Made by a program: the position numbers and the translations under genes. Below the pieces are notes generated by a model. It saw nothing but the letters and a program-made list of their open reading frames with translations, was not told the DNA's origin and ran no database searches. From contig JAFSAU010000036.1 of assembly GCA_017442155.1 (NCBI GenBank), positions 1-64,000 on the forward strand: DNA of 64,000 nt, in the 5' to 3' direction. The DNA comes from Clostridia bacterium (GTDB lineage Bacteria > Bacillota > Clostridia > UMGS1883 > UMGS1540). Below, in pieces: positions 1 to 64,000 of the stretch; position 1 is the first letter of the stretch; every line of letters begins with the position of its first letter.

Positions 1-3000
1 AGCGGATTTTTGCCGGAGGTACCGGTCATTACATAGTTGTATTCATCATCATAGCCTACAATCTGACCGGTATAATCCTTATCGGTCGTTGCGGTGGGGG
101 CACCGGAGAGACCGTCGCCCAGTGCAACGCTAAAGGAATAGAAGATGTATACGGTTGCTTCGCCCGCTTCGGCGGGGGTAGCGTCAATGGTGTTTGCGGC
201 CCAGCCGGTGTCAACGGTGGCTTCGGTCACTTTGAATGCACCGGAATAATCGTCGGGGGTGTCGGACTTTGCAGTAAAGGAAAGCTGCTTTACAACCTTG
301 CCGTCCACCTTGTCAGCACCGTAGATCTTAAAGCGAAGCGTGTTTTCATCCACAGCCTCCACGCTACTGCTGTTTTGGTTCCAGGTAAACAGCTTATTGT
401 CATAGTCCATAGTGACTTCTGCCACGTTCCAGGGAGCATCACCATGGAGGTCCTCGATAGAAACCTCAACAAGGAAGCTGCCCTTGGGGTCAATCTTTAT
501 AGCGTTTTCGCCGGAAACCTTAGTGCCGCCAACGGGGGTGAGCACGGTTTTGAAGCCGTAATCCTCTTCTGATACCCAAACGGCTGTGTAAGTCGTGGGT
601 GCATAGGCCTGCTTCTGCACTTCCTTGTCCCAGCCCCGGAAAATGTGACCGTCTCTGGAAAAGTCGGTCGGAGCATTGATTTCTTCGCCGTAGTTCAGAA
701 TAAAGGATTCACTTACGTATCCATCCGCATTTGTGCCGCCGCCGAAGTCAAATGTAATCAGCACCTGACCCTCTGACGGTTCATCGTATACACGATACAG
801 TGTATCATCATTCACATCTGCGATGTTATTGTAAAGCAGGATGTCACGGCTTGCAGTTTCATTTGCCGCAATAGCCGACTTTGCAGCCTCAAGTGCTTTG
901 GCAAAGTCAAAATAATCCACGTCGTTATATTTAGCTACATAAGTGCTGATTTCTTTCTGAACGCTAACGCCTTCGCCTATTGCATTTACTTTATAAGTAA
1001 GTCCGGCCACGGTACCGCTTTCATTGATTGTGTTGCCGGTTGCAGTCGCCTTCAGGCTCTCTTTGTCTGTGTAAGACGTAATAGAGAGATTGGAATCATT
1101 GAGTGTGTTGCCGGTAAATACAATTTCTCCGGATGCGCTTAAAACAACCGAACTACCGTTAAAAGTACAGCCGGTTACGGTCACTTTCTTAACATCCGTT
1201 CCTCGCTCGTTATCGCCAATGGTGCGACGTGACCAATTTATAAATTCACATTTATTGATTGAGACTTCAACATCATCAATTACCGCAGTTGCACCTTCGC
1301 CATAAACAATAGCCACGGGTTTTGTCGCATTGGGATTGCCTATAAAAGTACAATTATCTACAGTAAGGTTTGAAGAAGCAGAAATAGCGCGTGTCCAGAT
1401 AGAACTGTGCGTTGCTCCGCTCATATCTATTATTAAATTTTTGAACGTCACCGGAGCGGTCGCACGAAAAGCAGCTGTGTAATTATTTCTGTCGAATATT
1501 TCACAGGCAAATTTTATTGTATATTTGTTCTCACCGCCATCAATGGTACATGGAACATCAATGTCAAGGTCTGTATCATTTGGGTTAGTGTTCCACTTTT
1601 CTGTAATCGTAACATTATCTAAAAGGGTAAGGGTTTCATTTTCTCCAAGTGCACTCAAGGCTTCTGCAAAGTCGGCGAAAAATTTGTCATCGCCTATTTT
1701 GGCAACGGCCAGCACAACAACACCAATTCCGTTTTCGTCAACTTTCACTGTGAGTTCTTTGTCGCTTTCGTTTATAACATTTACTGTTCCGCTGAAGCCT
1801 GATAAATCAAGATTTGTTGACTGCGAGCCGGATGTATAATCAAATTCTGTAGCGTCAATTACCAGTGTTCCGTTACCGGTAATAGCTGATGCACTTAAAC
1901 TATTGTTTAAGCCAATAGTGAGCGTGCCGCCTTCTTCTATGTGGATTACATCAGCACTTACGCCGGCTGTTTGTCTTGCTGCTGTAAGCGTTTCGTTATC
2001 GATTGTTAAACTTCCTTTGCGCGTAATGGTAAGGTCACCAACCCGAAGCGTTGCATTTTCAATAGTTGTTTTTCCGGTTATATTGATTGTGGCTTCTTCT
2101 TCAATAATCATAGCAGACCCGTTTTTCATGGTAAGATTCTGCAGTGTTACCGGCTCCACTGTGGTGCCTTCTGCTTCGTCATCCAGAACAATGGTGGAAT
2201 TATCCATCGTAAGGTTGTTGAAAATATTTCCCGTTGTGCTGTAGTAGGTCGGTTCATTCATAAAATTGTGGCCTTTTACAGTCATAGATGAATCTGTCAT
2301 TGTTTGTTTATACCACGTGTTTTTGCCGAAGGCCACAATACCCTTAACATACAGTTCTGAATCGTTAATGGTAGCAGCGCCTGTAAAGCCTAAATCTGCC
2401 ACTTTAATAATGGCGTTGTTTGCAATGAGCTTACCATTATAGAGCACCGCAATGCTCATATCCTGATAACTTCCTTTATGGAAGTCGATTACGGCCTTTT
2501 TCTCTGCACCTGCCGCACCTACGGTTAGCGTGTTTTTAATATGGCTGTTTCCGATACCTGCACTTGTGGGTCTTGCCGACGGTACTCTTCCGCCCGGCTC
2601 CACGGTGACAGGATATGTCATGTCCCACTTACTGAGTGCATTACCACATTCCGCACCATCCTGCACAACGACCGCCAGCTTCGAGCAATTTTTATGATTG
2701 TTATCGAATGTATTGCCCGATAAGCTGCTGTTTTTTTCAATGATTATCGTTGCGTTTTTTGAATTTACAGAAGCATAGGCGTATGCACTGGCATAGTTTG
2801 CGAAATGGGTCTCGCCCCAGCCTTCGGTTTCGGAGGTATAATCTGAATTGACGTAAAGAGTAGGTAATGTTGCCAGTAATTGCACGGCCGCTTCGTCAGC
2901 CGGTTCCTCCGTCATTTCAACTTCTGTTTGTTCGGGTGCTTCTTCGGAAATTGCAGCAGCTTCGTCTTCTGCAAATACGAAGGTTCCCATCATGCTCATC

Positions 3001-3047
3001 ATCATAGCTATTGCCAGAATAGAGCATAGAAATTTTTTAAAATTCAT
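1..3047 (-). CDS. Large secreted beta-helix/InlB-repeat surface protein (3' part missing)
   Basis: The leftward frame is open from the ATG at 3047 to the window edge, over 1015 codons, so the C-terminus and any anchor are off-window. An AAGAAGGA ribosome site precedes the start. Residues 1 to about 26 form a signal peptide (MNFKKF then a hydrophobic stretch, ending near VFAE), followed by an acidic stretch rich in Glu/Ala. Residues about 80-740 are Asn/Thr/Gly-rich short strands with recurrent phrases such as TFIGN, TFNGS, NLTMDN and ATINIT, typical of right-handed parallel beta-helix proteins. Residues about 760-820 resemble an InlB B-repeat (FDFGGGTN... HIFRGWD... YTAVWV), and about 830-1000 look like a cohesin-type or Ig-like sandwich. 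It is probably an adhesin or polysaccharide-binding surface protein; the ligand is unknown. Its only visible promoter is within the invertible segment at 3199-3468, so expression is probably on/off. Confidence 0.85.
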   Translation of the reverse strand, partial: MNFKKFLCSILAIAMMMSMMGTFVFAEDEAAAISEEAPEQTEVEMTEEPADEAAVQLLATLPTLYVNSDYTSETEGWGETHFANYASAYAYASVNSKNATIIIEKNSSLSGNTFDNNHKNCSKLAVVVQDGAECGNALSKWDMTYPVTVEPGGRVPSARPTSAGIGNSHIKNTLTVGAAGAEKKAVIDFHKGSYQDMSIAVLYNGKLIANNAIIKVADLGFTGAATINDSELYVKGIVAFGKNTWYKQTMTDSSMTVKGHNFMNEPTYYSTTGNIFNNLTMDNSTIVLDDEAEGTTVEPVTLQNLTMKNGSAMIIEEEATINITGKTTIENATLRVGDLTITRKGSLTIDNETLTAARQTAGVSADVIHIEEGGTLTIGLNNSLSASAITGNGTLVIDATEFDYTSGSQSTNLDLSGFSGTVNVINESDKELTVKVDENGIGVVVLAVAKIGDDKFFADFAEALSALGENETLTLLDNVTITEKWNTNPNDTDLDIDVPCTIDGGENKYTIKFACEIFDRNNYTAAFRATAPVTFKNLIIDMSGATHSSIWTRAISASSNLTVDNCTFIGNPNATKPVAIVYGEGATAVIDDVEVSINKCEFINWSRRTIGDNERGTDVKKVTVTGCTFNGSSVVLSASGEIVFTGNTLNDSNLSITSYTDKESLKATATGNTINESGTVAGLTYKVNAIGEGVSVQKEISTYVAKYNDVDYFDFAKALEAAKSAIAANETASRDILLYNNIADVNDDTLYRVYDEPSEGQVLITFDFGGGTNADGYVSESFILNYGEEINAPTDFSRDGHIFRGWDKEVQKQAYAPTTYTAVWVSEEDYGFKTVLTPVGGTKVSGENAIKIDPKGSFLVEVSIEDLHGDAPWNVAEVTMDYDNKLFTWNQNSSSVEAVDENTLRFKIYGADKVDGKVVKQLSFTAKSDTPDDYSGAFKVTEATVDTGWAANTIDATPAEAGEATVYIFYSFSVALGDGLSGAPTATTDKDYTGQIVGYDDEYNYVMTGTSGKNP

Positions 3048-3198
3048 TTTTGTCCTTCTTTCTTTATAGTTGTACATATTCGGGAAAATCCGTTTCCCTC
3101 CGGGCGAAGAAATTGTTTTTCTACTGCTGCTTCTTCGCTGAAAACGCAGTGCTTACGTTCACCTCCGGTTGCTTACTGTTGTTTTGGCTGCGTTTCCA

Positions 3199-3218
3199 AC
3201 ATAATCGAAATTATGTGG
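3199..3218 (+). repeat. Left inverted repeat of the inversion switch
   Basis: The 20 bases at 3199-3218 are the exact reverse complement of 3449-3468 (CCACATAATTTCGATTATGT). The repeat is itself nearly palindromic around a TTCG centre. It lies between the surface-protein gene and its promoter. Confidence 0.85.
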
Positions 3219-3254
3219 GAAAAGATTACAGTACATAATACTGTTTGTTCGTTT

Positions 3255-3283
3255 AGTATAGCATCTTTTATGGCTTTTGTCAA
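3255..3283 (-). promoter_or_regulatory. Sigma-A promoter inside the invertible segment
   Basis: On the minus strand, TTGACA (3283-3278), a 17-base spacer and TATACT (3260-3255). Transcription would start near 3248, leaving an untranslated leader of about 200 bases before the surface-protein ATG at 3047. Confidence 0.85.
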
Positions 3284-3448
3284 CAAAATACGGTGATTTT
3301 TCCCTAAAATCAGCATAATGCAAAAAAATAGACATGCCAAAATAGACCGATTGAACAAAATTCATAGCTTTCGGTCTTGTTTTTGTGCCTGATTTCAGAC
3401 GCGAGAAAAAGATAAGAAATTTTTTAACGCTCAATTCGGAACGATATA

Positions 3449-3468
3449 CCACATAATTTCGATTATGT
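3449..3468 (+). repeat. Right inverted repeat of the inversion switch
   Basis: Perfect inverted partner of 3199-3218. This copy extends to a full palindrome, CCACATAAT-TTCG-ATTATGTGG (3449-3470). Confidence 0.85.
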
Positions 3469-3483
3469 GGTTTTTATTTTTTA
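3449..3483 (+). terminator. Rho-independent terminator formed by the right inverted repeat
   Basis: A 9-bp stem closed by a TTCG tetraloop (3449-3470) is followed by a T-rich run (3471-3482) on the plus strand. No rightward gene ends here. It would stop rightward transcription from the inverted (OFF) promoter before it runs antisense into the recombinase gene. Confidence 0.6.
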
Positions 3484-4317
3484 CAGCCGTAAAAGTCCGA
3501 GCTTTTGTATCTGTCGCCGGTGGACATCGCCTGTTTCCATCGTATAAATGCGGGTTGTGTTTATGCTGGAATGGCCGAGAATGTCGGCAAGGCGCACAAT
3601 ATCCTTCTGTACTGAATAATAGGTTCGCGCGAATAAATGCCGGAGGTTGTGCGGAAACACCTTTGTTTTGTCTACCCCTGCATCATGGCACAGGGATTTC
3701 ATCATTTTCCATATTGTGCTTCTGTCAAGCGGTTTGCCAGTTTTTGTGATAAAAACGGGTCCGCTTTTTATTTTTTGTCTCTGCGCATACTCCGATAGCA
3801 TTTTACAAAGTTCCTTTGGCAGAATAACAGTGCGCATTTTTCCTTTACATTGAATAATAGCTTTGCGGGCGCGTACAGCCTCGGCAGTAATGGCTTTTAC
3901 CTCCGACACCCGGATGCCGCTTGCACAAATTGTCTGCATCAGATAATAAAGTCTTTCGTTTTTTCTGTTCTTTGCCGCGGTGAGCAGATTCTGGTATTCC
4001 GCTTTGGAAAGCTCCTTGGTGCGGTCGGCAAAAATAGGCTTCTGAATTTTCAGCAGTTTAACCTTGAGCTTATGCCAGTTGCAAAACGTAAAAAAACTGT
4101 TAAGAGAGGATAAAATGGAGTTCACAGAAGCCGGAGCATACTTTGCATTTAAATGCGCCTTGTATTGGAGTACTGTCACTTTGTCAACCGTATGTCCGGC
4201 GAGCCATACATGAAAAGCTGTTACGTCGCGTATATACTTTTCAAGCGTTGCAGGGGATTTTTCTTCCTCGATTAAATGTTGTTTAAAGCTTGTAATACGT
4301 TTTTCTGTCAGTGTCAT
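3481..4317 (-). CDS. Tyrosine recombinase, probable promoter invertase
   Basis: A 278-residue integrase of the lambda-Int/XerC fold, intact. The N-terminal SAM-like core-binding domain is residues about 1-90. The catalytic domain (about 100-278) shows the full active-site set: Arg136 in SGIRVSE, Lys158/160 in CKGK, His223 and Arg226 in HNLRH, His249 in LGHSS and the nucleophile Tyr258 in TRIYTM. The length suits the small stand-alone invertases rather than phage integrases. The start at 4317 is supported by AAAGGA about 12 bases upstream. It lies beside the 20-bp inverted repeats at 3199 and 3449 with no phage or transposon genes nearby, so inversion of that segment is its likely job. Its own promoter is not clear; the upstream 4330-4360 is AT-rich. 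Confidence 0.85.
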   Translation of the reverse strand: MTLTEKRITSFKQHLIEEEKSPATLEKYIRDVTAFHVWLAGHTVDKVTVLQYKAHLNAKYAPASVNSILSSLNSFFTFCNWHKLKVKLLKIQKPIFADRTKELSKAEYQNLLTAAKNRKNERLYYLMQTICASGIRVSEVKAITAEAVRARKAIIQCKGKMRTVILPKELCKMLSEYAQRQKIKSGPVFITKTGKPLDRSTIWKMMKSLCHDAGVDKTKVFPHNLRHLFARTYYSVQKDIVRLADILGHSSINTTRIYTMETGDVHRRQIQKLGLLRL

Positions 4318-4469
4318 TTCATTAAAGTCCTTTCTTAATTTTATAATAGTATTTTAACACGGATGAAGATTTATTCTGCAAAAGTGAAAGCAGATTCTTA
4401 GTTTAGTGGGGGAAGAGAATGAGAAGGTGAATGCGATTACCCCAAAAATGCAAAAAAAAATGTTTTCTA

Positions 4470-4498
4470 TTGATAAAGACAAAAAAATATTGTATGAT
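4470..4498 (+). promoter_or_regulatory. Promoter of the 4534 gene
   Basis: TTGATA (4470-4475), a 17-base spacer and TATGAT (4493-4498), ahead of a GGGGAGGA ribosome site and the ATG at 4534. Confidence 0.55.
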
Positions 4499-4533
4499 AT
4501 ACTATAGATAAAACAAAAGGGGAGGAAGATAAA

Positions 4534-5388
4534 ATGGATTTTAAAATTGGTGCAATGGCAGACAGCTTTAAGCTGAATTTGTTTGAAGCGATTCGCCGCA
4601 GTGCGGAGCTTGGCGTGCAGGGGGTGCAGATTTATGCAACCACCGGCCACGAGCTGGATGCAGAAATGGTAACGGATGCGAGCCTGGGGGAACTCCAGCG
4701 TGTCCTGAAGGAGAATAACATTGTGGTTTCCGCTTTGTGCGGCGACTTTGGTGGGCATGGATTTTCCAATGCAGCAGAGAACAAAAACCGGATTGAAAAG
4801 TCCAAGCGGATTCTGGATCTGGCAAAGGCGCTGGACTGTAATATCGTAACGTCCCATATCGGTATCATCCCGGAAGAGGAAAATGATACCCGTAAGGTGA
4901 TGTGGGAAGCTTGTAAAGAGCTGGCTGAATATGCCGACAAATCAAAGGCGTATTTCGCTATGGAGACCGGGCAGGAAACGTGTGCCGTACTCCGGGGTTT
5001 TCTGGATAGTCTCGGTTCCCATGGTGTGGCGGTAAACTACGATCCGGCAAATCTTGTTATGGTGGCCGGTGATGACGAAGTGGCCGGCGTGTCCATTCTG
5101 AAGGACTACATTGTACATACACACGCCAAGGATGGTGTAATGCTGAAGGGCATGGATCCGAAGGAAGTGTATGACCGTTTCGCGCAGGGCGGCTTTGATT
5201 ATATGAACGCAGGCCGTACCTTCCTGGAAACGCCGCTCGGACAGGGAAATGTCCGTTTTGATGCCTATCTGAAGGCACTTTCTGATAACGGATTTAACGG
5301 TTTCCTGACCATTGAAAGGGAATGCGGAGACGATCCTGCGGCAGATATTGCTCTCGCCGTAAACTTCCTGAAAGAAAAAATAGCATAA
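4534..5388 (+). CDS. Sugar phosphate isomerase/epimerase (xylose-isomerase-like TIM barrel)
   Basis: A 284-residue cytoplasmic protein of the AP-endonuclease-2/xylose-isomerase-like family, of usual length. The family isomerises or epimerises sugars, inositols or sugar acids with a bound divalent metal. Metal-site features are visible: Glu in YFAMETGQ, Asp in AVNYDPANLV, the HTHAKD motif and the C-terminal Glu of FLTIERE. GGGGAGGA sits 8 bases before the ATG. It has its own promoter and terminator, so it is monocistronic. The substrate cannot be read from the sequence; neighbouring polysaccharide genes make a plant or host sugar plausible. Confidence 0.75.
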   Translation: MDFKIGAMADSFKLNLFEAIRRSAELGVQGVQIYATTGHELDAEMVTDASLGELQRVLKENNIVVSALCGDFGGHGFSNAAENKNRIEKSKRILDLAKALDCNIVTSHIGIIPEEENDTRKVMWEACKELAEYADKSKAYFAMETGQETCAVLRGFLDSLGSHGVAVNYDPANLVMVAGDDEVAGVSILKDYIVHTHAKDGVMLKGMDPKEVYDRFAQGGFDYMNAGRTFLETPLGQGNVRFDAYLKALSDNGFNGFLTIERECGDDPAADIALAVNFLKEKIA

Positions 5389-5391
5389 GAC

Positions 5392-5429
5392 AAAAGCCCG
5401 ATTGTGTTTACATCGCAGTCGGGCTTTTT
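5392..5429 (+). terminator. Terminator after the 4534 gene
   Basis: AAAAGCCCGA and TCGGGCTTTTT arms pair over about 10 bp and end in a T run, 4 bases past the stop codon. Confidence 0.85.
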
Positions 5430-5474
5430 ATAAAATAAATACAAAAATTTATAAAAATATCGAATAAAAAATGC

Positions 5475-5507
5475 TTGACAGGACATGCCCTTTTGTGTTA
5501 ATATAAT
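5475..5507 (+). promoter_or_regulatory. Promoter of the MgtC-family gene
   Basis: A consensus TTGACA at 5475-5480. The -10 is either TTAATA at 5498-5503 (17-base spacer) or the better TATAAT at 5502-5507 (21-base spacer). Confidence 0.55.
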
Positions 5508-5535
5508 ATATTATTTTTTCAGGAGGTATTTTTAT

Positions 5536-6222
5536 ATGTTTGGAATGACAGAAGTGGAGGTTTTTATTCAGCTGGAGTTCTTTGGCAGACTGATTCTCGC
5601 AGGTATATGCGGAGCGGTGGTAGGATACGAACGGAAGCGGAATATGAAGGAGGCCGGTGTCAGGACGCACTTTATTGTTTCCTTGGCGGCGGCACTTGTG
5701 ATGCTGATTTCAAAATACGGATTTCAGGATATCGTGCATCTGCCAAGCCATCAGGTAGACGTATCGCGCGTGGCAGCCTCAGTGGTTACCGGTGTAGGTT
5801 TTCTTGGTGCAGGCATCATCTTCGTCCGCAAATATACGATTAACGGCCTGACAACGGCGGCGGGTATCTGGGCAACGTCTGCTATTGGTATGGCTATCGG
5901 TGCCGGCATGTATATTGTTGGAATTATGGCAACACTTTGTATTCTTCTGGCCCAGGTGTTTTTGCACAGACGCTGGGGCTTTATGCATATTCCTTCTACG
6001 GAACAGTTCCGTCTTGTTATTTCGGACAGTCCTGAAGCGGTGAAGAACATTCAGGAGATTTTAAAGGATAAAAAGATAGAAATTCTGAATATAAAAATGG
6101 AGGTCAGCGAAAACGGGCACATTACCCTGGATTTAATCACAAAGCTTCCGGCGAGATTCAAGCCTGTAGAGATGATGGAAATGTTTCAGGGAAATAAGTA
6201 CGTCAAGTCCATTGACCTTTAA
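5536..6222 (+). CDS. MgtC/SapB family membrane protein
   Basis: A 228-residue integral membrane protein. An upstream in-frame ATG exists, but AGGAGG (5521-5526) lies 9 bases before the ATG at 5536, which fixes the start. Four to five hydrophobic helices occupy residues about 8-150, with family motifs [26 protein letters not shown] and GLTTAAGIW. The C-terminal 70 residues form a soluble ACT-like domain, as in the longer MgtC members. The family is linked to magnesium limitation and to control of ATP synthase in pathogens; the role in ordinary gut Firmicutes is unsettled. Its stop codon overlaps the stop of the convergent dtd gene. Confidence 0.85.
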
Positions 6223-6656
6223 TGTTCCAGCGTAACTGTAAATGGTCCGTCGCAAAGTAAATCAATATCCATGTGTGCGCCGAAAACGCCGGTTTCTACG
6301 ATTGGGAACACTTCACGGCATTTTTCTGTAAAATACATATATAATGTATTGGCAAGGGCGGGCGGCGCAGCCTCTGTAAAGCTGGGCCGGCTGCCCTTTC
6401 TGCAGTCTGCATATAGAGTGAATTGCGAAACAACAAGAAGGGAGCCGCCCACGTCCAGGGTGGAAAGGTTTGTTTTTCCGTTTTCATCCTCAAAGATCCG
6501 CAGAACGGAAAGCTTGTTCACAAGCCAGTCTGCGTTTTCCTTTGTGTCGTCGGCCCCAACACCTAAAAGAAGTAAAAGACCTTTGTCAATTTGTCCGACA
6601 ATTTTTTCGTCTACCGATACGGCGGCACGCCGGACTCTCTGTATAACTAATTTCAT
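6219..6656 (-). CDS. dtd: D-aminoacyl-tRNA deacylase
   Basis: A 145-residue protein matching the usual Dtd length. It hydrolyses D-amino acids (and glycine mischarged on tRNA-Ala) from tRNA. It begins MKLVIQRV, a family-typical start, with GGAGG 8 bases upstream; a longer in-frame start at 6710 lacks a ribosome site. The active-site motif SQFTLYAD and the C-terminal Gly-cisPro segment GPFTVTLEH are present; the residue normally Asn before that segment is Cys here (LLCDGPF). It is convergent with the MgtC-family gene, the two stop codons sharing the palindrome TTAA at 6219-6222. Confidence 0.92.
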
Positions 6657-6764
6657 ATGAAATGCCTCCTTTGCTGCACATATTGTACCATAGAGGCAGG
6701 GTAAAGTCAAGAAACAAGATGCTGAACATAATAAAGTTTTTAATCGAAATGGGGATGTAGAAAA

Positions 6765-7679
6765 ATGAAGATAGCAACAACAACAGGAGATTTTGACAGA
6801 TATTTAAGTACCTATCAGGAAAAGATAGATTGTGTTATAGAGGCCGGATTTAAATATATAGACCTAAGCTTATATACCATCTATAAAGATGATGAGCTGC
6901 TGCTTTCTTCGGATTGGCAGGAAAATGCAAAAAGAATCCTGGAAAACACGATGAAAAAAGGTGCCACCTTCGTGCAGGCACATTCACCGGGCGGGAATCC
7001 TATAACGGGTGATGAAAATGCAGAAATACTTTTAGAGGCCACAATTCGTGCAATTGATATTTGCGGCGCAATGGGAATCCCGAACATCGTCGTGCATGGA
7101 GGAAGCCTGAAAGGAATGAATAAAGAACAGTTTTTTGAAAAGAATAAGGTGTTTTTTGAGAAACTGTTTCCTGCAATGGAAAGAAATAATGTGAATGTTT
7201 TGTGCGAAAATTCAACACAGAAAAATATGAGGGATATGTATTTTACGAATTCCGGAAAAGATATGAAGGAGTTTGTAGAATATGTAAATCATCCGCTTTT
7301 TCATGCATGCTGGGATACCGGGCACGCAAACTGCGAAGGAAATCAGTATGAGGATATTCTTTCTGTTGGCGAGGACCTTTATGCGGTGCATATAAATGAT
7401 AACAGCGGACGCGGTGACGAGCATGTTCTGCCTTATTTCGGCACCGTGAATATGGATGAGGTTATGCATGCACTTATAGATGTGAACTATAAAGGTGTAT
7501 TTACGTTTGAATGTGGCTCCACGCTTCGTCCGGCATTGTACTGGCAGGGAAACAGAAAAGAATTTGCAAAGGATACCCGGCTCAGCAATCCGCCGCTTTT
7601 TATGCAGAAACAGATTGAAAAGCTTATGTATGATATGGGTGAATATATTCTGAAATCATATGGTTGTTTCAGTGAATAG
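6765..7679 (+). CDS. Sugar phosphate isomerase/epimerase (TIM barrel)
   Basis: 304 residues, a second xylose-isomerase-like TIM barrel, only distantly similar to the one at 4534. Metal and substrate residues are visible in VLCENST (Glu), [11 protein letters not shown] (Asp and His), AVHINDN (His) and the late TFECG (Glu). The ribosome site GGGGATG upstream of the ATG is modest. It stands alone, divergent from dtd, and is followed by two hairpins. The substrate is unknown. Confidence 0.75.
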
Positions 7680-7719
7680 CCGGCATATACATCTTGTCAA
7701 CGCTCACCACGTACACCTT

Positions 7720-7765
7720 CGGACAACGGTCAAATGCGGATTCATCCGCATTTGACCGTTGTCCG
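7720..7765. repeat. Perfect 21-bp stem-loop
   Basis: 7720-7740 is the exact reverse complement of 7745-7765 with a TTCA loop (stem begins CGGACAACGG). No T run follows on either strand, so it is not a standard terminator. It could be an mRNA-stabilising or repeat-element hairpin. Confidence 0.7.
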
Positions 7766-7798
7766 TTCTGCATCTAAATCCACTCAGCCCAAAATTAG

Positions 7799-7847
7799 GG
7801 GGTGTAGTCAATTCGATTTTATAAAATCATTTTGCTACACCCCTTTT
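7799..7847. terminator. Bidirectional terminator between 6765 and 7858 genes
   Basis: GGGGTGTAG (7799-7807) pairs with CTACACCCC (7835-7843). The inner loop contains a second palindrome around GATTTTATAAAATC. TTTT follows on the plus strand. It serves the convergent gene pair. Confidence 0.65.
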
Positions 7848-7857
7848 ATGCTATGCT

Positions 7858-10155
7858 TTATTTGCGCTTTTCCAGGTCTCTGTTCCGGATTTCCACACGG
7901 CGTACCTTTCCGCTGATGGTTTTAGGAAGTTCATCCACAAATTCAACAATTCTCGGATATTTGTATGGAGCTGTATGTGTCTTTACATAATCCTGAATTT
8001 CTTTTTTCAGCTCGTCTGTTCCTTCATTGCCTTTAACAAGCACGATGGTAGCCTTTACAATTTGGCCGCGCACCTCGTCGGGAACGGGTGTGATAGCACA
8101 TTCAAGAACATAAGGAAGCTCCATGATGACACTTTCGATTTCAAAAGGCCCGATGCGATAGCCGGATGATTTGATAACATCGTCAATGCGACCGACATAC
8201 CAAAGGTATCCGTCTTCATCCATTGTTGCCTGGTCTCCGGTATGATAAAATCCGTCATGCCATACTTCCTCTGTCTTCTCATCATCTAAATAATATCCGA
8301 TAAAGAGGCCACAGGGGACAGTATCCTTTGTACGGATGCAGATTTCACCCACGTCGCCGGTCTTGCACTCGTTACCGTCCGGATCAAGAACGACAACATC
8401 ATATAAAGGACTTGGTCTGCCCATAGAGCCGATTTTCGGGATTGAACCCACAAAGTTTGCGATAGAAAGTGTTGTTTCAGTCTGTCCGAAGCCTTCCATG
8501 ATGGTAAGCCCGGTTGCTTTTTTGAACTGATTGAATACTTCAGGATTCAAGGCCTCACCGGCTGTTGTTGCATATTCGATAGAAGAAAGGTCATACTTTG
8601 ACAAATCTTCCTTGATGAAGAAGCGGTACATTGTCGGCGGTGCGCAGAAGGTTGTGATGTTATATTTCGCAAACATCGGCAGAATGTCTTCTGAATGGAA
8701 TCTGTCGAAGTCATAGGTGAATACAGCGGCTTCGCAGAGCCATTGTCCATATAGCTTTCCCCAGAGTGCCTTGCCCCAGCCGGTGTCGGAAATTGTGAAG
8801 TGAAGACCGTCCGGATTTACATTGTGCCAGTGTTTGGCTGTGGGGTAGTGGCCCAGGGCGTACTTATAGGAATGGGTGGCAATACGGGGATATCCGGTTG
8901 TGCCTGATGTAAAGAGCATAAGCATCGGGTCGTTTCCGCAAGGCGTATTTTCCGTTCTGTCAAAGTGCGTGCTGAAGCGTTCCATTTCTACATTAAAATC
9001 GTTCCAGCCATCCTTTTTACCGCCAACCAGAATCTTAATCATACCGGGGAACGCGGCAGCTGCTTTTTCTGCTTCAAGCGAGACATCACCGTCTGCCGTA
9101 CATACAATCGCCTTTACCTTTGCAGCCTTATATCTATATTCAAAGTCGTGTTCTACAAGCTGATTTGTTGCAGGGATGGCGATTGCACCGATTTTATGAA
9201 GCGCAAGCATTGAGAACCAGAACTGATAATGTCTTTTCAGTACCAGCATTACGGTATCTCCTTTTTTGATACCGAGTGATTCAAAGTAGTTTGCAGTCTT
9301 GGCTGAATATTTCTTCAAATCGCTGAATGTAAACCGACGGTCTGATTTGTCGTTTGCCACCCACATCATGGCAAGCTTATCAGGATTTTTTTCGGCAATA
9401 GCATCTACGCAGTCAAAGGCAAAGTTGAATTTGTCATCATTTTTAAATGTAATACCATTAAATACGCCGTTTTCGTCGTAAGAGGATTCAATGAAAGCGT
9501 CCGCAACTGTTTTTACGGTTGTTCCGGTTTTTGCTGTTTTTGCAGCAATAAACGGAGCCTCCGGATATTCCTCGCTTACCTGTCCGTCCTGAGGATTCAG
9601 AACAACCGCATGGAATTCACATCCACCTTCGCTTACGGCAATCATACCATGCGGAATGATGCTGTTATAAAAGATGGAATCTCCCTCGTTCAGAATGTCC
9701 ACATGATTTCCCACTTGCACCTTTAAGGAACCTTTCACAATAACATCGAATTCCTGCCCGTTATGAGAGTTGAGTTTGATAGGTGCATTCTGTTCTTCTG
9801 CAAGATAGGGAAATTTAACCAGGAAAGGCTCGGCGAGCTTCTCTTTGAATTTGGGGGCTAAGTTGTTATAGACAACACCCTGTTTTTTGATTATTTTAAG
9901 GCCTTCACCTTTTCTGGTAATCGCAAAAGATGTAAGGGTGCTGCTCGTTCCCTCTAACAGGTCCACCACTTCAACGCCACATGCTTTTGCACACTTGTAG
10001 ATAAAGGTGAAACTAAAATCTGTTTCACCTGCTTCTAAAAGCCGGTAGTCCTCCGTAGATACCCCCGTAAGCTTTGCAAGCTCCTCAGGCGAATAGCCTT
10101 TTGCTTCGCGCAGGTCTTTAATTCTACCTGCGACCTCTTTCAGATTGTAATCCAT
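7858..10155 (-). CDS. XRE-cupin-acyl-CoA synthetase fusion
   Basis: A 765-residue three-part protein. Residues about 7-62 are an XRE-type helix-turn-helix (IKDLREAKGYSPEELAKL). Residues about 125-190 are a cupin barrel (GQEFDVIVKGSLKV, IIPHGM). Residues about 225-765 are an adenylate-forming acyl-CoA synthetase with phosphate loop LFTSGTTGYPR (near 410-422), GFGQTETT, the hinge YHTGDQ and the C-terminal catalytic Lys in KTISGKVRR. It activates a carboxylic acid to its CoA thioester using ATP; the medium/branched-chain group is the best fit. The HTH-cupin head resembles regulators that bind small ligands, so it may be autoregulatory, or only allosteric. A T-box leader with an Ile specifier precedes it, divergent from the 2-oxoacid oxidoreductase operon. 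This suggests 2-methylbutyrate as substrate (inference). Confidence 0.85.
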   Translation of the reverse strand: MDYNLKEVAGRIKDLREAKGYSPEELAKLTGVSTEDYRLLEAGETDFSFTFIYKCAKACGVEVVDLLEGTSSTLTSFAITRKGEGLKIIKKQGVVYNNLAPKFKEKLAEPFLVKFPYLAEEQNAPIKLNSHNGQEFDVIVKGSLKVQVGNHVDILNEGDSIFYNSIIPHGMIAVSEGGCEFHAVVLNPQDGQVSEEYPEAPFIAAKTAKTGTTVKTVADAFIESSYDENGVFNGITFKNDDKFNFAFDCVDAIAEKNPDKLAMMWVANDKSDRRFTFSDLKKYSAKTANYFESLGIKKGDTVMLVLKRHYQFWFSMLALHKIGAIAIPATNQLVEHDFEYRYKAAKVKAIVCTADGDVSLEAEKAAAAFPGMIKILVGGKKDGWNDFNVEMERFSTHFDRTENTPCGNDPMLMLFTSGTTGYPRIATHSYKYALGHYPTAKHWHNVNPDGLHFTISDTGWGKALWGKLYGQWLCEAAVFTYDFDRFHSEDILPMFAKYNITTFCAPPTMYRFFIKEDLSKYDLSSIEYATTAGEALNPEVFNQFKKATGLTIMEGFGQTETTLSIANFVGSIPKIGSMGRPSPLYDVVVLDPDGNECKTGDVGEICIRTKDTVPCGLFIGYYLDDEKTEEVWHDGFYHTGDQATMDEDGYLWYVGRIDDVIKSSGYRIGPFEIESVIMELPYVLECAITPVPDEVRGQIVKATIVLVKGNEGTDELKKEIQDYVKTHTAPYKYPRIVEFVDELPKTISGKVRRVEIRNRDLEKRK

Positions 10156-10210
10156 TTTTTTGCTCCTTTCATTTCCTTTGTTTCGGACTGAAACTTTTTT
10201 GGATTTGAAT

Positions 10211-10492
10211 AAAACAAAAAACCCGTCTCAAAAAAATTTTGAGACGAGCTATTAACCCGCGGTACCACTCAAATTACGGAAAATATCCGTCACTCTCCAG
10301 GCTCTAACAAGCCTTTTGCCTTAACGCAGCAATACGGAAGGAGTCTACTCAGCTTTGCTTTTCGGTCCTCCGACTCAGAAGTGATAAGTCATTGGAAAGC
10401 TTCACCATTGCCTCGCACCACCCGGCAACTCTCTCAAAGCTCTGCAATCCGACCGTCTTCGTCATAGTCGTTCTTTGTGATATTCAAATTCT
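10211..10492 (-). ncRNA. T-box riboswitch, probable tRNA-Ile specifier
   Basis: Minus-strand leader of the acyl-CoA synthetase gene. The hallmark T-box sequence is AATTTGAGTGGTACCGCGGG (10275-10256). The terminator is a CGTCTCAAAA/TTTTGAGACG stem plus a T run (10246-10211). Stem I can be folded by eye: CGACT/AGTCG at the base, a GA-rich kink-turn, GAAG/CTTC, the specifier loop, GTC/GAC, ATTG/CAAT, AGCTT/AAGCT and TTGCC/GGCAA with a GGTGG-type apical loop. The specifier bulge is TTATCA, reading ATC (10385-10383) followed by the conserved A, which is isoleucine. Uncharged tRNA-Ile would then favour read-through. Confidence 0.85.
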
Positions 10493-10498
10493 AAAAGT

Positions 10499-10527
10499 AT
10501 TATACGCTCCCGGAAAGAAAATGTCAA
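10499..10527 (-). promoter_or_regulatory. Promoter of the T-box leader
   Basis: On the minus strand, TTGACA (10527-10522), 17-base spacer, TATAAT (10504-10499): a full consensus match. Confidence 0.9.
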
Positions 10528-10584
10528 TACTTTTTTTGAAAAAAATTATTTTTTTTTAAATGCAGGTTTTTTTTTATAAATCTT

Positions 10585-10613
10585 TTGACTTTTGTCATTT
10601 GCTGTGGTATACT
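10585..10613 (+). promoter_or_regulatory. Promoter of the 2-oxoacid oxidoreductase operon
   Basis: TTGACT (10585-10590), 17-base spacer, TATACT (10608-10613). The expected start at 10619-10622 coincides with the ATG at 10622. Confidence 0.8.
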
Positions 10614-10621
10614 GTATTATT

Positions 10622-11266
10622 ATGAAAAGATTAAATGTTGTAACCGGCCACTTCGGTAGTGGAAAAACTGAATTTGCTTTAAATCTGGCAATGCAGAACA
10701 CGGGGAAGACAACGATTGTGGATATGGACACGGTAAACCCTTATTACCGCACAGCGGACGCGGAGGGAGTGCTGAAAAGCCATGGCATTGGTGTGATTCT
10801 GCCGCGCTTTGCCAACACAAACGTGGATTTACCTGCTCTGCCCAGCGAGATTTTCTCTGTTTTTACCGATAAGGAAACGACAGCTGTTTTCGACGTAGGG
10901 GGGGATGAGGACGGTGCACTGGCATTGGGACAGTATAACCGCTATTTCTCTGAAGAACCCTATGAAATGTATTTTATAGTTAACGCCCGCCGGCCGTTGA
11001 CGCGGGAACCGGACGGAGTTATCGAGATTTTACGGGAGGTAGAGAATGCATCTCATCTTCGGGTAACCAGTCTCGTAAACGCAACAAATCTCGGCCCCGA
11101 AACCTCTGCGGAAATTATTCTGGAGGGTCAGAAGGTAGTGGAAGAAGTAAGCCGGAGAACAGGCATACCGGTAGCCTTCACAGCCGTAAGGGAAGATATT
11201 GATATAGAGGCTTTGGTACAAAATCCTGTCATGCAGCTGAAGCTTTATATAAAAACGCCATTTTAA
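10622..11266 (+). CDS. P-loop ATPase of the 2-oxoacid oxidoreductase cluster
   Basis: 214 residues. A Walker A motif lies at residues about 8-16 (GHFGSGKTE) right at the N-terminus, followed by VDMDTVNPYY and a Walker-B-like AVFDVGGDEDG, as in CobQ/ParA/MinD-type ATPases. An earlier in-frame ATG at 10592 overlaps the promoter and is rejected. No ribosome site precedes the ATG at 10622 and the promoter places the transcript start within three bases, so translation looks leaderless. It is the first gene of an operon with ferredoxin-like and oxidoreductase subunits, 18 bases before the next gene. Such ATPases recur beside these oxidoreductases in Clostridia; a role in cofactor insertion or assembly is a guess. 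Confidence 0.7.
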   Translation: MKRLNVVTGHFGSGKTEFALNLAMQNTGKTTIVDMDTVNPYYRTADAEGVLKSHGIGVILPRFANTNVDLPALPSEIFSVFTDKETTAVFDVGGDEDGALALGQYNRYFSEEPYEMYFIVNARRPLTREPDGVIEILREVENASHLRVTSLVNATNLGPETSAEIILEGQKVVEEVSRRTGIPVAFTAVREDIDIEALVQNPVMQLKLYIKTPF

Positions 11267-11284
11267 TACGAAAGGATGAAGGAT

Positions 11285-11491
11285 ATGGCAAAAGTAACAT
11301 TTAGGGAAGACCGGTGCAAGGGCTGCGAGCTCTGTACCACAGTATGCCCCAAGCACATTGTACAGATGGCAAAGGACAGGCTGAACAAAAAAGGCTTTCA
11401 CCCGGCTGAGGTGGTAAAGCAGGAAGAATGTATCGGCTGTGCATTCTGTGCAACGATATGCCCGGACACTGTCATCGAGGTAGAAAAATAA
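11285..11491 (+). CDS. 2-oxoacid:ferredoxin oxidoreductase, delta (ferredoxin) subunit
   Basis: 68 residues with two 4Fe-4S motifs, CKGCELCTTVCP and CIGCAFCATICP, forming an 8Fe ferredoxin that passes electrons between the catalytic subunits and external ferredoxin. The ATG at 11285 is preferred because AAAGG (11271-11275) is 9 bases upstream; the ATG at 11276 abuts that site. It precedes the alpha subunit by 19 bases, the order usual for four-subunit enzymes of the branched-chain (VOR) or 2-oxoglutarate (KOR) type. Confidence 0.9.
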   Translation: MAKVTFREDRCKGCELCTTVCPKHIVQMAKDRLNKKGFHPAEVVKQEECIGCAFCATICPDTVIEVEK

Positions 11492-11510
11492 ACCAGAAAG
11501 GAAGAGAGTT

Positions 11511-12572
11511 ATGGCAGAAAAAGTTTTAATGAAAGGAAATGAAGCTCTGGCTGAAGCGGCCATTCAGGCCGGATGCCGTTTATTCTTTGGCTATCCGATT
11601 ACGCCCCAGACGGAAGTTTCCGCATATATGGCAAAGCGTATGCCGAAAATCGGCGGTACGTTTCTGCAGGCAGAGAGTGAGGTCTCGGCCATCAATATGG
11701 TTTACGGTGCGGCCGGTGCCGGTGCACGCGTTATGACTTCGTCTTCAAGCCCCGGCATTAGTCTGAAGCAGGAGGGTATTTCCTACATAGTAGGCAGTGA
11801 CCTTCCGTGTGTTATCGTAAATATTGTACGCGGCGGCCCCGGTCTCGGCGGTATCCAGCCGGCACAGAGCGACTATTTTCAGGCTGTAAAAGGCGGCGGA
11901 CACGGCGATTATCACTTGATTGTACTGGCCCCCAGCTCTATTCAGGAACTGGTAGACATCACCCAGGAGGCCTTTGATATTGCGGATCAGTATCGTATGC
12001 CCGTTATGATTATGGGTGACGGTATGCTGGGTCAGATGATGGAGCCGGTGGAGTTTGGCGCGAAGGAAGGCCGTAAGCTGCCCGAAAAAACCTGGGCCGC
12101 CTGCGGAACAGACGGCAAGCGGGAGCGGAACATCATAAACTCTCTCTATATTGAAGCTGCCGACCTTGAAAAGCTGGTACTTGAGCGGTATGAGCGTTAT
12201 AAAGAGGTTGAAAAGAACGAAGTGAAGTGGGAAGAATATATGACCGAAGACGCAGAATATATCATTGCGGCCTATGGCACAATCGCCCGCGTTGCCAAGA
12301 CGGCGGTTCATGCACTTCGCGAGGAAGGCATCAAGGCCGGTCTTATCCGTCCAATTACACTGTGGCCTTTCCCGTCTGCAGCCTTTGCAAATGCTGCGGA
12401 AACAGTAAAGGGCTTCCTTAGCGTTGAAATGAGTATGGGCCAGATGGTGGAGGATGTCCGTCTTGCAGTTAACGGCAAGAAGCCGGTGGAATTTTTCGGC
12501 CGTACCGGCGGTATTGTCCCCACGCCGGATGAGATTTGCGACGCTGTACGCAAAATGAAGGAGGGAAAATAA
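11511..12572 (+). CDS. vorB: 2-oxoacid:ferredoxin oxidoreductase, alpha subunit (VorB-like)
   Basis: 353 residues. Together with the beta subunit it forms the thiamine-diphosphate enzyme that interconverts a 2-oxoacid plus CoA with acyl-CoA, CO2 and reduced ferredoxin. The N-terminal pyrimidine-binding domain shows [14 protein letters not shown] and the family motif [28 protein letters not shown] follows, then the C-terminal swivel domain (about 250-350). An AGGAAGAG ribosome site precedes the ATG. It is adjacent to beta with one base between. Substrate choice among branched-chain oxoacids, 2-oxoglutarate and others is not decided by the sequence alone; the Ile T-box next door favours branched chain. 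Confidence 0.85.
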
Positions 12573-12573
12573 G

Positions 12574-13329
12574 ATGACAAAGGTATTTACACGTCCCGAG
12601 GCACTCAACGACGTTGAACTGCACTATTGTCCCGGCTGTACCCACGGTATCATTCACCGCCTTGTGGCGGAAGCTATTGACGAACTGGGTATTATCGGGC
12701 AGACCATAGGTGTGGCGTCCGTTGGCTGTTCGGTGTTTTCTTATAACTATTTCGGCTGTGATATGGAGCAGGCTGCACACGGCCGTGCTCCGGCAGTTGC
12801 CACGGGCATTAAGCGTGCTCTGCCGGACAGGGTTGTTTTCACCTATCAGGGTGACGGCGACCTTGCGGCCATTGGTACTGCCGAAACGGTGCACGCCGCT
12901 TCCCGCGGTGAGAATATCACTGTAATTTTTGTAAATAACGGCGTATACGGCATGACGGGCGGTCAGATGGCACCTACCACGCTGGCAGGCCAGGTTACAC
13001 AGACCTCGCCCTATGGCCGTGATGTAAAAACCCAGGGCTATCCGCTCCGTGTGTGTGAGCTTCTCGCCCAGACGGAAGGGGCCGCATTCCTGGCCCGTAC
13101 AGCTGTGGACAATGTGAAGCATATCCGAGAAGCTAAAGCGGCCATTAAAAAGGCATTTACCTACCAGTTGGAAGGCAGGGGCTTCAGCCTTGTTGAGGTG
13201 CTTTCTGCATGTCCCACATACTGGGCATTACCTCCCGCAGAGGCTATGAAGCGTCTTGGCGGCGAGGTGCTGGATTACTACCCGCTGGGTGTTTACAAGG
13301 ATAAGGGGGCAGAGACCGATGAAAAGTAA
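12574..13329 (+). CDS. 2-oxoacid:ferredoxin oxidoreductase, beta (TPP) subunit
   Basis: 251 residues, the thiamine-diphosphate-binding subunit. Visible motifs are [10 protein letters not shown] near residue 15 and the TPP/Mg site [12 protein letters not shown] with [12 protein letters not shown] about 30 residues later. It starts one base after the alpha stop, with GAGGG as ribosome site inside alpha. Its end overlaps the gamma start by 11 bases, so translation is probably coupled. It carries no iron-sulfur cysteines of its own; electrons pass to the separate delta subunit. Confidence 0.9.
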
Positions 13330-13858
13330 TGAAATTATTATCGCCGGTTTTGGCGGACAGGGTATTCTGTTTGCAGGAAAGGTACTTGCGTACACCGGTC
13401 TTGTAAACGGATATGAAATCTCATGGCTTCCGTCCTACGGACCGGAGGTGCGCGGCGGTACAGCAAATTGTCATGTAATTATGTCGGAGGGACCTGTGGC
13501 TTCTCCCATGATTACAAAGCCTACGGCACTTATCGCTATGAATTTGCCGTCACTTCGCAAGTTTGAAAATGCCGTGGTTCCCGGCGGTATTATTTTGGTA
13601 GACTCTTCTTTGATTGAAGAAGAGGTGAAGCGTGACGATGTAACAGTTGTCCGTATTCCCGCAACGAAAATGGCCGACGATGCCGGAGCCAGGAAGCTTG
13701 CTAATATGATTATGACAGGTGCCTTTGTTAAGGCTACCGGCTGTGTGGATTTTGACGGCCTCGTAAAGGGTGTGGCAAAGTGTGTGCCCGCCGGAAAAGA
13801 AGCTATTTTAGAGCAGAATAAAAAGCTCCTTTCCATGGGGTATACTTACGGAGAATAA
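13319..13858 (+). CDS. 2-oxoacid:ferredoxin oxidoreductase, gamma subunit
   Basis: 179 residues beginning [15 protein letters not shown], the signature of the gamma (CoA-binding) subunit, with [16 protein letters not shown] shortly after. The ATG at 13319 overlaps the end of the beta gene, and GGGGGC about 10 bases upstream serves as ribosome site; an upstream in-frame start inside beta would add a non-homologous tail. It completes a delta-alpha-beta-gamma four-subunit set. queA follows after 4 bases. Confidence 0.9.
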
Positions 13859-13862
13859 AAAA

Positions 13863-14882
13863 GTGAAGCTATCGGATTTTGATTATACATTACCCGAAGA
13901 GCTGATTGCACAGGAGCCTTTGACTGACCGTACGGCCGCAAGGCTCCTTACGCTTATCGGGGGGAAAATAAATCATGGCACCTTTACGGATTTGCGGGAC
14001 ATTTTAAAAAAGGGGGATTGCCTTGTTTTGAATGATACCCGCGTCATTCCGGCGCGCCTGTACGGTCAAAAAAAGGATACAGGCGGTGCTATTGAATTTC
14101 TGCTTTTAAAACGCATGGATTTAAATGTATGGGAAGTGGCACTTCGTCCAGGAAAAAAAGCAAAACCCGGCGCAAAATTTGTTTTTGGAGATATACTGGA
14201 AGCTGAAATACTGGAAGTGACAGAGGGCGGCAATAGAATTGTTTCTTTTTCATATGAAGGCATTTTTGAAGAAATACTTGACAAACTCGGCGAAATGCCT
14301 CTGCCGCATTACATCACCAAAAAGCTGGAAGATAAAGAAATGTACCAAACTGTTTTTGCCAGAGAACGCGGCTCAGCCGCGGCACCGACGGCCGGCTTGC
14401 ATTTTACGGAAGAATTTTTGGATGAACTCCGTGAAATTGGCGTAGACACGGCATTTCTGACACTCCATGTGGGACTTGGTACTTTCCGACCGGTGAAGGT
14501 GGAGGAAATTACCGAACATAAAATGCATACGGAATTTTACTCGGTTTCGGAAGAAGCGGCAGCAAAAATCAATGCCTGTAAGGAAAGAGGCGGCAGGGTT
14601 GTTTGCTGCGGCACCACCAGCGTTCGTACAGTGGAATCGGTTGCCGATGAAAACGGACGGATGCGCGCACAAAGCGGCGATACGGATATATTCATTTATC
14701 CCGGTTATACGTTTAAAGCGGTGGATGCTATTATTACCAATTTTCATCTGCCGAAATCCACACTTTTAATGCTCATTAGTGCCTTCGCAGGAAGAGAAAA
14801 TATTCTCCGCGCATATGAAGAGGCCGTCAAGGAACGGTATCGTTTCTTTAGTTTTGGCGATGCCATGTTTCTTGAAAATTAA
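13863..14882 (+). CDS. queA: S-adenosylmethionine:tRNA ribosyltransferase-isomerase
   Basis: 339 residues, normal QueA length. It transfers and isomerises the ribosyl part of AdoMet onto preQ1 in tRNA to give epoxyqueuosine. Typical features are the start [56 protein letters not shown] and the C-terminal [15 protein letters not shown]. The start codon is GTG with GGAG 10 bases upstream, inside the end of the gamma subunit gene. It is the first of a queA-tgt pair that appears to be carried on the oxidoreductase transcript. Confidence 0.95.
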
Positions 14883-14897
14883 CATAGGGGGATTTTC

Positions 14898-16028
14898 ATG
14901 TTTACATTACTTACGAAGGAAAACAGAGCGAGACGCGGGCAGTTTGAAACGGTGCACGGCACAGTCCAGACGCCGGTTTTTATGAATGTAGCCACAGCCG
15001 CCGCTATAAAGGGAGGCGTGGCGAGTGAGGATTTGGAACGCGTGCGCTGTCAGGTGGCACTTTGCAACACCTATCATCTGCACGTTCGCCCCGGAGACGA
15101 AGTCGTCCGGGATATGGGCGGTCTACACCCTTTTATGGATTGGAACGGACCAATTCTTACCGATAGTGGTGGCTTCCAGGTGTTTTCTCTGGCACAGCTT
15201 CGCAGTATAAAAGAGGAAGGTGTGTATTTCCAGTCGCATATTGACGGGAAACGGATTTTTATGGGTCCGGAGGAAAGTATGCAGATACAGTCAAACCTCG
15301 CTTCCACCATTGCGATGGCTTTTGACGAGTGTGTGGAAAATCCGTCACCCTATGACTATACGAAAAAATCGACCGAGCGCACCACAAGATGGCTGTATCG
15401 GTGCAAGGAAAAGCTTGATAAACTGAATGCGAAAGAAGGCACTCACAATCCGCATCAAATGTTGTTTGGAATTAACCAGGGCGGCATTTATGAGGATTTG
15501 CGGATTTCCCACATGCAGGAGATTGCAAAGCTGGATTTACCGGGCTATGCCATCGGCGGTCTGGCTGTGGGGGAGAGCCACGAGGATATGTATCGCATTA
15601 TTGACGCGGTGGAGCCGCACATGCCTGCAGACCGTCCGCGGTATCTCATGGGCGTGGGTACGCCGGCCAATATTCTGGAGGGCGTCCGGCGCGGCATTGA
15701 CTTTTTCGATTGTGTGATGCCCAGCCGCAATGCCCGGCATGGATATATGTTTACCAATCAAGGTATTATTAACCTCAACAATGCCAAATATATGCGCGAT
15801 CCGGCTCCGATAGAGGAGGGGTGCGAATGTCCGGCGTGCCGCAGGTATTCCCGCGCCTACATCCGTCATCTTCTAAAGGCTGGTGAAATGTTGGGAATGC
15901 GCCTTTGTGTGCTGCACAATCTGTATTTCTATAACCACCTGATGGAAGAAATCCGCGAGTCGCTTGATGAAGGCAGATACGAAGCTTTTTTTGCAGAAAA
16001 AATACAAAATGTGACACGAAGATTGTAA
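14898..16028 (+). CDS. tgt: tRNA-guanine transglycosylase
   Basis: 376 residues, normal bacterial Tgt length. It exchanges guanine 34 for preQ1 in GUN-anticodon tRNAs. The catalytic Asp in LTDSGGFQVFSL, the second Asp in DCVMPSRNARHG, GGLAVGE and the zinc site CECPACRRYSRAYIRHL are all present. AGGGGGA precedes the ATG, 15 bases after the queA stop. It is the end of the operon; no clear terminator follows. Confidence 0.96.
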   Translation: MFTLLTKENRARRGQFETVHGTVQTPVFMNVATAAAIKGGVASEDLERVRCQVALCNTYHLHVRPGDEVVRDMGGLHPFMDWNGPILTDSGGFQVFSLAQLRSIKEEGVYFQSHIDGKRIFMGPEESMQIQSNLASTIAMAFDECVENPSPYDYTKKSTERTTRWLYRCKEKLDKLNAKEGTHNPHQMLFGINQGGIYEDLRISHMQEIAKLDLPGYAIGGLAVGESHEDMYRIIDAVEPHMPADRPRYLMGVGTPANILEGVRRGIDFFDCVMPSRNARHGYMFTNQGIINLNNAKYMRDPAPIEEGCECPACRRYSRAYIRHLLKAGEMLGMRLCVLHNLYFYNHLMEEIRESLDEGRYEAFFAEKIQNVTRRL

Positions 16029-16118
16029 AATCTTGCAGACAAACACGGTGGATTTAAGATTTGATTCTGTTTTGTTGTATGGCGAAATATCACGAAACGG
16101 ATGAAACAACTAAAAGGT

Positions 16119-16147
16119 TTGCAAAGGTGCAAGAGTAATTTTAATAT
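16119..16147 (+). promoter_or_regulatory. Possible promoter of the GH28 gene
   Basis: TTGCAA (16119-16124), 17-base spacer, TAATAT (16142-16147). The region 16029-16171 otherwise holds nothing recognisable. Confidence 0.4.
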
Positions 16148-16171
16148 TTATAAGATAAGGAGTATGCGACG

Positions 16172-17497
16172 ATGTTTTTTAAACCGTTTACATTACCAAA
16201 GGAGCCTGCATTTCAGGATTATTCCGTAAACATACTTGAAATGGGCGCACTGGCTGATGGAAAAAACGATATTAAGCCTGTTATAGATATGGCGATGCAA
16301 AAGGTAAGCGAGAGCGGAGGAGGTCACATTTTAGTCCCCGCAGGGGAATATTATTGTGATGGACCGATTCATTTTAGAAGCAACGTGGATTTGCATCTGG
16401 AAAAGGGTGCAATCATTCGGTTTTCAAATGAATATAAGAAGTATTTACCTGTGGTCTTTACAAGAATCGAAGGGATTCGATGCTATAATTATTCGCCGCT
16501 TATATATGGAATTGATTTAGAAAATGTTGCGGTTACAGGCGAAGGCATATTGGATGGGAACGCATTTGCCTGGTGGGATATGATGCACGCCTATATGGAT
16601 AAAACAGGTGGTGTCCCCGGGAAAGAGCTTGGCGAAATGGTAAAGAAAGGTGTACCGGTAGAGGAAAGAGTTTTCGGAACCCCTGAGGATGCGCTTCGCC
16701 CGTACTTCCTACAGTTTGTGCGTTGTAAAAATGTTTGGATTGAAGGTGTTCGTTTTATACATTCACCTTTCTGGACAGTTGCACCTGTCTTTTGCGAAAA
16801 CGTGATTGTCAGAGGTATAAGCCATAAAACAGAAAAGAGAATCGGCAAACACATAAGCAATAATACAGATACTGTGAATATGGATAGCTGCAAAAACTGC
16901 TTGATTGAGGATGTGGTTGTAGAATCTTCTTGTGATGATAATATCTGCGTAAAAAGCGGCAGAGACCAAGACGGCCTGGAGACAAATGTTCCCACGAAGA
17001 ATGTGTTGGTGCAAAATTGTCATTTCACAAATGGCGGCGGTGTGGTGGTTGTGGGAAGCGAAACCTCCGGCGGCATTCAAAATGTTTGTTTCCGAAACAT
17101 TACAGGTATAGATTGCATTCGCGGTATTGATGTTAAGGGGGCGATCGGAAGAGGGAATGTAATTGAGGACATTGACTTCGAGAACATAACCATCGGTCGA
17201 TGCCGTGCAGGGATTTTGGTAGGATTTAATCGTTCTCACAATGGAGAAACAGACGAAATTCCGATTATTCGCAATATTTCTTTGGAAAATGTATCAGTTG
17301 AGCAAAGCAATGTGGGTGCAAAATTCGTTGGTCTGCCTGATTTTCCTGTTCGGAATTTACATATTAAGAATGTGCGCGTTGCCGGAAAAGATGTGGGAAA
17401 GATAGAGTATGTGGAAGGACTCGCGATTGACAATTTTCACCTTGAAACGAGTGAGCCGGTTGACGTGACCCTGTTAGGCGGACACGTGATAGAATAG
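16172..17497 (+). CDS. Glycoside hydrolase family 28, cytoplasmic
   Basis: 441 residues with a right-handed beta-helix of the polygalacturonase family. The catalytic Asp triad is visible: Asp233 in NNTDTVNMD and Asp255/Asp256 in CDDNICVKSG. The usual GHG is replaced by GGGVVVGSE and the RIK motif by RGIDVKG, patterns seen in exo-acting and non-galacturonan members. There is no signal peptide, so it acts on imported oligosaccharides. The start at 16172 is set by AAGGAG 9 bases upstream; another ATG at 16164 is out of frame. It is monocistronic with a shared terminator. It is probably an exo-hydrolase of galacturonate-containing pectin fragments; the precise linkage is unknown. Confidence 0.85.
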   Translation: MFFKPFTLPKEPAFQDYSVNILEMGALADGKNDIKPVIDMAMQKVSESGGGHILVPAGEYYCDGPIHFRSNVDLHLEKGAIIRFSNEYKKYLPVVFTRIEGIRCYNYSPLIYGIDLENVAVTGEGILDGNAFAWWDMMHAYMDKTGGVPGKELGEMVKKGVPVEERVFGTPEDALRPYFLQFVRCKNVWIEGVRFIHSPFWTVAPVFCENVIVRGISHKTEKRIGKHISNNTDTVNMDSCKNCLIEDVVVESSCDDNICVKSGRDQDGLETNVPTKNVLVQNCHFTNGGGVVVVGSETSGGIQNVCFRNITGIDCIRGIDVKGAIGRGNVIEDIDFENITIGRCRAGILVGFNRSHNGETDEIPIIRNISLENVSVEQSNVGAKFVGLPDFPVRNLHIKNVRVAGKDVGKIEYVEGLAIDNFHLETSEPVDVTLLGGHVIE

Positions 17498-17529
17498 AGT
17501 AAGCATAGAAAACCTTTTCAATATATAAT

Positions 17530-17562
17530 AAAAGCTGAACGATTCATTTTGTTCAGCTTTTA
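17530..17562. terminator. Bidirectional terminator between GH28 and AraC genes
   Basis: AAAAGCTGAAC and GTTCAGCTTTT form an 11-bp stem flanked by A and T runs, serving the convergent GH28 (plus) and AraC (minus) genes. Confidence 0.85.
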
Positions 17563-17601
17563 ATGTCCTTAAGGCCACCATGTAAATGCATGAGACCGCA
17601 T

Positions 17602-18411
17602 TTATCTGTATTTGCTTCGGTATGCAGAAGGTGACATACCGAATTCCTTTGAAAAGGTTTTGGAAAAGAAGCTATTGTCGGAAAAACAGCATTTATGTGC
17701 AATTTCGGTAATGGAGGTATCCGTTTGCACAAGCAGGTTTTTAGCCACGGTCAGCCGCCTCCGCTTAATGAATTCTCCGATTGTCACACCGATGTTTTCC
17801 TTAAAAATCCGACAAAGGTGGTATTTACTGATTTTCGTATGGACGCAGATATCGTCAATCGTGATTTTGTTAAGGGCATTGTCACTGATATAAGACAGTA
17901 TGTCGCTGATTTTATCATTGTTTTCCGTCTTTACCTCCGCATAGGTCATGCCGATTTCAAAAAGACGCACAAGAGCTGCGGAAAGCCGGGCATATTGCAT
18001 AGGCGTATTTTCTTTAAAAATATTGTTAACCTCCAGGAAAAGAGCGTCTGTTCTGATTACATCCTCCGGCGTAAGGGGACAGAACATACCGCCCTCGTCA
18101 GTGAAAAGGCGGTCGTACTCCGCTTTGATGTTCAGGTGACGGCAAAGCTTCTCAGTTTCCTGAATATTGATGGAAAGCAGCGTGTGGTTGTAGCGTGCCA
18201 GATCCTCCGGCACCACAAAATGGATGGCCGGACCGTAAATGAAATACAGACCGTTCTTTACCATTTTACAAAGCTTGCCATTGATAAGGATATTTCCTTC
18301 GTTTTCAAAGGTCTGAATTATTTCGCTGCGGAAAGAGTGGGTATGTGGAGCTGCACCCTGCGCAGAAACCCGGTCAATTTTATAACTGCAATACTCAATC
18401 GGCAAATGCAT
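17602..18411 (-). CDS. AraC-family regulator of the uronate operon
   Basis: 269 residues. The N-terminal half is a sensor with a cupin-like segment (HTHSFRSEIIQTFENEG); residues about 170-269 carry the two helix-turn-helix units (TIDDICVHTKISKYHLCRIF and ITEIAHKCCFSDNSFFSKTF) and end MSPSAYRSKYR. GAGGGG precedes the ATG by 7 bases. It is divergent from the GH88-to-KduD operon across a 149-base gap with repeated AGCAAGAWTAT boxes. It is probably an activator responding to an unsaturated uronate sugar; the ligand is inferred only. Confidence 0.88.
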   Translation of the reverse strand: MHLPIEYCSYKIDRVSAQGAAPHTHSFRSEIIQTFENEGNILINGKLCKMVKNGLYFIYGPAIHFVVPEDLARYNHTLLSINIQETEKLCRHLNIKAEYDRLFTDEGGMFCPLTPEDVIRTDALFLEVNNIFKENTPMQYARLSAALVRLFEIGMTYAEVKTENNDKISDILSYISDNALNKITIDDICVHTKISKYHLCRIFKENIGVTIGEFIKRRRLTVAKNLLVQTDTSITEIAHKCCFSDNSFFSKTFSKEFGMSPSAYRSKYR

Positions 18412-18466
18412 AAAAGTCCCCTCATTTCATTTCTTTTTTCCATTATACCACATTCTTGTTTTAAAA

Positions 18467-18499
18467 AGCAAGAATATACAACAAAATGAGCAAGATTAT
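18467..18499 (+). promoter_or_regulatory. Candidate AraC operator, direct repeat
   Basis: AGCAAGAATAT at 18467-18477 recurs as AGCAAGATTAT at 18489-18499, 22 bp (two helical turns) apart and touching the -35 at 18502. The first box also forms an inverted repeat with ATTCTTG just upstream. A third partial copy (GAGCAAGATTAT) overlaps the ribosome site of the 18561 gene. The spacing fits an AraC-family activator. Confidence 0.45.
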
Positions 18500-18501
18500 T
18501 A

Positions 18502-18530
18502 TTGTATTTAACAAAAACTAAAGATATAAT
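18502..18530 (+). promoter_or_regulatory. Promoter of the uronate operon
   Basis: TTGTAT (18502-18507), 17-base spacer, TATAAT (18525-18530). A poor -35 with a perfect -10 is typical of activator-dependent promoters. Confidence 0.65.
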
Positions 18531-18560
18531 GGTAGTATAATACAATGAAGGAGCAAGATT

Positions 18561-19670
18561 ATGATTCAATTAAAGGAAGCGGACAAACGCTGGCTGGAAG
18601 ATTTTTTTTCAAAGCTGGACACGAAGCTTTCCCGTTCGGCAATGGAGCTGACCGATATTCTTCCGGGAGGTATCGATGAACATGGGAAATACGTGGGTGT
18701 GAAAAATCCCTGTTGGTGGACCAACGGATTTTTCGGAGGAATGATGTGGCTCATGTATCAGGAAACCGGAAAAGAAATTTACAAAAATGCGGCAGAAAAA
18801 CAAGAACTTCTTCTTGATGCAGGTCTGGAGAAATATGACGGGCTACACCACGACGTAGGCTTTATGTGGGGGCTTACGGCAAAATCCTCCTATCGCATCA
18901 CGGAGAACCTGCAGTCCCGTGTGCGTGCTATTTATGCAGCCAACATTCTTGCCGCACGCTATAATATACGTGGAAACTATATCAGTGCCTGGAATGGAGA
19001 TAAGAAGACATATTCCATTATTGACTGCATGATGAATGTTCCTCTTCTGTACTGGGCGGCAGAAGAGCTGGACAGAAAAAGCTTCCGGTTTATCGCCGAA
19101 GCCCATGCGGATATGACGATGCGCGAGCATATCCGGGAGGACGGAAGTGTTGTACATATTGCTGTGCATAATGATGAAAAGGATGAAGTTATCGAAACGC
19201 TGGGAGGACAGGGCTATGGTGTAGGCTCAGCCTGGAGCCGTGGTCAGGCCTGGGCAGTTTACGGATTTATGCTTAGCTATCTGCACACAGGCTTGGACAG
19301 ATATCTGGAGACAGCCCGACGGGCAGCGGATTATTTCCTGGAGAAAGCGAAAGAGACGGATTATCGGGTGCGGACGGATTTTTGTGCGCCGCCGGAGCCG
19401 GTATATTACGATACAAGTGCGGCAGTGTGTGCCGCCTGCGGAATTCTGGAACTCTATAAGGCAACCGGCGAACAGAAGTATCTGGATGGTGCGCTGGCCC
19501 TTATCAAAGCGGTGGAGCAGGATTGTGATTTTACAGAGAATACCCAGTCTGTTCTGCAAAACGGTATGGAATCGTATAGAAGCGGAAAGCAAGTGCACCT
19601 TATCTATGCTGATTTCTTCCTTTGTGAAGCATTACTGAAGCTGAAAAACAGTACGTTTTTAATCTGGTAG
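18561..19670 (+). CDS. GH88 unsaturated glucuronyl hydrolase
   Basis: 369 residues, (alpha/alpha)6 barrel, no signal peptide. Family GH88/GH105 hydrates the 4,5-unsaturated uronic acid left at the non-reducing end by lyases, releasing it as the 5-keto sugar that KduI and KduD handle. The GH88-type catalytic Asp is in HHDVGFMWGL and the second in IIDCMMNVPLLYWA; GSAWSRGQAWAVYG and YYDTSAAVCAACG are further family motifs. AAGGAGC precedes the ATG. It is the first gene of a tight operon (12 bases to the next). Confidence 0.85.
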   Translation: MIQLKEADKRWLEDFFSKLDTKLSRSAMELTDILPGGIDEHGKYVGVKNPCWWTNGFFGGMMWLMYQETGKEIYKNAAEKQELLLDAGLEKYDGLHHDVGFMWGLTAKSSYRITENLQSRVRAIYAANILAARYNIRGNYISAWNGDKKTYSIIDCMMNVPLLYWAAEELDRKSFRFIAEAHADMTMREHIREDGSVVHIAVHNDEKDEVIETLGGQGYGVGSAWSRGQAWAVYGFMLSYLHTGLDRYLETARRAADYFLEKAKETDYRVRTDFCAPPEPVYYDTSAAVCAACGILELYKATGEQKYLDGALALIKAVEQDCDFTENTQSVLQNGMESYRSGKQVHLIYADFFLCEALLKLKNSTFLIW

Positions 19671-19682
19671 GAGGCGAAATTT

Positions 19683-21359
19683 ATGAAACCGATTTTGTCA
19701 AAAGAAAGAATCGCGTTGTTAAAAACCGGAGCAGTGATGCCGGAATATCTGGATAAACTGAGAAAACGGGCGGAAGAGGAAATCCAAAACCCGTCGCCGG
19801 TGTTATCATTTTCGGATTTTAAGCTGTTTGAAGAAACAGGGGAAAGACATAAGTATGAAAAACCTTTAATGAAGAAAAGAGCAAGAATCAGCCTGTTTTC
19901 CGTTATGTTCCTTCTGACGGACGAGGAAAGCTGGAAGAATGCGCTGGAGGAAGCGATTTTTGCAGTTTGCGGCGAAGCTTCGTGGGTAAGTCCTGCCCAT
20001 TTTCGTTCCGGTACTACAAGCGCGGCAGAACCGGATTTGGAAATTGACCTCGTTGCATCGGAAACCGGCTTTATACTGGCGGAAATACTGGATCTTTTAG
20101 AGGATAAACTCAACCCGCGACTGGTTTCTTTTGTTGACCGTGCAATCCGACAGAAAATTATCATTCCGTTTCTGGAAAAGGAAATGTTCTGGGAAACTCG
20201 GGAAACAAACTGGGCGGCAGTCTGCTGCGGCGGTACGCTTGCGAGTATTCTGTACCGCGGTACAAAAGAGGAAGCAGAACTGGCAATTCCCCGGGCACTT
20301 CGCGCGCTGGAATGCTTCAAAAAAAGCTTTTCAGAGGATGGCTGCTGTATCGAAGGGCCTACCTACTGGAATTACGGCTTTGGGTTTTATGTGTATATTG
20401 CAGACCTTTTAAAAACATATACGGAGGGGAAAATCGACCTGCTTTCGGATAGTAAATCAAAGAAAATGGCCGGATTTTTCCAGAACAGTCTTCTGGGGGA
20501 TACATTCACTGTATCCTTCGGGGATGCAAGCGAACATGCGATGGGAATGTATGGTGTTACTTCCTATCTGCACCGGCACTGCCAAACGGAGATGCTAAGC
20601 CCCCAGCGGCTTTCCTATCCCATCGATGAGACTAAAACGATGCAGCTTTTTCGCGATCTTGCCTGGTATGAGCCGGCAGAGGCAACCATGAAGAAAACAC
20701 CCTTTGTATATTATAAAGAGTTTGGCTGGTACATCCGGAACAATGCTTTTGGCAGTCTGGCGGTAAATGCCGGTGCCAACTGGGGTCCGCATCAGCATCT
20801 GGACGTGGGTACTTTTATTCTGATTGTGGATGATAAAGCTGTTTTTGCCGATTTAGGCCGCGGACTGTACACACGACAGTATTTTTACGGTTCACGGTAT
20901 GAGCATTTCGTCACTTCATCCCGCGGACATAATGTGCCGGTTATTGACGGAAAATATCAGCTTTCGGGCAAGGAACACCGTGCCGAGGTGATAGAAGCTT
21001 CAGAAAAAGCCGTTGCTTTCTCTTTTGAAAAAGCATACGGTGAAGCCGGACCGGAAAAACTGGTACGCCGACTTGAACTTTCGGAGGATGCACTGGTGCT
21101 GACGGATTCGTATACATTTGATAAACCGGTCGGATATACAGAGCGGTTTATTACAAGTCATTTGCCCTCAGTCGATGGTGAAACAGTCAGAATTGCCGGA
21201 TGTACGGTCGACTATGATGCTGCTCAGTTTGACGTTACAATCAATACAGAGGAATATGCAGACCATGCCGGGGAAATGAAAACGGCTTACTGTGTTGATT
21301 TTTCACCTAAGACTGATGCTGATACGTTTGTACTGAAGGTGAAGAGGGTGAAAAAGTAA
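19683..21359 (+). CDS. Heparinase II/III-family lyase, cytoplasmic
   Basis: 558 residues. The N-terminal about 330 residues form an (alpha/alpha) toroid with RETNWAAVCCGGTLA and EGPTYWNYGFGFY; the rest is the beta-sandwich Hepar_II_III domain with NWGPHQHLDVGTF and YEHFVTSSRGHNVPVI. Such enzymes cleave uronic-acid polysaccharides (heparin, heparan, alginate and others) by beta-elimination, leaving an unsaturated uronate for GH88. No signal peptide is present, so it acts on imported oligosaccharides. Its stop overlaps the next start (TAATG). The substrate is not readable. Confidence 0.8.
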   Translation: MKPILSKERIALLKTGAVMPEYLDKLRKRAEEEIQNPSPVLSFSDFKLFEETGERHKYEKPLMKKRARISLFSVMFLLTDEESWKNALEEAIFAVCGEASWVSPAHFRSGTTSAAEPDLEIDLVASETGFILAEILDLLEDKLNPRLVSFVDRAIRQKIIIPFLEKEMFWETRETNWAAVCCGGTLASILYRGTKEEAELAIPRALRALECFKKSFSEDGCCIEGPTYWNYGFGFYVYIADLLKTYTEGKIDLLSDSKSKKMAGFFQNSLLGDTFTVSFGDASEHAMGMYGVTSYLHRHCQTEMLSPQRLSYPIDETKTMQLFRDLAWYEPAEATMKKTPFVYYKEFGWYIRNNAFGSLAVNAGANWGPHQHLDVGTFILIVDDKAVFADLGRGLYTRQYFYGSRYEHFVTSSRGHNVPVIDGKYQLSGKEHRAEVIEASEKAVAFSFEKAYGEAGPEKLVRRLELSEDALVLTDSYTFDKPVGYTERFITSHLPSVDGETVRIAGCTVDYDAAQFDVTINTEEYADHAGEMKTAYCVDFSPKTDADTFVLKVKRVKK

Positions 21360-23056
21360 TGAAAGAGAAATATATTGCTCTTATGGAACAAGTGGTCGGT
21401 GCGTACACGCGGGAGCATATTGACGCCTATACTGCGGAAGTACGTCGGCGCGGCCTCTGGGAGCACGGCTATCCGAGACTGTGTTCCAATATCGGTATTT
21501 TACTGGCACATGGCAGAAAGCAGGAAATGCGGGAAATCTTTCCGGATATGATGGACCTCTGTATACAGCAGATACCGCTGGCAAAGCTGGAAGATAACCG
21601 GGCCGGGAACGATTTTTCGGTCAAGGAGGTTGTTTTCTGTATTCTGGAACTTGAGAAAGCCGCCGTATTCCCGAAGGAAATGACAGAGAGATGGCGTCAT
21701 GTATTGGCAAATCTTGACCCGTATAAAACCTATTATCAAATTGCGAAAGAAGAGCCGGAACCGGTACAAAACTGGGCATCCTTCGGCGCGGCCAGTGAGC
21801 AGCTGAAAAAATATGCCGGAATTGCTGACAATTCTGCCTTCATAGAACGTCAGATGCAGTCGCTTCTGCTTTCCTTCGATGAAAACGGAATGTACGTGGA
21901 CCCGGATAAATCTGCTGTGTATGACATTATTCCGCGGTTGCAGCTTGCCACAACACTTCATTTCGGTTACGACGGAAAGGGAATGGAGGAACTGGAAAAA
22001 TTCCTTTTGTCAGGAGTGGATATTACGCTCCGGATGCAGTCTGCTGCGGGCGAAATTCCTTTTGGGGGAAGAAGCAATCAGTTTTTACATAATGAAACGT
22101 TTTTTGCCGCAATGATGGAGTTTTATGCTTCACTCCTCCATAGAAAGGGAGATACCGCACGGGCAGCAATGTGTAAGCGGGCGGCCGGAATCGCGACCGA
22201 AGCCATCTTGCCCTATCTCCGTGAAAATCCGATGCGGCATATTAAGAATTTTTATGCGACGGATAGCGGGTATGGCTGTGAGAAATATGCCTACTACGAT
22301 AAATATATGGTTACGGCCGCATCCTGGCTGTATCTGGCGTATGTTATGGCGGACGATACCATCCCTGAAGCACCTTGTCCGGCTGAAACGGGCGGGTATA
22401 TCTGCAAAACAGGGCCGCTTTTCCACAAGATTTTTATGAACAAGGGCGGTTATTCCGCGGAAATTGAACTGGAAGGAAACACCCATTACGATGCAAACGG
22501 AATTGGAAAAATCCAGAAAAAAGGTGCTCCGGCATTTATTTGCTTGTCCACACCGTTTCCGTCCCATCCATTCTATAAGCTGGATATGGACAATCCGTCT
22601 CCTTTTTCCGTATGCGGAGGTCTTTTGGAGGATGATGTCTTTCATGCCGGATACGAGGAAGGTGCAAAGTACGAGTTGATAGAGGAAAAGCAGGACGAAG
22701 CCTCTGTCATGGTCCGCCTGGGGTGCACGCTTTTAAACGGAGCAGAGCTTGAAGAAAGCTGTACGGTATCTGAAAACGGCGTCCGGGTAGAAGCACAGGG
22801 CAAGGGAGAAGTAGCTGTGTTTTTTCCCGTGTTTCTCTTTGACGGACAGAACCGTACCCGGATACATAAAGAAAAAAACTGTATTACGGTTCAGTACAGG
22901 GGATGGAAATGCAGCTATAAAACAGATGCGCGTCTTATCGACCTTGACAGGGAATATGCAAATCGGAACGGCCATTACAAAGCTTTTGCCGCTGTCTGTT
23001 CGGAACGTGCAGCCGTAGAGATTACAATAAAAGGAGACTGCCATGTTACGTCTTGA
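21359..23056 (+). CDS. Unidentified protein with probable alpha-toroid and beta-sandwich fold
   Basis: 565 residues, no signal peptide, no family recognised with certainty. The first about 360 residues are helical repeats with the motif GGRSNQFLHNETFFAAMMEFY, cut short of a known catalytic signature; the remainder is strand-rich (KTGPLFHKIFMNKGGYSAEI onward), reminiscent of polysaccharide lyases or toroid hydrolases such as GH154-like proteins. Its start overlaps the lyase stop and its end overlaps the next frame by 14 bases, so it is translated with its neighbours. Context implies it acts on the same uronate oligosaccharides. It could also be an isomerase or a binding protein. Confidence 0.6.
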   Translation: MKEKYIALMEQVVGAYTREHIDAYTAEVRRRGLWEHGYPRLCSNIGILLAHGRKQEMREIFPDMMDLCIQQIPLAKLEDNRAGNDFSVKEVVFCILELEKAAVFPKEMTERWRHVLANLDPYKTYYQIAKEEPEPVQNWASFGAASEQLKKYAGIADNSAFIERQMQSLLLSFDENGMYVDPDKSAVYDIIPRLQLATTLHFGYDGKGMEELEKFLLSGVDITLRMQSAAGEIPFGGRSNQFLHNETFFAAMMEFYASLLHRKGDTARAAMCKRAAGIATEAILPYLRENPMRHIKNFYATDSGYGCEKYAYYDKYMVTAASWLYLAYVMADDTIPEAPCPAETGGYICKTGPLFHKIFMNKGGYSAEIELEGNTHYDANGIGKIQKKGAPAFICLSTPFPSHPFYKLDMDNPSPFSVCGGLLEDDVFHAGYEEGAKYELIEEKQDEASVMVRLGCTLLNGAELEESCTVSENGVRVEAQGKGEVAVFFPVFLFDGQNRTRIHKEKNCITVQYRGWKCSYKTDARLIDLDREYANRNGHYKAFAAVCSERAAVEITIKGDCHVTS

Positions 23057-24671
23057 AATTGTAAATAAAGAAAAGGATGTTTTATTTCTGGCTGAGGGAG
23101 AAAGTATCGATGCGGTGTACGAGGGGGAGTATGCCGAGGGTGATGCGATAATTATTTATAAAGACGATACAGACTTCCTTGCTCTTAAACTGGACGAAAC
23201 CATGGAGGAGAGCATTGTGTTCTGTCCTTCGGGGAGATTTAGCTTTGAAATCCCGTTCGGCCCCCTTCGGGACGGATACGATGCAGAGGCGTTTGCAGGA
23301 AGAAAGCACAGTCTGCGCGTCTGCGAACCGCCGGACAGCCTCAAATACGGGTATAGAAATATTGCCCTTAATGCTTTCGACCAGAAGGAGCAAAAAAGGT
23401 TTTACCCACACGCTTCGGCAAATCTTATAACGAGGGAAGCTCCTTGCTTTTTCCCGAGAAATGCCATAGACGGCGTAAAAGAGAATACGGGACACGGTGT
23501 GTACCCGTATCATTCCTGGGCCGGAGGGGCCAGGGAGGACCTGGAATATTATCTCGACTTCGGGACGGAAGTCTCGGTGGAAAAAATTGTCTTTTTTCTT
23601 CGGGCAGATTTTCCGCATGATACCTACTGGAAGAGTCTGGATGTAGAGTTTTCGGATAAAACACGGGTGACGGCCGAGTTTTCAGCCACCGCCGAAGGAC
23701 AGACGCTCCGGCTTCCCAAGGAGAAAAAGACACGGACAATTCATTTAACCGGTTTCAGGCAGGCGTCGTACCCCTTTTCCTGGGCGGCACTGTCGCAAAT
23801 AGAAGTATATGGAAAATATCAGAAGGAGGATTTATCAGGTATGGAAATCAGAAGCGCATCGAACCCCAAGGACGTAAAGCATTACACCACAGAAAGACTA
23901 CGGGAGGAATTTCACATCTCAAAGCTGTTTACAAAGGATAATATCCGCATGGTCTATAGTCATATTGACCGTATTATCACTGCCGGACTTATGCCGGTCC
24001 ACCAGACGCTGAAGCTGGAGGGCGGCAAGGAGCTTGCCAGCGAGTATTTCCTGGAAAGAAGGGAAATGGGCTGTATCAACATCGGCGGTAAGGGCATTGT
24101 CAGCGTGGATGGTACGGAGTACGAAATGAATCCCAGAGACGGCATGTATATCGGCCGCGGCAACCGGGAAATTTTGTTCAAATGTGTAGATAAGGCAAAT
24201 CCGCCGAAGTTCTATGTTTCGTCCTGCCCGGCGCATACGACCTATCCGACGGTGAAAATCGACATTACAAAAGCGAAAAAGGTACCCTGTGGCAGTGCAG
24301 AGGACTGCAATAAACGGGTAATCAATCAGTACATCCACCCGGAGGTTATGCAAAGCTGTCAGCTTGCTATGGGACTGACAAAGCTGGAATCCGGCTCGAA
24401 CTGGAACACCATGCCCTGTCACACCCATGACAGACGTATGGAGGTTTACCTGTATCTGGATATGGGAGAGAACGACGCGGTATTCCACATGATGGGCGAG
24501 CCGGAGGAAACTCGGCATATCATTATGCATAACGAAGAAGCAGTTATTTCCCCCAGTTGGTCAATTCACACCGGTGTTGGCACACGGGCATATTCCTTTA
24601 TCTGGGCTATGTGCGGTGAGAACCAGACGTTTGACGATATGGATTTTGTAGAAACAAGAGATTTACGATAG
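23043..24671 (+). CDS. kduI: KduI with an N-terminal discoidin-like extension
   Basis: The frame is open for 542 residues. Residues about 267-542 are a complete KduI, 5-keto-4-deoxyuronate isomerase, which converts 4-deoxy-5-ketouronate to 3-deoxy-2,5-diketogluconate. It has the cupin metal motifs HTHDRRMEVYLYLD and SWSIHTGVGT. Residues about 1-105 are strand-rich and unidentified; about 110-262 resemble an F5/8-type C (discoidin) domain (FPRNAIDG, DLEYYLDFG, KIVFFLRADF). At 23841 an in-frame ATG (MEIRSASNPKDV, the usual KduI start) has its own AAGGAGG. So both a fused and a free KduI may be made. The frame starts inside the preceding gene (14-base overlap). Confidence 0.85.
   Translation: MLRLEIVNKEKDVLFLAEGESIDAVYEGEYAEGDAIIIYKDDTDFLALKLDETMEESIVFCPSGRFSFEIPFGPLRDGYDAEAFAGRKHSLRVCEPPDSLKYGYRNIALNAFDQKEQKRFYPHASANLITREAPCFFPRNAIDGVKENTGHGVYPYHSWAGGAREDLEYYLDFGTEVSVEKIVFFLRADFPHDTYWKSLDVEFSDKTRVTAEFSATAEGQTLRLPKEKKTRTIHLTGFRQASYPFSWAALSQIEVYGKYQKEDLSGMEIRSASNPKDVKHYTTERLREEFHISKLFTKDNIRMVYSHIDRIITAGLMPVHQTLKLEGGKELASEYFLERREMGCINIGGKGIVSVDGTEYEMNPRDGMYIGRGNREILFKCVDKANPPKFYVSSCPAHTTYPTVKIDITKAKKVPCGSAEDCNKRVINQYIHPEVMQSCQLAMGLTKLESGSNWNTMPCHTHDRRMEVYLYLDMGENDAVFHMMGEPEETRHIIMHNEEAVISPSWSIHTGVGTRAYSFIWAMCGENQTFDDMDFVETRDLR
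23823..23843 (+). promoter_or_regulatory. Internal ribosome site and start for free KduI
   Basis: AAGGAGG at 23823-23829, then 11 bases to the in-frame ATG at 23841, where homology to standard KduI begins. Confidence 0.6.
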
Positions 24672-24684
24672 GAGGCAGAAGAAC

Positions 24685-25470
24685 ATGTTTGATTTAACAG
24701 GAAAAACAGCCCTTGTTACCGGTGCATCTTATGGCATTGGCTACGCGATTGCCAAGGGATTTGCGGCCGCAGGCGCAAAAATCGTTTTTAACGATATCAG
24801 CCGGGAGCTTGTGGACAAAGGTCTCGCAAGCTACAAGGCAGACGGTATTGAAGCAAAAGGCTATGTTTGTGATGTGACGGATGAAGCGGCTGTGGAGGAA
24901 ATGGTGGCCGATATCGAAAAGACAGTCGGTGTCATTGACATTCTCGTCAATAATGCCGGGATTATCAAACGGATTCCGATGTGCGAAATGCGGGCCGAAG
25001 ATTTCCGCAAGGTGATTGACGTGGATCTGAATGCCCCATTCATCGTCTCAAAGGCCGTTATTCCGTCCATGATAAAAAAGGGACACGGAAAAATAATTAA
25101 CATTTGCTCCATGATGAGCGAGCTGGGCCGGGAAACCGTTTCTGCCTATGCGGCGGCAAAAGGCGGACTTAAAATGTTGACCCGGAATATCTGCTCGGAG
25201 TTTGGTGAACATAATATCCAGTGTAATGGTATTGGCCCCGGATATATTGCCACACCGCAAACAGCTCCGCTTCGGGAAATTCAGCCGGATGGCAGCCGTC
25301 ATCCCTTTGACCAGTTTATTATTGCAAAAACACCCGCAGCCCGCTGGGGTACGCCGGAGGACCTGGTGGGACCGGCCGTGTTTCTCGCAAGCGACGCCTC
25401 CAATTTCGTAAACGGACACGTTTTGTATGTGGATGGCGGGATTCTTGCTTATATCGGAAAACAACCGTAA
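24685..25470 (+). CDS. kduD: 2-dehydro-3-deoxy-D-gluconate 5-dehydrogenase
   Basis: 261 residues, short-chain dehydrogenase. It reduces the KduI product to 2-keto-3-deoxygluconate with NAD(P)H. The nucleotide fold is VTGASYGIGYAIAKGFAAAGA with NNAG downstream; the catalytic residues lie in ICSMMSE and YAAAKGG. RHPFDQFIIAKTPAARWG and the C-terminal FVNGHVLYVDGG are typical of KduD. AGGAGG precedes the ATG, 13 bases after kduI. It is the last gene of the operon; KDG kinase and aldolase are not in the window. Confidence 0.9.
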   Translation: MFDLTGKTALVTGASYGIGYAIAKGFAAAGAKIVFNDISRELVDKGLASYKADGIEAKGYVCDVTDEAAVEEMVADIEKTVGVIDILVNNAGIIKRIPMCEMRAEDFRKVIDVDLNAPFIVSKAVIPSMIKKGHGKIINICSMMSELGRETVSAYAAAKGGLKMLTRNICSEFGEHNIQCNGIGPGYIATPQTAPLREIQPDGSRHPFDQFIIAKTPAARWGTPEDLVGPAVFLASDASNFVNGHVLYVDGGILAYIGKQP

Positions 25471-25504
25471 GGTATATCAGCAGTAGCTTTTCGTTGCTGG
25501 AAAG

Positions 25505-25524
25505 TTTATACTACACAGTATAAA
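25505..25524. terminator. Weak hairpin between kduD and the convergent GH106-like gene
   Basis: TTTATACT-acac-AGTATAAA forms an 8-bp AT-rich stem. No strong T run follows, so termination is uncertain. Confidence 0.25.
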
Positions 25525-25555
25525 AAGATTGCTTTTCTTAACAACAAATGATGTA

Positions 25556-28500
25556 TCAATTTGATATTTCTTCGGTTTCAATACGAGGCGGGGCCAGAAT
25601 ACCGAATTTGTGCAAATTATAGGACGGTGTGAAGTGCGCTTCGTCCGGACGCCACGATGCAGGCGAGCAGTTTCGAATATTCTCTGTATTATGCAGCGGG
25701 GCCAGCGTATTATACCGGCCGCCTATCGCTGTAAAACGAAGGGTGTGTTTTCCGGCAGGGACGTTCGGAATCCGTAGCTGATAGGGTGCAAAAGCGATTT
25801 GCCCCGCTTCTTCCGTGTCAATAGCAACCGAAACGAGGGAAGCCGCAAAATGCGGCAACGTAACCAGGAGATTGCACTGCGGAACGGTAACCTCCACAAA
25901 GTAGGAAACACAGGCCCCGTAAAACGGCAGACCCTGTGCGGTCAGATCCGAAAAACCGATTTTGTCGGGCAGGGGCAGCAGCACCGAGGTATTCCCGGCG
26001 AGCCGGACACCGAAGGAACCAAGGAGATAACAGGCCTCCGGGTTCACTGTTTTTGTAAACGGCATGGTAAGCGTTATAGTTACCGGGCCTGGCTCCAGAA
26101 CCGGGAGCGGAATTTTACCAATTGAAGCATCGATATAATAGCCACACGGCACAGATGGAACGGAAATCCCATTACATAGGATTTCCGTTTTTTCAGCATG
26201 TTCCAAAGCCAGAAAGGCATTCCGGATTTCGGTTTGGACTTCAAAGGTATACCGGAGCGTTATAAAATGATTATCCCGGCTATCTGTCTTTGTTGCCCAT
26301 GGCTGTACCATTCGACCGCCTTGCTTTTCCCAGTGTAAAGCTTCCCGCAGACGGTCATTGATACGAAGAATTTCGTCCGGCGGAGAAAGGGGACCGCCGT
26401 CCAGCGCATATGCCGGTGTATCCAGAAGGAGAACATTCGGCTCGTCAGTTAAATAGGGAACGCAGGGGGGGACAGGAACAGCACAAAGTATAGACGGTGC
26501 TGCCGGAACAGCAAGCGGTGTGGCCGAATCAGTCAGTCGGAGCAGGACGGATTCTCCGGGATGAATCGTTTTTGTGATATAGGTGTACATGCCGTCGGTT
26601 ACGGAAGAAATGCCCTCTTTCTGCCCTGTCAGGGTGTTGAAAACGTATGGCGAATACTGTCCTTTAACTTCAATACATACCGTTTGGGTCTCCCGCTTTT
26701 GTGTGTCCGCAAGAAACAGCCATTTTCCATACTTATCCTCTGTAAGGCGATAGGCATACCCGGAAACCAAAATTCCTTTGGAGTTGAAAGCTGAGGGATT
26801 CCTCCGAACAGCAACCGTGCGATAAGGAGAAAGGGCTTTTAAAATGGCATGCCGGAAAGGGGAAATACGGGTACAGCAATTATATAAAGCACGGGCTTCT
26901 GCCGAGAGCTTTCCGTCAATCCGGTCCGGGCATTCATCCAGAAAAAGGACAGTGCGGCTATTGGAAAAAGCAGAAAGAATGTCCAGCGTGGAACGGCGCA
27001 TAGTTTTGCAGGACGGCACAATAATGACTTCATACTGCATATTTCCGAATTGCATCGTGTCCGGGTCCCAAAGCTCTTCCATAAGAGCTTCGGAAAGGAA
27101 ATCAAAATCCAGCATTCCTTCCACAAGAACGTTGGTGATAAAGCAGAATGCATCATCGGCATTTTTTCGGGAATACGCATCCTTTTCTGCGTCAGAGAAA
27201 TAGAGCCAAAAACTTTCTGCCGGGTGAAGAACAGCGATTTTTACAACAGGCTTTCCGGCCTGCAGCAGCATGTTCAGCCGGGCATAGTGAGATTCCAGAA
27301 TATCGAAATGTTTACTCCACGGGGATTGATAGCCGAAGGACGGGGGATAATCTCGTTTGGCTTCCCCCTCCATAGTCAGATACGATAAATGGGGGACGCG
27401 GAATGAAACGCCTAATGCGGAGAGCCAGTCCCCCATAAATTTATAATCCGCAAGCCGCGCATCGTAGTGATTTACGCCGTATAGCTCGCACATTAGTCCC
27501 GCGCGTCCGTATTGCCGTACGACGGAATTTGCCTGCTTGACGGTCGTGTACTCCATGCTGTCCCTGAGAATGTCAATGCCGGGCAGAGAAAAGGCTTTAT
27601 ATTGCCGCATGAGGTCCGCGGTACAGCAGGTCTGGCCACTAAGGCTGGATTCGCTGTGATAATGTCCGGTAAAGAGAAGATGGTTTTCGTCACACCATGC
27701 CCCTATCTGGTCAGCGTAAGCTATGGCAAACTGTTCGCCGGCCAGCTTGAAATACTTATATTTTATTTCCCGGTTTCCGTCCTCACGCAGGAAAAAAAGC
27801 TCCGGCAAAACGTCCTCCGGATGGATATGATATGTATCAAAAAAAGCCTGGGCCAGATGCTCGGACCAATAGCAGCCAAGTTCTTTATTGCGGCAGTCGC
27901 TTTCAAACCAGCCGTATACCACATGGTGGGGCTCATCCGTAAAAATAGAGGGAATGGTCCGGCCGAATTTTTTTCCGAAGTGTTTTTTATATACCTCGTG
28001 GGTATGTTCAATAAAAGAGCGGACGGCTTCCGGGTTAAATAAATCTGTGTAGCAGGACCCGTTAAACCAGGATTCTGCTTTCATTACAACAGAATAGGCA
28101 TAATACAGTCCTTCCGCAGGCACAGCGTCTGTTTTTTCATAGGCGTGCATTGTGCCGTCCGGATTTTTGAAAATCCGGTAAGCACCTAAAAGATAGTCGG
28201 CACCGACTTCTATTGCCTTCTCCCGGGGCAGGAGCTCCGGACGCCAGTCTTTAGAAAGCAGAACAGTCCGGGCGCGAAAGAGGGGATTTTTCGTAACCTG
28301 TCCACCGGCAGAGCCGGAGGGAAAACGGTCCTCGTCGTATAGATACACAAACATATTTTCTTTTTCAGCAAGTTCAATACAGTATGCCACCGCATCCATA
28401 AATTCATCGCCGAGATAAGGGACGGAAAGACCGGTTCTGGCGTGGATGTGAAATCCGCCAAACCCCATTTTTTTAAATGTTCGTATTTGTTTTTCAATCT

Positions 28501-28594
28501 GGCTTTTTTCAGGAATACCGTTCCAGGCCCAGAAAGGTGCGCCGCGAAATTGTGCAGGCGGATTTATAAGCTGTTCTTCGGAAAAAGTGTGCAT
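25556..28594 (-). CDS. GH106-like glycoside hydrolase, cytoplasmic
   Basis: 1012 residues without a signal peptide. The N-terminal TIM barrel begins PPAQFRGAPFWAWNGIPEK and includes GFHIHARTGLSVPYLG, VYLYDEDRFPSGSAGG and IFTDEPHHVVYG (Glu near residue 220). The C-terminal 300 residues are beta-sandwich with a jelly-roll (RNAFLALEHAEKTEILCNG). This overall layout matches large Firmicutes proteins near family GH106 (alpha-L-rhamnosidases), though the assignment is by pattern only. AGGAG 9 bases upstream fixes the start. It follows its AraC gene by 32 bases on the same strand, so is probably co-transcribed. It may remove rhamnose from pectic oligosaccharides. Confidence 0.6.
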   Translation of the reverse strand: MHTFSEEQLINPPAQFRGAPFWAWNGIPEKSQIEKQIRTFKKMGFGGFHIHARTGLSVPYLGDEFMDAVAYCIELAEKENMFVYLYDEDRFPSGSAGGQVTKNPLFRARTVLLSKDWRPELLPREKAIEVGADYLLGAYRIFKNPDGTMHAYEKTDAVPAEGLYYAYSVVMKAESWFNGSCYTDLFNPEAVRSFIEHTHEVYKKHFGKKFGRTIPSIFTDEPHHVVYGWFESDCRNKELGCYWSEHLAQAFFDTYHIHPEDVLPELFFLREDGNREIKYKYFKLAGEQFAIAYADQIGAWCDENHLLFTGHYHSESSLSGQTCCTADLMRQYKAFSLPGIDILRDSMEYTTVKQANSVVRQYGRAGLMCELYGVNHYDARLADYKFMGDWLSALGVSFRVPHLSYLTMEGEAKRDYPPSFGYQSPWSKHFDILESHYARLNMLLQAGKPVVKIAVLHPAESFWLYFSDAEKDAYSRKNADDAFCFITNVLVEGMLDFDFLSEALMEELWDPDTMQFGNMQYEVIIVPSCKTMRRSTLDILSAFSNSRTVLFLDECPDRIDGKLSAEARALYNCCTRISPFRHAILKALSPYRTVAVRRNPSAFNSKGILVSGYAYRLTEDKYGKWLFLADTQKRETQTVCIEVKGQYSPYVFNTLTGQKEGISSVTDGMYTYITKTIHPGESVLLRLTDSATPLAVPAAPSILCAVPVPPCVPYLTDEPNVLLLDTPAYALDGGPLSPPDEILRINDRLREALHWEKQGGRMVQPWATKTDSRDNHFITLRYTFEVQTEIRNAFLALEHAEKTEILCNGISVPSVPCGYYIDASIGKIPLPVLEPGPVTITLTMPFTKTVNPEACYLLGSFGVRLAGNTSVLLPLPDKIGFSDLTAQGLPFYGACVSYFVEVTVPQCNLLVTLPHFAASLVSVAIDTEEAGQIAFAPYQLRIPNVPAGKHTLRFTAIGGRYNTLAPLHNTENIRNCSPASWRPDEAHFTPSYNLHKFGILAPPRIETEEISN

Positions 28595-28626
28595 TTTTGG
28601 AAACTCCTGTTCATGTGTTGTACTAT

Positions 28627-29445
28627 CTAAAAATGATTTGAATTCTTCAAACGGTATTGGTGCGGCGTCATACCCGTATAGGTTTTGAAGACACGGAAAA
28701 AGGTATGCATATCCTTATAGCCGCAAAGTGCCGCAATTTCTTCCACACTGCGGTTGCAGGAAACGAGATACCGACAGCTTTGGGAAATCCTTGTTTTTTG
28801 CAGGAAATCACGAAAGTTCATTCCGGTTACTTTTTTGAACTGCTCACTGACATGGGAGAGGCTGTAATTTGCGAGCTGGCAAAGGTCGCTCAGTTTTATG
28901 TTTTCCATATAGTGGTCAATACAGTAATCGTAGATGCCGCGGATATACTGCTCGTCCAGCGACTGTGACTGTACATATGTGATGGAACGGCAAATTTGCA
29001 GAATAATCTGCAAAGAAAAGCACCGGATATATTCAGCATATCCCCGTTCATGGCGTATGTCCTCGCTTTTGATTGACTCAAAGAGTGCACACACGGTCTT
29101 TTCTGCGTCGGAAAACAGCGTACTGCCGGAGAAGGAGGACGGGATGTGGTATGGAAAACCTATCAGCGGACTGAAACAAAGCTCTTTTAGTGTTGTACAG
29201 CCGCGCATGGCGGTATCAATAAAGGTTGGCGGGAAAAAGAAGCGATATACCTGTAGCGTATCTGCAGATTCAAAACCGGTACCTTTCCCCGGCTCAGTCA
29301 GGAACCAATCCTCTGTTTTAATTTCTTGTTTCATGTCATATGCCACTCGGGTCCCATGTCCGTGCTTTACGTAAGAAAGCTCAAACCAGTCTGCCGGACA
29401 AACGCCTAAAATATCTTCTGAAAAAAAGAAATCACGATTTGGCAT
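28627..29445 (-). CDS. AraC-family regulator, unit 1
   Basis: 272 residues. The start at 29445 (MPNRDFFFSED) is chosen because AAAGGA lies 9 bases upstream; an in-frame ATG at 29574 lies beyond its promoter. The N-terminal sensor contains SYVKHGHGTRVAYDMKQ. The C-terminal about 100 residues hold two HTH units (IKLSDLCQLANYSLSHVSEQF; VEEIAALCGYKDMHTFFRVF) ending MTPHQYRL. It is followed by the GH106-like gene and is divergent from the 29718-39941 operon, which it probably activates. Confidence 0.88.
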   Translation of the reverse strand: MPNRDFFFSEDILGVCPADWFELSYVKHGHGTRVAYDMKQEIKTEDWFLTEPGKGTGFESADTLQVYRFFFPPTFIDTAMRGCTTLKELCFSPLIGFPYHIPSSFSGSTLFSDAEKTVCALFESIKSEDIRHERGYAEYIRCFSLQIILQICRSITYVQSQSLDEQYIRGIYDYCIDHYMENIKLSDLCQLANYSLSHVSEQFKKVTGMNFRDFLQKTRISQSCRYLVSCNRSVEEIAALCGYKDMHTFFRVFKTYTGMTPHQYRLKNSNHF

Positions 29446-29486
29446 AGCAAAAATCCTTTCAAATAAATGTACTTCATCTTGCTTCC

Positions 29487-29516
29487 ATTCTAACAAAAGC
29501 CGAAGTGGTTTGTCAA
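29487..29516 (-). promoter_or_regulatory. Promoter of the unit 1 AraC gene
   Basis: On the minus strand, TTGACA (29516-29511), 18-base spacer, TAGAAT (29492-29487). Confidence 0.65.
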
Positions 29517-29567
29517 GGCGTTTTCCGGAGCTTAAAAAAATACCACATAAATAGCGAAAATTTATAA

Positions 29568-29596
29568 TTGTCAAAACCGCAAAAAACAGATATAAT
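29568..29596 (+). promoter_or_regulatory. Promoter of unit 1 surface operon
   Basis: TTGTCA (29568-29573), 17-base spacer, TATAAT (29591-29596), with a leader of about 115 bases to the ATG at 29718. Confidence 0.75.
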
Positions 29597-29717
29597 TAAA
29601 TTGCCGAAAGGGGACGCGGAAACGGGGAGCCTTTTGGTGAATTTCACAAAGAAAGGAATGGGATTCATGCAAAAAACATGTATTTCAGGCGAAACAAAAA
29701 AGAACAGGAGTGATTGT

Positions 29718-31208
29718 ATGCGAAAGAGAATCGCAAAAATTTGCAGTATCGGGCTTTGCATCTGCATGGCCATGGGGCTTTACATCCCGTCTCAGGCGGC
29801 GGATAACCTGATGGCGGGCGAGGCAGGAGCCTTGGAGAGCTTCACGCTTCTTCCCGGTGCCACGATTGATGCGACCGCAGGTCCGGACGGGGGTAAGGCA
29901 TTGGTACTGACGGGAGAGACGGCAGCAGCCGAGGTTTATGTGGATAATCTGGAAGCCAATAAAACATACGGCTTTTCGGCAATGCTGAAATCGAATGCGG
30001 ACGGTGCAGCGGCCATTACGGTGGAGGCCATGGCGAAAGGGAGCGAAGGGTACACCTCGAAGAAGGGAACCTATTCACAGCACCCTCTGCAGCATTATAA
30101 ATATGCCGGCGGAACAGATACATATGTTTCTACGGGGAATGCATGGCGGCCTTTACAGTTCAATTTCACTTTGCCGCTTGGAGCAAATGCAGCTAAAATC
30201 ACGGTAAGCTGCAAGGTGGCAGAACAGACGGTTTCGTTTGCTGATTTTTCTGTCTATACTGCTGCAAATCTTGTTTCAAACGGTGACTTTGAAGGTGTGA
30301 GCGTATACGATGCAAATCCGACTACGGTTTCCGGCGGCCTCGTTTTAGACACAACAGGAACAGCTGGCAACTGGAGGGTTAAAAAAGCGGATGCCACAAA
30401 AAGCAACACAATGAGAGATCCTATTAAAACATGGGGGCCGTCCCATTTTACAAAAGAGGATACTGCCAATCCGCAGGGGTATGCTTATACGGAACCTGGT
30501 GAGAGAGGTGCCTATGGCATTTCTCAGGTGATTCCGTTAAAAGCGGGACAGATGTACCGACTGGCTTTTGATTGGGGTGTCTGGTACACAGACGGTGCCG
30601 CAGTTATGCAGCTTTGGACACAAACCACTTCTACTGCCCATACTGTGCAGTGGGTACATGGTCGGCTGGGTGAGAAATATGTAGAAAATAAAACCTGGGC
30701 ACATACAGAACACTATTTTTATGTACCCAACAGTGATACAATAGATGATATGACAGAGGTTTGTCTTTACTGGAACGATAACGGAGGAATGGGCCGCACG
30801 GTAATAGATAACGTGATATTGGAACCGGTAAACAACACGTTTACAACCAGCTTTTCTGAAAACTATGCGGCACTTGACGCTATGCCGGAAGGTGGAAACA
30901 CCACGGTTACGGTGAAAAACACCTGCCGTATTCCTGCCGATGCCGGTAGAAACGGAGAAGTACGCAACTACTCTATACTGGTTGCTTTATACAAGATGGA
31001 AAACAACACTGTTGTGCTGGAGAATGTACGCAAGGAAGACTTTACGCTGACGGTTTCCGGCGAAAAAGACGCCATTAAAACTGTTACACAGGATGTGGCT
31101 GTACCCGAGACCGGAAATGGGGTAGAGTACAAAATTGTAAGCTACTTGTGGAATGAAAATATGAAGCCCTATATTGCACCTGCAGCGCTTATGCCCGAAG
31201 CCGCATGA
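29718..31208 (+). CDS. Small secreted CBM-type protein, unit 1
   Basis: 496 residues from the ATG at 29718 (AGGAG upstream); a 50-residue longer in-frame start lies over the leader and lacks a ribosome site. A signal peptide ends near SQAADN. Two beta-sandwich modules of the CBM4/9/16/22 kind follow (about 28-185 and 187-380; the second starts LVSNGDFEG and ends VCLYWNDNGGMGRTVIDN). The C-terminal about 110 residues form a separate sandwich ending in a YLWNENMKPYI phrase that recurs at the C-termini of sister proteins. No catalytic domain or anchor is seen. It is the first gene of the operon; the next start overlaps its stop by 4 bases (ATGA). It probably binds and presents a polysaccharide. 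Confidence 0.75.
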   Translation: MRKRIAKICSIGLCICMAMGLYIPSQAADNLMAGEAGALESFTLLPGATIDATAGPDGGKALVLTGETAAAEVYVDNLEANKTYGFSAMLKSNADGAAAITVEAMAKGSEGYTSKKGTYSQHPLQHYKYAGGTDTYVSTGNAWRPLQFNFTLPLGANAAKITVSCKVAEQTVSFADFSVYTAANLVSNGDFEGVSVYDANPTTVSGGLVLDTTGTAGNWRVKKADATKSNTMRDPIKTWGPSHFTKEDTANPQGYAYTEPGERGAYGISQVIPLKAGQMYRLAFDWGVWYTDGAAVMQLWTQTTSTAHTVQWVHGRLGEKYVENKTWAHTEHYFYVPNSDTIDDMTEVCLYWNDNGGMGRTVIDNVILEPVNNTFTTSFSENYAALDAMPEGGNTTVTVKNTCRIPADAGRNGEVRNYSILVALYKMENNTVVLENVRKEDFTLTVSGEKDAIKTVTQDVAVPETGNGVEYKIVSYLWNENMKPYIAPAALMPEAA

Positions 31209-34200
31209 GAAGAGTAAAAAGTATTTTCTGTATACTGCTTATCCTGGCAATATGTCCGGCATTCTCTATGCCGGCGTCTGCCGCTTTGGGAGTAGATGTT
31301 CTGCAAAACGGCGATTTTACCGACCGGGATGAAAACGGTATCCCCAAAGGCTGGGGGTGCTCGGAGGGAGAGTGGCGAACGACAATCCGTCCCGCGGAGG
31401 AAGGCGTTATTTTGTCAAGGGAAACCGACGGGACAAACCTTTCGGTATCACAGTATGTTTTCAATCCCGTACCCGGTGCGGAATATGAGTTTACGGCACG
31501 GGTGCGGAGCACGAACGTAAGCGGAAGCGCAGTTTCCATAAAGGTGGAATACTGGAAGGGTGATCCCGCTGCACCGAAGCACGGTGACTTTTTAGGGGAT
31601 AACCAGGGTGCGTTTCTGCCAAATACGGGCGGGGAATGGAAAACGATGACGCAGCGGTTTGCCGTTCCGGCCCAGTGTACGCGCATTAGTCTGATGATGC
31701 GTTTGTACGGAAAAGGAACAGTGCAGTATACAAGGGCCAGGCTTGTGCAGGTTACGGAGCCGATTGTATTGAATCTAAAAACAGACCAGGTCTTTTACTA
31801 TGATGATGCTGTCGGCTCCGGTACAGCCACGCTTTCCACAACTGAGTTTTACGCGCTTTCCTATACAGACAAAGCCGTGGATTTTTCCTTGCAGGATGCG
31901 GACGGAAGGGAATTGAAGAGGGAGACGGTTCCCTTTACGGAAGCGGGTGCGTCCTTTTCGTACCCGCTGTCCCTCATCGAAAGCATGAAAACGGCATACA
32001 CGGTGCAAGCGGTATTCAAGGATAACGGCAACCCGTTGTATACACTTACCCAAAACGTCTATAAATACGCGCGCCCTGCCAATATAGACGCAAATGGCCA
32101 AATCCGCGACGAGAACGGAAACCCCTTTCATCCGGTTGTGGCGTATCACTGCCGCGAGACGGATCTGGAGGAAGCGGGGAAAGCTGGCATAAATCTTGCA
32201 CAGGGGTATTGGGGCGGCGTAACGCCCGAGGAATATCTGAACATAGCGGCAAGAAACGGCATACAGGTTATGGTGAGCCTGTACCCGAATTTAAAGCCTG
32301 CAGCGCATCCGGACAGCCGTGCATATGCTATCAATCTTCTGGAAACCTTAAAGGACCACGAAGCATTGTTCGGCTGGATGATTATGGATGAGCCGTATTA
32401 CAATATGTATCAGCCCGAAAAGCTTTTGGAGGAATCATACCGGCTGATTCGTGAATACGATGAAGAGCACCCTATTTATATTCTGGAATGCGAAGAAGAG
32501 CATTTTGCAGATGCGGCAAAATACGGGGATATTTTCGGTATTGACCCTTATATCGGAAGCGGTGTACTTCAGAATACTGTGTCGGACATGGTGGAAAAGG
32601 CAGAAAGAGCGGTGGATAGCAAAAAGCCGGTGGTGGCAATTTTGCAGACCTTTCTGGATGACGGGTATTTTCCGGTGGCAGAGGATGTACAGCATATGCT
32701 TTATCAGGCAGCTTTCAGCGGCGCGGAGGGCGTCGGCTACTACTGCTTTGAAAAAGCCTATAATGATAGCTCACTGACGGCAACAGACCTTTGGCCGGGA
32801 CTGAAAAATACCGGAAAAACACTTTTTCCCGACCTGTTTTCGGCGGCTAGTGACAATGATATCGACGGTCTTGTCGCAGAATTGACGACGGGCGATGTCT
32901 GGTATAAACTATGGAACCGGGATGGCATATACGCAGGAATTGCCATCAATCAATCTTTTGTGGCGCAAACGGTCTCTATTACGGGCTTTCGGGACAGTAT
33001 CCGTTCTACGCTCGGCACCGGGACGGCAAACTGTGAAAACGGACAGCTGGAAATTATGCTGCCGGTGCATGGTGCCTTGGCAATCAATCTGAATCAGCGG
33101 CAGAATGCGCTGCCGTCTGTGCCGGAAATCGGATTTGACGGCAGTTTTGGTACCGGAAACGGAGATATACCGGATGGGTTTGCGGTTTTAGGTAAATCGT
33201 GGGAAACCGTACTGCGAAGCGACGGAGAGACCAGCCCCGGAGGCGGTGCGTATATCTCCCTTTCCGAAGATGCGGCGGTCAGCGGACTGGCCGCAGGGCT
33301 TGTACCTGGGACAACCTACCGCATTTCCATGTATGCTAAATCGGAATCAGACGGAGCGGCTTCAGTGCATACAGCATATATGCATACGGAAAACGGGACA
33401 GTGCAAAGACTGCATGTATACGAAAAAGAAAACGGAATTGTTTCGGAGCAGACGCTTCGGTATGCTGCAAACTACGGCGGCACGGACGGGTATTGCTCCA
33501 CGGATGGAGAATGGGAGAAAATTGTATATACATGCATGCTTCCTGAAAACGCCAACGCCCTGAAAATTGTTCTGCAGAATCAGGGAGAAGATGCACCGGT
33601 TTGTTATGACGATTTGCGGGTGGAAGTAGCTTCAAACATCATTCCAAACGGTGACTTCGAGGGGCTTGACACTGTCTTTACACAAACGGCGGGACAGTGG
33701 GAAAAAGTCCAGGGTGAAAATATGGAGATTGTTTCGGCAGAAACCTACGGTGTACCGACGGCGGGGCAGACAAACAGTGGCCTTGCGGAGGGAAAAATGA
33801 TGCGGTATACGCCGCCGTGCCAGATGCAAGCGTATGTTCCGGTACGGCGTGGCGAAACGTACCATCTCAGCCTGGATTATGCCGCGATGTCGACTTCGGC
33901 CAGTCCATACCTTTGGGTGTTTTATGCAGAAGGTACCGAAACGAGATTTATTATGGAGCCGCTTCCATGGACGGAAACCGGAGCCTGGTATCGGTACGAA
34001 ACGCTGTTTACCGTTCCGGGACAGGCGGGGGCATTGACGGAGATTCGTATAGAGCTCAGAGAGCTGAATGGCAGAGGGACGGTGTGCTGGGATAACATTA
34101 CCCTTGAGCCGGCCGGCGTCCGATACTACCAGAATCTGCGTCGGCTGGAAAATCCTCTGTCGGTAACGGGAGAAGTCAATGTGGCGATGGATTATCTGCC

Positions 34201-34399
34201 GGCAGCGGGCGATGAGAATGTGAACGCAGTGGCCGCTGTCTACAGTACAGGAGCCGGTACACCGGAGTTGACAGATGTGGAGATTATTCCCGTTCCTGAT
34301 TCGACTGTGCCGCTGACCGTGAAAGGAAGTATATACATCGCGCCGATTTCCGGCGCAAAGCGGTATACGCTGAAGGAATTTTGGTGGAAATGGCAATAA
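31205..34399 (+). CDS. Large secreted barrel protein without SLH, unit 1
   Basis: 1064 residues. Signal peptide 1-27; CBM-like module about 28-185 (VLQNGDFTDRD...); beta-sandwich about 186-285 beginning LKTDQVFYYDD; TIM barrel about 290-560 with HPVVAYHCRE, NLKPAAHP, GWMIMDEPYYN (Glu396) and VVAILQTF; a small sandwich; two further CBM-like modules about 640-960; C-terminal domain ending LKEFWWKWQ. The barrel is of the clan GH-A type with Asp-Glu-Pro for the acid/base Glu; no CAZy family is recognised. There is no SLH, so it is presumably released or held by its CBMs. Translation is coupled to the preceding gene by the ATGA overlap. Confidence 0.75.
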   Translation: MRRVKSIFCILLILAICPAFSMPASAALGVDVLQNGDFTDRDENGIPKGWGCSEGEWRTTIRPAEEGVILSRETDGTNLSVSQYVFNPVPGAEYEFTARVRSTNVSGSAVSIKVEYWKGDPAAPKHGDFLGDNQGAFLPNTGGEWKTMTQRFAVPAQCTRISLMMRLYGKGTVQYTRARLVQVTEPIVLNLKTDQVFYYDDAVGSGTATLSTTEFYALSYTDKAVDFSLQDADGRELKRETVPFTEAGASFSYPLSLIESMKTAYTVQAVFKDNGNPLYTLTQNVYKYARPANIDANGQIRDENGNPFHPVVAYHCRETDLEEAGKAGINLAQGYWGGVTPEEYLNIAARNGIQVMVSLYPNLKPAAHPDSRAYAINLLETLKDHEALFGWMIMDEPYYNMYQPEKLLEESYRLIREYDEEHPIYILECEEEHFADAAKYGDIFGIDPYIGSGVLQNTVSDMVEKAERAVDSKKPVVAILQTFLDDGYFPVAEDVQHMLYQAAFSGAEGVGYYCFEKAYNDSSLTATDLWPGLKNTGKTLFPDLFSAASDNDIDGLVAELTTGDVWYKLWNRDGIYAGIAINQSFVAQTVSITGFRDSIRSTLGTGTANCENGQLEIMLPVHGALAINLNQRQNALPSVPEIGFDGSFGTGNGDIPDGFAVLGKSWETVLRSDGETSPGGGAYISLSEDAAVSGLAAGLVPGTTYRISMYAKSESDGAASVHTAYMHTENGTVQRLHVYEKENGIVSEQTLRYAANYGGTDGYCSTDGEWEKIVYTCMLPENANALKIVLQNQGEDAPVCYDDLRVEVASNIIPNGDFEGLDTVFTQTAGQWEKVQGENMEIVSAETYGVPTAGQTNSGLAEGKMMRYTPPCQMQAYVPVRRGETYHLSLDYAAMSTSASPYLWVFYAEGTETRFIMEPLPWTETGAWYRYETLFTVPGQAGALTEIRIELRELNGRGTVCWDNITLEPAGVRYYQNLRRLENPLSVTGEVNVAMDYLPAAGDENVNAVAAVYSTGAGTPELTDVEIIPVPDSTVPLTVKGSIYIAPISGAKRYTLKEFWWKWQ

Positions 34400-34415
34400 A
34401 GAAAGGAGAACATAA

Positions 34416-37400
34416 ATGAAAAAAACAATCGTTGCGGTTTTGTTATTTATGAGTATGCTGCTGTCGCTTGTTCCGGCCGTTTATGCGGCAGACAGAGAGC
34501 TTGCGGTAAACGGTGGCTTTGAGGAATACACGGCCGATGCCTTGCCCGGATGGGGCATGAGCGGCGGCGCAGAACTGGGAAAAACGGTTCTTGTTGCAAA
34601 GGAGGGCGCAAAGGAAGGTGAAGCCTGTTTGCAATTTACGGGTGACAGCGGTGTTGCAATCAGCCAGGAGTTTTTGGGCGTGATTCCGAAAACAAAATAC
34701 ACCATCGAGGTGCAGGTGAAGGGAACGGTGGAAACCCTTCCCTTTATGAAGGTGGAATACAGCAAGGAAAAGAACGGAAAACGCTCCGGCGTGGATGGTG
34801 GACAATTTTTAAATTTTAAAGAAGAAATTCTATCCGGGTCAAGATGGGCAACTGCTTCCTTTACGGTAGAGCCGCCGAAGGATGCACAGATTATGACGCT
34901 GATGCTGCGTAAGCTTAATGCCGGAGATGCATTTTTTGATTCCGTTTCCGTCAAAGGAACGCTGGATCCGAGCACAGTGGGACAGGAAGTCGTGATAAAC
35001 CCGGAGGACCTTCCGAAACAAGGCCCGGCAAAGAAAAAGCCCGATACCCCGGTGGCAGAAAATGAAATTCTGAAAAACGGGTCCCTGGAAGAACTTAATG
35101 CACTTGGCAGCTTTGCCGGCTGGAATCTTTCCGGTGCAAAAATGGGTGAGTTCTGCCAGGTTTATAAGGAAGACCCCAATGGCGGCGAAAATGGGGTATG
35201 GTTTACAGGCGAGGATGCCATGTATCTTTCCCAGGGGATAGAAGGGATTGTCGGAGGAAAAACGTATCATTTCAGTGCGTATATCAAGGGTGATGCCGAT
35301 GCAATGTCGGCGGTCAAGGTGGAATGGTATGGCAAGGATGCAGAAGGCGCGCGGGAATTTAAAGGGGACAAATCCGTTGTTGTGGAGACGGTGGATGCCA
35401 GAAAATATACGAAGATAGAATATGATTTCCCGGCACCCGAAGGGTCCACCTCTGCCTCTGTGCTGGTCCGGAAGGTAAAGGCAGGAAATGTGGCATGGGA
35501 TGATATTTCTCTTACCGGAGAAATTGACACCACTGCCATCGAAAAAGAGGATGAAACCGTAATTCATCCTCCGGCAGACGGAGAAAAAAACCTTGTGCAA
35601 AACGGAAGCTTTGAGGAAAAGGACGGCAAAGGTGCCAAGCACTGGGCCGCATACGGAGACGGCTGGGAAGGCCCGGTTACCCTCAGCGGTCAAGGGGGAT
35701 ACTCGGGTGATAACTGCGCAGTTATCCAGACCGACGAAAGCGGAAATCCCTGGATACGCCAACAGATACCGAATCTTGTAGAAGGTGCTGTCTATCAGAT
35801 TGTTTCGTATGTAAGCTCCTATAACGTGGGTGCGCAGCAGGTTGCCTACAAAATCGAATACTATAACAGTAACGATACTTATAATGCAGATACATATGTA
35901 GGCTCTTCGCCGGGTACATACCTGCCGAATACAAAAGGGGAATGGAAGCCGATGGTATATACATTCACTGTTCCCGAAGGTGCCTGCTCTATTGCACTGT
36001 ATTGCCGTCTGTACGGAACAGGAACGGTATGCTATGACGATGTTTCATGCTACATGGTGGAAAGACCGAGAATACTGGAACTCAAAACAGACTGGGTGTT
36101 CTACTATTCCGACTGGAATGAAGACGGTGTTGCAACGGTTTCTTCGACAAAATATGATGTGGTGAAGGGAGAGCGTACAGTAGAGTTTTCCTTCCTTGAT
36201 GAAGGAAATGTTGTAGATACAGAGACTGTACCTTTTATCGGCGGAAATGCAAATTATACCTTCCCGATGGTTTTCATAAAAGAAAAGCAGAAAGCATATC
36301 AGGTGCAGGCGGTAGTCAGGGAAAATGATGTTACAATCGGTACGTACACCCAGAATGTATATATATACGACCGCCCCGCCTATCTCACGAAAGATGGAAC
36401 GTACATTGAAAACGGAGAGGTTTTCCATCCCGTAATGGCATACCATTGTCTGGAAGACGGTTTTGAAACCATGTCGAAAGCCGGTGTAAACCTTGTACAG
36501 GCTTATACACGTACTTCCTATGAGATATTTGCGGAAGAGGCAATGAAATATAACATTAAAGTTATGTGGGTGCTGTACCCCAATATGAGCCCTGCCGCAA
36601 GTCAGCAAAACAGGGAAAGAACAATCAAAATCGTAAATCAGTGGAAGGACCATCCTGTGACATTTGGCTGGATGGTTATGGATGAACCGTATTATAATAT
36701 TGAAGAACCGGATAAAATTCTGGAAGAATCCTATAAGCTCATCCGCGATATAGACCCGAATCACCCTGTATTTATTTGCGAGTGTGTGAAGGACCATTTC
36801 CGGGATGCGGTGAAATATACCGACGTTTTAGCTATTGACCCGTATATGTACGGCGGTAGCGGCGACAGCATTCCGTATATGCAGTACGCCGAATACCTTG
36901 TGGATAAAGCGGTGCACGATGCAATGGGTAAAAAACCGATTTATGCACTCCTGCAGGCGTTTGACTATAACGGTATGATGCCTACGGGCGAGCAGGTTGC
37001 ACATATGACCTACCAATCCTTCAGCCGTGGTGCGAAGGGCACCGGATATTACTGCTGGGAAGCGGCACAGGGGGATAAGAATTTAGACGAATTACCGCTT
37101 TATGAAGGGCTTGTGGAAATTAAGGAGAAAATTCTGGATGACGCATTCCTGCATTTTGCAGATGCGGAATATCCCTTGTTTACGGAACAAAATACCGAAG
37201 CGGTATATTGCCGCGTTTTTGCAAAGGGTAATACGCTCCAGGTTGTTGCGTACAATAAAACTGAAGAGAAGCAGTCTCTTTCCGTACCCCTTGAAAGTCT
37301 GGATAAGAGCATTACAGTCGGCTCTTATGCGGCAAAAAAAGTGTACGGCACCGGCGAAGATAGCATAAGCGGTAACAGTACGCTTAGCCTGTCGCTTGAA

Positions 37401-37991
37401 CCGTCTGCAGTTGTAACGTATGAGCTGACGCCGGTAGAGGCAGTCGATTTCTCAGATCTTCCGAAAGCGGTGTATACAGACCTTGCAGACTACGCCTGGG
37501 CAAGAAGCGCGATTGAAACCCTTCGCGCAAAGGATATGGTGTACAGTGCTTCTGACCGCTTCTATGAACCGGCTCGCCCGATTACAAGAGGGGAGTTTGC
37601 CTACTTCTTTATGAAAACCATTGACGCACCCGCACAAAACGGCGAGGCATTCAGTGACGTGCGGGAAGACAGATTTTATGCAGAAGCAATAAAAACAGGC
37701 CGTGCAATAGGAATTTTTGCAGGCGTGGGGGATAACCAATTTAATCCCGAAGCGACCATCACCCGTCAGGATCTGATGACAATAATTTCCCGTGGGATGG
37801 AGCTTAGCGGAACGCCGGATTTGTCCGCGTTTACAGATGCAGATACAATTGCAGACTATGCGGTGCCGCACGTCTGTGCCATGATTGCTTCCGGCCTCAT
37901 TCAGGGCAACGCCGACGGGACATTGAATCCCCTCGGGAATACAACCCGCGCTGAAGCGGCTGTTATTATGGACCGGATTTTAAAAAGGTAG
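34416..37991 (+). CDS. SLH-anchored barrel protein, unit 1
   Basis: 1191 residues. Signal peptide 1-25; three CBM-like modules about 27-190, 207-372 and 388-550, each opening with an NGGFEE/NGSLEE/NGSFEE phrase and closing near VxWDD or VCYDD; sandwich about 551-655 (LKTDWVFYYSD); TIM barrel about 660-930 with HPVMAYHCLE, GWMVMDEPYYN (Glu757) and IYALLQAF; sandwich about 930-1010; three SLH repeats about 1015-1191 (ITRGEFAYFF, ITRQDLMTII, NTTRAEAAVIM). The SLH repeats would bind pyruvylated secondary cell-wall polymer, displaying the enzyme. AAAGGAG precedes the ATG. Confidence 0.85.
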   Translation: MKKTIVAVLLFMSMLLSLVPAVYAADRELAVNGGFEEYTADALPGWGMSGGAELGKTVLVAKEGAKEGEACLQFTGDSGVAISQEFLGVIPKTKYTIEVQVKGTVETLPFMKVEYSKEKNGKRSGVDGGQFLNFKEEILSGSRWATASFTVEPPKDAQIMTLMLRKLNAGDAFFDSVSVKGTLDPSTVGQEVVINPEDLPKQGPAKKKPDTPVAENEILKNGSLEELNALGSFAGWNLSGAKMGEFCQVYKEDPNGGENGVWFTGEDAMYLSQGIEGIVGGKTYHFSAYIKGDADAMSAVKVEWYGKDAEGAREFKGDKSVVVETVDARKYTKIEYDFPAPEGSTSASVLVRKVKAGNVAWDDISLTGEIDTTAIEKEDETVIHPPADGEKNLVQNGSFEEKDGKGAKHWAAYGDGWEGPVTLSGQGGYSGDNCAVIQTDESGNPWIRQQIPNLVEGAVYQIVSYVSSYNVGAQQVAYKIEYYNSNDTYNADTYVGSSPGTYLPNTKGEWKPMVYTFTVPEGACSIALYCRLYGTGTVCYDDVSCYMVERPRILELKTDWVFYYSDWNEDGVATVSSTKYDVVKGERTVEFSFLDEGNVVDTETVPFIGGNANYTFPMVFIKEKQKAYQVQAVVRENDVTIGTYTQNVYIYDRPAYLTKDGTYIENGEVFHPVMAYHCLEDGFETMSKAGVNLVQAYTRTSYEIFAEEAMKYNIKVMWVLYPNMSPAASQQNRERTIKIVNQWKDHPVTFGWMVMDEPYYNIEEPDKILEESYKLIRDIDPNHPVFICECVKDHFRDAVKYTDVLAIDPYMYGGSGDSIPYMQYAEYLVDKAVHDAMGKKPIYALLQAFDYNGMMPTGEQVAHMTYQSFSRGAKGTGYYCWEAAQGDKNLDELPLYEGLVEIKEKILDDAFLHFADAEYPLFTEQNTEAVYCRVFAKGNTLQVVAYNKTEEKQSLSVPLESLDKSITVGSYAAKKVYGTGEDSISGNSTLSLSLEPSAVVTYELTPVEAVDFSDLPKAVYTDLADYAWARSAIETLRAKDMVYSASDRFYEPARPITRGEFAYFFMKTIDAPAQNGEAFSDVREDRFYAEAIKTGRAIGIFAGVGDNQFNPEATITRQDLMTIISRGMELSGTPDLSAFTDADTIADYAVPHVCAMIASGLIQGNADGTLNPLGNTTRAEAAVIMDRILKR

Positions 37992-38030
37992 TAGATTTTC
38001 CGACGTTTTAAAAACTTCAGGGAGGAACCT

Positions 38031-39941
38031 ATGGAAAAATATAAGCTGAGCGTACCCGTAAAACTTGCCGCAGTTTCAGATGCAACGTTCCCCGTTTATG
38101 TGCAGTATCTGCAGGAAGCGAATGCAGACCGCGTATTCCTTGTGCTTGACAGGTGCTGGTTTTACGGCTCCGATAAAGAGGAAAAAGAAAAGCTGAAAAA
38201 TTATATTGCCCGGTTTGCCGAAGCTGGTTTTGAAGTCGGAGCCTGGATAAGCGGCTTCGGCTTCGGCGGCCCGGTGGAAAAGGAAAACCTGGATACTGCC
38301 GGGAAGCTTACGCATATCACGTCTGTTACCGGCAAGGCTGCCGGAGATGCGTTTTGCCCGACGGATGAAGCGTTTACAGATATGTACCGGCGAGAACTTC
38401 TTTCGGTTATAGCGTGCGGTGCAAAGCTGATTATGCTGGATGATGATTTATGTCTCTCCGTCCGTCCCGGGGTCGGCTGTGCCTGTGATACGCATCTGAA
38501 GCTGCTTGGAGAACGGCTTGGCAAAGCGGTTGAAAGAGAAGAACTGACCAAACATTTTTCCGGGAAACCGAATAATGTCAGAACAGCATTTGTGGAGCTG
38601 ATGGGGGACACAATGCGTGATTTCTGCCGAAAAATGCGCGATGCAGTGGATTCTGTAGACCCCTCAGTCCGGCTCGGCTATTGTGCCGGGTTTACGTCAT
38701 GGGATATTGAAGGAGCATACCCGGATGCGCTTTCCTGCATTCTTGCCGGAAACACGAGACCGTTTTTGCGTCTCATGGGCGCACCATATTGGGTAACACG
38801 TAATCGGTTTGCCGGCCAGCGTTTGGCAACCATCATAGAATCTGTTCGGATGCAGTATGCGTGGCTTCGGAATACGGAAATTGAAGTGTTCAGCGAAAAC
38901 GATTCGTGGCCGAGACCGCGGTACCATACCCCGGCGGCCTACTGCGAAATGTTTGACCTGGCACTGCATACAGAGGAAGAGCCTGGCTCTCTTAAATATA
39001 TGCTTGATTACTATTCGTTTCCGGAGACGGAGCAGGGATATCTCGAAGCGCACGAAAAACATAAAATGCTTCGCGCGCAAATTCATGCACAGTATGACGG
39101 AAAAACTGCACGGGGCGTTCGTGTATTTGAATATCCCGGTAAAACAGAAAATACAGAGTTTCCCGAAGACTTTACGGGCGAGTACGATATAATGCAGCGA
39201 ACGTTCTCTCCGGCCGCGGCACTTCTTTCCTCTCATGCGATTCCTACGGTGTATGAGGGAGAAGAAAACGTGGGAATTGTATTCGGTGCCAATGCCGCTT
39301 CTTTGGATATTTCGGAAATTGGCACTGGTTTGCTTCTCGACTTTACAGCGGCAAAAATCCTGAAGGAACGGGGAATAGACACGGGCATAGAAGCCTTTGA
39401 AGAGTGTGATTTTGTGCCGTGCACAGAACGCTTTTTGAATTCGCAGGAAAAAATAAATCTGAACTACGCGGCCGGACCGTATTATAAGGTAAAACCCGCG
39501 GATGCCGCAAGTGTCCAAAGCACTTTTGAACACGGTGTAGAATCCGTGCCGGCGGTATACACCTATGAAAATACGGATGGAATCCGCTTTATGGTGCTTT
39601 GCTTCGATGCGTATCAGATTCTGCAAAACAGCGATGTTTTTCTTTCCTATGCACGGGGCAGGCAGATAAAAAAAGCCCTCTCCTGGCTTGGGAGAGAGCT
39701 CTTTGTTGTGACGGCGTCCGCACATCCCGGACTGTATATGATTTGTAAGGAAGATGAAAACAGCTTGTCGGTGGCACTCTTCAATATTTGCGAGGACCCC
39801 ATATACGCGCTGAAGCTGGAAACAGCTAAGAAATATAATGCGCTGGAAACTGTGGAATGTAAGGCCACATTATGCGGTGACACTATCAGGATAGAAAGCA
39901 CAATTCCGCCGTTTGGCTTTGCCGGAATCACAATAGCATAG
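38031..39941 (+). CDS. Cytoplasmic TIM-barrel glycosidase-like protein
   Basis: 636 residues, no signal peptide. Residues about 1-390 form a barrel (VFLVLDRCWFY, LIMLDDDLCLS, FSENDSWPRPRYHTP); about 390-520 resemble the amidotransferase-like second domain of GH42-type enzymes (SHAIPTVYEGEENVGIVF); the C-terminus is a short sandwich. No family is recognised with certainty. GGGAGG precedes the ATG. It is last in the unit 1 operon, 40 bases after the SLH gene, and has no counterpart in units 2 and 3. It probably digests the oligosaccharide released outside the cell. Confidence 0.6.
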   Translation: MEKYKLSVPVKLAAVSDATFPVYVQYLQEANADRVFLVLDRCWFYGSDKEEKEKLKNYIARFAEAGFEVGAWISGFGFGGPVEKENLDTAGKLTHITSVTGKAAGDAFCPTDEAFTDMYRRELLSVIACGAKLIMLDDDLCLSVRPGVGCACDTHLKLLGERLGKAVEREELTKHFSGKPNNVRTAFVELMGDTMRDFCRKMRDAVDSVDPSVRLGYCAGFTSWDIEGAYPDALSCILAGNTRPFLRLMGAPYWVTRNRFAGQRLATIIESVRMQYAWLRNTEIEVFSENDSWPRPRYHTPAAYCEMFDLALHTEEEPGSLKYMLDYYSFPETEQGYLEAHEKHKMLRAQIHAQYDGKTARGVRVFEYPGKTENTEFPEDFTGEYDIMQRTFSPAAALLSSHAIPTVYEGEENVGIVFGANAASLDISEIGTGLLLDFTAAKILKERGIDTGIEAFEECDFVPCTERFLNSQEKINLNYAAGPYYKVKPADAASVQSTFEHGVESVPAVYTYENTDGIRFMVLCFDAYQILQNSDVFLSYARGRQIKKALSWLGRELFVVTASAHPGLYMICKEDENSLSVALFNICEDPIYALKLETAKKYNALETVECKATLCGDTIRIESTIPPFGFAGITIA

Positions 39942-39964
39942 AGACGGCGGTAAAAAAGATTTGA

Positions 39965-39988
39965 GGGGGCGTCCGGGAGGCCGCCCCC
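39965..39988. terminator. GC-rich hairpin ending unit 1
   Basis: GGGGGCG and CGCCCCC (7 bp, 10-base loop) lie 23 bases past the stop. No T run, so a rho-independent role is doubtful. Confidence 0.3.
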
Positions 39989-40025
39989 TGCACAGTCTTT
40001 ACGCAAGGAGAAGCCTGCGAAAAGA

Positions 40026-40916
40026 TTACTTATGCCGGAGCTTTCTGTACTCCGTGGAGGTTATACCGGTGTAGTTTTTGAAAAGCCGGTTGAGGTATGC
40101 TTCGTTTTCAATGCCGACCCGTCTGCCCGCCTCCTTGAGCGAAAAATACTGGGTATCCATCAGCTCCTTAATGGTTTCAAGCTTCATCATATTGATATAG
40201 GAAACGAGCGTTTGTCCCGTTTCCTTTTTAAATAACCGGCTCAGATATTCATTGCTGATTCCCACGGCTTCAGCAAGATCCGTAACGGTAATCCGTTCGG
40301 AAATATGCTCGCTGATATAGGCAATGGCCCTTTTGGAGTACAGCGCATTGGAATACAGATTATTCTGGTTTTTTTCCTGAAAGGCCTGCTGGGTTGTAGC
40401 GGCACTCATTTCGGAAAGGAGCTGCAGAAGACAGCTTATCATGCGTAAATCCTTTTCCACCGGTCCTAAGGTGTAGAGGCTGCTCATTTTCCGCATCAGG
40501 CCTTCCACCTTAGGTGGAGTCTGCAGCACGATTTCCGGCAAATAAAACACAAGCGGTGTGCTGGTTTTGGCAGAAAGATTACTGCGGTACATGCGGACCA
40601 CCTCGTCAGCCGTTGTTCTTGTAATGGTGTCGTACCCGGTAAAAATCATGGTAAAAAGCTGATGTGATTCCGTGTAGGTATGATACTGTGTAAACACCTC
40701 AAAGGGAATCCGGACATTGGTCTGGCCTGTCTCCACAGTGACCTCCCGTCCGTTTTTGTACACTTTTTTAAGCGTGCTGTTCCGCATAAGATACGTCAGC
40801 TCAATTTCTGGCTTTTTTCCTTTATGCTCGAAAGAGTCCATGGCATAGGAAGAAAAGGTGCTTACAGCAAGAAGAACACGGGGCAGAGAGGAAAACTGAA
40901 TCTTATAATAGTACAT
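40026..40916 (-). CDS. AraC-family regulator, unit 2
   Basis: 296 residues. AGGAGG precedes the ATG by 8 bases. The N-terminal about 190 residues are a sensor without recognisable cupin motif; the last 100 hold two HTH units (ITVTDLAEAVGISNEYLSRLF; LKEAGRRVGIENEAYLNRLF) and end ITSTEYRKLRHK. It is divergent from the secreted protein at 41086 across a 169-base gap with back-to-back promoters, so is the likely regulator of unit 2. It is only distantly similar to the unit 1 and unit 3 regulators, suggesting different ligands. Confidence 0.88.
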   Translation of the reverse strand: MYYYKIQFSSLPRVLLAVSTFSSYAMDSFEHKGKKPEIELTYLMRNSTLKKVYKNGREVTVETGQTNVRIPFEVFTQYHTYTESHQLFTMIFTGYDTITRTTADEVVRMYRSNLSAKTSTPLVFYLPEIVLQTPPKVEGLMRKMSSLYTLGPVEKDLRMISCLLQLLSEMSAATTQQAFQEKNQNNLYSNALYSKRAIAYISEHISERITVTDLAEAVGISNEYLSRLFKKETGQTLVSYINMMKLETIKELMDTQYFSLKEAGRRVGIENEAYLNRLFKNYTGITSTEYRKLRHK

Positions 40917-40937
40917 GAAACAACCTCCTTTTTCTAA

Positions 40938-40966
40938 ATTATATCATAATAGTGCAAGCGTGTCAA
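40938..40966 (-). promoter_or_regulatory. Promoter of the unit 2 AraC gene
   Basis: On the minus strand, TTGACA (40966-40961), 17-base spacer, TATAAT (40943-40938). Confidence 0.8.
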
Positions 40967-40975
40967 GATAATGTA

Positions 40976-41005
40976 TTTACATTGTGAATCGTTTTCTGCT
41001 ATCAT
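40976..41005 (+). promoter_or_regulatory. Promoter of unit 2 surface operon
   Basis: TTTACA (40976-40981), 18-base spacer, TATCAT (41000-41005). It lies 10 bases from the -35 of the divergent AraC promoter. Confidence 0.55.
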
Positions 41006-41085
41006 TTATATTGAAAGGTAAAACGGCACGGAAAAATCCACATTCTTTTCGTGCAAAAATAACAAAAAAGAAAGGAACGAAAACA

Positions 41086-42678
41086 ATGAAACAAACAAAA
41101 AGATTGGCAGGCCTCCTTCTGGCAGTTACGGTTTTGTGCATGTTCAGTGCATTGAATTGCCCGGCGGCGGAAATCGGAACACGGGAATTTATCGCGGACG
41201 GCAGCTTCGAGCAAGCAACGGCAACAGAACAAGGCGACTGGACGGTGTATAATTCAAATCATGCCAGTAAAATTTATTGGGCCGACATGCTGAAGACGGA
41301 CGGGGCTTCCGGCAGGGGAAACAATTACATTTTGATTGAAGCTGTTAAAGCCGAGAATGACACTTGCAACTCAGGACTCAATCATTCCGTTGTACAGATT
41401 GAACCGGGTAAAGACCATATTCTTACGCTGCTTTATAAAGCCGATTGGTCTGGGACTATGCAGATTCGATATACCTTTATGAATTCTGTACACAACGTGA
41501 AAGCTGATCAGGTAAGTAAGTATTTACCGCCTACAGCTGGTAGCTGGAAGGAGTATGGCCTTTTGCTTCCGGCCTATGAATTTGATGTAGCTGGGGTAGA
41601 AGAGCCTGTTTATGCAGATGGGGTTAGCCTTTGCTTCTATAACACTGCACGGCTTGCACAGGATGAAAATGGCGACAATGTTTCTGATGGAGTAACAGTT
41701 TCCGTTGGATATGACGATGTTTCCCTTCGCACCTATGTTTATAATGCTCTTGTCCCTAATGGCGATTTCACGCTGGGCGCAACGGGATGGAAAGCCGATA
41801 AAGGCGATGTTGTATTTGAAGATGGTATGTTGAAAATCACAGGGGCAGCTGGATCAAATTACGCATCAACATCATGTATACCGAACGATGTGCTTTTGCC
41901 CGACGGTATTACGCACATGCGGTATCGCCTTTCTTTTAAATATAAGGCTTTTAACACCGATAATAGTGCTGCGTCTATCGCTAATACCTCCGTTGGTATG
42001 TCATTTACGTATGATAAAAATACGGATACCGACATTAATACATCGTATTTGCTCAGAAATCCCTCACCGGCATATACTCGTGAACTCGAAGATGGTTGGA
42101 CAGAGTGTGTTTACTATACCGCGAATAAAAAACAAAGTAATGCATCAAACAACTCATATGCCACGGTACCGGCTACGGGATCCAAATTCGGTGTGCAGCT
42201 GAAAGGTGTGGCTAATGGTGTTACGATCTGGTATGATGATGTTGTGGTTACACCTCTTCCGTATACTGTGGAAAAAGTGGTTGACGATAAGAAATCTGAA
42301 TGTACTGCGGTTGCACCCGGCGATTCTATTATCGTTTCCGGCGTGGCGGCAAACAGAACAAGTACGGAAATTACACCCGCAATGTACATTGCGTTCTACT
42401 CTGAAGGAGCAAGCGGAAAAACACTTGTCTCCATGCAATCGGTAAGCACCGTAAATCTTATGATGGCAACAACGACTGATGGGACAACAACGTATAAATT
42501 ACAGGATTCTGCTACGCTTCCTGCAAACCGCAGTGGTATCATAACTTCGTCTGAAATTACCGTTCCGGCTGCAAATGATGGAGAAAACATTTCCATGAAG
42601 CTTTATGTCTGGTCCGGCTCCGGTCTTGTACCGCTCGGCGACGCATATGCTCTTAGCGAAGCAGTATCAGCATCTTAA
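41086..42678 (+). CDS. Small secreted CBM-type protein, unit 2
   Basis: 530 residues from the ATG at 41086 (AAAGGA upstream). A longer in-frame start at 40984 overlaps the promoter region. A signal peptide ends near NCPAAEIG. CBM-like modules lie at about 27-225 (FIADGSFEQATA... VSVGYDDVSLR) and about 226-400 (LVPNGDFTLG... VTIWYDDVVV). The C-terminal about 125 residues match the last domain of the unit 1 and unit 3 counterparts and end near MKLYVWSGSGLVPLG. No catalytic residues or anchor are visible. It is the functional counterpart of 29718 and 51125. Confidence 0.75.
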   Translation: MKQTKRLAGLLLAVTVLCMFSALNCPAAEIGTREFIADGSFEQATATEQGDWTVYNSNHASKIYWADMLKTDGASGRGNNYILIEAVKAENDTCNSGLNHSVVQIEPGKDHILTLLYKADWSGTMQIRYTFMNSVHNVKADQVSKYLPPTAGSWKEYGLLLPAYEFDVAGVEEPVYADGVSLCFYNTARLAQDENGDNVSDGVTVSVGYDDVSLRTYVYNALVPNGDFTLGATGWKADKGDVVFEDGMLKITGAAGSNYASTSCIPNDVLLPDGITHMRYRLSFKYKAFNTDNSAASIANTSVGMSFTYDKNTDTDINTSYLLRNPSPAYTRELEDGWTECVYYTANKKQSNASNNSYATVPATGSKFGVQLKGVANGVTIWYDDVVVTPLPYTVEKVVDDKKSECTAVAPGDSIIVSGVAANRTSTEITPAMYIAFYSEGASGKTLVSMQSVSTVNLMMATTTDGTTTYKLQDSATLPANRSGIITSSEITVPAANDGENISMKLYVWSGSGLVPLGDAYALSEAVSAS

Positions 42679-42703
42679 GAGGGAATAGCTTCATTTCACA
42701 AAG

Positions 42704-42752
42704 CCTTCCCCTTTGAGGGGAAGGGGGACCGCATAAGCGGTGGATGAGGTGT
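42704..42752 (+). repeat. Interspersed hairpin repeat, copy A
   Basis: A CCTTCCCC/GGGGAAGG stem-loop is followed by GGGACC and GGTGGATGAGGT. Copy B at 61814 has the same plan (stem-loop, GGGACC, GGTGGnnGAGG). Short elements of this form are scattered in many Clostridia genomes. They occupy the 211-base gap before 42890, which otherwise holds only the ribosome site. Confidence 0.55.
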
Positions 42753-42889
42753 AGAATTTCGAGGAAAACCGTCCGCGTAAACATCTGCACCGCTACGGTC
42801 AAACGAGTTTTCTTAGTCCGTTTCTAAACGGTGTGGAAAACTGCAAAGGGAACACACATTATAAAACAGCATTTGTAAAGGAGAAAATA

Positions 42890-45800
42890 ATGAAAGTAAA
42901 AAGATTTCGTTTCCTTGCCTTTTTAATGGCATGTATTCTTATTCTTTCTGCCGTCCCTGCGATGGCGGCAGAACAGCCCTTTAATGCTATTGAAAATGGC
43001 GACTTTGAAGAAATTGCCCCGGACGGCCTTCCGCAGAGCTGGGGCTTTGGCACGGTGCGCCTGGGCGTAAACGGTGAAATCACCGACAAAGGCTATCAGA
43101 ATTCCAAGGCTGTACGTATTTACAGCGCCGAGGAAAGTCTCGGAATCAGCCAGGCGGTATACGGCCTGATTCCCGGCAACACCTATAAGCTTTCCATGCA
43201 GGTCAACGCCCCGAAAAAGGGCGGACTTATCAAAATGGAAATCTGGACGAATCCCGTCCCCAAGCGGGAGCATGCAGGTGCAGAGCAGCTTACCATCGGC
43301 ACCACAAAGGGATGGGAAGAAAAGACCATAGAGTTTACGGCACCGGAAAATGCATATTATCTCACACTTGCCCTCAGAATTGTAAACGGCGGCGATGTAA
43401 CCTTTGATAATGTCACCTTCACGGGCGAGCTGGACGAGGCAAACACGGCCGCAATCCTTGCCCCGAAGCAGGATCTTGTAATCGACGGTAGCATGGAAGA
43501 AGCCAATGCAGAAACCGGTATGCCTGAAAATTGGGGACTTAACGGCGGTAAATGGGGAGAAAACAGCTTCTATACCGATGAAGCACGCACCGGCAATAAG
43601 GCTGTCCGCTTTACCAGCGAGGACACAAAGATTTATGTAGCCCAAAAGGTGTACGGCGTTGTTCCCGGCGCGAAATATACCGCCGGCGGCTGGATTAAGA
43701 ACATGAAAGAGGGCTCTAACGCCGGTATGCTTAAGCTGGAATTCTGGGCAAATCCGGAAATTGAGAAAAAATCCGTGGGCAGTGCCCAGGTCAGCGCGAA
43801 GGATGCACCTGTGGGCGAGTGGCAGAAGTTTACCATTTCCGGTACGATTCCGGAGGAATGCTATTATGCTTCCTTCATGGTTCGCTTGGTCGCAGCGGGC
43901 GATGTCATCTGGGATGATATCACCTTCTACTCCGAGTTTAACCCGGACGGTGTGCCGAAGCCGCCGTATCAGGAGCCTGTTCCTGTGAAGGATTATACCT
44001 ACATGAGCGAAAATCTGTTTAAAAACCCCGGCTTTGAAGAGCTGGATGCAGACGGAAAGGCAGTGGCCTGGGATTACTATAGTCAAGACCATATTTCCGT
44101 CTCCGATAAAGTGAAGTTTGCAGGAAACAACAGCCTGAAAATTTCCACCACCAACGGCAAGAATCCCTGGGGCTGCCAGATGGTGTACGGGCTGGAACCC
44201 GGTGCGAAATATGTGATTCGCGCTAAACTCAGAGCGGACGACAGCGCATCTTGCTGTTTCAAGCTGGAGTTCTATGCAGCAGAGGAAGGGAAAAAGGATT
44301 CGACCGGTAACTCCACCTCCGAATTTGCCGGCTATACAAACGGGGGATGGATTGATTTCGCCCATGAATTCGACGTACCGCCCCGCACAAAGGGAACAGC
44401 TTGCTATATCCGACTTCGTTCTTCCACCGGTACAATTTATTACGATGAAGTAGGGCTTTACAAAATCGGCTATGAAGATAAATTCAAGCTTCTGACAGAC
44501 GACGTATTCTATTATACCGATGACCATGGTTACGGCACGGCCACCGTGTTCCCCCTGGAAAGATATGGCGCCGAGTACGGCAACAGCGGCTACGCCGTGT
44601 TTAAGTTCCTGGATGGCGATACTGTTCTTTCCGAAGCCACAGTACCTATGAAAAACAGCGAAGCTCTCTTCAAGTATGACCTGGATTTGATTCAGGAAAA
44701 GCAGAGAGCGTATCAGATTTCTATGCAGATGTTCTCTGATGATGGCACGCTTCTGCAGGAAAAACTGCAGAACATCTATAAATATGACCGCCCCACATCT
44801 ATGGATAAAGACGGAAACTTCTACGTAGACGGCAAGCTCTTTGAGCCTGTTTTTGCATATCACGTAAGTCAGGGGCATTACGAGCAGTGCCTCGAGGCTG
44901 GTATCAACGTGGTGCAGGGTGAAAATTTCAACAGTGCCAAGGCATACCTGGATTTCCTGGATAATGCACAGGCGGTCGGTATGAAGGTTATGGTGCCCTT
45001 CTACGGCGGCATGAAGCCGGCGGGCCATCCGCATAAGGCTGAAAACACAAAGAAAATCGTTGCGGAAATCAAGGACCATCCGGCAATTTTCGCCTACATG
45101 ATTATGGACGAACCCTACTTTAATTTCACGGATCCCGAGCCGTATATGGAAAATTCCTATAAGATTATCCGCGATATCGACCCGGTACATCCGATTTACA
45201 CTATGGAAAACCGGAATTATCTGCAGGGCTACCGCTACTGCGATATCTTCGGCGTGGATATTTACCAGTCAAAAAGCCCGAACCCACAGAGTGTAATTGC
45301 AGATTATATGCGGCAGATTCAGCTTTCCTCCAATTACAAAAAGCCGGTCTGGGCACTTCTGCAAACCTTCTATTACGGAAATAAGTTCCCCTCCGACGAC
45401 GAGTTCAGAAGCACGATTTACCAGTCTTATTTCGAGGGTGCAAAATCGGTGGGGTATTACACCATTCGTTCTGCCGGTCAGAATAAAGAGCACCTTGTGG
45501 ATATGGATATCTGGTCCACGGTTAAGGACTTTGGCGGCGAAGAAAATAATCTGCTGCAATCCTTTATGTCCCGCGGGGAATACCCCGGCTTCCGGGATGA
45601 AAAAACTGAGAAGTATTGGTACAGAAGCTTTGTGAAGGATGGAAAGGTTTATGTTTCCCTTCTGAACTTCAGCGGTACAGAAGAGGTGACGGCAGAAGTC
45701 AAACTCACCTCGGGCTGCGGCAATGTATCTCTCGGCAGCGTAACGGCAAAGTCACTCTATGGTGCGGAAGGCACAGCCTCCGGTACCGATACACTGAAAA

Positions 45801-46486
45801 TCACTTTAAAGCCCAGTGCGGCGGAAACCTGGGAAATCACGCCGGATGCACCGGTGGACTTCAGCGGCCTTATTTATTCGCCCTTTGTAGACTTTGTAAA
45901 GAGCACGGTGGACCTTGAAGCACTGGAAAATAATACAACAAAAGTGATTGCACCCGACTACAGAAACCTGGGTAATGACTACGGCTGGGCAAGAGGTGCG
46001 GTAGATTCCCTCTATGCAAAGGGCATCGTAAATTCCGAGAGCGCGATTTCCTACGCTCCCGGCCGCCGGATTACCCGCGGTGACTTCGCCATGTACCTGG
46101 TGCGTACCTTAGGGCTCACGGCGGATACAACCGAGAACTTTGCGGATGTAAAGCCTGAAATGGAATACGCAAAAGAGCTTGCCATCGGTCGCGCCTCTGG
46201 TATTCTGCAGGGTGTTGGTGACAATAAATACAATCCGGAAGCATTCATTACCCGTCAGGATATGATGACAATTATATCCCGCGGCATGCAGCTTTCCGGC
46301 GAGGGTGCAGATGTTTCTGCCTTCTCTGATGCAGGTCTTATTGCAGACTATGCCGTCGACCATGTAAAGGCAATGGTCAAGAGCGGCCTTGTAAAGGGCA
46401 ATGCGGACGGGACAATGAATCCCCTCGGCAATACAACCCGTGCCGAAGCCGCTGTGATTATGCAGCGAATTCTGGAAATGGCATAA
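42890..46486 (+). CDS. SLH-anchored barrel protein, unit 2
   Basis: 1198 residues from the ATG at 42890 (AAGGAG 9 bases upstream); an upstream in-frame ATG at 42833 lacks a ribosome site and would spoil the signal peptide. Signal peptide 1 to about 27; three CBM-like modules about 30-185, 200-360 and 378-535; sandwich about 540-640 (LLTDDVFYYTD); TIM barrel about 645-910 with EPVFAYHVSQ, GMKPAGHP, AYMIMDEPYFN (Glu741) and VWALLQTF; sandwich; three SLH repeats about 1020-1198 (ITRGDFAMYL, ITRQDMMTII, NTTRAEAAVIM). A strong terminator follows closely. Confidence 0.85.
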   Translation: MKVKRFRFLAFLMACILILSAVPAMAAEQPFNAIENGDFEEIAPDGLPQSWGFGTVRLGVNGEITDKGYQNSKAVRIYSAEESLGISQAVYGLIPGNTYKLSMQVNAPKKGGLIKMEIWTNPVPKREHAGAEQLTIGTTKGWEEKTIEFTAPENAYYLTLALRIVNGGDVTFDNVTFTGELDEANTAAILAPKQDLVIDGSMEEANAETGMPENWGLNGGKWGENSFYTDEARTGNKAVRFTSEDTKIYVAQKVYGVVPGAKYTAGGWIKNMKEGSNAGMLKLEFWANPEIEKKSVGSAQVSAKDAPVGEWQKFTISGTIPEECYYASFMVRLVAAGDVIWDDITFYSEFNPDGVPKPPYQEPVPVKDYTYMSENLFKNPGFEELDADGKAVAWDYYSQDHISVSDKVKFAGNNSLKISTTNGKNPWGCQMVYGLEPGAKYVIRAKLRADDSASCCFKLEFYAAEEGKKDSTGNSTSEFAGYTNGGWIDFAHEFDVPPRTKGTACYIRLRSSTGTIYYDEVGLYKIGYEDKFKLLTDDVFYYTDDHGYGTATVFPLERYGAEYGNSGYAVFKFLDGDTVLSEATVPMKNSEALFKYDLDLIQEKQRAYQISMQMFSDDGTLLQEKLQNIYKYDRPTSMDKDGNFYVDGKLFEPVFAYHVSQGHYEQCLEAGINVVQGENFNSAKAYLDFLDNAQAVGMKVMVPFYGGMKPAGHPHKAENTKKIVAEIKDHPAIFAYMIMDEPYFNFTDPEPYMENSYKIIRDIDPVHPIYTMENRNYLQGYRYCDIFGVDIYQSKSPNPQSVIADYMRQIQLSSNYKKPVWALLQTFYYGNKFPSDDEFRSTIYQSYFEGAKSVGYYTIRSAGQNKEHLVDMDIWSTVKDFGGEENNLLQSFMSRGEYPGFRDEKTEKYWYRSFVKDGKVYVSLLNFSGTEEVTAEVKLTSGCGNVSLGSVTAKSLYGAEGTASGTDTLKITLKPSAAETWEITPDAPVDFSGLIYSPFVDFVKSTVDLEALENNTTKVIAPDYRNLGNDYGWARGAVDSLYAKGIVNSESAISYAPGRRITRGDFAMYLVRTLGLTADTTENFADVKPEMEYAKELAIGRASGILQGVGDNKYNPEAFITRQDMMTIISRGMQLSGEGADVSAFSDAGLIADYAVDHVKAMVKSGLVKGNADGTMNPLGNTTRAEAAVIMQRILEMA

Positions 46487-46499
46487 TTCAGCTTATATA

Positions 46500-46556
46500 A
46501 AAGCACCGCTGTCGGAAAAAGCGAAGGATGGAGAGGCGGCGGTGCTTTTACTTTTT
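46500..46556 (+). terminator. Terminator/attenuator between two unit 2 genes
   Basis: AAAGCACCGC pairs with GCGGTGCTTTT across a 29-base loop, then ACTTTTT. The next gene starts only 19 bases later, so partial read-through probably lowers its expression relative to the SLH gene. Confidence 0.7.
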
Positions 46557-46574
46557 AAAAAGTAGAGGGAAAAA

Positions 46575-48800
46575 ATGAAGAAAATTTGTGTATTGGTTAT
46601 TTGTATACTGCTGCTATCCTTCATTCCTGCGGCTGCCGCTGACGAGGCGTTTACAAACGGCGATTTTTCTCTGATTGCCGCCGATGGCTATATGCCCCAG
46701 GCGTGGAGTATCGGCTACGGCTCAAAGGCAGTACCCGGTGTGAACATTTTTGTGCTTACAAATCAGTTCGAGGGAAAAAACGCACTGCGGCTGTATGACC
46801 CCAATGACACTGGCGACGCGCACTATAAGCACATGACGGTCGGACAGGGGCTGACAGGCCTGACCCCCGGTGCTGAATACACAATTACGGGGTATTCCAA
46901 GCTTATAAAAAGAGGGACGAGCCAGGGCGGTGTTATCAAGGTCACGTGTGGTGGAAAAGAGCATTCTGTTACGGCGTATTACAGCGCGGAAGGCGTCTGG
47001 GAAAAACAGTCGGTCCGCTTTGTGGTTCCCGAAGGGGTTACAACGGCATCCGTGCTGGTCCGTCTTGTAGGCGGCGGTGAAATTTACTGGGCAGATATCC
47101 GTGTGGAATGTACAAAAAGGTATATTTCTTCCTTTGAAACAGATGCAATTTTTTATTATTCGGAGCAGACGACGGGCAAAGCCACGCTCACTGTCAACCC
47201 CTATTTGGCAGAGGCAAGTGCGGGAGGAAAGGCTGTATTTTCCTTAAAAGATAACGGAAATATCCTGTGGAGTGCGGAGGCTGCTCTTTCGGGCGGTAAA
47301 GCATCGGTTTCCGTTCCGCTGCGTTTTCTTTCCGTAATGAAAAAAGCATATACAATTTCGGCAAGCCTCAGAAATGCGTCGGGAACGGAGATTGAAAGCA
47401 ATTCCTTTTCGGTCTACCGGTACCCGAGACCGTCCATGTTGAGCGCAGACGGCAAGGTTACAGTAAACGGAAAAGAGATTCAGCCGGTTTTTGCATACCA
47501 TGTGCGGAAGAAGCACTACCAGGCTTGTGCGGATGCAGGAATCAATATAGTGCAGAACGCAAAGCATACCACTGTCCAAGGGTATATTGATATGTTGGAT
47601 GGGGCACTCGATGAGAACGGAGACCCGATTGTCTATATGCTTCTGCCGATTTATAACGGTATGAAACCGGCAGGACATCCGGCAAATATTGAGCTTACAA
47701 GTGCAGTGGCGGCCAGCGAGACAGTGCGGAATCATCCGGCATTTTTCGGATATATCGTCATGGATGAACCATTCCTGAATATGGAAAATCCCGAGGAGCA
47801 TCTGGAACGGGCCTATGTTGCTATCCGTGCGCATGATGATGTACACCCTGTTTTCATCATGGAAAACTATGAAACAAAATATGGCGTGACGGTGAAATAT
47901 TGCGACATTCTCGGCGCGGATATTTATGCCGGAAGTGCCGCTGTGGACGGACAGCTTTTATCTGAAGGAGTCTATGAGTACTCAAAGCTTGGGAAAGCGG
48001 CGGCTGATATGCAGAAAAAACCGTTCTGGGTTCTGCTGCAAACCTTTGACTACAAAGACTATTTTCCCACAGCGGAGGAGCTGCGTGGACAGATGTACCA
48101 GACCATGCTGGCCGGTGCAGATACTATAGGATTTTACTGCATTGAAGATGCAAAGAACAAAGTGGATTTAAATGACCTTCCCATATGGCAGGATATTAAA
48201 ACAATGGTTTCAGGTGGCGAGCTCGCCCTGCTCCGCAAGCACCGGCGCGCGTCTCATACCGAAGGGGAAGAGTTTATTGCCCGGTTCACCGAGGAAACCG
48301 GTTCGGTACTTGTACAGCTTGAAAACCGGACGATGGAAGAAAGAACGTTTTTCCTTGCATCAGACTCCGACTGGGATGGCTATCGGGCAGATTCCGTTTA
48401 TGGCGATGCGATTGCGGCGGGCGTTATTGGCAGCATGCTGTATGTAACGCTCCCGCCCGCCGGAGGGGGAACGCTTCGCCTTGTGCCGCAAAGCGGCAGT
48501 GCACCTTCAGACACAGTCATGCTCGGGGAAACGGTTTCTGTTGCGCTTTTTGGGGAAAACACAGGCGCGGCGGAAGACGTGCGGGCCTCACTGGCTTTCT
48601 ACACGTCCGATGGCGAAATGACTGATTTTATAACGAAAACCGGTACGCTGGGAGCGCAATCGGAATATGATATTCCGATTGCGGATATTTCCGTACCGTT
48701 ATCCTATGGCCGGATTACCATGAAGGTTTTTCTCTGGAAGGACGGAATTATGCCGGTCTGGTCCAGGGGCGGTGCGTTTTTCCCTGTCAGCGGAGAATGA
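46575..48800 (+). CDS. Secreted barrel protein without SLH, unit 2
   Basis: 741 residues, the shortest of the six. Signal peptide 1 to about 22; one CBM-like module about 23-180; sandwich about 182-285 (FETDAIFYYSE); TIM barrel about 290-560 with QPVFAYHVRK, GMKPAGHP, GYIVMDEPFLN (Glu398) and FWVLLQTF; sandwich about 560-640; C-terminal domain ending MKVFLWKDGIMPVW, the same closing module found on the small CBM proteins. No SLH repeats, so it should be released or bound to substrate. AGAGGG precedes the ATG. Confidence 0.8.
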   Translation: MKKICVLVICILLLSFIPAAAADEAFTNGDFSLIAADGYMPQAWSIGYGSKAVPGVNIFVLTNQFEGKNALRLYDPNDTGDAHYKHMTVGQGLTGLTPGAEYTITGYSKLIKRGTSQGGVIKVTCGGKEHSVTAYYSAEGVWEKQSVRFVVPEGVTTASVLVRLVGGGEIYWADIRVECTKRYISSFETDAIFYYSEQTTGKATLTVNPYLAEASAGGKAVFSLKDNGNILWSAEAALSGGKASVSVPLRFLSVMKKAYTISASLRNASGTEIESNSFSVYRYPRPSMLSADGKVTVNGKEIQPVFAYHVRKKHYQACADAGINIVQNAKHTTVQGYIDMLDGALDENGDPIVYMLLPIYNGMKPAGHPANIELTSAVAASETVRNHPAFFGYIVMDEPFLNMENPEEHLERAYVAIRAHDDVHPVFIMENYETKYGVTVKYCDILGADIYAGSAAVDGQLLSEGVYEYSKLGKAAADMQKKPFWVLLQTFDYKDYFPTAEELRGQMYQTMLAGADTIGFYCIEDAKNKVDLNDLPIWQDIKTMVSGGELALLRKHRRASHTEGEEFIARFTEETGSVLVQLENRTMEERTFFLASDSDWDGYRADSVYGDAIAAGVIGSMLYVTLPPAGGGTLRLVPQSGSAPSDTVMLGETVSVALFGENTGAAEDVRASLAFYTSDGEMTDFITKTGTLGAQSEYDIPIADISVPLSYGRITMKVFLWKDGIMPVWSRGGAFFPVSGE

Positions 48801-48824
48801 ACATAAAAGCGAACATAAATGCTT

Positions 48825-48849
48825 AAGCCCACAATTTCGTGGGCTTTTT
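48825..48849 (+). terminator. Terminator ending unit 2
   Basis: AAGCCCAC-aatttc-GTGGGCTT followed by TTT: a compact 8-bp rho-independent terminator. Confidence 0.9.
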
Positions 48850-48903
48850 CCTTGAAAAAAAGAAAAAATTTAAAAAATACTGGATTTTTCCTTTATATAG
48901 GTG

Positions 48904-48909
48904 TATAAT
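48904..48909 (+). promoter_or_regulatory. Probable -10 of ilvE
   Basis: TATAAT at 48904-48909. The -35 region (TGGATT at 48881) is poor. Confidence 0.45.
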
Positions 48910-48941
48910 AGACGAATAAGAATATTGAAAGGATGAGTAGA

Positions 48942-50006
48942 GTGAATATCTCCATTACAAAAACCACATCACCCAAGGCAAAGCCTGACCAGAATAACCT
49001 GGGCTTTGGCAAGATTTTTACAGACCATATGTTCATGATGGACTATACAGAGGGACAGGGCTGGCATGATGCACGTATCGTTCCGTATCAGAATCTGTCC
49101 ATGGCCCCCTCTGCGATGGTGTTCCATTATGGCCAGGAAATGTTTGAAGGTCTGAAAGCGTATAACGGAGCTGACGGAAAGGTATATCTGTTCCGTCCGG
49201 ATATGAACGCGAAGCGCACAAACGCCACAAACGAACGTCTCTGTATCCCGGAGCTTCCGGAAGAATATTTTGTAGAGGCTGTGAAAGCGGTTGTATCCAT
49301 CGACCGCGACTGGATTCCCACAGCTTCCGGCACATCACTGTACATCCGCCCCTTCATTATTGCAACCGATGAATTTCTGGGCGTAGCACCTTCCAAGACA
49401 TACAAATTTATTGTTATCCTTTCACCCAGCGGTGCGTATTATAAATCGGGTCTTGCTCCGGTTGGCATCTGGATTGAAGATGAATATGTCCGCGCAGTCC
49501 GCGGCGGTATGGGCTTTGCCAAAACCGGCGGTAACTATGCGGTCAGCCTTGCCGGGCAGGTAAAGGCGCATAATGACGGGTACTCCCAGGTGCTCTGGCT
49601 TGATGGCGTGGAAAGAAAGTACATTGAAGAAGTGGGGGCTATGAACATCTTCTTTAAGATTAACGGTAAAATTATTACCCCTATGCTCAACGGAAGCATC
49701 CTGCCGGGTATTACCCGTCGCTCTGTAATCGAGCTTTGCAAGTCCTGGGGGCTTGACGTGGAAGAAAGAAAAATTTCCGTTGACGAGCTGATTGAGGCAA
49801 GCCAGAATGGTACACTGGAAGAAGTATTCGGCACCGGTACTGCCGCCGTAATTTCTCCTGTTGGGAAGCTTCGCTATAAGGATGACGTCTTTACAATTGG
49901 CGACGGCTCCATCGGCGAAACCAGCCAGAAGATTTATGATGCAATTACCGGTATTCAGACCGGCACCGCACCTGACCCCTTCGGCTGGCGCGTTGAAGTC
50001 GAATAA
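48942..50006 (+). CDS. ilvE: Branched-chain amino acid aminotransferase
   Basis: 354 residues from the GTG at 48942, chosen because AAAGGA is 8 bases upstream; the in-frame ATG at 48933 overlaps that site. A class IV PLP enzyme that transfers the amino group between glutamate and the oxoacids of Ile, Val and Leu. Landmarks are HYGQEMFEGLKAY, SLYIRPFI, the PLP Lys194 in AKTGGNYAVSL, YIEEVGAMNIFF and LPGITRRSVIEL. It is of the longer (about 355-residue) type common in Firmicutes. It stands alone between units 2 and 3. It would complete an Ile route with the 2-oxoacid oxidoreductase and acyl-CoA synthetase earlier in the window. Confidence 0.93.
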   Translation: MNISITKTTSPKAKPDQNNLGFGKIFTDHMFMMDYTEGQGWHDARIVPYQNLSMAPSAMVFHYGQEMFEGLKAYNGADGKVYLFRPDMNAKRTNATNERLCIPELPEEYFVEAVKAVVSIDRDWIPTASGTSLYIRPFIIATDEFLGVAPSKTYKFIVILSPSGAYYKSGLAPVGIWIEDEYVRAVRGGMGFAKTGGNYAVSLAGQVKAHNDGYSQVLWLDGVERKYIEEVGAMNIFFKINGKIITPMLNGSILPGITRRSVIELCKSWGLDVEERKISVDELIEASQNGTLEEVFGTGTAAVISPVGKLRYKDDVFTIGDGSIGETSQKIYDAITGIQTGTAPDPFGWRVEVE

Positions 50007-50090
50007 TAAAATTTACAGCAGATTCAAAGCATTTAGAAAGCTGTGGCAGAAAAAAACACTGTCACAGCTTTTGTATTTCGGTATACCGTT

Positions 50091-50942
50091 TTATTTTGAA
50101 GATTTTCCGAAAGCCGCCGGTGAAAGTCCGGTGTGCTTCACAAAGGCGCGGTAAAATGTACTGTATTCAGAAAACCCGACATTTTCAGCGGCTTGTTTTG
50201 CAGGAACGCCGGCGAGGAGCAAGCCTTTTGCTTTTATAATCCGTCGCCCCTGTATATATTCACCGGGGGCAAAGCCCGTATTCTGCACAAAAATTCTATG
50301 CAGACTGTTGGGGCTTGTGTGAAAACGGGCAGCAAGGGCCTCGTAGCTCAGCTCTTCGTAAATGTGGTTGTTTATATATAAAAGCATTTCCTTTACTAAA
50401 TCTGAGGATGGTGCCGTGCCGGATGCAGTGGAAACAATCAGCTTTGACATACCGAAAAGCAGCTCCATCAGATATACCTTGGCCATAACGGTGCCGGAAG
50501 GGGTGTTGTCACGAACACAGTCCTCAATTTTCTCAATTAAGTCAATCAATCCGTGCGATTTTGCATCCCCACTCGAAATTTTGTTGCATGTGCCGCGTTG
50601 ACGGTTGTCAAAGAAAGCAAGGGGCGAGTACTCGTGGGTGAAAAAAGGAGCCAGGAACGAGGGGCTGAACATAATGCGCTTGCGCCGGTAAAAGCAGGGC
50701 GGCTCCACCATCGGACGGTGTAATTCGTGCGGGCTGGCAATCAGAATGTCGTCAGGTGAAATGTTGTAAATATTCCCCTCTACTGTACACCGGATGTTAC
50801 CCTCCCGGAAAAAATAAATTTCATATTTATCGTGGACGTGCGGAATGGAATGTATATTTTCGTCTACATGATTTGCCTTGTGAAAGAATTGAAAAGCACC
50901 ATCTTCCAGTATATGTGCAGTGTTGAAGTCTTCCGTATACAT
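50091..50942 (-). CDS. AraC-family regulator, unit 3
   Basis: 283 residues from the ATG at 50942, preceded by AGGAGG with 7 bases spacing; a longer in-frame ATG at 51056 lacks this. The N-terminal cupin sensor has the typical HVHDKYEIYFFREGN. The C-terminal 100 residues carry two HTH units (LSYEALAARFHTSPNSLHRIF; AKQAAENVGFSEYSTFYRAF) ending LSPAAFGKSSK. It is divergent from the operon at 51125, with back-to-back promoters in a 182-base gap. The presumed role is sugar-dependent activation of unit 3. Confidence 0.9.
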   Translation of the reverse strand: MYTEDFNTAHILEDGAFQFFHKANHVDENIHSIPHVHDKYEIYFFREGNIRCTVEGNIYNISPDDILIASPHELHRPMVEPPCFYRRKRIMFSPSFLAPFFTHEYSPLAFFDNRQRGTCNKISSGDAKSHGLIDLIEKIEDCVRDNTPSGTVMAKVYLMELLFGMSKLIVSTASGTAPSSDLVKEMLLYINNHIYEELSYEALAARFHTSPNSLHRIFVQNTGFAPGEYIQGRRIIKAKGLLLAGVPAKQAAENVGFSEYSTFYRAFVKHTGLSPAAFGKSSK

Positions 50943-50967
50943 GCTTCTACCTCCTTTTCTTTTTTCT

Positions 50968-50996
50968 ATCATACCATACGGGAAAGTGCTTTGTAA
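50968..50996 (-). promoter_or_regulatory. Promoter of the unit 3 AraC gene
   Basis: On the minus strand, TTACAA (50996-50991), 17-base spacer, TATGAT (50973-50968). Confidence 0.55.
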
Positions 50997-51049
50997 AGAA
51001 AAACATGACTCCGTGGTCAGAAATGCAATCTTTTTGCTTTTCGACGCAA

Positions 51050-51078
51050 TTGACATGCATATTTCAGCTTGTTATAAT
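51050..51078 (+). promoter_or_regulatory. Promoter of unit 3 surface operon
   Basis: TTGACA (51050-51055), 17-base spacer, TATAAT (51073-51078): full consensus. Confidence 0.9.
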
Positions 51079-51124
51079 AATGGTAAACAAAGCGCGGTTT
51101 GTAAAAGGTTAGGAGGAAAATAAG

Positions 51125-52441
51125 ATGGTAAAGAAAAGAATGTTTGCGTATGCTTTGGCGGTATTCATAATGTCAATGGGCACATGTATGCATCTGGGCG
51201 TGCAGGCCGCAACCTCTTTGGATGCGGTGAACGGAAGCTTTGAAGTGTTGGACGAAAGCGGTGCACCCGTCGGTTGGACGCCGAGTGAGGCAGTTTCATG
51301 GGAAGAAGCACTGAAAACGGACGGAAGCGGCGCACCGGGCGGCGGAAGCAACTATGTGAATCTGACGGCAGTCGGCAAGTATGTTTTCTGTGATGTGGCA
51401 GTAGAATCCGGTGCGGTTTATGAATTTAGCTTTTATTATGTCCATGGCAAAAATGCAAGGAAGCTTTTGTCTGTATTCCATTTAAATGAAACGCAGGAAA
51501 TCTTGGAAACAGAAGAAGTAGAGCTGCCAAAGAGCGAGACGTGGAGCCTTTTCAGCAAAAAAGTGCAGGCAAAGAGCACAGTTCTTCGTATTCAGCTGCA
51601 GCACCAAAACAGCGGCAGTGCAGACAGCGCACTTTGCTTTGACGTTTTCGCCATTAAAAAGGTTACCAATCTGTTAGAGGACGGCAGTTTTGAGTTGCAG
51701 GACGATGCCTGGGATGAGAAGAAAGGTACGGAAACGTATACAACCGGCGCGGCAGATGGAGCATATTGTCTGCAACTTACAGGCAAGGCAAGCGAATCCT
51801 ACGTAACGCAGAAGATTTTGGGCAGAACGCCGTACAGATGGTACAAACTCAGTTTTCAGTTTAAAACAGCCGCGGAGGCAGTCGGCGCATATCCGTACAT
51901 AGAAATATACAGCCTTGACAGCGGCGGAGACAGAACGGAAAATAATAAGTCCAGAACAAGCGAAAGTCACTGGAGTGCAGCAGGCACGGAATCGTGGCAG
52001 ATATATTCCTATATCTTTACCTTCGATGAGGATGCATACCACGCAGGATTGACCCTGAGTGTCCGCGGTGCCGGAGAGGGAAAGGTTGTATATTATGATG
52101 ACTTTGAGCTTAAAGAAATCAACTTTGCGCTGATGGACGCGAAGAAAAACGGGATTGAGACATTAAAAGGCGGAGAGACTGTTACCATGGCCTGGCGAAG
52201 TCCGGATGGATATGAGGGTGCACTTATGCCATATGCTGCTCTTTACGAACTTCGGGACAACAAAAAGGTTCTCATTGATGTATATATGGGAACAAAAGAT
52301 GCGGAAGCCACAGGGTTGGCGGCAATTACCAAGACGATTGCAGTACCTTCGCTCGAGGCAGATAAAAACTATATGCTTTCCACTTTCCTTTTTGACGGCA
52401 CGGTGAAGCCTCTTTGTGAAAGCGATTCAATTTCAAATTAA
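51125..52441 (+). CDS. Small secreted CBM-type protein, unit 3
   Basis: 438 residues; AGGAGG precedes the ATG. Signal peptide 1 to about 29 (ends GVQAAT). CBM-like modules lie at about 32-175 (AVNGSFEVLDESGAPVGW) and about 177-335 (LLEDGSFELQ... VVYYDDFELK). The C-terminal about 100 residues form the shared closing domain, ending LSTFLFDGTVKPL. It is 14 bases ahead of the SLH gene and is the same position and build as 29718 and 41086. It probably captures a polysaccharide near the cell. Confidence 0.75.
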   Translation: MVKKRMFAYALAVFIMSMGTCMHLGVQAATSLDAVNGSFEVLDESGAPVGWTPSEAVSWEEALKTDGSGAPGGGSNYVNLTAVGKYVFCDVAVESGAVYEFSFYYVHGKNARKLLSVFHLNETQEILETEEVELPKSETWSLFSKKVQAKSTVLRIQLQHQNSGSADSALCFDVFAIKKVTNLLEDGSFELQDDAWDEKKGTETYTTGAADGAYCLQLTGKASESYVTQKILGRTPYRWYKLSFQFKTAAEAVGAYPYIEIYSLDSGGDRTENNKSRTSESHWSAAGTESWQIYSYIFTFDEDAYHAGLTLSVRGAGEGKVVYYDDFELKEINFALMDAKKNGIETLKGGETVTMAWRSPDGYEGALMPYAALYELRDNKKVLIDVYMGTKDAEATGLAAITKTIAVPSLEADKNYMLSTFLFDGTVKPLCESDSISN

Positions 52442-52455
52442 AGGAGCAATCATAT

Positions 52456-55400
52456 ATGAAGTGTAAATTTTTATCATTATTTCTCGCAGTTTGTCTTTTA
52501 CTGTCTATGGCTGTGTTTGTGCATGGCGAAGAGGATAATTTGTTAAAAAATGGTAGCTTTGACACAGCGGGCTCCAGCGGCGCGCCTATGGATTGGAACT
52601 TTAAAGGCGGCGAATGGGGCGTAAATGCAGAGCTTGTGGATAAGGCAAATAGTGGGGCTTATGCACTGCATCTGTTTGGTGCCGGTGCCTCACCCTATGT
52701 TACGCAGGAGATTCGCGGCATTGTCGGCGGTACGGACTATTCTTTTACTGCCCTGGTTAAGGTTGTAAGTGCAGAAAAAAGCGGTGCCATGGTAAAGCTG
52801 GAATGGCGGTATTACGACGAGGAAGGTGCCCGGACCGTACTGGACAGTAAGCAAAAGGCCATGAGTGACAGTACCGGAAATCGTTTCAAGGAGCTGGCAC
52901 TGAGTGCAACTGCACCTGAAGGCGCAAATGCAGTAAACGTACTGATTCGTCTTGTGGGTGGCGGTGATGTGACTTGGGACGATGTGGCTCTGTACGGCAA
53001 GCAGGAAATAGATGCAGGCCCGGATGTGGCCCAGCTTTCCAAAACTTTACCCCAAATTCCTGCAGAAAACGTTCTGCAGCCTCTGGCAGAAGAAGCAGAA
53101 CTTGTAAAAAATGGCGGATATGAGGAATTGCATGAAGATGGAAGACCGGTAAACTGGGAGAAAATCTATAAAGGAGACTGGGCAGGCGACGGTCTTGTAA
53201 GCTGGGAGGGAAATCCCTACATAAGCCTTAGCACGGATGTGGTACATTCCGGCAAAAACGCCTTGTGCATTACAACGCAAACCAAGGGTAACCCCTGGTG
53301 CGTACAACAGATTGACGGACTGGAACCCGGAGCGATTTATCAGCTTTCTGCCTGGATTTGCTCCGCAGATGCTGACCAGATTGGCTTTAAATTCGAGTTT
53401 TATATAGACAGTCAGTTATCTGCCGGCTCGGCTTACGGTTCTAAAAATACAGACCGGTATATACGCACAGAAGGTGCATGGAAGCAGATTTGTGAAACGG
53501 TTACTGTTCCTGACGATACGACAACGGTTTTACTTTATGCGAGACTATTCTCAAACGGAACGGCCTATTATGACGATGTAAGCTTCTATAAGGTAGCAGA
53601 AAGTCCCCACTTTTATGCAGACAGTGATGAAGTGTTCTATTATTCGGATTTGACCGGCGTCGGCACGGTAAATGTGCGTAAAAATCTGACGTATTATCCG
53701 GAAGAAGCGAAAAAAACATATGCGGCTACATTCTCGCTTTCCGACGGAGAAACACTTTTATACAGTGGAGAAGGCCGTCTGGAAGGTACGGAGACAAATA
53801 TCACTTTTGACCTGGCTCTTTTAAAAGAAAAACAAAAAGCATATACGGCAGCCGTAACGGTAGAAGATGCCGCAGGGGAGAACGTGTTTACGGAAAGCTG
53901 GTCGGTGTATAAGTATGACCGTCCCACCATGATGACGAAGGAAGGACAGTTTATCGTAGATGGAAAAGAATTTAACCCCATTTACGTCTATCATGCAAAA
54001 ACAAAGGAATACCCGGATGTGGCCAAAATGGGAATCACCCTTGTGCAGGGCAGTGGCGGCAAGGATATTGATGCTATGGAAGTCCAGCTGGATGCGGCAC
54101 ACGAAGCGGGTCTCAAAGTGATGCTGCCCCTTTACAGCAATATGAAGGCGGCGGGGCATCCTGATAAGGTAGAACTTACAACGAATATTATCACGCGTCT
54201 TAAAGACCATCCGGCGGTATTTGCCTGGATGATTCAGGATGAGCCGCACCTGTACCAGGAAACCAATAAGCACCTGGAGGCTTCCTATAAGCTTATCCGC
54301 GAGCTGGATCCTGTGCATCCCTGCTTCATTATGGAAAACAAGGAATTCTATTTTGAGCAGACGTATAAATATACAGATATCTTAGGTATAGATGTATACC
54401 CCAAGGGGAATTACCCTGCCAAATATGTAGCCGAACACGCAAAGCTTGCCCTGGAAGCTTCCGAATATAGAAAGCCGGTGTACACTCTCCTGCAGTGCTA
54501 CACCCACGGGAAATGGACACCCACAGATGACGATGTGCGGAATATGATTTATCAGGCCCTTTTTGTAGGGTCCTCTGCGATTGGTTATTATGCAATGGAT
54601 GCAGAGCCTTTCGATGATTATGTGGATGTACTTACTGCCTTCTATGAAAAGGAAGCGGCGGATATGTATGATTACTTTGTACGTAAAAAGTACCCCCGTT
54701 TTGCAGTATATCAGGATGATGCAGTCTGGTACGAAAGCTTTGTAAAGGACGGTAGCGTTTACTTGGTTGTGGCGAACCGATCTGAGACAAATGCATACGA
54801 AACGGTCATTAACCTTGTCAGTGATGACGGCAGTGTGCAGATAGGTGACTACACAGCGGTGCTTGTTGCCGGAGGCGCGGAGCAGACAGTTTCCGGCTCC
54901 GGACAGCTTTCCGTCAGTCTTTCGTCCTCTGCGGCACTTGTGTATAAGGTAACACCCGCCACCGGCATGAATCTGATACCCACAGTGGCAGGTTCTCTTG
55001 TAGATTCCGTGGACGTATCCTGGGCAGAAAATGAAATCGAAAAGATGAACAGCCTTGGCGTTGTGAACACAAAGGGCGGTAAAGCGTTCGCGCCGCAGGA
55101 GAAAATCACACGCGGCGAGTTTGCCATGTTCCTGATTCGCACGCTTGGACTTTCGGCACAGGCGGGTGAATCCTTTACGGATGTAATAGACAGTATGCCG
55201 TATGCAAAAGAAATAGCAATCGGAAAAGCACTTGGAATTCTGCAGGGACGCGGGGACGGAAAATATTACCCGGAAGAGGAAATTTCAAGACAGGATTTAA
55301 TGGTTATCTGTGCGCGCGGCATGCGGCTTGTAAAAGAAATTGAAGGCGGAGATCTTTCTGCATTTTCGGATGCAGACCTTGTAGCGGATTACGCCAGAGC

Positions 55401-55530
55401 GGATATTGCCGCCATGGTATGCGCTGAAATTGTAAAGGGAAATGCAGACGGTACAGTAAATCCTCTGGGGAATACAACGAGAGCAGAAGCAGCGGTTATT
55501 ATGTCCAGGATACTGGGCTGGGCGGCGTAA
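52456..55530 (+). CDS. SLH-anchored barrel protein, unit 3 copy A
   Basis: 1024 residues; AAGGAGC precedes the ATG. Signal peptide 1 to about 24; CBM-like modules about 28-180 (NLLKNGSFDTAG...VTWDDVALYG) and about 213-375; sandwich about 378-485 (SDEVFYYSDL); TIM barrel about 490-760 with NPIYVYHAKT, NMKAAGHP, AWMIQDEPHLY (Glu596) and VYTLLQCY; sandwich; three SLH repeats about 850-1024 (ITRGEFAMFL, ISRQDLMVIC, NTTRAEAAVIM). It is a close paralogue of the following gene, and both differ from units 1 and 2 by Gln-Asp-Glu-Pro-His around the acid/base Glu. Confidence 0.85.
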   Translation: MKCKFLSLFLAVCLLLSMAVFVHGEEDNLLKNGSFDTAGSSGAPMDWNFKGGEWGVNAELVDKANSGAYALHLFGAGASPYVTQEIRGIVGGTDYSFTALVKVVSAEKSGAMVKLEWRYYDEEGARTVLDSKQKAMSDSTGNRFKELALSATAPEGANAVNVLIRLVGGGDVTWDDVALYGKQEIDAGPDVAQLSKTLPQIPAENVLQPLAEEAELVKNGGYEELHEDGRPVNWEKIYKGDWAGDGLVSWEGNPYISLSTDVVHSGKNALCITTQTKGNPWCVQQIDGLEPGAIYQLSAWICSADADQIGFKFEFYIDSQLSAGSAYGSKNTDRYIRTEGAWKQICETVTVPDDTTTVLLYARLFSNGTAYYDDVSFYKVAESPHFYADSDEVFYYSDLTGVGTVNVRKNLTYYPEEAKKTYAATFSLSDGETLLYSGEGRLEGTETNITFDLALLKEKQKAYTAAVTVEDAAGENVFTESWSVYKYDRPTMMTKEGQFIVDGKEFNPIYVYHAKTKEYPDVAKMGITLVQGSGGKDIDAMEVQLDAAHEAGLKVMLPLYSNMKAAGHPDKVELTTNIITRLKDHPAVFAWMIQDEPHLYQETNKHLEASYKLIRELDPVHPCFIMENKEFYFEQTYKYTDILGIDVYPKGNYPAKYVAEHAKLALEASEYRKPVYTLLQCYTHGKWTPTDDDVRNMIYQALFVGSSAIGYYAMDAEPFDDYVDVLTAFYEKEAADMYDYFVRKKYPRFAVYQDDAVWYESFVKDGSVYLVVANRSETNAYETVINLVSDDGSVQIGDYTAVLVAGGAEQTVSGSGQLSVSLSSSAALVYKVTPATGMNLIPTVAGSLVDSVDVSWAENEIEKMNSLGVVNTKGGKAFAPQEKITRGEFAMFLIRTLGLSAQAGESFTDVIDSMPYAKEIAIGKALGILQGRGDGKYYPEEEISRQDLMVICARGMRLVKEIEGGDLSAFSDADLVADYARADIAAMVCAEIVKGNADGTVNPLGNTTRAEAAVIMSRILGWAA

Positions 55531-55541
55531 TCGAAAAATCA

Positions 55542-55573
55542 CGCGGCAGATTCTTTTGATTCTGCCGCGTGTA
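55542..55573 (+). terminator. Hairpin between the two unit 3 barrel genes
   Basis: CACGCGGCAGA and TCTGCCGCGTG form an 11-bp perfect stem with a 10-base loop. There is no T run, and GTATAATG follows; it may protect or trim the mRNA rather than stop transcription. Confidence 0.5.
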
Positions 55574-55618
55574 TAATGAAAAGCTCCATAAGCTTTACGG
55601 AAGTAGTACAGGAGGAGA

Positions 55619-58600
55619 ATGAAGTTGAGAAAATATATAGCTATACTGTTGTCGGTTTTGTTACTTTCATTTGTTTTGCCTGTTATTTGCAGTGCCGAAG
55701 TAAAGAACATTATTGAAAATGGAACTTTTGAAGCGGTGAATGCGCAGAACATGCCCTCGGGCTGGACACTGAAGGATGGAGAGTGGGGCGTAGATGCTGA
55801 ATTTGACACAGTGTCGAATTCCGGCCTTAGGGCAGTGCGCTTTTACGGAAAAGGTGAATCCGTTTACATGACGCAGGAGATCCGTGGCATCATAGGCGGA
55901 ACGGAGTATTCTTTTTCCGGCTATGTAAAGGTTGTCAGTGCGGAGAAAACGGGTGCCATGGTGAAGTTGGAGTGGCGGAGCTATGACAAGGACGGAAACA
56001 GAACGGTACTGGACTCCGTAGATAAAAAGCAAAGTACTTCTACAGGCGGAGCGTTTAAAAATCTTACGTTAACTGCCACAGCACCAAAGAATGCAAATGC
56101 CGTGAATGTTTTGATTCGTCTTGTGGGCGGTGGTGACGTCACATGGGATGATGTGACTTTTTGGGGAGAACTGGATGAAGGTAATGATGAGGAAACACCT
56201 GCATTGCCCGAAAAACCGGCAGAAAATGTATCGCCGCCACTTTCGGGAGAAAAAGAGAAAGTTATAAATGGAGGTTTTGAATCATTACACCCGAACGGCA
56301 GACCGGAAAACTGGGAGAGAATTTACAAAGGTGAATGGCAAGGGGACGGTCTTGTAAGCTGGGACGGAAATCCGTATGTGCGCCTGAGCACGGATGTGGT
56401 ACATTCCGGTGAAAATGCCCTCTGCATTACAACGCAAACCAAGGGAAATCCATGGTGTCTGCAGGAAATTGGGGGGCTTACTCCCGGCGCGATTTATCAG
56501 ATTTCCGCATGGATAAATTCTACGGATGCAGACCAGATTGGTTTTAAATTTGAATTTGATTCGACGTACGGATCCAAAAATACAGACCGTTATTTAGGTA
56601 CCGGCGGCGCATGGAAACAGATTTGTGAGACCGTAACGATTCCGGATGATACAACATCTGTCCGTATTCTTGCCAGACTGTTTTCAAACGGAACCGCATA
56701 TTATGATGACATCAGTTTTTATAAGGTGGCGGAAAGTCCCCGCTTTTACGCGGACAGTGATGAAGTATTTTATTATTCGGACCTTACGGGCGTCGGTAAA
56801 GTCCATGTGCGTAAAAACCTGATGTATTACCCGGAAGATGCAACAAACACATATACGGTTAACTTCTTTCTTTCTGACGGGGAGACTCTTTTGTTTGGAA
56901 GCGAAAGCAAACTGGCAGGCGAAGAAACGAAAATAAGCTTTGACCTGGCACTTCTGAAGGAAAAACAAAAAGCATATACGGCCGCTGTGACGGTAGAAGA
57001 TGCCGCAGGCGAGAACGTGTTTACAGAAAGTTGGTCGGTATATAAGTATGAACGTCCTGCCATGATGACGAAGGAAGGACAGTTTATCGTAGATGGAAAA
57101 GAATTTAACCCCATCTACGTCTATCATGCAAAAACAAACGAATACCCGGATGTGGCCAAAATGGGTATCACCCTTGTACAGGGCAGCGGCGGCAAGGATA
57201 TTGATGCTATGGAAACCCAGCTGGATGCGGCACACGAAGCGGGTCTCAAAGTGATGCTGCCGCTGTACAGCAACATGAAGGCGGCGGGGCATCCGGATAA
57301 GGCGGAGCTTACAACAAACATTATCAAGCGACTTAAAAATCATCCGGCCGTATTTGCCTGGATGATTCAGGATGAGCCGCATCTGTACCAGGAAACCAAT
57401 AAGTACCTGGAGGCTTCCTATAAGCTGATTCGGGAGCTGGATCCCGTACATCCATGCTTCATCATGGAAAATAAGGAATATTATTTTGACCAGACATACA
57501 AATATACGGATATAATGGGGATAGATGTATACCCCAAAGGAAATCATCCTGCAAAATACGTAGCCGAGCATGCGAGACTTGCGCTGGAGGCATCTGCATA
57601 CAGGAAACCGGTGTATACACTTCTGCAGTGCTATACGCACGGCGGTTGGACGCCCACGGATGATGATGTGCGGAATATGATTTATCAGGCACTTTTTGTA
57701 GGTTCCTCTGCAATCGGTTATTATGCTATGGATGCGGAGCCGTTTAATGAATATGTGGACGTACTGACATCTTTCTATGAAAAAGAAGCAGCGGATATGT
57801 ATGATTACTTTGTGCGTAAAAAGTACCCCCGTTTTGCGGTATATCAGGATGATGCAGTCTGGTACGAAAGCTTTGTAAAGGACGGCAGTGTTTGCTTCGT
57901 TGTGGCAAACCGTTCGGAAAAGAATACATATAACACGTCGATAGACCTTGTCAGCGATGACGGCAGTGTGCGGCTGGGTGGATACACCGCCGAACTGGTT
58001 GCCGGAGACAGAGAATCTGCAGTTTCCGGCTCCGGACAGCTCGCAGTAAGCCTTGCACCTTCGGCAGTACAGGTATATAAAATAACGTCATCACCCGGAA
58101 TAAATCTTGTACCTCAAACTGCCGGAAAGCTTGTAGACTCTGTGGACGTATCCTGGGCAGAAAACGAAATTGAAAAAATACACAGCCTCGGCATTGCAAA
58201 CACAAAGGGCGGCAAAGCCTTTGCACCCCGTGAAAAAATTACGCGCGGTGAATTTGCCATGTTTCTTGTCCGCACGCTTGGTCTCTCCGCACAAGCAGGT
58301 GAAAATTTTGCGGATGTAACGGACAGTATGCCCTATGCCAAAGAACTGGCGGTAGGAAAAACGGCAGGTATATTACAAGGCGATGCAAAAGGGAATTTTA
58401 AACCGGAAGAAGAAGTTTCACGAAGAGAAGCACTTTTGTTTTGTGCACGTGGACTACACTGCGTTAAAACCCAGAATAGCACGATGGTAGCAGAAAGTAC
58501 CGACGCTGAGCTTTTAGCGGATTCTGATATTCTGAAGCTTGCAGAGGTTGCACGTATCTGCTTGACGCGTGGAAAGGCTGACGGAACACTGCAATTTCCT

Positions 58601-59209
58601 GAAAATATGACAAGAGCAGAAGCCGCCGTCATGATGTCGGTTATGGCAGAGCAGCAAAACGGACAGAAGACGGAACTCCTTTCGGAGGAAGAGTGCAGGG
58701 ATGCCGTCGGTGCACTTTTATCGGAAGGTATTTACAAGAATGAAACTTTATGGTATACTTTTTATAATAACGAACAAAGTCTGGTTGTACAGAATGCAGG
58801 GGAAGAAGAGAAAACATTCAGTATTCCGGTTAATGCGGTTTCGGCAGAGCTCCTAAATTCTGAAACGACAGCAGTACTGGAAAACGGAAACTTTTCTGTC
58901 CGCCTTCGCAGCGGAGAAACGGTAATTGTCCACCTGTCTGCTGTACGCCCTATGGGCCTTTATATCGGCAATGTATCTTACCGGGTGGTGAAAGACAAAA
59001 CCGTCACATTTTACTCGGATAAAGGCGGTTATTGTGCTGCATACCGGATGGATGGCAACACGGAAGAGCTGGTTTGCTTATTTACAAACGGCGCGGCCTT
59101 TTCGCCGTCGGAAACGGAAGCCTGTACCGTAAAAATTTTCGCATGGAACGGCATGGATCCCCAAGAGGAGAGAAGAACGTTTGAAATTTTAAATGAGAAG
59201 AAGGAATAG
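55619..59209 (+). CDS. SLH-containing barrel protein with C-terminal extension, unit 3 copy B
   Basis: 1196 residues. AGGAGG lies only 3 bases before the ATG at 55619 but 9 before an in-frame TTG at 55625, so TTG may be the used start. Signal peptide 1 to about 27; CBM-like modules about 30-185 and 215-365; sandwich; TIM barrel about 480-750 with NPIYVYHAKT, AWMIQDEPHLY (Glu586) and VYTLLQCY; three SLH-like repeats about 840-1015, the last two divergent (VSRREALLFC; NMTRAEAAVMM); then an extra about 180-residue beta-rich tail ending VKIFAWNGMDP. SLH repeats are therefore internal. The core is over 90 percent identical in DNA to copy A in places. Confidence 0.85.
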   Translation: MKLRKYIAILLSVLLLSFVLPVICSAEVKNIIENGTFEAVNAQNMPSGWTLKDGEWGVDAEFDTVSNSGLRAVRFYGKGESVYMTQEIRGIIGGTEYSFSGYVKVVSAEKTGAMVKLEWRSYDKDGNRTVLDSVDKKQSTSTGGAFKNLTLTATAPKNANAVNVLIRLVGGGDVTWDDVTFWGELDEGNDEETPALPEKPAENVSPPLSGEKEKVINGGFESLHPNGRPENWERIYKGEWQGDGLVSWDGNPYVRLSTDVVHSGENALCITTQTKGNPWCLQEIGGLTPGAIYQISAWINSTDADQIGFKFEFDSTYGSKNTDRYLGTGGAWKQICETVTIPDDTTSVRILARLFSNGTAYYDDISFYKVAESPRFYADSDEVFYYSDLTGVGKVHVRKNLMYYPEDATNTYTVNFFLSDGETLLFGSESKLAGEETKISFDLALLKEKQKAYTAAVTVEDAAGENVFTESWSVYKYERPAMMTKEGQFIVDGKEFNPIYVYHAKTNEYPDVAKMGITLVQGSGGKDIDAMETQLDAAHEAGLKVMLPLYSNMKAAGHPDKAELTTNIIKRLKNHPAVFAWMIQDEPHLYQETNKYLEASYKLIRELDPVHPCFIMENKEYYFDQTYKYTDIMGIDVYPKGNHPAKYVAEHARLALEASAYRKPVYTLLQCYTHGGWTPTDDDVRNMIYQALFVGSSAIGYYAMDAEPFNEYVDVLTSFYEKEAADMYDYFVRKKYPRFAVYQDDAVWYESFVKDGSVCFVVANRSEKNTYNTSIDLVSDDGSVRLGGYTAELVAGDRESAVSGSGQLAVSLAPSAVQVYKITSSPGINLVPQTAGKLVDSVDVSWAENEIEKIHSLGIANTKGGKAFAPREKITRGEFAMFLVRTLGLSAQAGENFADVTDSMPYAKELAVGKTAGILQGDAKGNFKPEEEVSRREALLFCARGLHCVKTQNSTMVAESTDAELLADSDILKLAEVARICLTRGKADGTLQFPENMTRAEAAVMMSVMAEQQNGQKTELLSEEECRDAVGALLSEGIYKNETLWYTFYNNEQSLVVQNAGEEEKTFSIPVNAVSAELLNSETTAVLENGNFSVRLRSGETVIVHLSAVRPMGLYIGNVSYRVVKDKTVTFYSDKGGYCAAYRMDGNTEELVCLFTNGAAFSPSETEACTVKIFAWNGMDPQEERRTFEILNEKKE

Positions 59210-59214
59210 TGCAG

Positions 59215-59910
59215 ATGGAAGAGACAACAAGAGAACTTTATAAGGTGGAAACCCACGCCCACACTGCAGAGGTAAGCTCCTGCGGTCATATCGGTGGTGC
59301 CGAGCTTGCGCGTATGTACGCAGAAGCAGGGTACAGTACTCTGTTTATCACCGACCATTTTTACAGAAGCTTTTTTGAAAAGCAGGAAAATATGACATGG
59401 ACGGAAAAGCTTGCGGAATATAAAAAAGGATATCTTGCGGCAAAAGCGGAAGGGGAGAAGTACGGCCTTTGCGTGCTCTGGGCACCGGAAATGCGTTTGG
59501 ATTGCTGTCCGAACGATTACCTGGTCTATGGCCTTCCCGACAGCTTTTACGAAGCACATCCGGAAATTTTAAGCCTGGACCTTCCGGAATTTTCTACGCT
59601 TGTGCGGGAAAACGGCGGTATGCTTATCCAGGCGCATCCGACACGTGCGCCGAAATCCGGTCCGACGCCGGAAGCGGTGGAGGGCTTTGAAATACGCAAC
59701 ACAAACCCCCGGCATATGGAAAAAACGGATTTTGAGCTTTGCGAAAGACTTGCCGCAGAGTATGGCCTTTTGCAGGTTGGCGGGTCAGATGCACACCGGC
59801 CGGAGGACGTGGGACGGGGCGGCGTGGCATTTTCAACACCTATCCTGACAGCGGCAGACTACATTTTAGCCGTCCGGGCAGAAAGCGGGTGCATCCTTTG
59901 CTCTATATAA
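59215..59910 (+). CDS. PHP-domain phosphoesterase
   Basis: 231 residues. The ATG at 59215 is 9 bases after AAGAAGGA; a GTG at 59209 is too close. Metal ligands of the PHP fold are clear: ETHAHTAEVSSCG near the N-terminus, FITDHFY, Glu in WAPEMRLD, IQAHPTR and GGSDAHRPEDVG. The family hydrolyses phosphate esters or nucleotides with two or three metals; the substrate is unknown. It starts 5 bases after the unit 3 stop, and its end overlaps the metallophosphoesterase gene by 22 bases. Confidence 0.8.
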   Translation: MEETTRELYKVETHAHTAEVSSCGHIGGAELARMYAEAGYSTLFITDHFYRSFFEKQENMTWTEKLAEYKKGYLAAKAEGEKYGLCVLWAPEMRLDCCPNDYLVYGLPDSFYEAHPEILSLDLPEFSTLVRENGGMLIQAHPTRAPKSGPTPEAVEGFEIRNTNPRHMEKTDFELCERLAAEYGLLQVGGSDAHRPEDVGRGGVAFSTPILTAADYILAVRAESGCILCSI

Positions 59911-60551
59911 CAAGTGATCTTCACGCCGGTGCCTTTTGGGGCGAACTGGAGAATTTCAAAGGAGCGAAAGACGATACGGTGATTCTTCTGGGTGACACGG
60001 GCGTTTTCTGGGATGACAGTGAAGAAAGCCAGGCATTTTTTGAAACGCTTTGTGCGAAAAATTGTCGTTTCCTTTGCATTGACGGAAACCATGAAAATTT
60101 CGCGCGTCTCGGGGAGTTTCCGGAAGAACCTTTTTGCGGCGGTATGGCACGGAAAATCAGTGAAAACATATACTATCTTTCCCGGGGACATATCTTCACC
60201 ATTGCAGGAAAACAGTTTTTTGTGATGGGCGGCGGAAGAAGTGGCGAAAAGTCAAGACAAAGCGGCCCGTGGTGGCCGGAGGAATACCCTTCGGATGAAG
60301 AGTTTTCCAGAGCCTACCGGATTCTTGAAACTGCAAAGCCGGACTATATTCTGTCGCATATATATTTTCTGCCGCAGCATCGGGAGGGGAAGGATTTTTC
60401 GCTTCTTCCTGCCTGCTCACTGGAACGGCTGTTTGATTTCATTGATGAGAACGTACCTTTCACACATTGGTATTTCGGACATTGGCATATTGACCGGGAA
60501 CTGGATGAAAAACATACCGCTGTGTTTCAGCGTCTTTTGCCCATTGCATAA
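59889..60551 (+). CDS. Calcineurin-like metallophosphoesterase
   Basis: About 220 residues. There is no ATG near the beginning of homology; the candidates are GTG at 59889 or TTG at 59898, both inside the end of the PHP gene, implying coupled translation. Metallophosphoesterase motifs appear in order: YITSDLHAG (DxH), LLGDTGVFWDD (GDxG), IDGNHENF (GNHE), ILSHIYF and YFGHWHIDRE (GHxH). It probably acts on a small phosphorylated metabolite with its PHP neighbour. The longer in-frame extension back to 59739 reads as antisense-like, basic peptide and is not accepted. Confidence 0.75.
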   Translation: MHPLLYITSDLHAGAFWGELENFKGAKDDTVILLGDTGVFWDDSEESQAFFETLCAKNCRFLCIDGNHENFARLGEFPEEPFCGGMARKISENIYYLSRGHIFTIAGKQFFVMGGGRSGEKSRQSGPWWPEEYPSDEEFSRAYRILETAKPDYILSHIYFLPQHREGKDFSLLPACSLERLFDFIDENVPFTHWYFGHWHIDRELDEKHTAVFQRLLPIA

Positions 60552-60584
60552 AATTTTTCCGGATAAAGCTTGAAAATATTTGTA

Positions 60585-60614
60585 TTGACGAAAGCACCGC
60601 ACTTGTGGTACAAT
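60585..60614 (+). promoter_or_regulatory. Promoter of the sensor-LuxR gene
   Basis: TTGACG (60585-60590), 18-base spacer, TACAAT (60609-60614). Confidence 0.65.
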
Positions 60615-60643
60615 AAATAAAAACTTGTAGCGGAGGTGCGCGC

Positions 60644-61747
60644 ATGGCCGGAGAACTGATGATAGTTTGTGAACGTGCAGGAAGCAATCGGAAAAAACCG
60701 AGAGAAAACAGTATCCGTCAGGAAGTTGCCCGTACAGATTTAAAAAGACGTGAGGTTTGTGTCGATGATATACTGAAGGGCAAGGTGAAGCTCTCGGATC
60801 CCTGCATTATTCAAACCACACACCGGCATGTCTATGCGAAGCTGGAGAAGATGTTCCCGGACGTGCGTAAGATTATTTTTACGGAAACGGACGACAATTT
60901 CCGCCGGGTCAGCACCGTGCGGCAAGATACATACGCTATGGCCTGTGATGTTATGGAATACCTGTCCGGCCTGGGCCGCAAACGATTGGCACTTTTCGCT
61001 TTTGAACGATTGTCCATATACGTGCAGACTACTCTCCGGGCCTTTTTGAGTGCGGCAGAGTTTCTGGGGATGCCGCTTTCCATGAATGATGTTTTCATAA
61101 ACGATGCCCAGCTGGATAGCTGCGCACAGAATTTTATGCAGTATATGCATCGGTATGATGCCGTGCTTTGTGCGAATGACTATGCGGCGGCATATCTTTC
61201 TGTAAAGCTTAAAGAAAATGGAGTGCGCGTACCGGAGGATATGTATATAATAGGCCGTGGAAATTCTTTTTTGTCTTCGGAGGTTGTGCCTTCTATTACC
61301 ACAATAGATTTCTGTGAGGAAGATATGGGCCGCGAGGCCATTTCTCTCTACTGGTATCTCCTGCGCCATCCGGAGATTCTCAGGATGGACGTGCTGGTAA
61401 AGCATAAGCTGGTGGTGCGGGATTCCACGGCGCGCCAGCCGTTTCAAAAGGGGAATACGGAGGTGTATTTCCCGGGGGAAGTGGTCTATGACAACCGGGG
61501 ATACGGGGAACTCATGAAGATTGAATCCCTTCTGCTTGGTGCGGACGATACCACCCGGAAAATTCTCAGTATGCTGGAGCATAAGAGTACAGCGCAGATT
61601 GCAGAGGCCCTTTTCATGTCCGAAAGCACGGTGAAGTACCGCATCGGTAATATTGCCCGGATTATGGGCGTGAAAAACCGGCGGGAAGCTCTGGAAATTC
61701 TGCATAAATATAATCTTTCTCTTCTAAGCGGAACAGATGCAAAATAA
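60644..61747 (+). CDS. Sugar-sensor/LuxR-type transcription regulator
   Basis: 367 residues. Residues about 20-290 resemble the periplasmic-binding-protein fold of LacI-family sensors: DVMEYLSGLGRKRLALFAFE, DAVLCANDYAAAYLSVKLKE, GVRVPEDMYIIGRGNS and VPSITTIDFCEEDMGREAI. Unlike LacI, no N-terminal DNA-binding helix-turn-helix is present. Instead the last about 60 residues are a LuxR/GerE-type HTH (TAQIAEALFMSESTVKYRIGNI). The ribosome site is GGAGG. It has its own promoter and terminator. It probably senses a sugar and controls nearby surface genes; target unknown. Confidence 0.75.
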   Translation: MAGELMIVCERAGSNRKKPRENSIRQEVARTDLKRREVCVDDILKGKVKLSDPCIIQTTHRHVYAKLEKMFPDVRKIIFTETDDNFRRVSTVRQDTYAMACDVMEYLSGLGRKRLALFAFERLSIYVQTTLRAFLSAAEFLGMPLSMNDVFINDAQLDSCAQNFMQYMHRYDAVLCANDYAAAYLSVKLKENGVRVPEDMYIIGRGNSFLSSEVVPSITTIDFCEEDMGREAISLYWYLLRHPEILRMDVLVKHKLVVRDSTARQPFQKGNTEVYFPGEVVYDNRGYGELMKIESLLLGADDTTRKILSMLEHKSTAQIAEALFMSESTVKYRIGNIARIMGVKNRREALEILHKYNLSLLSGTDAK

Positions 61748-61756
61748 TAAAATGAA

Positions 61757-61785
61757 AAACGGTCCCTCGGGGCCGTTTCTTCATT
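61757..61785 (+). terminator. Terminator after the sensor-LuxR gene
   Basis: AAACGGTCCC and GGGGCCGTTT pair (one G-T pair) and are followed by a T-rich stretch, 10 bases past the stop. Confidence 0.7.
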
Positions 61786-61813
61786 TATAAAACACGGAAA
61801 CACCATATATAAG

Positions 61814-61860
61814 CCCTCCTTGTGCAAAGGAGGGGGGACCACGAAGGTGGTGGGAGGATT
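61814..61860 (+). repeat. Interspersed hairpin repeat, copy B
   Basis: CCCTCCTT-gtgc-AAAGGAGGG stem-loop, then GGGACC and GGTGGTGGGAGGATT, the same design as copy A at 42704. Confidence 0.55.
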
Positions 61861-61873
61861 GCCTGCTCTTTCC

Positions 61874-62116
61874 TTATTTTATTTCCTGCTCAAGCTTCTC
61901 AAATTCTTCTGTACCAAAAAATTCTGTCAGCGTAATCCCCAAGCCGTCACATAACATTTTCAGCGTTACAATTCCGGGATTCCGGCTTTTTCCGTACAGA
62001 ATATTTTTAATGGTTGACGGAGCCACGCCCGATTCGGTTGCCAGCTTATGGATTGTAAGCTTCTTTTCTTCACATAGATATAATATTCTGGTTTTTACGG
62101 CTGTATACGTATTCAT
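61874..62116 (-). CDS. Small XRE-family repressor
   Basis: 80 residues from the ATG at 62116 (GAGG upstream); a 10-residue longer in-frame start has no ribosome site. Nearly the whole protein is a Cro/CI-type helix-turn-helix: LTIHKLATESGVAPSTIKNILYG, then TLKMLCDGLGITLTEFF, with an acidic tail. It has no sensor domain. It is divergent from the multi-CBM gene at 62403, and a palindrome over a promoter lies between them, so local repression is likely. Confidence 0.85.
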   Translation of the reverse strand: MNTYTAVKTRILYLCEEKKLTIHKLATESGVAPSTIKNILYGKSRNPGIVTLKMLCDGLGITLTEFFGTEEFEKLEQEIK

Positions 62117-62162
62117 TTTGTACCTCGCATAAATTTTATAGACCAATTATAGTTCATAAGTA

Positions 62163-62210
62163 TTGACAAAGTGGGCTATATATGATACAATATAGGCTAT
62201 AAAAAGCCCA
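62163..62210 (+). promoter_or_regulatory. Promoter with overlapping palindromic operator
   Basis: TTGACA (62163-62168), 17-base spacer, TACAAT (62186-62191). The -10 lies inside nested inverted repeats: CTATAT/ATATAG (62176-62181, 62190-62195) and TGGGCT/AGCCCA (62172-62177, 62205-62210). This is a natural site for the adjacent XRE repressor. Confidence 0.55.
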
Positions 62211-62305
62211 TGAGATGGTTTTGCGTAAATCCGGCTTAGTATCCCCATTTCTTTCTTACAAAAACGGTATAATTTTTTTACGGGAAAAATGAGATAAAAT
62301 TTGTC

Positions 62306-62334
62306 TTGCAAAATGATTCGTTTTTGTGTAAAAT
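62306..62334 (+). promoter_or_regulatory. Second promoter of the 62403 gene
   Basis: TTGCAA (62306-62311), 17-base spacer, TAAAAT (62329-62334), about 60 bases before the AGGAGG at 62392. Confidence 0.5.
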
Positions 62335-62402
62335 ATAAGATAAGAGATGGTTGGGTGCTTTTGCGGAACAAACGCATCTCAAATTCAGATAGGAGGTATT
62401 CT

Positions 62403-64000
62403 ATGAAAGGCAAAAAAATAACAGCCTTGCTTCTGCTTTTTGCACTTTGCCTTACTGCGGTAGCAGTGCCGGCGGCAGAAGCGAACAACATCTTGAAGAA
62501 CGGAGGCTTTGAAGAGATAGCTTCAAACGGTGTTCCCACCGGATGGGGGCTGTCGGGTGCTGAAGTCGGCAATGGCTTCGAGGTGGTATCGGAAGGTGCC
62601 TCGGAAGGCAAAAATGCCATTCACTTCAAAAGTTCCGGCGACAACATGTATGTTTCCAACATGATGTATGTCAAAGGCGGCACGGAGTATGAGTTCAAGG
62701 CAAAGCTCAAAAGGAAGAACACGACCGACGGTCCGCAGATTAAGCTGACCTGGCAGGCACCGGACGGTAAAGGCTCTTATACCACATTGGAGGACAAGGG
62801 CTACGGCATGAAGGTGGAACGGCAGAACGTCTGGGGGGATGTAAGCCAGAAGGCCAAGGCTCCCGACGATGCAACGCGCCTGATTATTCTGGTCCGTCTC
62901 ATTGGTGCCGGCGAGGTCTGGTGGGATGACATTCAGATTATCGGTGAGGCCGGTTCTGCGGCTTCTGCACAGACTGCAGCTCCTGCGCCTGCACTTCCCG
63001 CTCCTGCGGATGATGCATATGAAGTGGCCCAGGTTTCCGCCGACCAGAAAATTTCCATTACATCGGTAGGGGAGAATAAATTTAACCTCCTGAAGAACGG
63101 TGACTTTGAAACGGTGGCCTCCACCGGTCTGCCTACAGGCTGGGGTCTTACCGGCGGACAGATGAACGCGAATTACATGACCGCGAAGGGCGACGCCCAA
63201 AGCGGCGATAACTTCGTCCGCTTCTTCGGCGAAAGCTCTGCCATTTTCGTTTCCAATATGATTACAAACGTGGTGGCCGAAACGGAATATATCTTCTCCG
63301 GCTATATCCGTAAGATTTCGGGTGGCGGAGATCCGATGGTAACCTTTGTCTGCCAGACACCGGCCGGCAATACCCATGCGGATGTCAAGACCATTTATGC
63401 AAACTTCGCACCTAAGAAAACCGGTGAATGGGAAAAGGTGGAATATAAGCTGGCAGTGCCGGCAACCACAACCCGTATAAGCTGTCTCGTGCGCCTGACC
63501 GGCGGCGGTGAGCTGCATTGGGATAACCTCTCTTTTGTCGGCGAGGCATCCGGTGCATCGGCTAAGGCTGTTATGTTTACGGAGCAGCTTGCCAAAGAAG
63601 CGGCAGTGCGCCCCAAGGTGGAAGCCGTTACATACGGCGACGAAACCGCAGAGCTCCCGGCCTATGCCGGACAGCCTGAAAATCTCGCTGTTAACGGCAG
63701 CTTTGACGAAAACGACGGAAGCCAGAACGTAAATGGCTGGATTCTCCGCAGTGACTTTGCCTCCGCTGGGCTCGGTTCCGTTGCAAAAGGGGAAGGGTAT
63801 GACGGCGGTGATGCCATTCGTCTGAAATCACCCGACGATTTGTCAACCAAACACCCCTTCTATAAGCAAACGGTTTATACGGTCGGCGGTGCCGAATATC
63901 AGGTTTCCTACAGATATAAGATTCTGAAGGGTGAAGGCTGTGCGCCGACTGTGAAGCTTGAGTTTTCTGCGGACAGAAGCCTCCCCGGCGCAGTAAGCTG
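62403..64000 (+). CDS. Multi-CBM secreted protein (3' part missing)
   Basis: The frame is open from the ATG at 62403 (AGGAGG upstream) to the window edge, 532 codons. Signal peptide 1 to about 26 (ends PAAEANN). CBM-like modules lie at about 27-180 (ILKNGGFEEIAS... VWWDDIQIIG) and about 220-380 (LLKNGDFETVAS... LHWDNLSFVG), with a third beginning near 425 (LAVNGSFDENDG). The linkers are Ala/Pro-rich (about 180-205). The module pattern is that of the barrel/SLH proteins upstream, so a barrel and SLH repeats probably follow off-window. Its gene is separated from the unit 1-3 pattern by lacking an AraC partner; the neighbour is an XRE repressor. Confidence 0.85.
   Translation, partial: MKGKKITALLLLFALCLTAVAVPAAEANNILKNGGFEEIASNGVPTGWGLSGAEVGNGFEVVSEGASEGKNAIHFKSSGDNMYVSNMMYVKGGTEYEFKAKLKRKNTTDGPQIKLTWQAPDGKGSYTTLEDKGYGMKVERQNVWGDVSQKAKAPDDATRLIILVRLIGAGEVWWDDIQIIGEAGSAASAQTAAPAPALPAPADDAYEVAQVSADQKISITSVGENKFNLLKNGDFETVASTGLPTGWGLTGGQMNANYMTAKGDAQSGDNFVRFFGESSAIFVSNMITNVVAETEYIFSGYIRKISGGGDPMVTFVCQTPAGNTHADVKTIYANFAPKKTGEWEKVEYKLAVPATTTRISCLVRLTGGGELHWDNLSFVGEASGASAKAVMFTEQLAKEAAVRPKVEAVTYGDETAELPAYAGQPENLAVNGSFDENDGSQNVNGWILRSDFASAGLGSVAKGEGYDGGDAIRLKSPDDLSTKHPFYKQTVYTVGGAEYQVSYRYKILKGEGCAPTVKLEFSADRSLPGAVS

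Follow-up and report, generated by a model that had tools for sequence, protein, structure and literature searches.

Does the short segment that lies between the gene for a large secreted protein and a tyrosine recombinase gene in this Clostridia bacterium serve as an on-off switch, and is the neighboring enzyme the one that would turn it? Invertible promoters served by tyrosine recombinases are a familiar arrangement, including in Clostridia (PMC2784873, PMC5386303, PMC5903667), and an initial annotation of the DNA had placed one near the start of the window, i.e., the whole 64,000-nucleotide stretch analyzed here. The present study favors, with a probability of about 0.9, a self-contained promoter inverton controlling the secreted protein. 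The locus has the attributes of promoter invertons, namely repeats that enclose a promoter directed at an outside gene, and an intact site-specific recombinase.

The inverted repeats described by the initial annotation were borne out. The two 20-bp arms, at 3199-3218 and 3449-3468, are 100% complementary with a spacing of 230 nt, and no other separated perfect inverted repeat of at least 17 bp, with its arms no more than 1.5 kb apart, exists in the 64-kb window. A point absent from that annotation is that each arm is itself near-palindromic, since ACATAAT and ATTATGT flank a 4-nt centre that reads CGAA on one strand and TTCG on the other. The 18-bp core thus has the layout ACATAAT-NNNN-ATTATGT. 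In the 64-kb window as well as in the whole 2.43-Mb genome, the core ACATAATNNNNATTATGT matched only the sites at 3199 and 3449, and a reversed control pattern gave 0 matches in the 2.43-Mb genome. The left repeat, hereafter the distal site (core ACATAAT-CGAA-ATTATGT at 3199-3216), is kept in relatives and lies, in the present orientation, within the 5′ leader of the surface-protein gene. The right repeat, the proximal site (core 3451-3468), is separated from the stop codon of the recombinase gene by about 13 bp. Between them is the putative invertible segment (3219-3448, 230 bp), which was delimited by the repeats and by alignment to relatives and is now in the ON orientation. A 97-aa open reading frame spanning the segment (3159-3452) has no Pfam match and was judged spurious. 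Elsewhere in the window, 22-bp arms that match perfectly flank a 2-nt loop (7720-7765); this inverted repeat is probably a terminator between convergent genes.

A promoter scan of the segment revealed a minus-strand promoter (3255-3283), with TTGACA at 3283-3278, a 17-bp spacer, and TATACT at 3260-3255, matching the consensus at 11 of 12 positions. A TG precedes its −10 element, making this an extended −10. The promoter is kept in relatives and reads left towards the start of the target ORF at 3047, just as the initial annotation had it. Upstream of the promoter and still inside the segment, a hairpin AGACCGA...TCGGTCT (3340-3380), kept in close relatives, probably insulates it from outside transcription. 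A terminator scan of the window picked precisely the proximal-site hairpin at 3448-3471 with TTTTTATTTTT. The resulting intrinsic terminator on the plus strand (3448-3481) comprises the proximal site and its T-run, with a 10-bp stem, a UUCG loop, and a fold of −10.9 kcal/mol. Across the related loci, a T-run (at least 6 T in the nine bases after the site) follows the proximal site in the direction into the recombinase gene in 57%, vs. 2 to 7% at the other three flanks. In the OFF state, the promoter would be directed at this hairpin, and the proximal site would thereby halt the OFF transcript ahead of any antisense passage through the recombinase gene. An Rfam scan of the window gave no matches; hence, the leader contains no known riboswitch.

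The target gene (3-3047, minus strand) encodes 1015 aa up to the contig end. The window begins at that end, inside the gene, and the C-terminus and any cell-wall anchor are therefore missing. The initial annotation had called the product a secreted beta-helix protein, and this description held in part. The N-terminus is signal-peptide-like, in keeping with secretion. Structure prediction gave confident repeated beta strands for residues about 455-675, whose best Foldseek matches were beta-helix lyases, albeit weak ones; the rest of the model was poor. A Flg_new/InlB-type repeat is located at residues 764-819. Homologues of the target are found under related switches in three other genomes, G020 (in the OFF state), G096, and G160, where they sit behind a TetR gene that is absent in the window.

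The recombinase gene (3481-4317, minus strand) encodes a 278-aa Xer-like tyrosine recombinase, the presumed invertase, with an N-terminal SAM-like domain and a catalytic domain (PF02899 and PF00589). Its active site is complete (R136, K160, H223, R226, H249, and Y258), which upholds the earlier claim of an intact enzyme 13 bases outside the repeats. The closest solved structures in the PDB are XerA and XerD. The best curated profiles are likewise XerA (147.9, cut-off 220) and XerD (137.3, cut-off 329.6), and the scores for XerC, XerD, XerA, and XerS all fall under their curated cut-offs, placing the enzyme outside these equivalogs.

Is the pairing of this enzyme with these sites a peculiarity of one genome? 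A scan of public genomes yielded at least 573 candidate relatives, and 55 of 60 relatives had some match. Homologues with 59 to 76% identity form a clear tier, as against 28 to 31% for ordinary Xer proteins and integrases, and are spread through the order and the class Clostridia; a more distant tier (44 to 58%) retains the same layout. In nearly all homologues with enough sequence, a site pair lies directly after the stop codon of the recombinase, in most cases no more than 50 bp away, and the stop codon lies inside the site at 19 of 121 loci. The second site follows about 150 to 500 bp beyond the first, and the gene beyond it reads away from the recombinase at 110 of 115 loci. The arms change with the recombinase subfamily, being of the ACAAAAT, ACAGAAT, ACGGAAT, or ACATTAT type. 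The initial annotation had held that its proposal would fail if the repeats were not conserved between strains; across species, the pair is kept beside the recombinase. Since almost every relative examined has both the recombinase and a site pair next to it, the neighboring recombinase is the natural candidate enzyme, and we infer that the protein encoded at 3481-4317 is cognate to the site pair.

Some loci depart from this layout. A third site with the same centre, directly repeated, is present at 21 of 121 loci (L003, L009, L042, L077, L158, L162, L166, and L167 among them), mostly 32 to 46 bp from its neighbor, and would allow two inversion lengths or a small deletion. Loci L039 and L214 have the recombinase and no recognized site pair. 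In genome G001 a single recognizable site is left, the distal one being absent, and in G003 the recombinase is a pseudogene with stop codons; both members look decayed. Sixteen IMG/VR viral contigs (L127-L142) also encode relatives of the recombinase, and most of those with enough sequence carry the site pair as well, an occurrence that reflects either prophage carriage or contig mis-assignment.

The centres of the sites also provide evidence that the two repeats belong together. The sites were located by their arms alone, and the centres were not used. At every one of the 121 non-redundant loci, one centre is the reverse complement of the other (shuffle mean 3.4, maximum 10). At the same time, 63 distinct centres occur among the 121 loci, and none is palindromic against an expected 6.7 (P about 0.001). 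Within pairs the centre is 100% identical, whereas across the family it holds 0.03 to 0.32 bits per position, vs. 1.4 to 2.0 bits in the arms. A second set, drawn from genomes with several copies and overlapping the first set, also covered subfamilies whose arms differ. Here the centres matched in 84 of 84 pairs; at several more distant loci of this set, no pair with the defining arms was found. For a tyrosine recombinase to act, its binding arms must be conserved, and the region of strand exchange must be homologous and directional. A centre that is matched within each pair yet varies freely between loci bears the signature of such a strand-exchange core, and this indicates that the two sites are partners. 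Furthermore, since the centre is non-palindromic and the sites are in inverted orientation, the expected outcome is inversion and not deletion.

Within a genome, paralogues whose arms are identical mostly have different centres (42 such pairs, e.g., in G551), and modules with identical arms number four of five in G551, three in G017, and four in G130. The sharing of a centre by paralogues within a genome depends on their divergence: 0 of 32 pairs below 60% identity, 6 of 40 at 60 to 80%, and 15 of 22 recent duplicates share one. Five of the 6 sharing pairs at 60 to 80% involve one G424 copy and its duplicates. Selection for private centres within a genome was considered and is not supported, as pairs taken from different genomes differ to the same extent, and duplicates of recent origin have centres in common. 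Different centres would, by analogy with tyrosine recombinase biochemistry, block cross-recombination. Genome G424 (2.7 Mb) carries ten recombinase copies (L243-L250, L212, and L213), several of them 98 to 99% identical and with the same centre, TGAT, a recent spread of the module that may bring cross-talk.

Both orientations of the segment can be recognized when relatives are compared. In the ten closest loci, the interiors align end to end once the OFF segments are turned round, with the order hairpin AGACCG...CGGTCT, then ATTGACA-17-TATAcT, then site. Five of the ten are ON (the window, L003, L042, L143, and L144) and five OFF (L002, L043, L045, L145, and L147); these loci come from different species, so that the evidence of inversion is comparative and not direct. 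Scoring by promoter assigned 23 of the 121 loci to ON and 65 to OFF, with 33 unclear, and scoring by homology to ON references gave 3 ON and 14 OFF, the others being too diverged. At L047, L056, L151, and L161, the segments are about 400 bp long and have a strong outward promoter near each end, and each orientation may drive the target from a promoter of its own. Taken together, the two orientations among homologous loci, the co-occurrence of enzyme and sites, the matched centres, and the direction of the target lend comparative support to the earlier proposal of a phase-variable switch flipped by the recombinase at 3481.

The switch would operate as follows. The recombinase would bind at 3199 and 3449, where the sites are near-palindromic and dif-like, and strand exchange in their common centre, T-CGAA-A, would invert the 230-bp segment. 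In the ON state, as assembled, the segment promoter would transcribe through the distal site into the secreted-protein gene. In the OFF state, the flipped promoter would face the 3′ end of the recombinase gene, the proximal site and its T-run would terminate the transcript, and the secreted protein would be silent. That the segment inverts in the present organism, through the action of this enzyme and with transcription following the promoter, is what the comparison leads us to expect.

Could the same observations be accounted for otherwise? If the repeats were mere transcription terminators (UUCG hairpins) and the recombinase a mobile-element integrase, the hairpin at 3448-3481, a good plus-strand terminator, would find a ready explanation. 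However, the T-run is present solely at the recombinase-side copy, and neither the occurrence of both orientations nor a loop tetramer that is reverse-complementary within every locus and free between loci would be explained. Besides, an integrase of this kind is at odds with the neighbors, which are ordinary chromosomal genes such as those we take, by sequence recognition, to be queA and tgt. This explanation is hardly credible. A decayed or locked switch whose promoter is now fixed ON is improbable, although the assembly gives one orientation for the species and decayed relatives exist (G001 without the distal site, and the G003 pseudogene). Against it, the recombinase ORF and its catalytic residues, the promoter, and the terminator are intact, and the sites are perfect, including the centre. 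The single orientation, the decayed members, and the pairless loci L039 and L214 are also counterpoints to the inverton itself, and the decayed-looking G001 and G003 imply that the presence of parts does not guarantee activity.

It may also be argued that the segment inverts but that the host chromosomal XerC and XerD act on the dif-like sites. The genome encodes other Xer-type recombinases, and the arms CATAAT and ATTATGT equal the inner arms of classical dif (PMC2731167). In contrast, a dedicated recombinase co-occurs with a site pair beside its own stop codon across nearly all loci and genera examined, and the arms covary with the recombinase subfamily, which is unexpected under a conserved housekeeping XerCD. 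A search for the host dif in the genome of the window returned candidates at chance level only. Inversion by the housekeeping enzymes appears very unlikely, and the dedicated recombinase remains the favored enzyme of the promoter inverton.

How does this inverton relate to known Xer systems? The E. coli dif site reads GGTGCGCATAATGTATATTATGTTAAAT. The table entry for this site has CATAAT and ATTATGT around GTAT (PMC2731167). The present module resembles Xer/dif: its enzyme has the catalytic core of the Xer type, and its sites have a short centre between dif-like arms that match those of E. coli dif exactly. With the single-recombinase modules XerS/difSL, XerH/difH, and XerA/dif in particular, it shares an Xer-like enzyme and a site beside the gene, and its CATAAT-NNNN-ATTATGT core is that of dif (PMC5357621, PMC2731167). 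Whereas Xer/dif has one site per chromosome near the terminus with a conserved centre, here two inverted copies lie 250 bp apart and 63 centre versions exist; moreover, the site pair flanks a promoter, the arms are nearly symmetric, and several modules occur per genome. From its sequence, the module looks like an Xer/dif module turned promoter switch. We give even odds to the full form of this idea: a domesticated Xer/dif in which the enzyme reads the arms, a drifting 4-nt core (6-nt with the fixed T and A) sets the recombination partners, paralogous switches with identical arms are kept apart by their cores alone, and the site doubles as the OFF-state terminator.

In C. difficile, RecV similarly flips short segments upstream of surface and motility genes at the cwpV, flgB, and pdcB/pdcC switches (PMC2784873, PMC5386303, PMC5903667, PMC9286219). 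RecV acts from afar on several sites, and Cdi7 is the single one of seven C. difficile sites with a recombinase close by (PMC5903667); in contrast, each switch of the present family carries its own enzyme and promoter. Ureaplasma XerC, an enzyme of the Xer type, has been shown to invert mba, a surface locus subject to phase variation; whereas mba alternates surface antigen genes, the present switch is a short promoter cassette beside its own enzyme gene (PMC3599477). The main text of a survey of the hCom2 gut community links inverton group 139 to invertase group 35 (Microbiome 2025;13:71, PMC11892184). As described there, group 139 comprises 33 invertons, 32 of them in Clostridia and nearly all with a nearby tyrosine recombinase; two examples have short repeats with about 205 to 230 bp between, and flipping was seen in reads from Intestinimonas butyriciproducens and Clostridium sp. 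D5 (PMC11892184). Geometry and taxonomy suggest that groups 139 and 35 may be the present family, although the published group 139 coordinates, looked up among about 400 genomes of the Oscillibacter family, did not yield a family locus. The main-text passages on group 139 are silent on dif-like sites, a variable core, and a terminator role (PMC11892184). In the open-access papers searched, we found no description of the dif-like site, the variable matched core, the terminator role, the site sequence, or the family.

Thus, a one-off prediction becomes a predictable class of promoter switches. An Xer-like gene followed by ACATAAT-NNNN-ATTATGT twice, inverted and with equal centres, allows switches to be found across Clostridia without reads, and the same rule identifies the enzyme, whether the switch stands ON or OFF, and the gene under its control. 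The core rule can be put to the test and could provide recombination sites that are incompatible with one another; if true, dozens of such natural inversion sites would be at hand.

The predicted targets include S-layer, dockerin, and BspA-type surface proteins, TetR regulators, chemotaxis and c-di-GMP proteins, and a TIR effector. Their domains range from SLH with InlB-type repeats, dockerin with lipase and cohesin, and BspA leucine-rich repeats to TetR, methyl-accepting chemotaxis, response regulator with GGDEF, and SPFH domains, and further to a helicase with HA domains and a CAP12/Pycsar-type TIR effector. At L070 (6266-7807), the gene under the switch encodes a TIR protein of the CAP12/Pycsar type that also has a cupin domain, which suggests that some family switches make defence-like effectors phase-variable. 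At L046 (7133-10045) and L172 (1209-3503), the switch stands ahead of a large helicase of the DEAD/ResIII type that has between five and eight helicase-associated (HA) domains.

Follow-up and report, generated by a model that had tools for sequence, protein, structure and literature searches.

In any promoter switch that lies beside its own recombinase gene, the promoter in its OFF orientation reads into the gene of the enzyme. The locus described here raises the question whether a crossover site can itself prevent this, i.e. whether one short palindrome serves the recombinase as a substrate on the DNA level and RNA polymerase as a stop signal.

Layout of the switch

The window, i.e. the whole stretch of 64,000 nucleotides that was analyzed, is the start of one contig of a gut Clostridia genome of 2.43 Mb assembled in 51 contigs. 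On the minus strand, the order is recombinase gene, right recombination site, a 230-bp segment, left site, and a gene for a surface-type protein (start at 3047). The features are as follows.

3..3047, minus strand: regulated gene, encoding an exported surface-type protein; 1015 codons before the contig breaks off
3199..3218, plus strand: left (distal) recombination site; core 3199-3216 ACATAA-TCGAAA-TTATGT; outer flank without T run
3219..3448, no strand: putative invertible segment between both repeats, delimited by the repeat pair and known in both orientations from related segments
3255..3283, minus strand: predicted promoter TTGACA-17-TATACT, based only on an 11/12 consensus match; points left toward the surface-protein gene (ON)
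3448..3471, plus strand: putative terminator hairpin, formed by the right site and flanking bases (terminator scan, fold, and census)
3449..3468, plus strand: right (proximal) recombination site; core 3451-3468 ACATAA-TTTCGA-TTATGT
3471..3482, plus strand: U-tract TTTTTATTTTTT, outside the invertible segment, its last two bases within the recombinase stop codon
3481..4317, minus strand: tyrosine recombinase gene, 278 aa, with Phage_integrase (PF00589) and SAM-like N-terminal domains; XerA/XerD-like

The inverted repeats (3199-3218 and 3449-3468) comprise 20 bp each, are 100% complementary (20/20) and lie 230 nt apart, so that the element including both repeats measures 270 bp. Since the promoter lies on the minus strand (3283-3255) and is directed at the surface gene, the assembled sequence is, judged from this promoter match, the ON state, with a predicted transcription start at about 3248. 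The surface-type protein has a signal-peptide-like N terminus and one Listeria-Bacteroides repeat. In the 2.43-Mb genome the 18-base site pattern occurs at these two places only (backwards control 0), and a search of the same genome for a second copy of the element found none; three distant recombinase genes (L003-L005) encoded there all lack sites. ON is the only orientation seen in the source species, of which one genome was compared. The element displays the hallmarks of an invertible promoter, namely perfect inverted repeats, an internal promoter and a linked tyrosine recombinase, and both orientations are found, the latter in relatives.

The recombinase matches PF00589 with an E value of 4e-28. 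NCBIfam models assign it to the XerA/XerD-like recombinases with scores below the curated cut-offs, and the nearest solved structures are XerC-like, XerA, and XerD. The protein contains GIRVSEV, HNLRH, LGHS, and RIYT, which we take to be the R, HxxR, H, and Y motifs, respectively. By these similarities the enzyme of the switch is a XerD-like tyrosine recombinase adjoining its own element.

The right site as a terminator-like hairpin

An earlier note on this DNA had described the right repeat as a palindrome with a TTCG loop followed by a T run outside the segment, and exactly this arrangement is seen at 3449-3482. The plus strand at 3449-3470 folds into CCACATAAT-TTCG-ATTATGTGG with -9.3 kcal/mol (z -4.3, equalled by 0/200 shuffles). 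The right repeat plus GG forms a hairpin of 9-10 bp, after which TTTTTATTTTTT follows at 3471-3482; the recombinase stop codon TAA, read on the other strand, takes up positions 3481-3483, i.e. the final two T of the run and the A behind them. A terminator scan delimits the hairpin to 3448-3471, with 10 pairs, three of them GC. As in an intrinsic terminator, the U-tract stands directly after the hairpin; the stem, with 2-3 GC pairs among 9-10, is not GC-rich as that of an intrinsic terminator would be, and the signal is for this reason terminator-like rather than a proven terminator. It is the sole hairpin in the 64 kb, on both strands, that combines a stem of at least 9 pairs with at least 10 T of 12, in a census of loops of 3-8 nt that leaves out long-loop terminators, e.g. 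the inverted repeat 5392-5428. Ten dinucleotide shuffles of one strand gave no hairpin passing the census criteria.

Reconstruction of the inverted state of the 270-bp element bears out that the 20-base repeat and its outer flank are unchanged by inversion, as the note had reasoned: hairpin and T run persist, with a folding energy of -9.7 kcal/mol (OFF, 9 pairs) vs -11.0 kcal/mol in the state seen. In the rebuilt sequence, the promoter points right, with a predicted start at about 3419, and meets the right-site hairpin. The predicted OFF RNA has a length of about 57-64 nt and is the same as the ON mRNA up to the end of the site (about 50 nt). The left repeat puts the same hairpin in the path of the ON transcript, followed there by the outer flank TGGAAACGCAGCC, which agrees with the earlier statement that it has no T run.

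Sampling of related elements

A recombinase search at E <= 1e-30 yielded matches in 45/196 related genomes, own genome included, and 48 loci were matched in the species-level collection. Removal of 15 duplicates from 121 loci left 106 distinct ones, from which loci without a site near the stop codon (18), broken loci (9), loci with the proximal site only (8), and one cut locus were excluded. The remaining 70 possess two inverted ACATAA-N6-TTATGT sites 3' of the recombinase stop; one (L072) was dropped for a run of N, giving 69 usable elements, window included. A later set, mostly of more distant members, started from 47 loci and comprises 21 elements after exclusion of 18 duplicates, seven loci without site, and one cut locus; L153 and L156, counted as site-less in this set, do show a site, which is either truncated where the contig ends or deviates too far to satisfy the rule. 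Family-level searches around G175, G374, and G096 covered 6, 16, and 4 genomes, respectively, and a second class-level draw around G175 gave no recombinase locus beyond those of the earlier searches. The loci G019:C82, G243:C4, G256:C14, G330:C42 at 8100, G330:C25, and G330:C6 were left out of sampling.

U-tracts were assessed with a single score and a single threshold (at least 4) within 6 nt of the site. The orientation of relatives was called from the better -35/-10 match, and elements with three sites, for which more than two states are conceivable, were scored on the outermost sites only.

A one-sided U-tract next to the recombinase gene

According to the earlier note, the U-tract should be restricted to the flank met by the OFF promoter, and the family upholds this. 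In 44/69 elements the proximal outer flank carries the tract, read antisense to the recombinase, compared with 0/69 at the distal outer, 1/69 at the proximal inner, and 1/69 at the distal inner flank, and 0/69 in the mirror control; the later set repeats the pattern more weakly (7/21 vs 2, 0, and 0 at the other flanks, mirror 0). The proximal score exceeds the distal one in 63/69 pairs (Wilcoxon p 2.7e-12, calculated on rows that are not phylogenetically independent). On the recombinase tree (69 rows; at a threshold of 3.5, 51 with and 18 without the tract) the U-tract changes 10 times vs 16.1 times after shuffling, with 0/500 shuffles as low, and the window falls into a supported clade of 11 recombinases whose 11 elements all carry it. 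Occurrence also differs with the distance between gene and site: where the site lies 6-18 nt after the recombinase stop, 43/51 elements have the tract, and where it overlaps the stop codon, 0/9. In these nine elements (L062, L031, L076, L081, L099-L101, L104, and L107; site at -5) the stop codon TAA is the TAA of the element's own site ACATAA. A strong U-tract is absent in 25/69 elements and in 14/21 of the later set. By these sequence comparisons, the feature is thus genuine and specific; it is most pronounced in the part of the family to which the window belongs, and it is not shared by all elements.

How this one-sidedness is best read can be judged against four alternatives. The A/T tract might be a DNA-level part of the site, involved in bending or in binding of the recombinase or a helper, with the terminator look as a by-product of the palindrome. 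Sites of tyrosine recombinases inherently consist of two inverted arms, so a hairpin comes free, and the T tract does adjoin the recombination site; a binding need would, however, be expected at both sites, whereas the tract occupies one of four half-site flanks (44/69 vs 0, 1, and 1). In addition, the T runs found beyond the distal site in 20/69 elements are displaced by 7-12 nt, often to the end of an extended stem, which fits an RNA signal and not a fixed footprint. We regard the DNA-level explanation as unlikely; a role of the tract in recombination only was rejected on its one-sided occurrence. A further alternative, that the A tract behind the stop codon is ordinary AT-rich intergenic DNA without a role, could draw on the composition of the invertible segments (36% A, 35% T), but the stretch from stop codon to site has an A content of 0.67 (51 loci, gap 6-18 nt) vs 0.37 after 193 other ORFs of the same loci, and mirror cases with T for A number 0/69. 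General A-richness after stop codons was rejected on this difference, and a tract without role is very improbable.

The right-site hairpin also lies directly 3' of the recombinase stop codon, where one would expect a bidirectional terminator or a signal for the 3' end of the recombinase mRNA. Transcripts in the recombinase direction, however, have TATATCG (ON) or GAAAAGAT (OFF) after the hairpin, not U, and a U-tract in this direction occurs in 1/69 elements; a terminator for the recombinase mRNA was rejected on that count, and we give this possibility as little weight as that of a tract without role. The terminated OFF RNA could, finally, act as a regulatory small RNA, identical to the ON leader over its first ~50 nt. 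The two RNAs coincide up to the end of the site by construction, and of all readings considered this one appears the most improbable. The preferred reading remains an intrinsic terminator directed against antisense transcription of the recombinase gene.

The hairpin loop and the evidence for inversion

The TTCG tetraloop that the note had emphasized is present in the window; it does not hold up as a conserved terminator part. When site pairs were chosen by their arms alone, the six central bases agreed in inverted register in 68/69 elements, and the 69 elements show 42 distinct centres, none of them self-complementary. Because the centres match in inverted register, vary between elements, and are never self-complementary, the pattern fits directional crossover by a tyrosine recombinase, and the hairpin loop is, by this sequence pattern, the crossover centre, free to vary. 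A special role of the TTCG loop was rejected in view of the 42 different centres.

The promoter match places 47 of the 69 elements in OFF and 20 in ON, with two undecided. Similar segments form 62 pairs, in 26 of which the partners align on opposite strands (e.g. L042/L045 with 82% over 215 bp and L017/L047 with 82% over 214 bp), and the segment of the window resembles those of L014, L043, and L045 on the opposite and of L017 and L036 on the same strand. Segment alignment and promoter call agree in 55/62 pairs. Five of the seven discordant pairs involve L044, whose call they contradict and which is therefore probably miscalled; its two promoter scores are near a tie (10.5 vs 10). Along the recombinase tree the orientation changes 17 times, compared with a shuffled mean of 17.3, i.e. 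without tree signal. As homologous segments occur in both orientations among relatives, inversion in the family is well supported by sequence comparison. A third or fourth site copy is located 32-45 bp from one end in L035, L041, L043, L060, L061, L069, L070, L018, L019, L023, and L086; such extra copies would permit more than two states or serve as an accessory site.

A predicted second terminator on the target side in relatives

Some relatives present a comparable signal at the other end. A T run lies 3-16 nt beyond the distal site in 20/69 elements, a pattern both spotted and counted in these same 69 elements (same-position controls: 3, 2, and 1). Of these 20, 14 have a more stable accompanying stem in OFF than in ON; the difference reaches 4 kcal/mol or more in 12, and one element shows the reverse, with medians of -15.4 (OFF) and -8.1 kcal/mol (ON) (Wilcoxon p 0.001, rows not independent). 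L037, for instance, reads GCCTGCG-site-CGCAGGC followed by T7 in OFF, and L042 and L022 have distal stems of 15-18 pairs. Inversion to ON carries the upstream arm of the distal stem to the other site. In the 47 elements without distal T run, six favour OFF and four ON by at least 4 kcal/mol. In the later set, 3/21 elements have the run, and OFF is more stable in two of these three. The window alone in its clade of 11 lacks it. The proximal hairpin favours OFF slightly (16 vs 3 by at least 2 kcal/mol, n = 43), which is not the case in the window. The distal second terminator predicted in 20/69 relatives would hence generally be completed only in OFF.

A more far-reaching reading would be a widespread class of Clostridia switches whose crossover sites double as intrinsic-terminator hairpins at each end. 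The recombinase-side hairpin would insulate the recombinase gene, and in a subset the OFF state would assemble a split target-side terminator of 14-18 bp against read-through from the recombinase gene into the target, which the ON state would dismantle. We put the chances of this generalization at about even. If it is true, one inversion switches the direction of a promoter and two terminators together.

Genes associated with related elements

A gene for a TetR-like regulator (185-198 aa) directly follows the distal site in numerous relatives, which mostly also have a distal terminator (L035, L037, L038, L041, L042, L045, L060, L070, L071, and others). Pfam TetR_N was found in 4/4 regulators tested, and several are followed by a surface-type gene; in the window, unlike in these relatives, the surface gene itself comes directly after the distal site. 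Some switches of the family seem to control defence-like genes encoding a CAP12/Pycsar-type TIR protein and ResIII-type helicases (L091:2-1312, minus strand; L046:4133-6826, plus strand; L093:1-1203, minus strand), which possibly points to phase-variable phage defence in some relatives. Other genes located after the switch, unusual as targets of promoter inversion, encode HSP70-like, SPFH/Band 7 with zinc ribbons, and YspA/SLOG proteins (L047:4031-5578, plus; L044:1318-2487, plus; L087:685-1176, minus). The frame after the switch in L062 (4117-5757) begins like that of an exported surface protein but matches serine recombinase domains in its middle and at its end, as would result from insertion of a mobile element into the switched gene. 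L078 harbors, at about 3000-4060, a 42-bp inverted repeat inside the recombinase gene and a second, inverted partial gene copy; it looks like a rearranged recombinase gene. Genome G127 encodes six recombinases of the family (L099-L101, L105, L108, and L110), with a paired-site element at four of them (L099, L100, L101, and L110).

Proposed mechanism

We consider it probable that the locus is a phase-variable promoter switch with its own XerD-like recombinase, in which the crossover site acts as an intrinsic terminator that insulates the recombinase gene. The recombinase would act on the two site copies (arms ACATAA/TTATGT, 6-bp centre) and thereby flip the segment with its promoter. RNA transcribed from a site would fold into a hairpin, given the inverted-repeat structure of the site. 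The copy next to the recombinase gene has a T tract as its unchanging outer flank, so that hairpin and U-tract together would constitute an intrinsic terminator that the promoter encounters only in its OFF orientation. In OFF, the RNA would presumably be stopped after about 60 nt. In ON, the same RNA start would pass the other copy, whose flank is of mixed sequence without U-tract, into the surface-protein gene. The advantage is probably that no antisense RNA of the recombinase gene would arise from a strong OFF promoter, which would leave the recombinase available for switching back. Termination, insulation, the effect on switching, and switching in the source species are all inferred here, and harm of antisense transcription to switching is assumed.

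The idea that one sequence serves as both site and terminator is supported by the geometry of the element and weakened in two respects: the AU-rich stem is only moderately stable (-9.7 kcal/mol in OFF), which counts against it, and a strong U-tract is not found throughout the family. Since the 25/69 elements without it include all nine whose site overlaps the stop codon, insulation would be common among these relatives and not needed everywhere. Some elements, as these nine suggest, may tolerate antisense transcripts of the recombinase gene. Elements with and without the tract offer a natural contrast, and the proposal gives a testable rule, namely an OFF RNA of about 60 nt whose first ~50 nt are identical to the ON leader. 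In such a switch the palindrome of a tyrosine recombinase would be reused as a stop signal and insulation would cost only a T tract, a compact design for synthetic memory switches.

Comparison with known systems

A close precedent is cwpV of Clostridioides difficile, inverted by RecV, for which the passages drawn on here describe a promoter outside the inverted region and an OFF terminator that silences the target gene (PMC2784873). Common to both are site-specific inversion in Clostridia, control of a surface protein, and a predicted intrinsic terminator at the junction of repeat and segment, in cwpV that of the OFF state; in contrast to cwpV, the promoter itself would flip here, the hairpin is the putative crossover site, and the terminator would face the recombinase gene (PMC2784873). 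In the window the promoter lies inside the segment, and an OFF-only terminator toward the target is absent. The distal terminators of the 20 relatives come closer to cwpV than the window, which has none (PMC2784873).

In fimS/fimE of Escherichia coli, the sense fimE mRNA is ended Rho-dependently in OFF, as described in part in PMC2784873 and PMC5386303. Both systems place an invertible promoter next to a recombinase gene and, by these partial accounts, have orientation-dependent termination nearby; unlike that of fimE, the signal of the window is a hairpin with U-tract, lies on the antisense strand, and is present in both orientations (PMC2784873, PMC5386303). One-orientation termination of the recombinase mRNA finds no counterpart here, with no U-tract in that direction in the window and 1/69 in the family. 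The cmr locus of C. difficile resembles the window as an invertible Clostridia promoter that is active in ON; it differs in that the excerpted description places no terminator at its repeats and that RecV acts on several loci (PMC8844915).

Inverton group 139 of the hCom2 survey, associated with tyrosine recombinase group 35, comprises 33 invertons, 32 of them from Clostridia, with inversions called by read mapping, according to the sections consulted (PMC11892184). The element is similar in its Clostridia origin and nearby tyrosine recombinase, a likeness drawn without comparison of repeat motifs (PMC11892184). In these sections of the survey, published in 2025, terminators come up solely as a subject for later study, in connection with motifs downstream of genes (PMC11892184). 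A search of open-access titles and abstract openings, with subscription papers and preprints outside its scope, found no crossover site that doubles as a recombinase-shielding terminator. Compared with cwpV and fimE, what appears to be new in this locus is that the crossover site itself would be the terminator that shields the recombinase gene.
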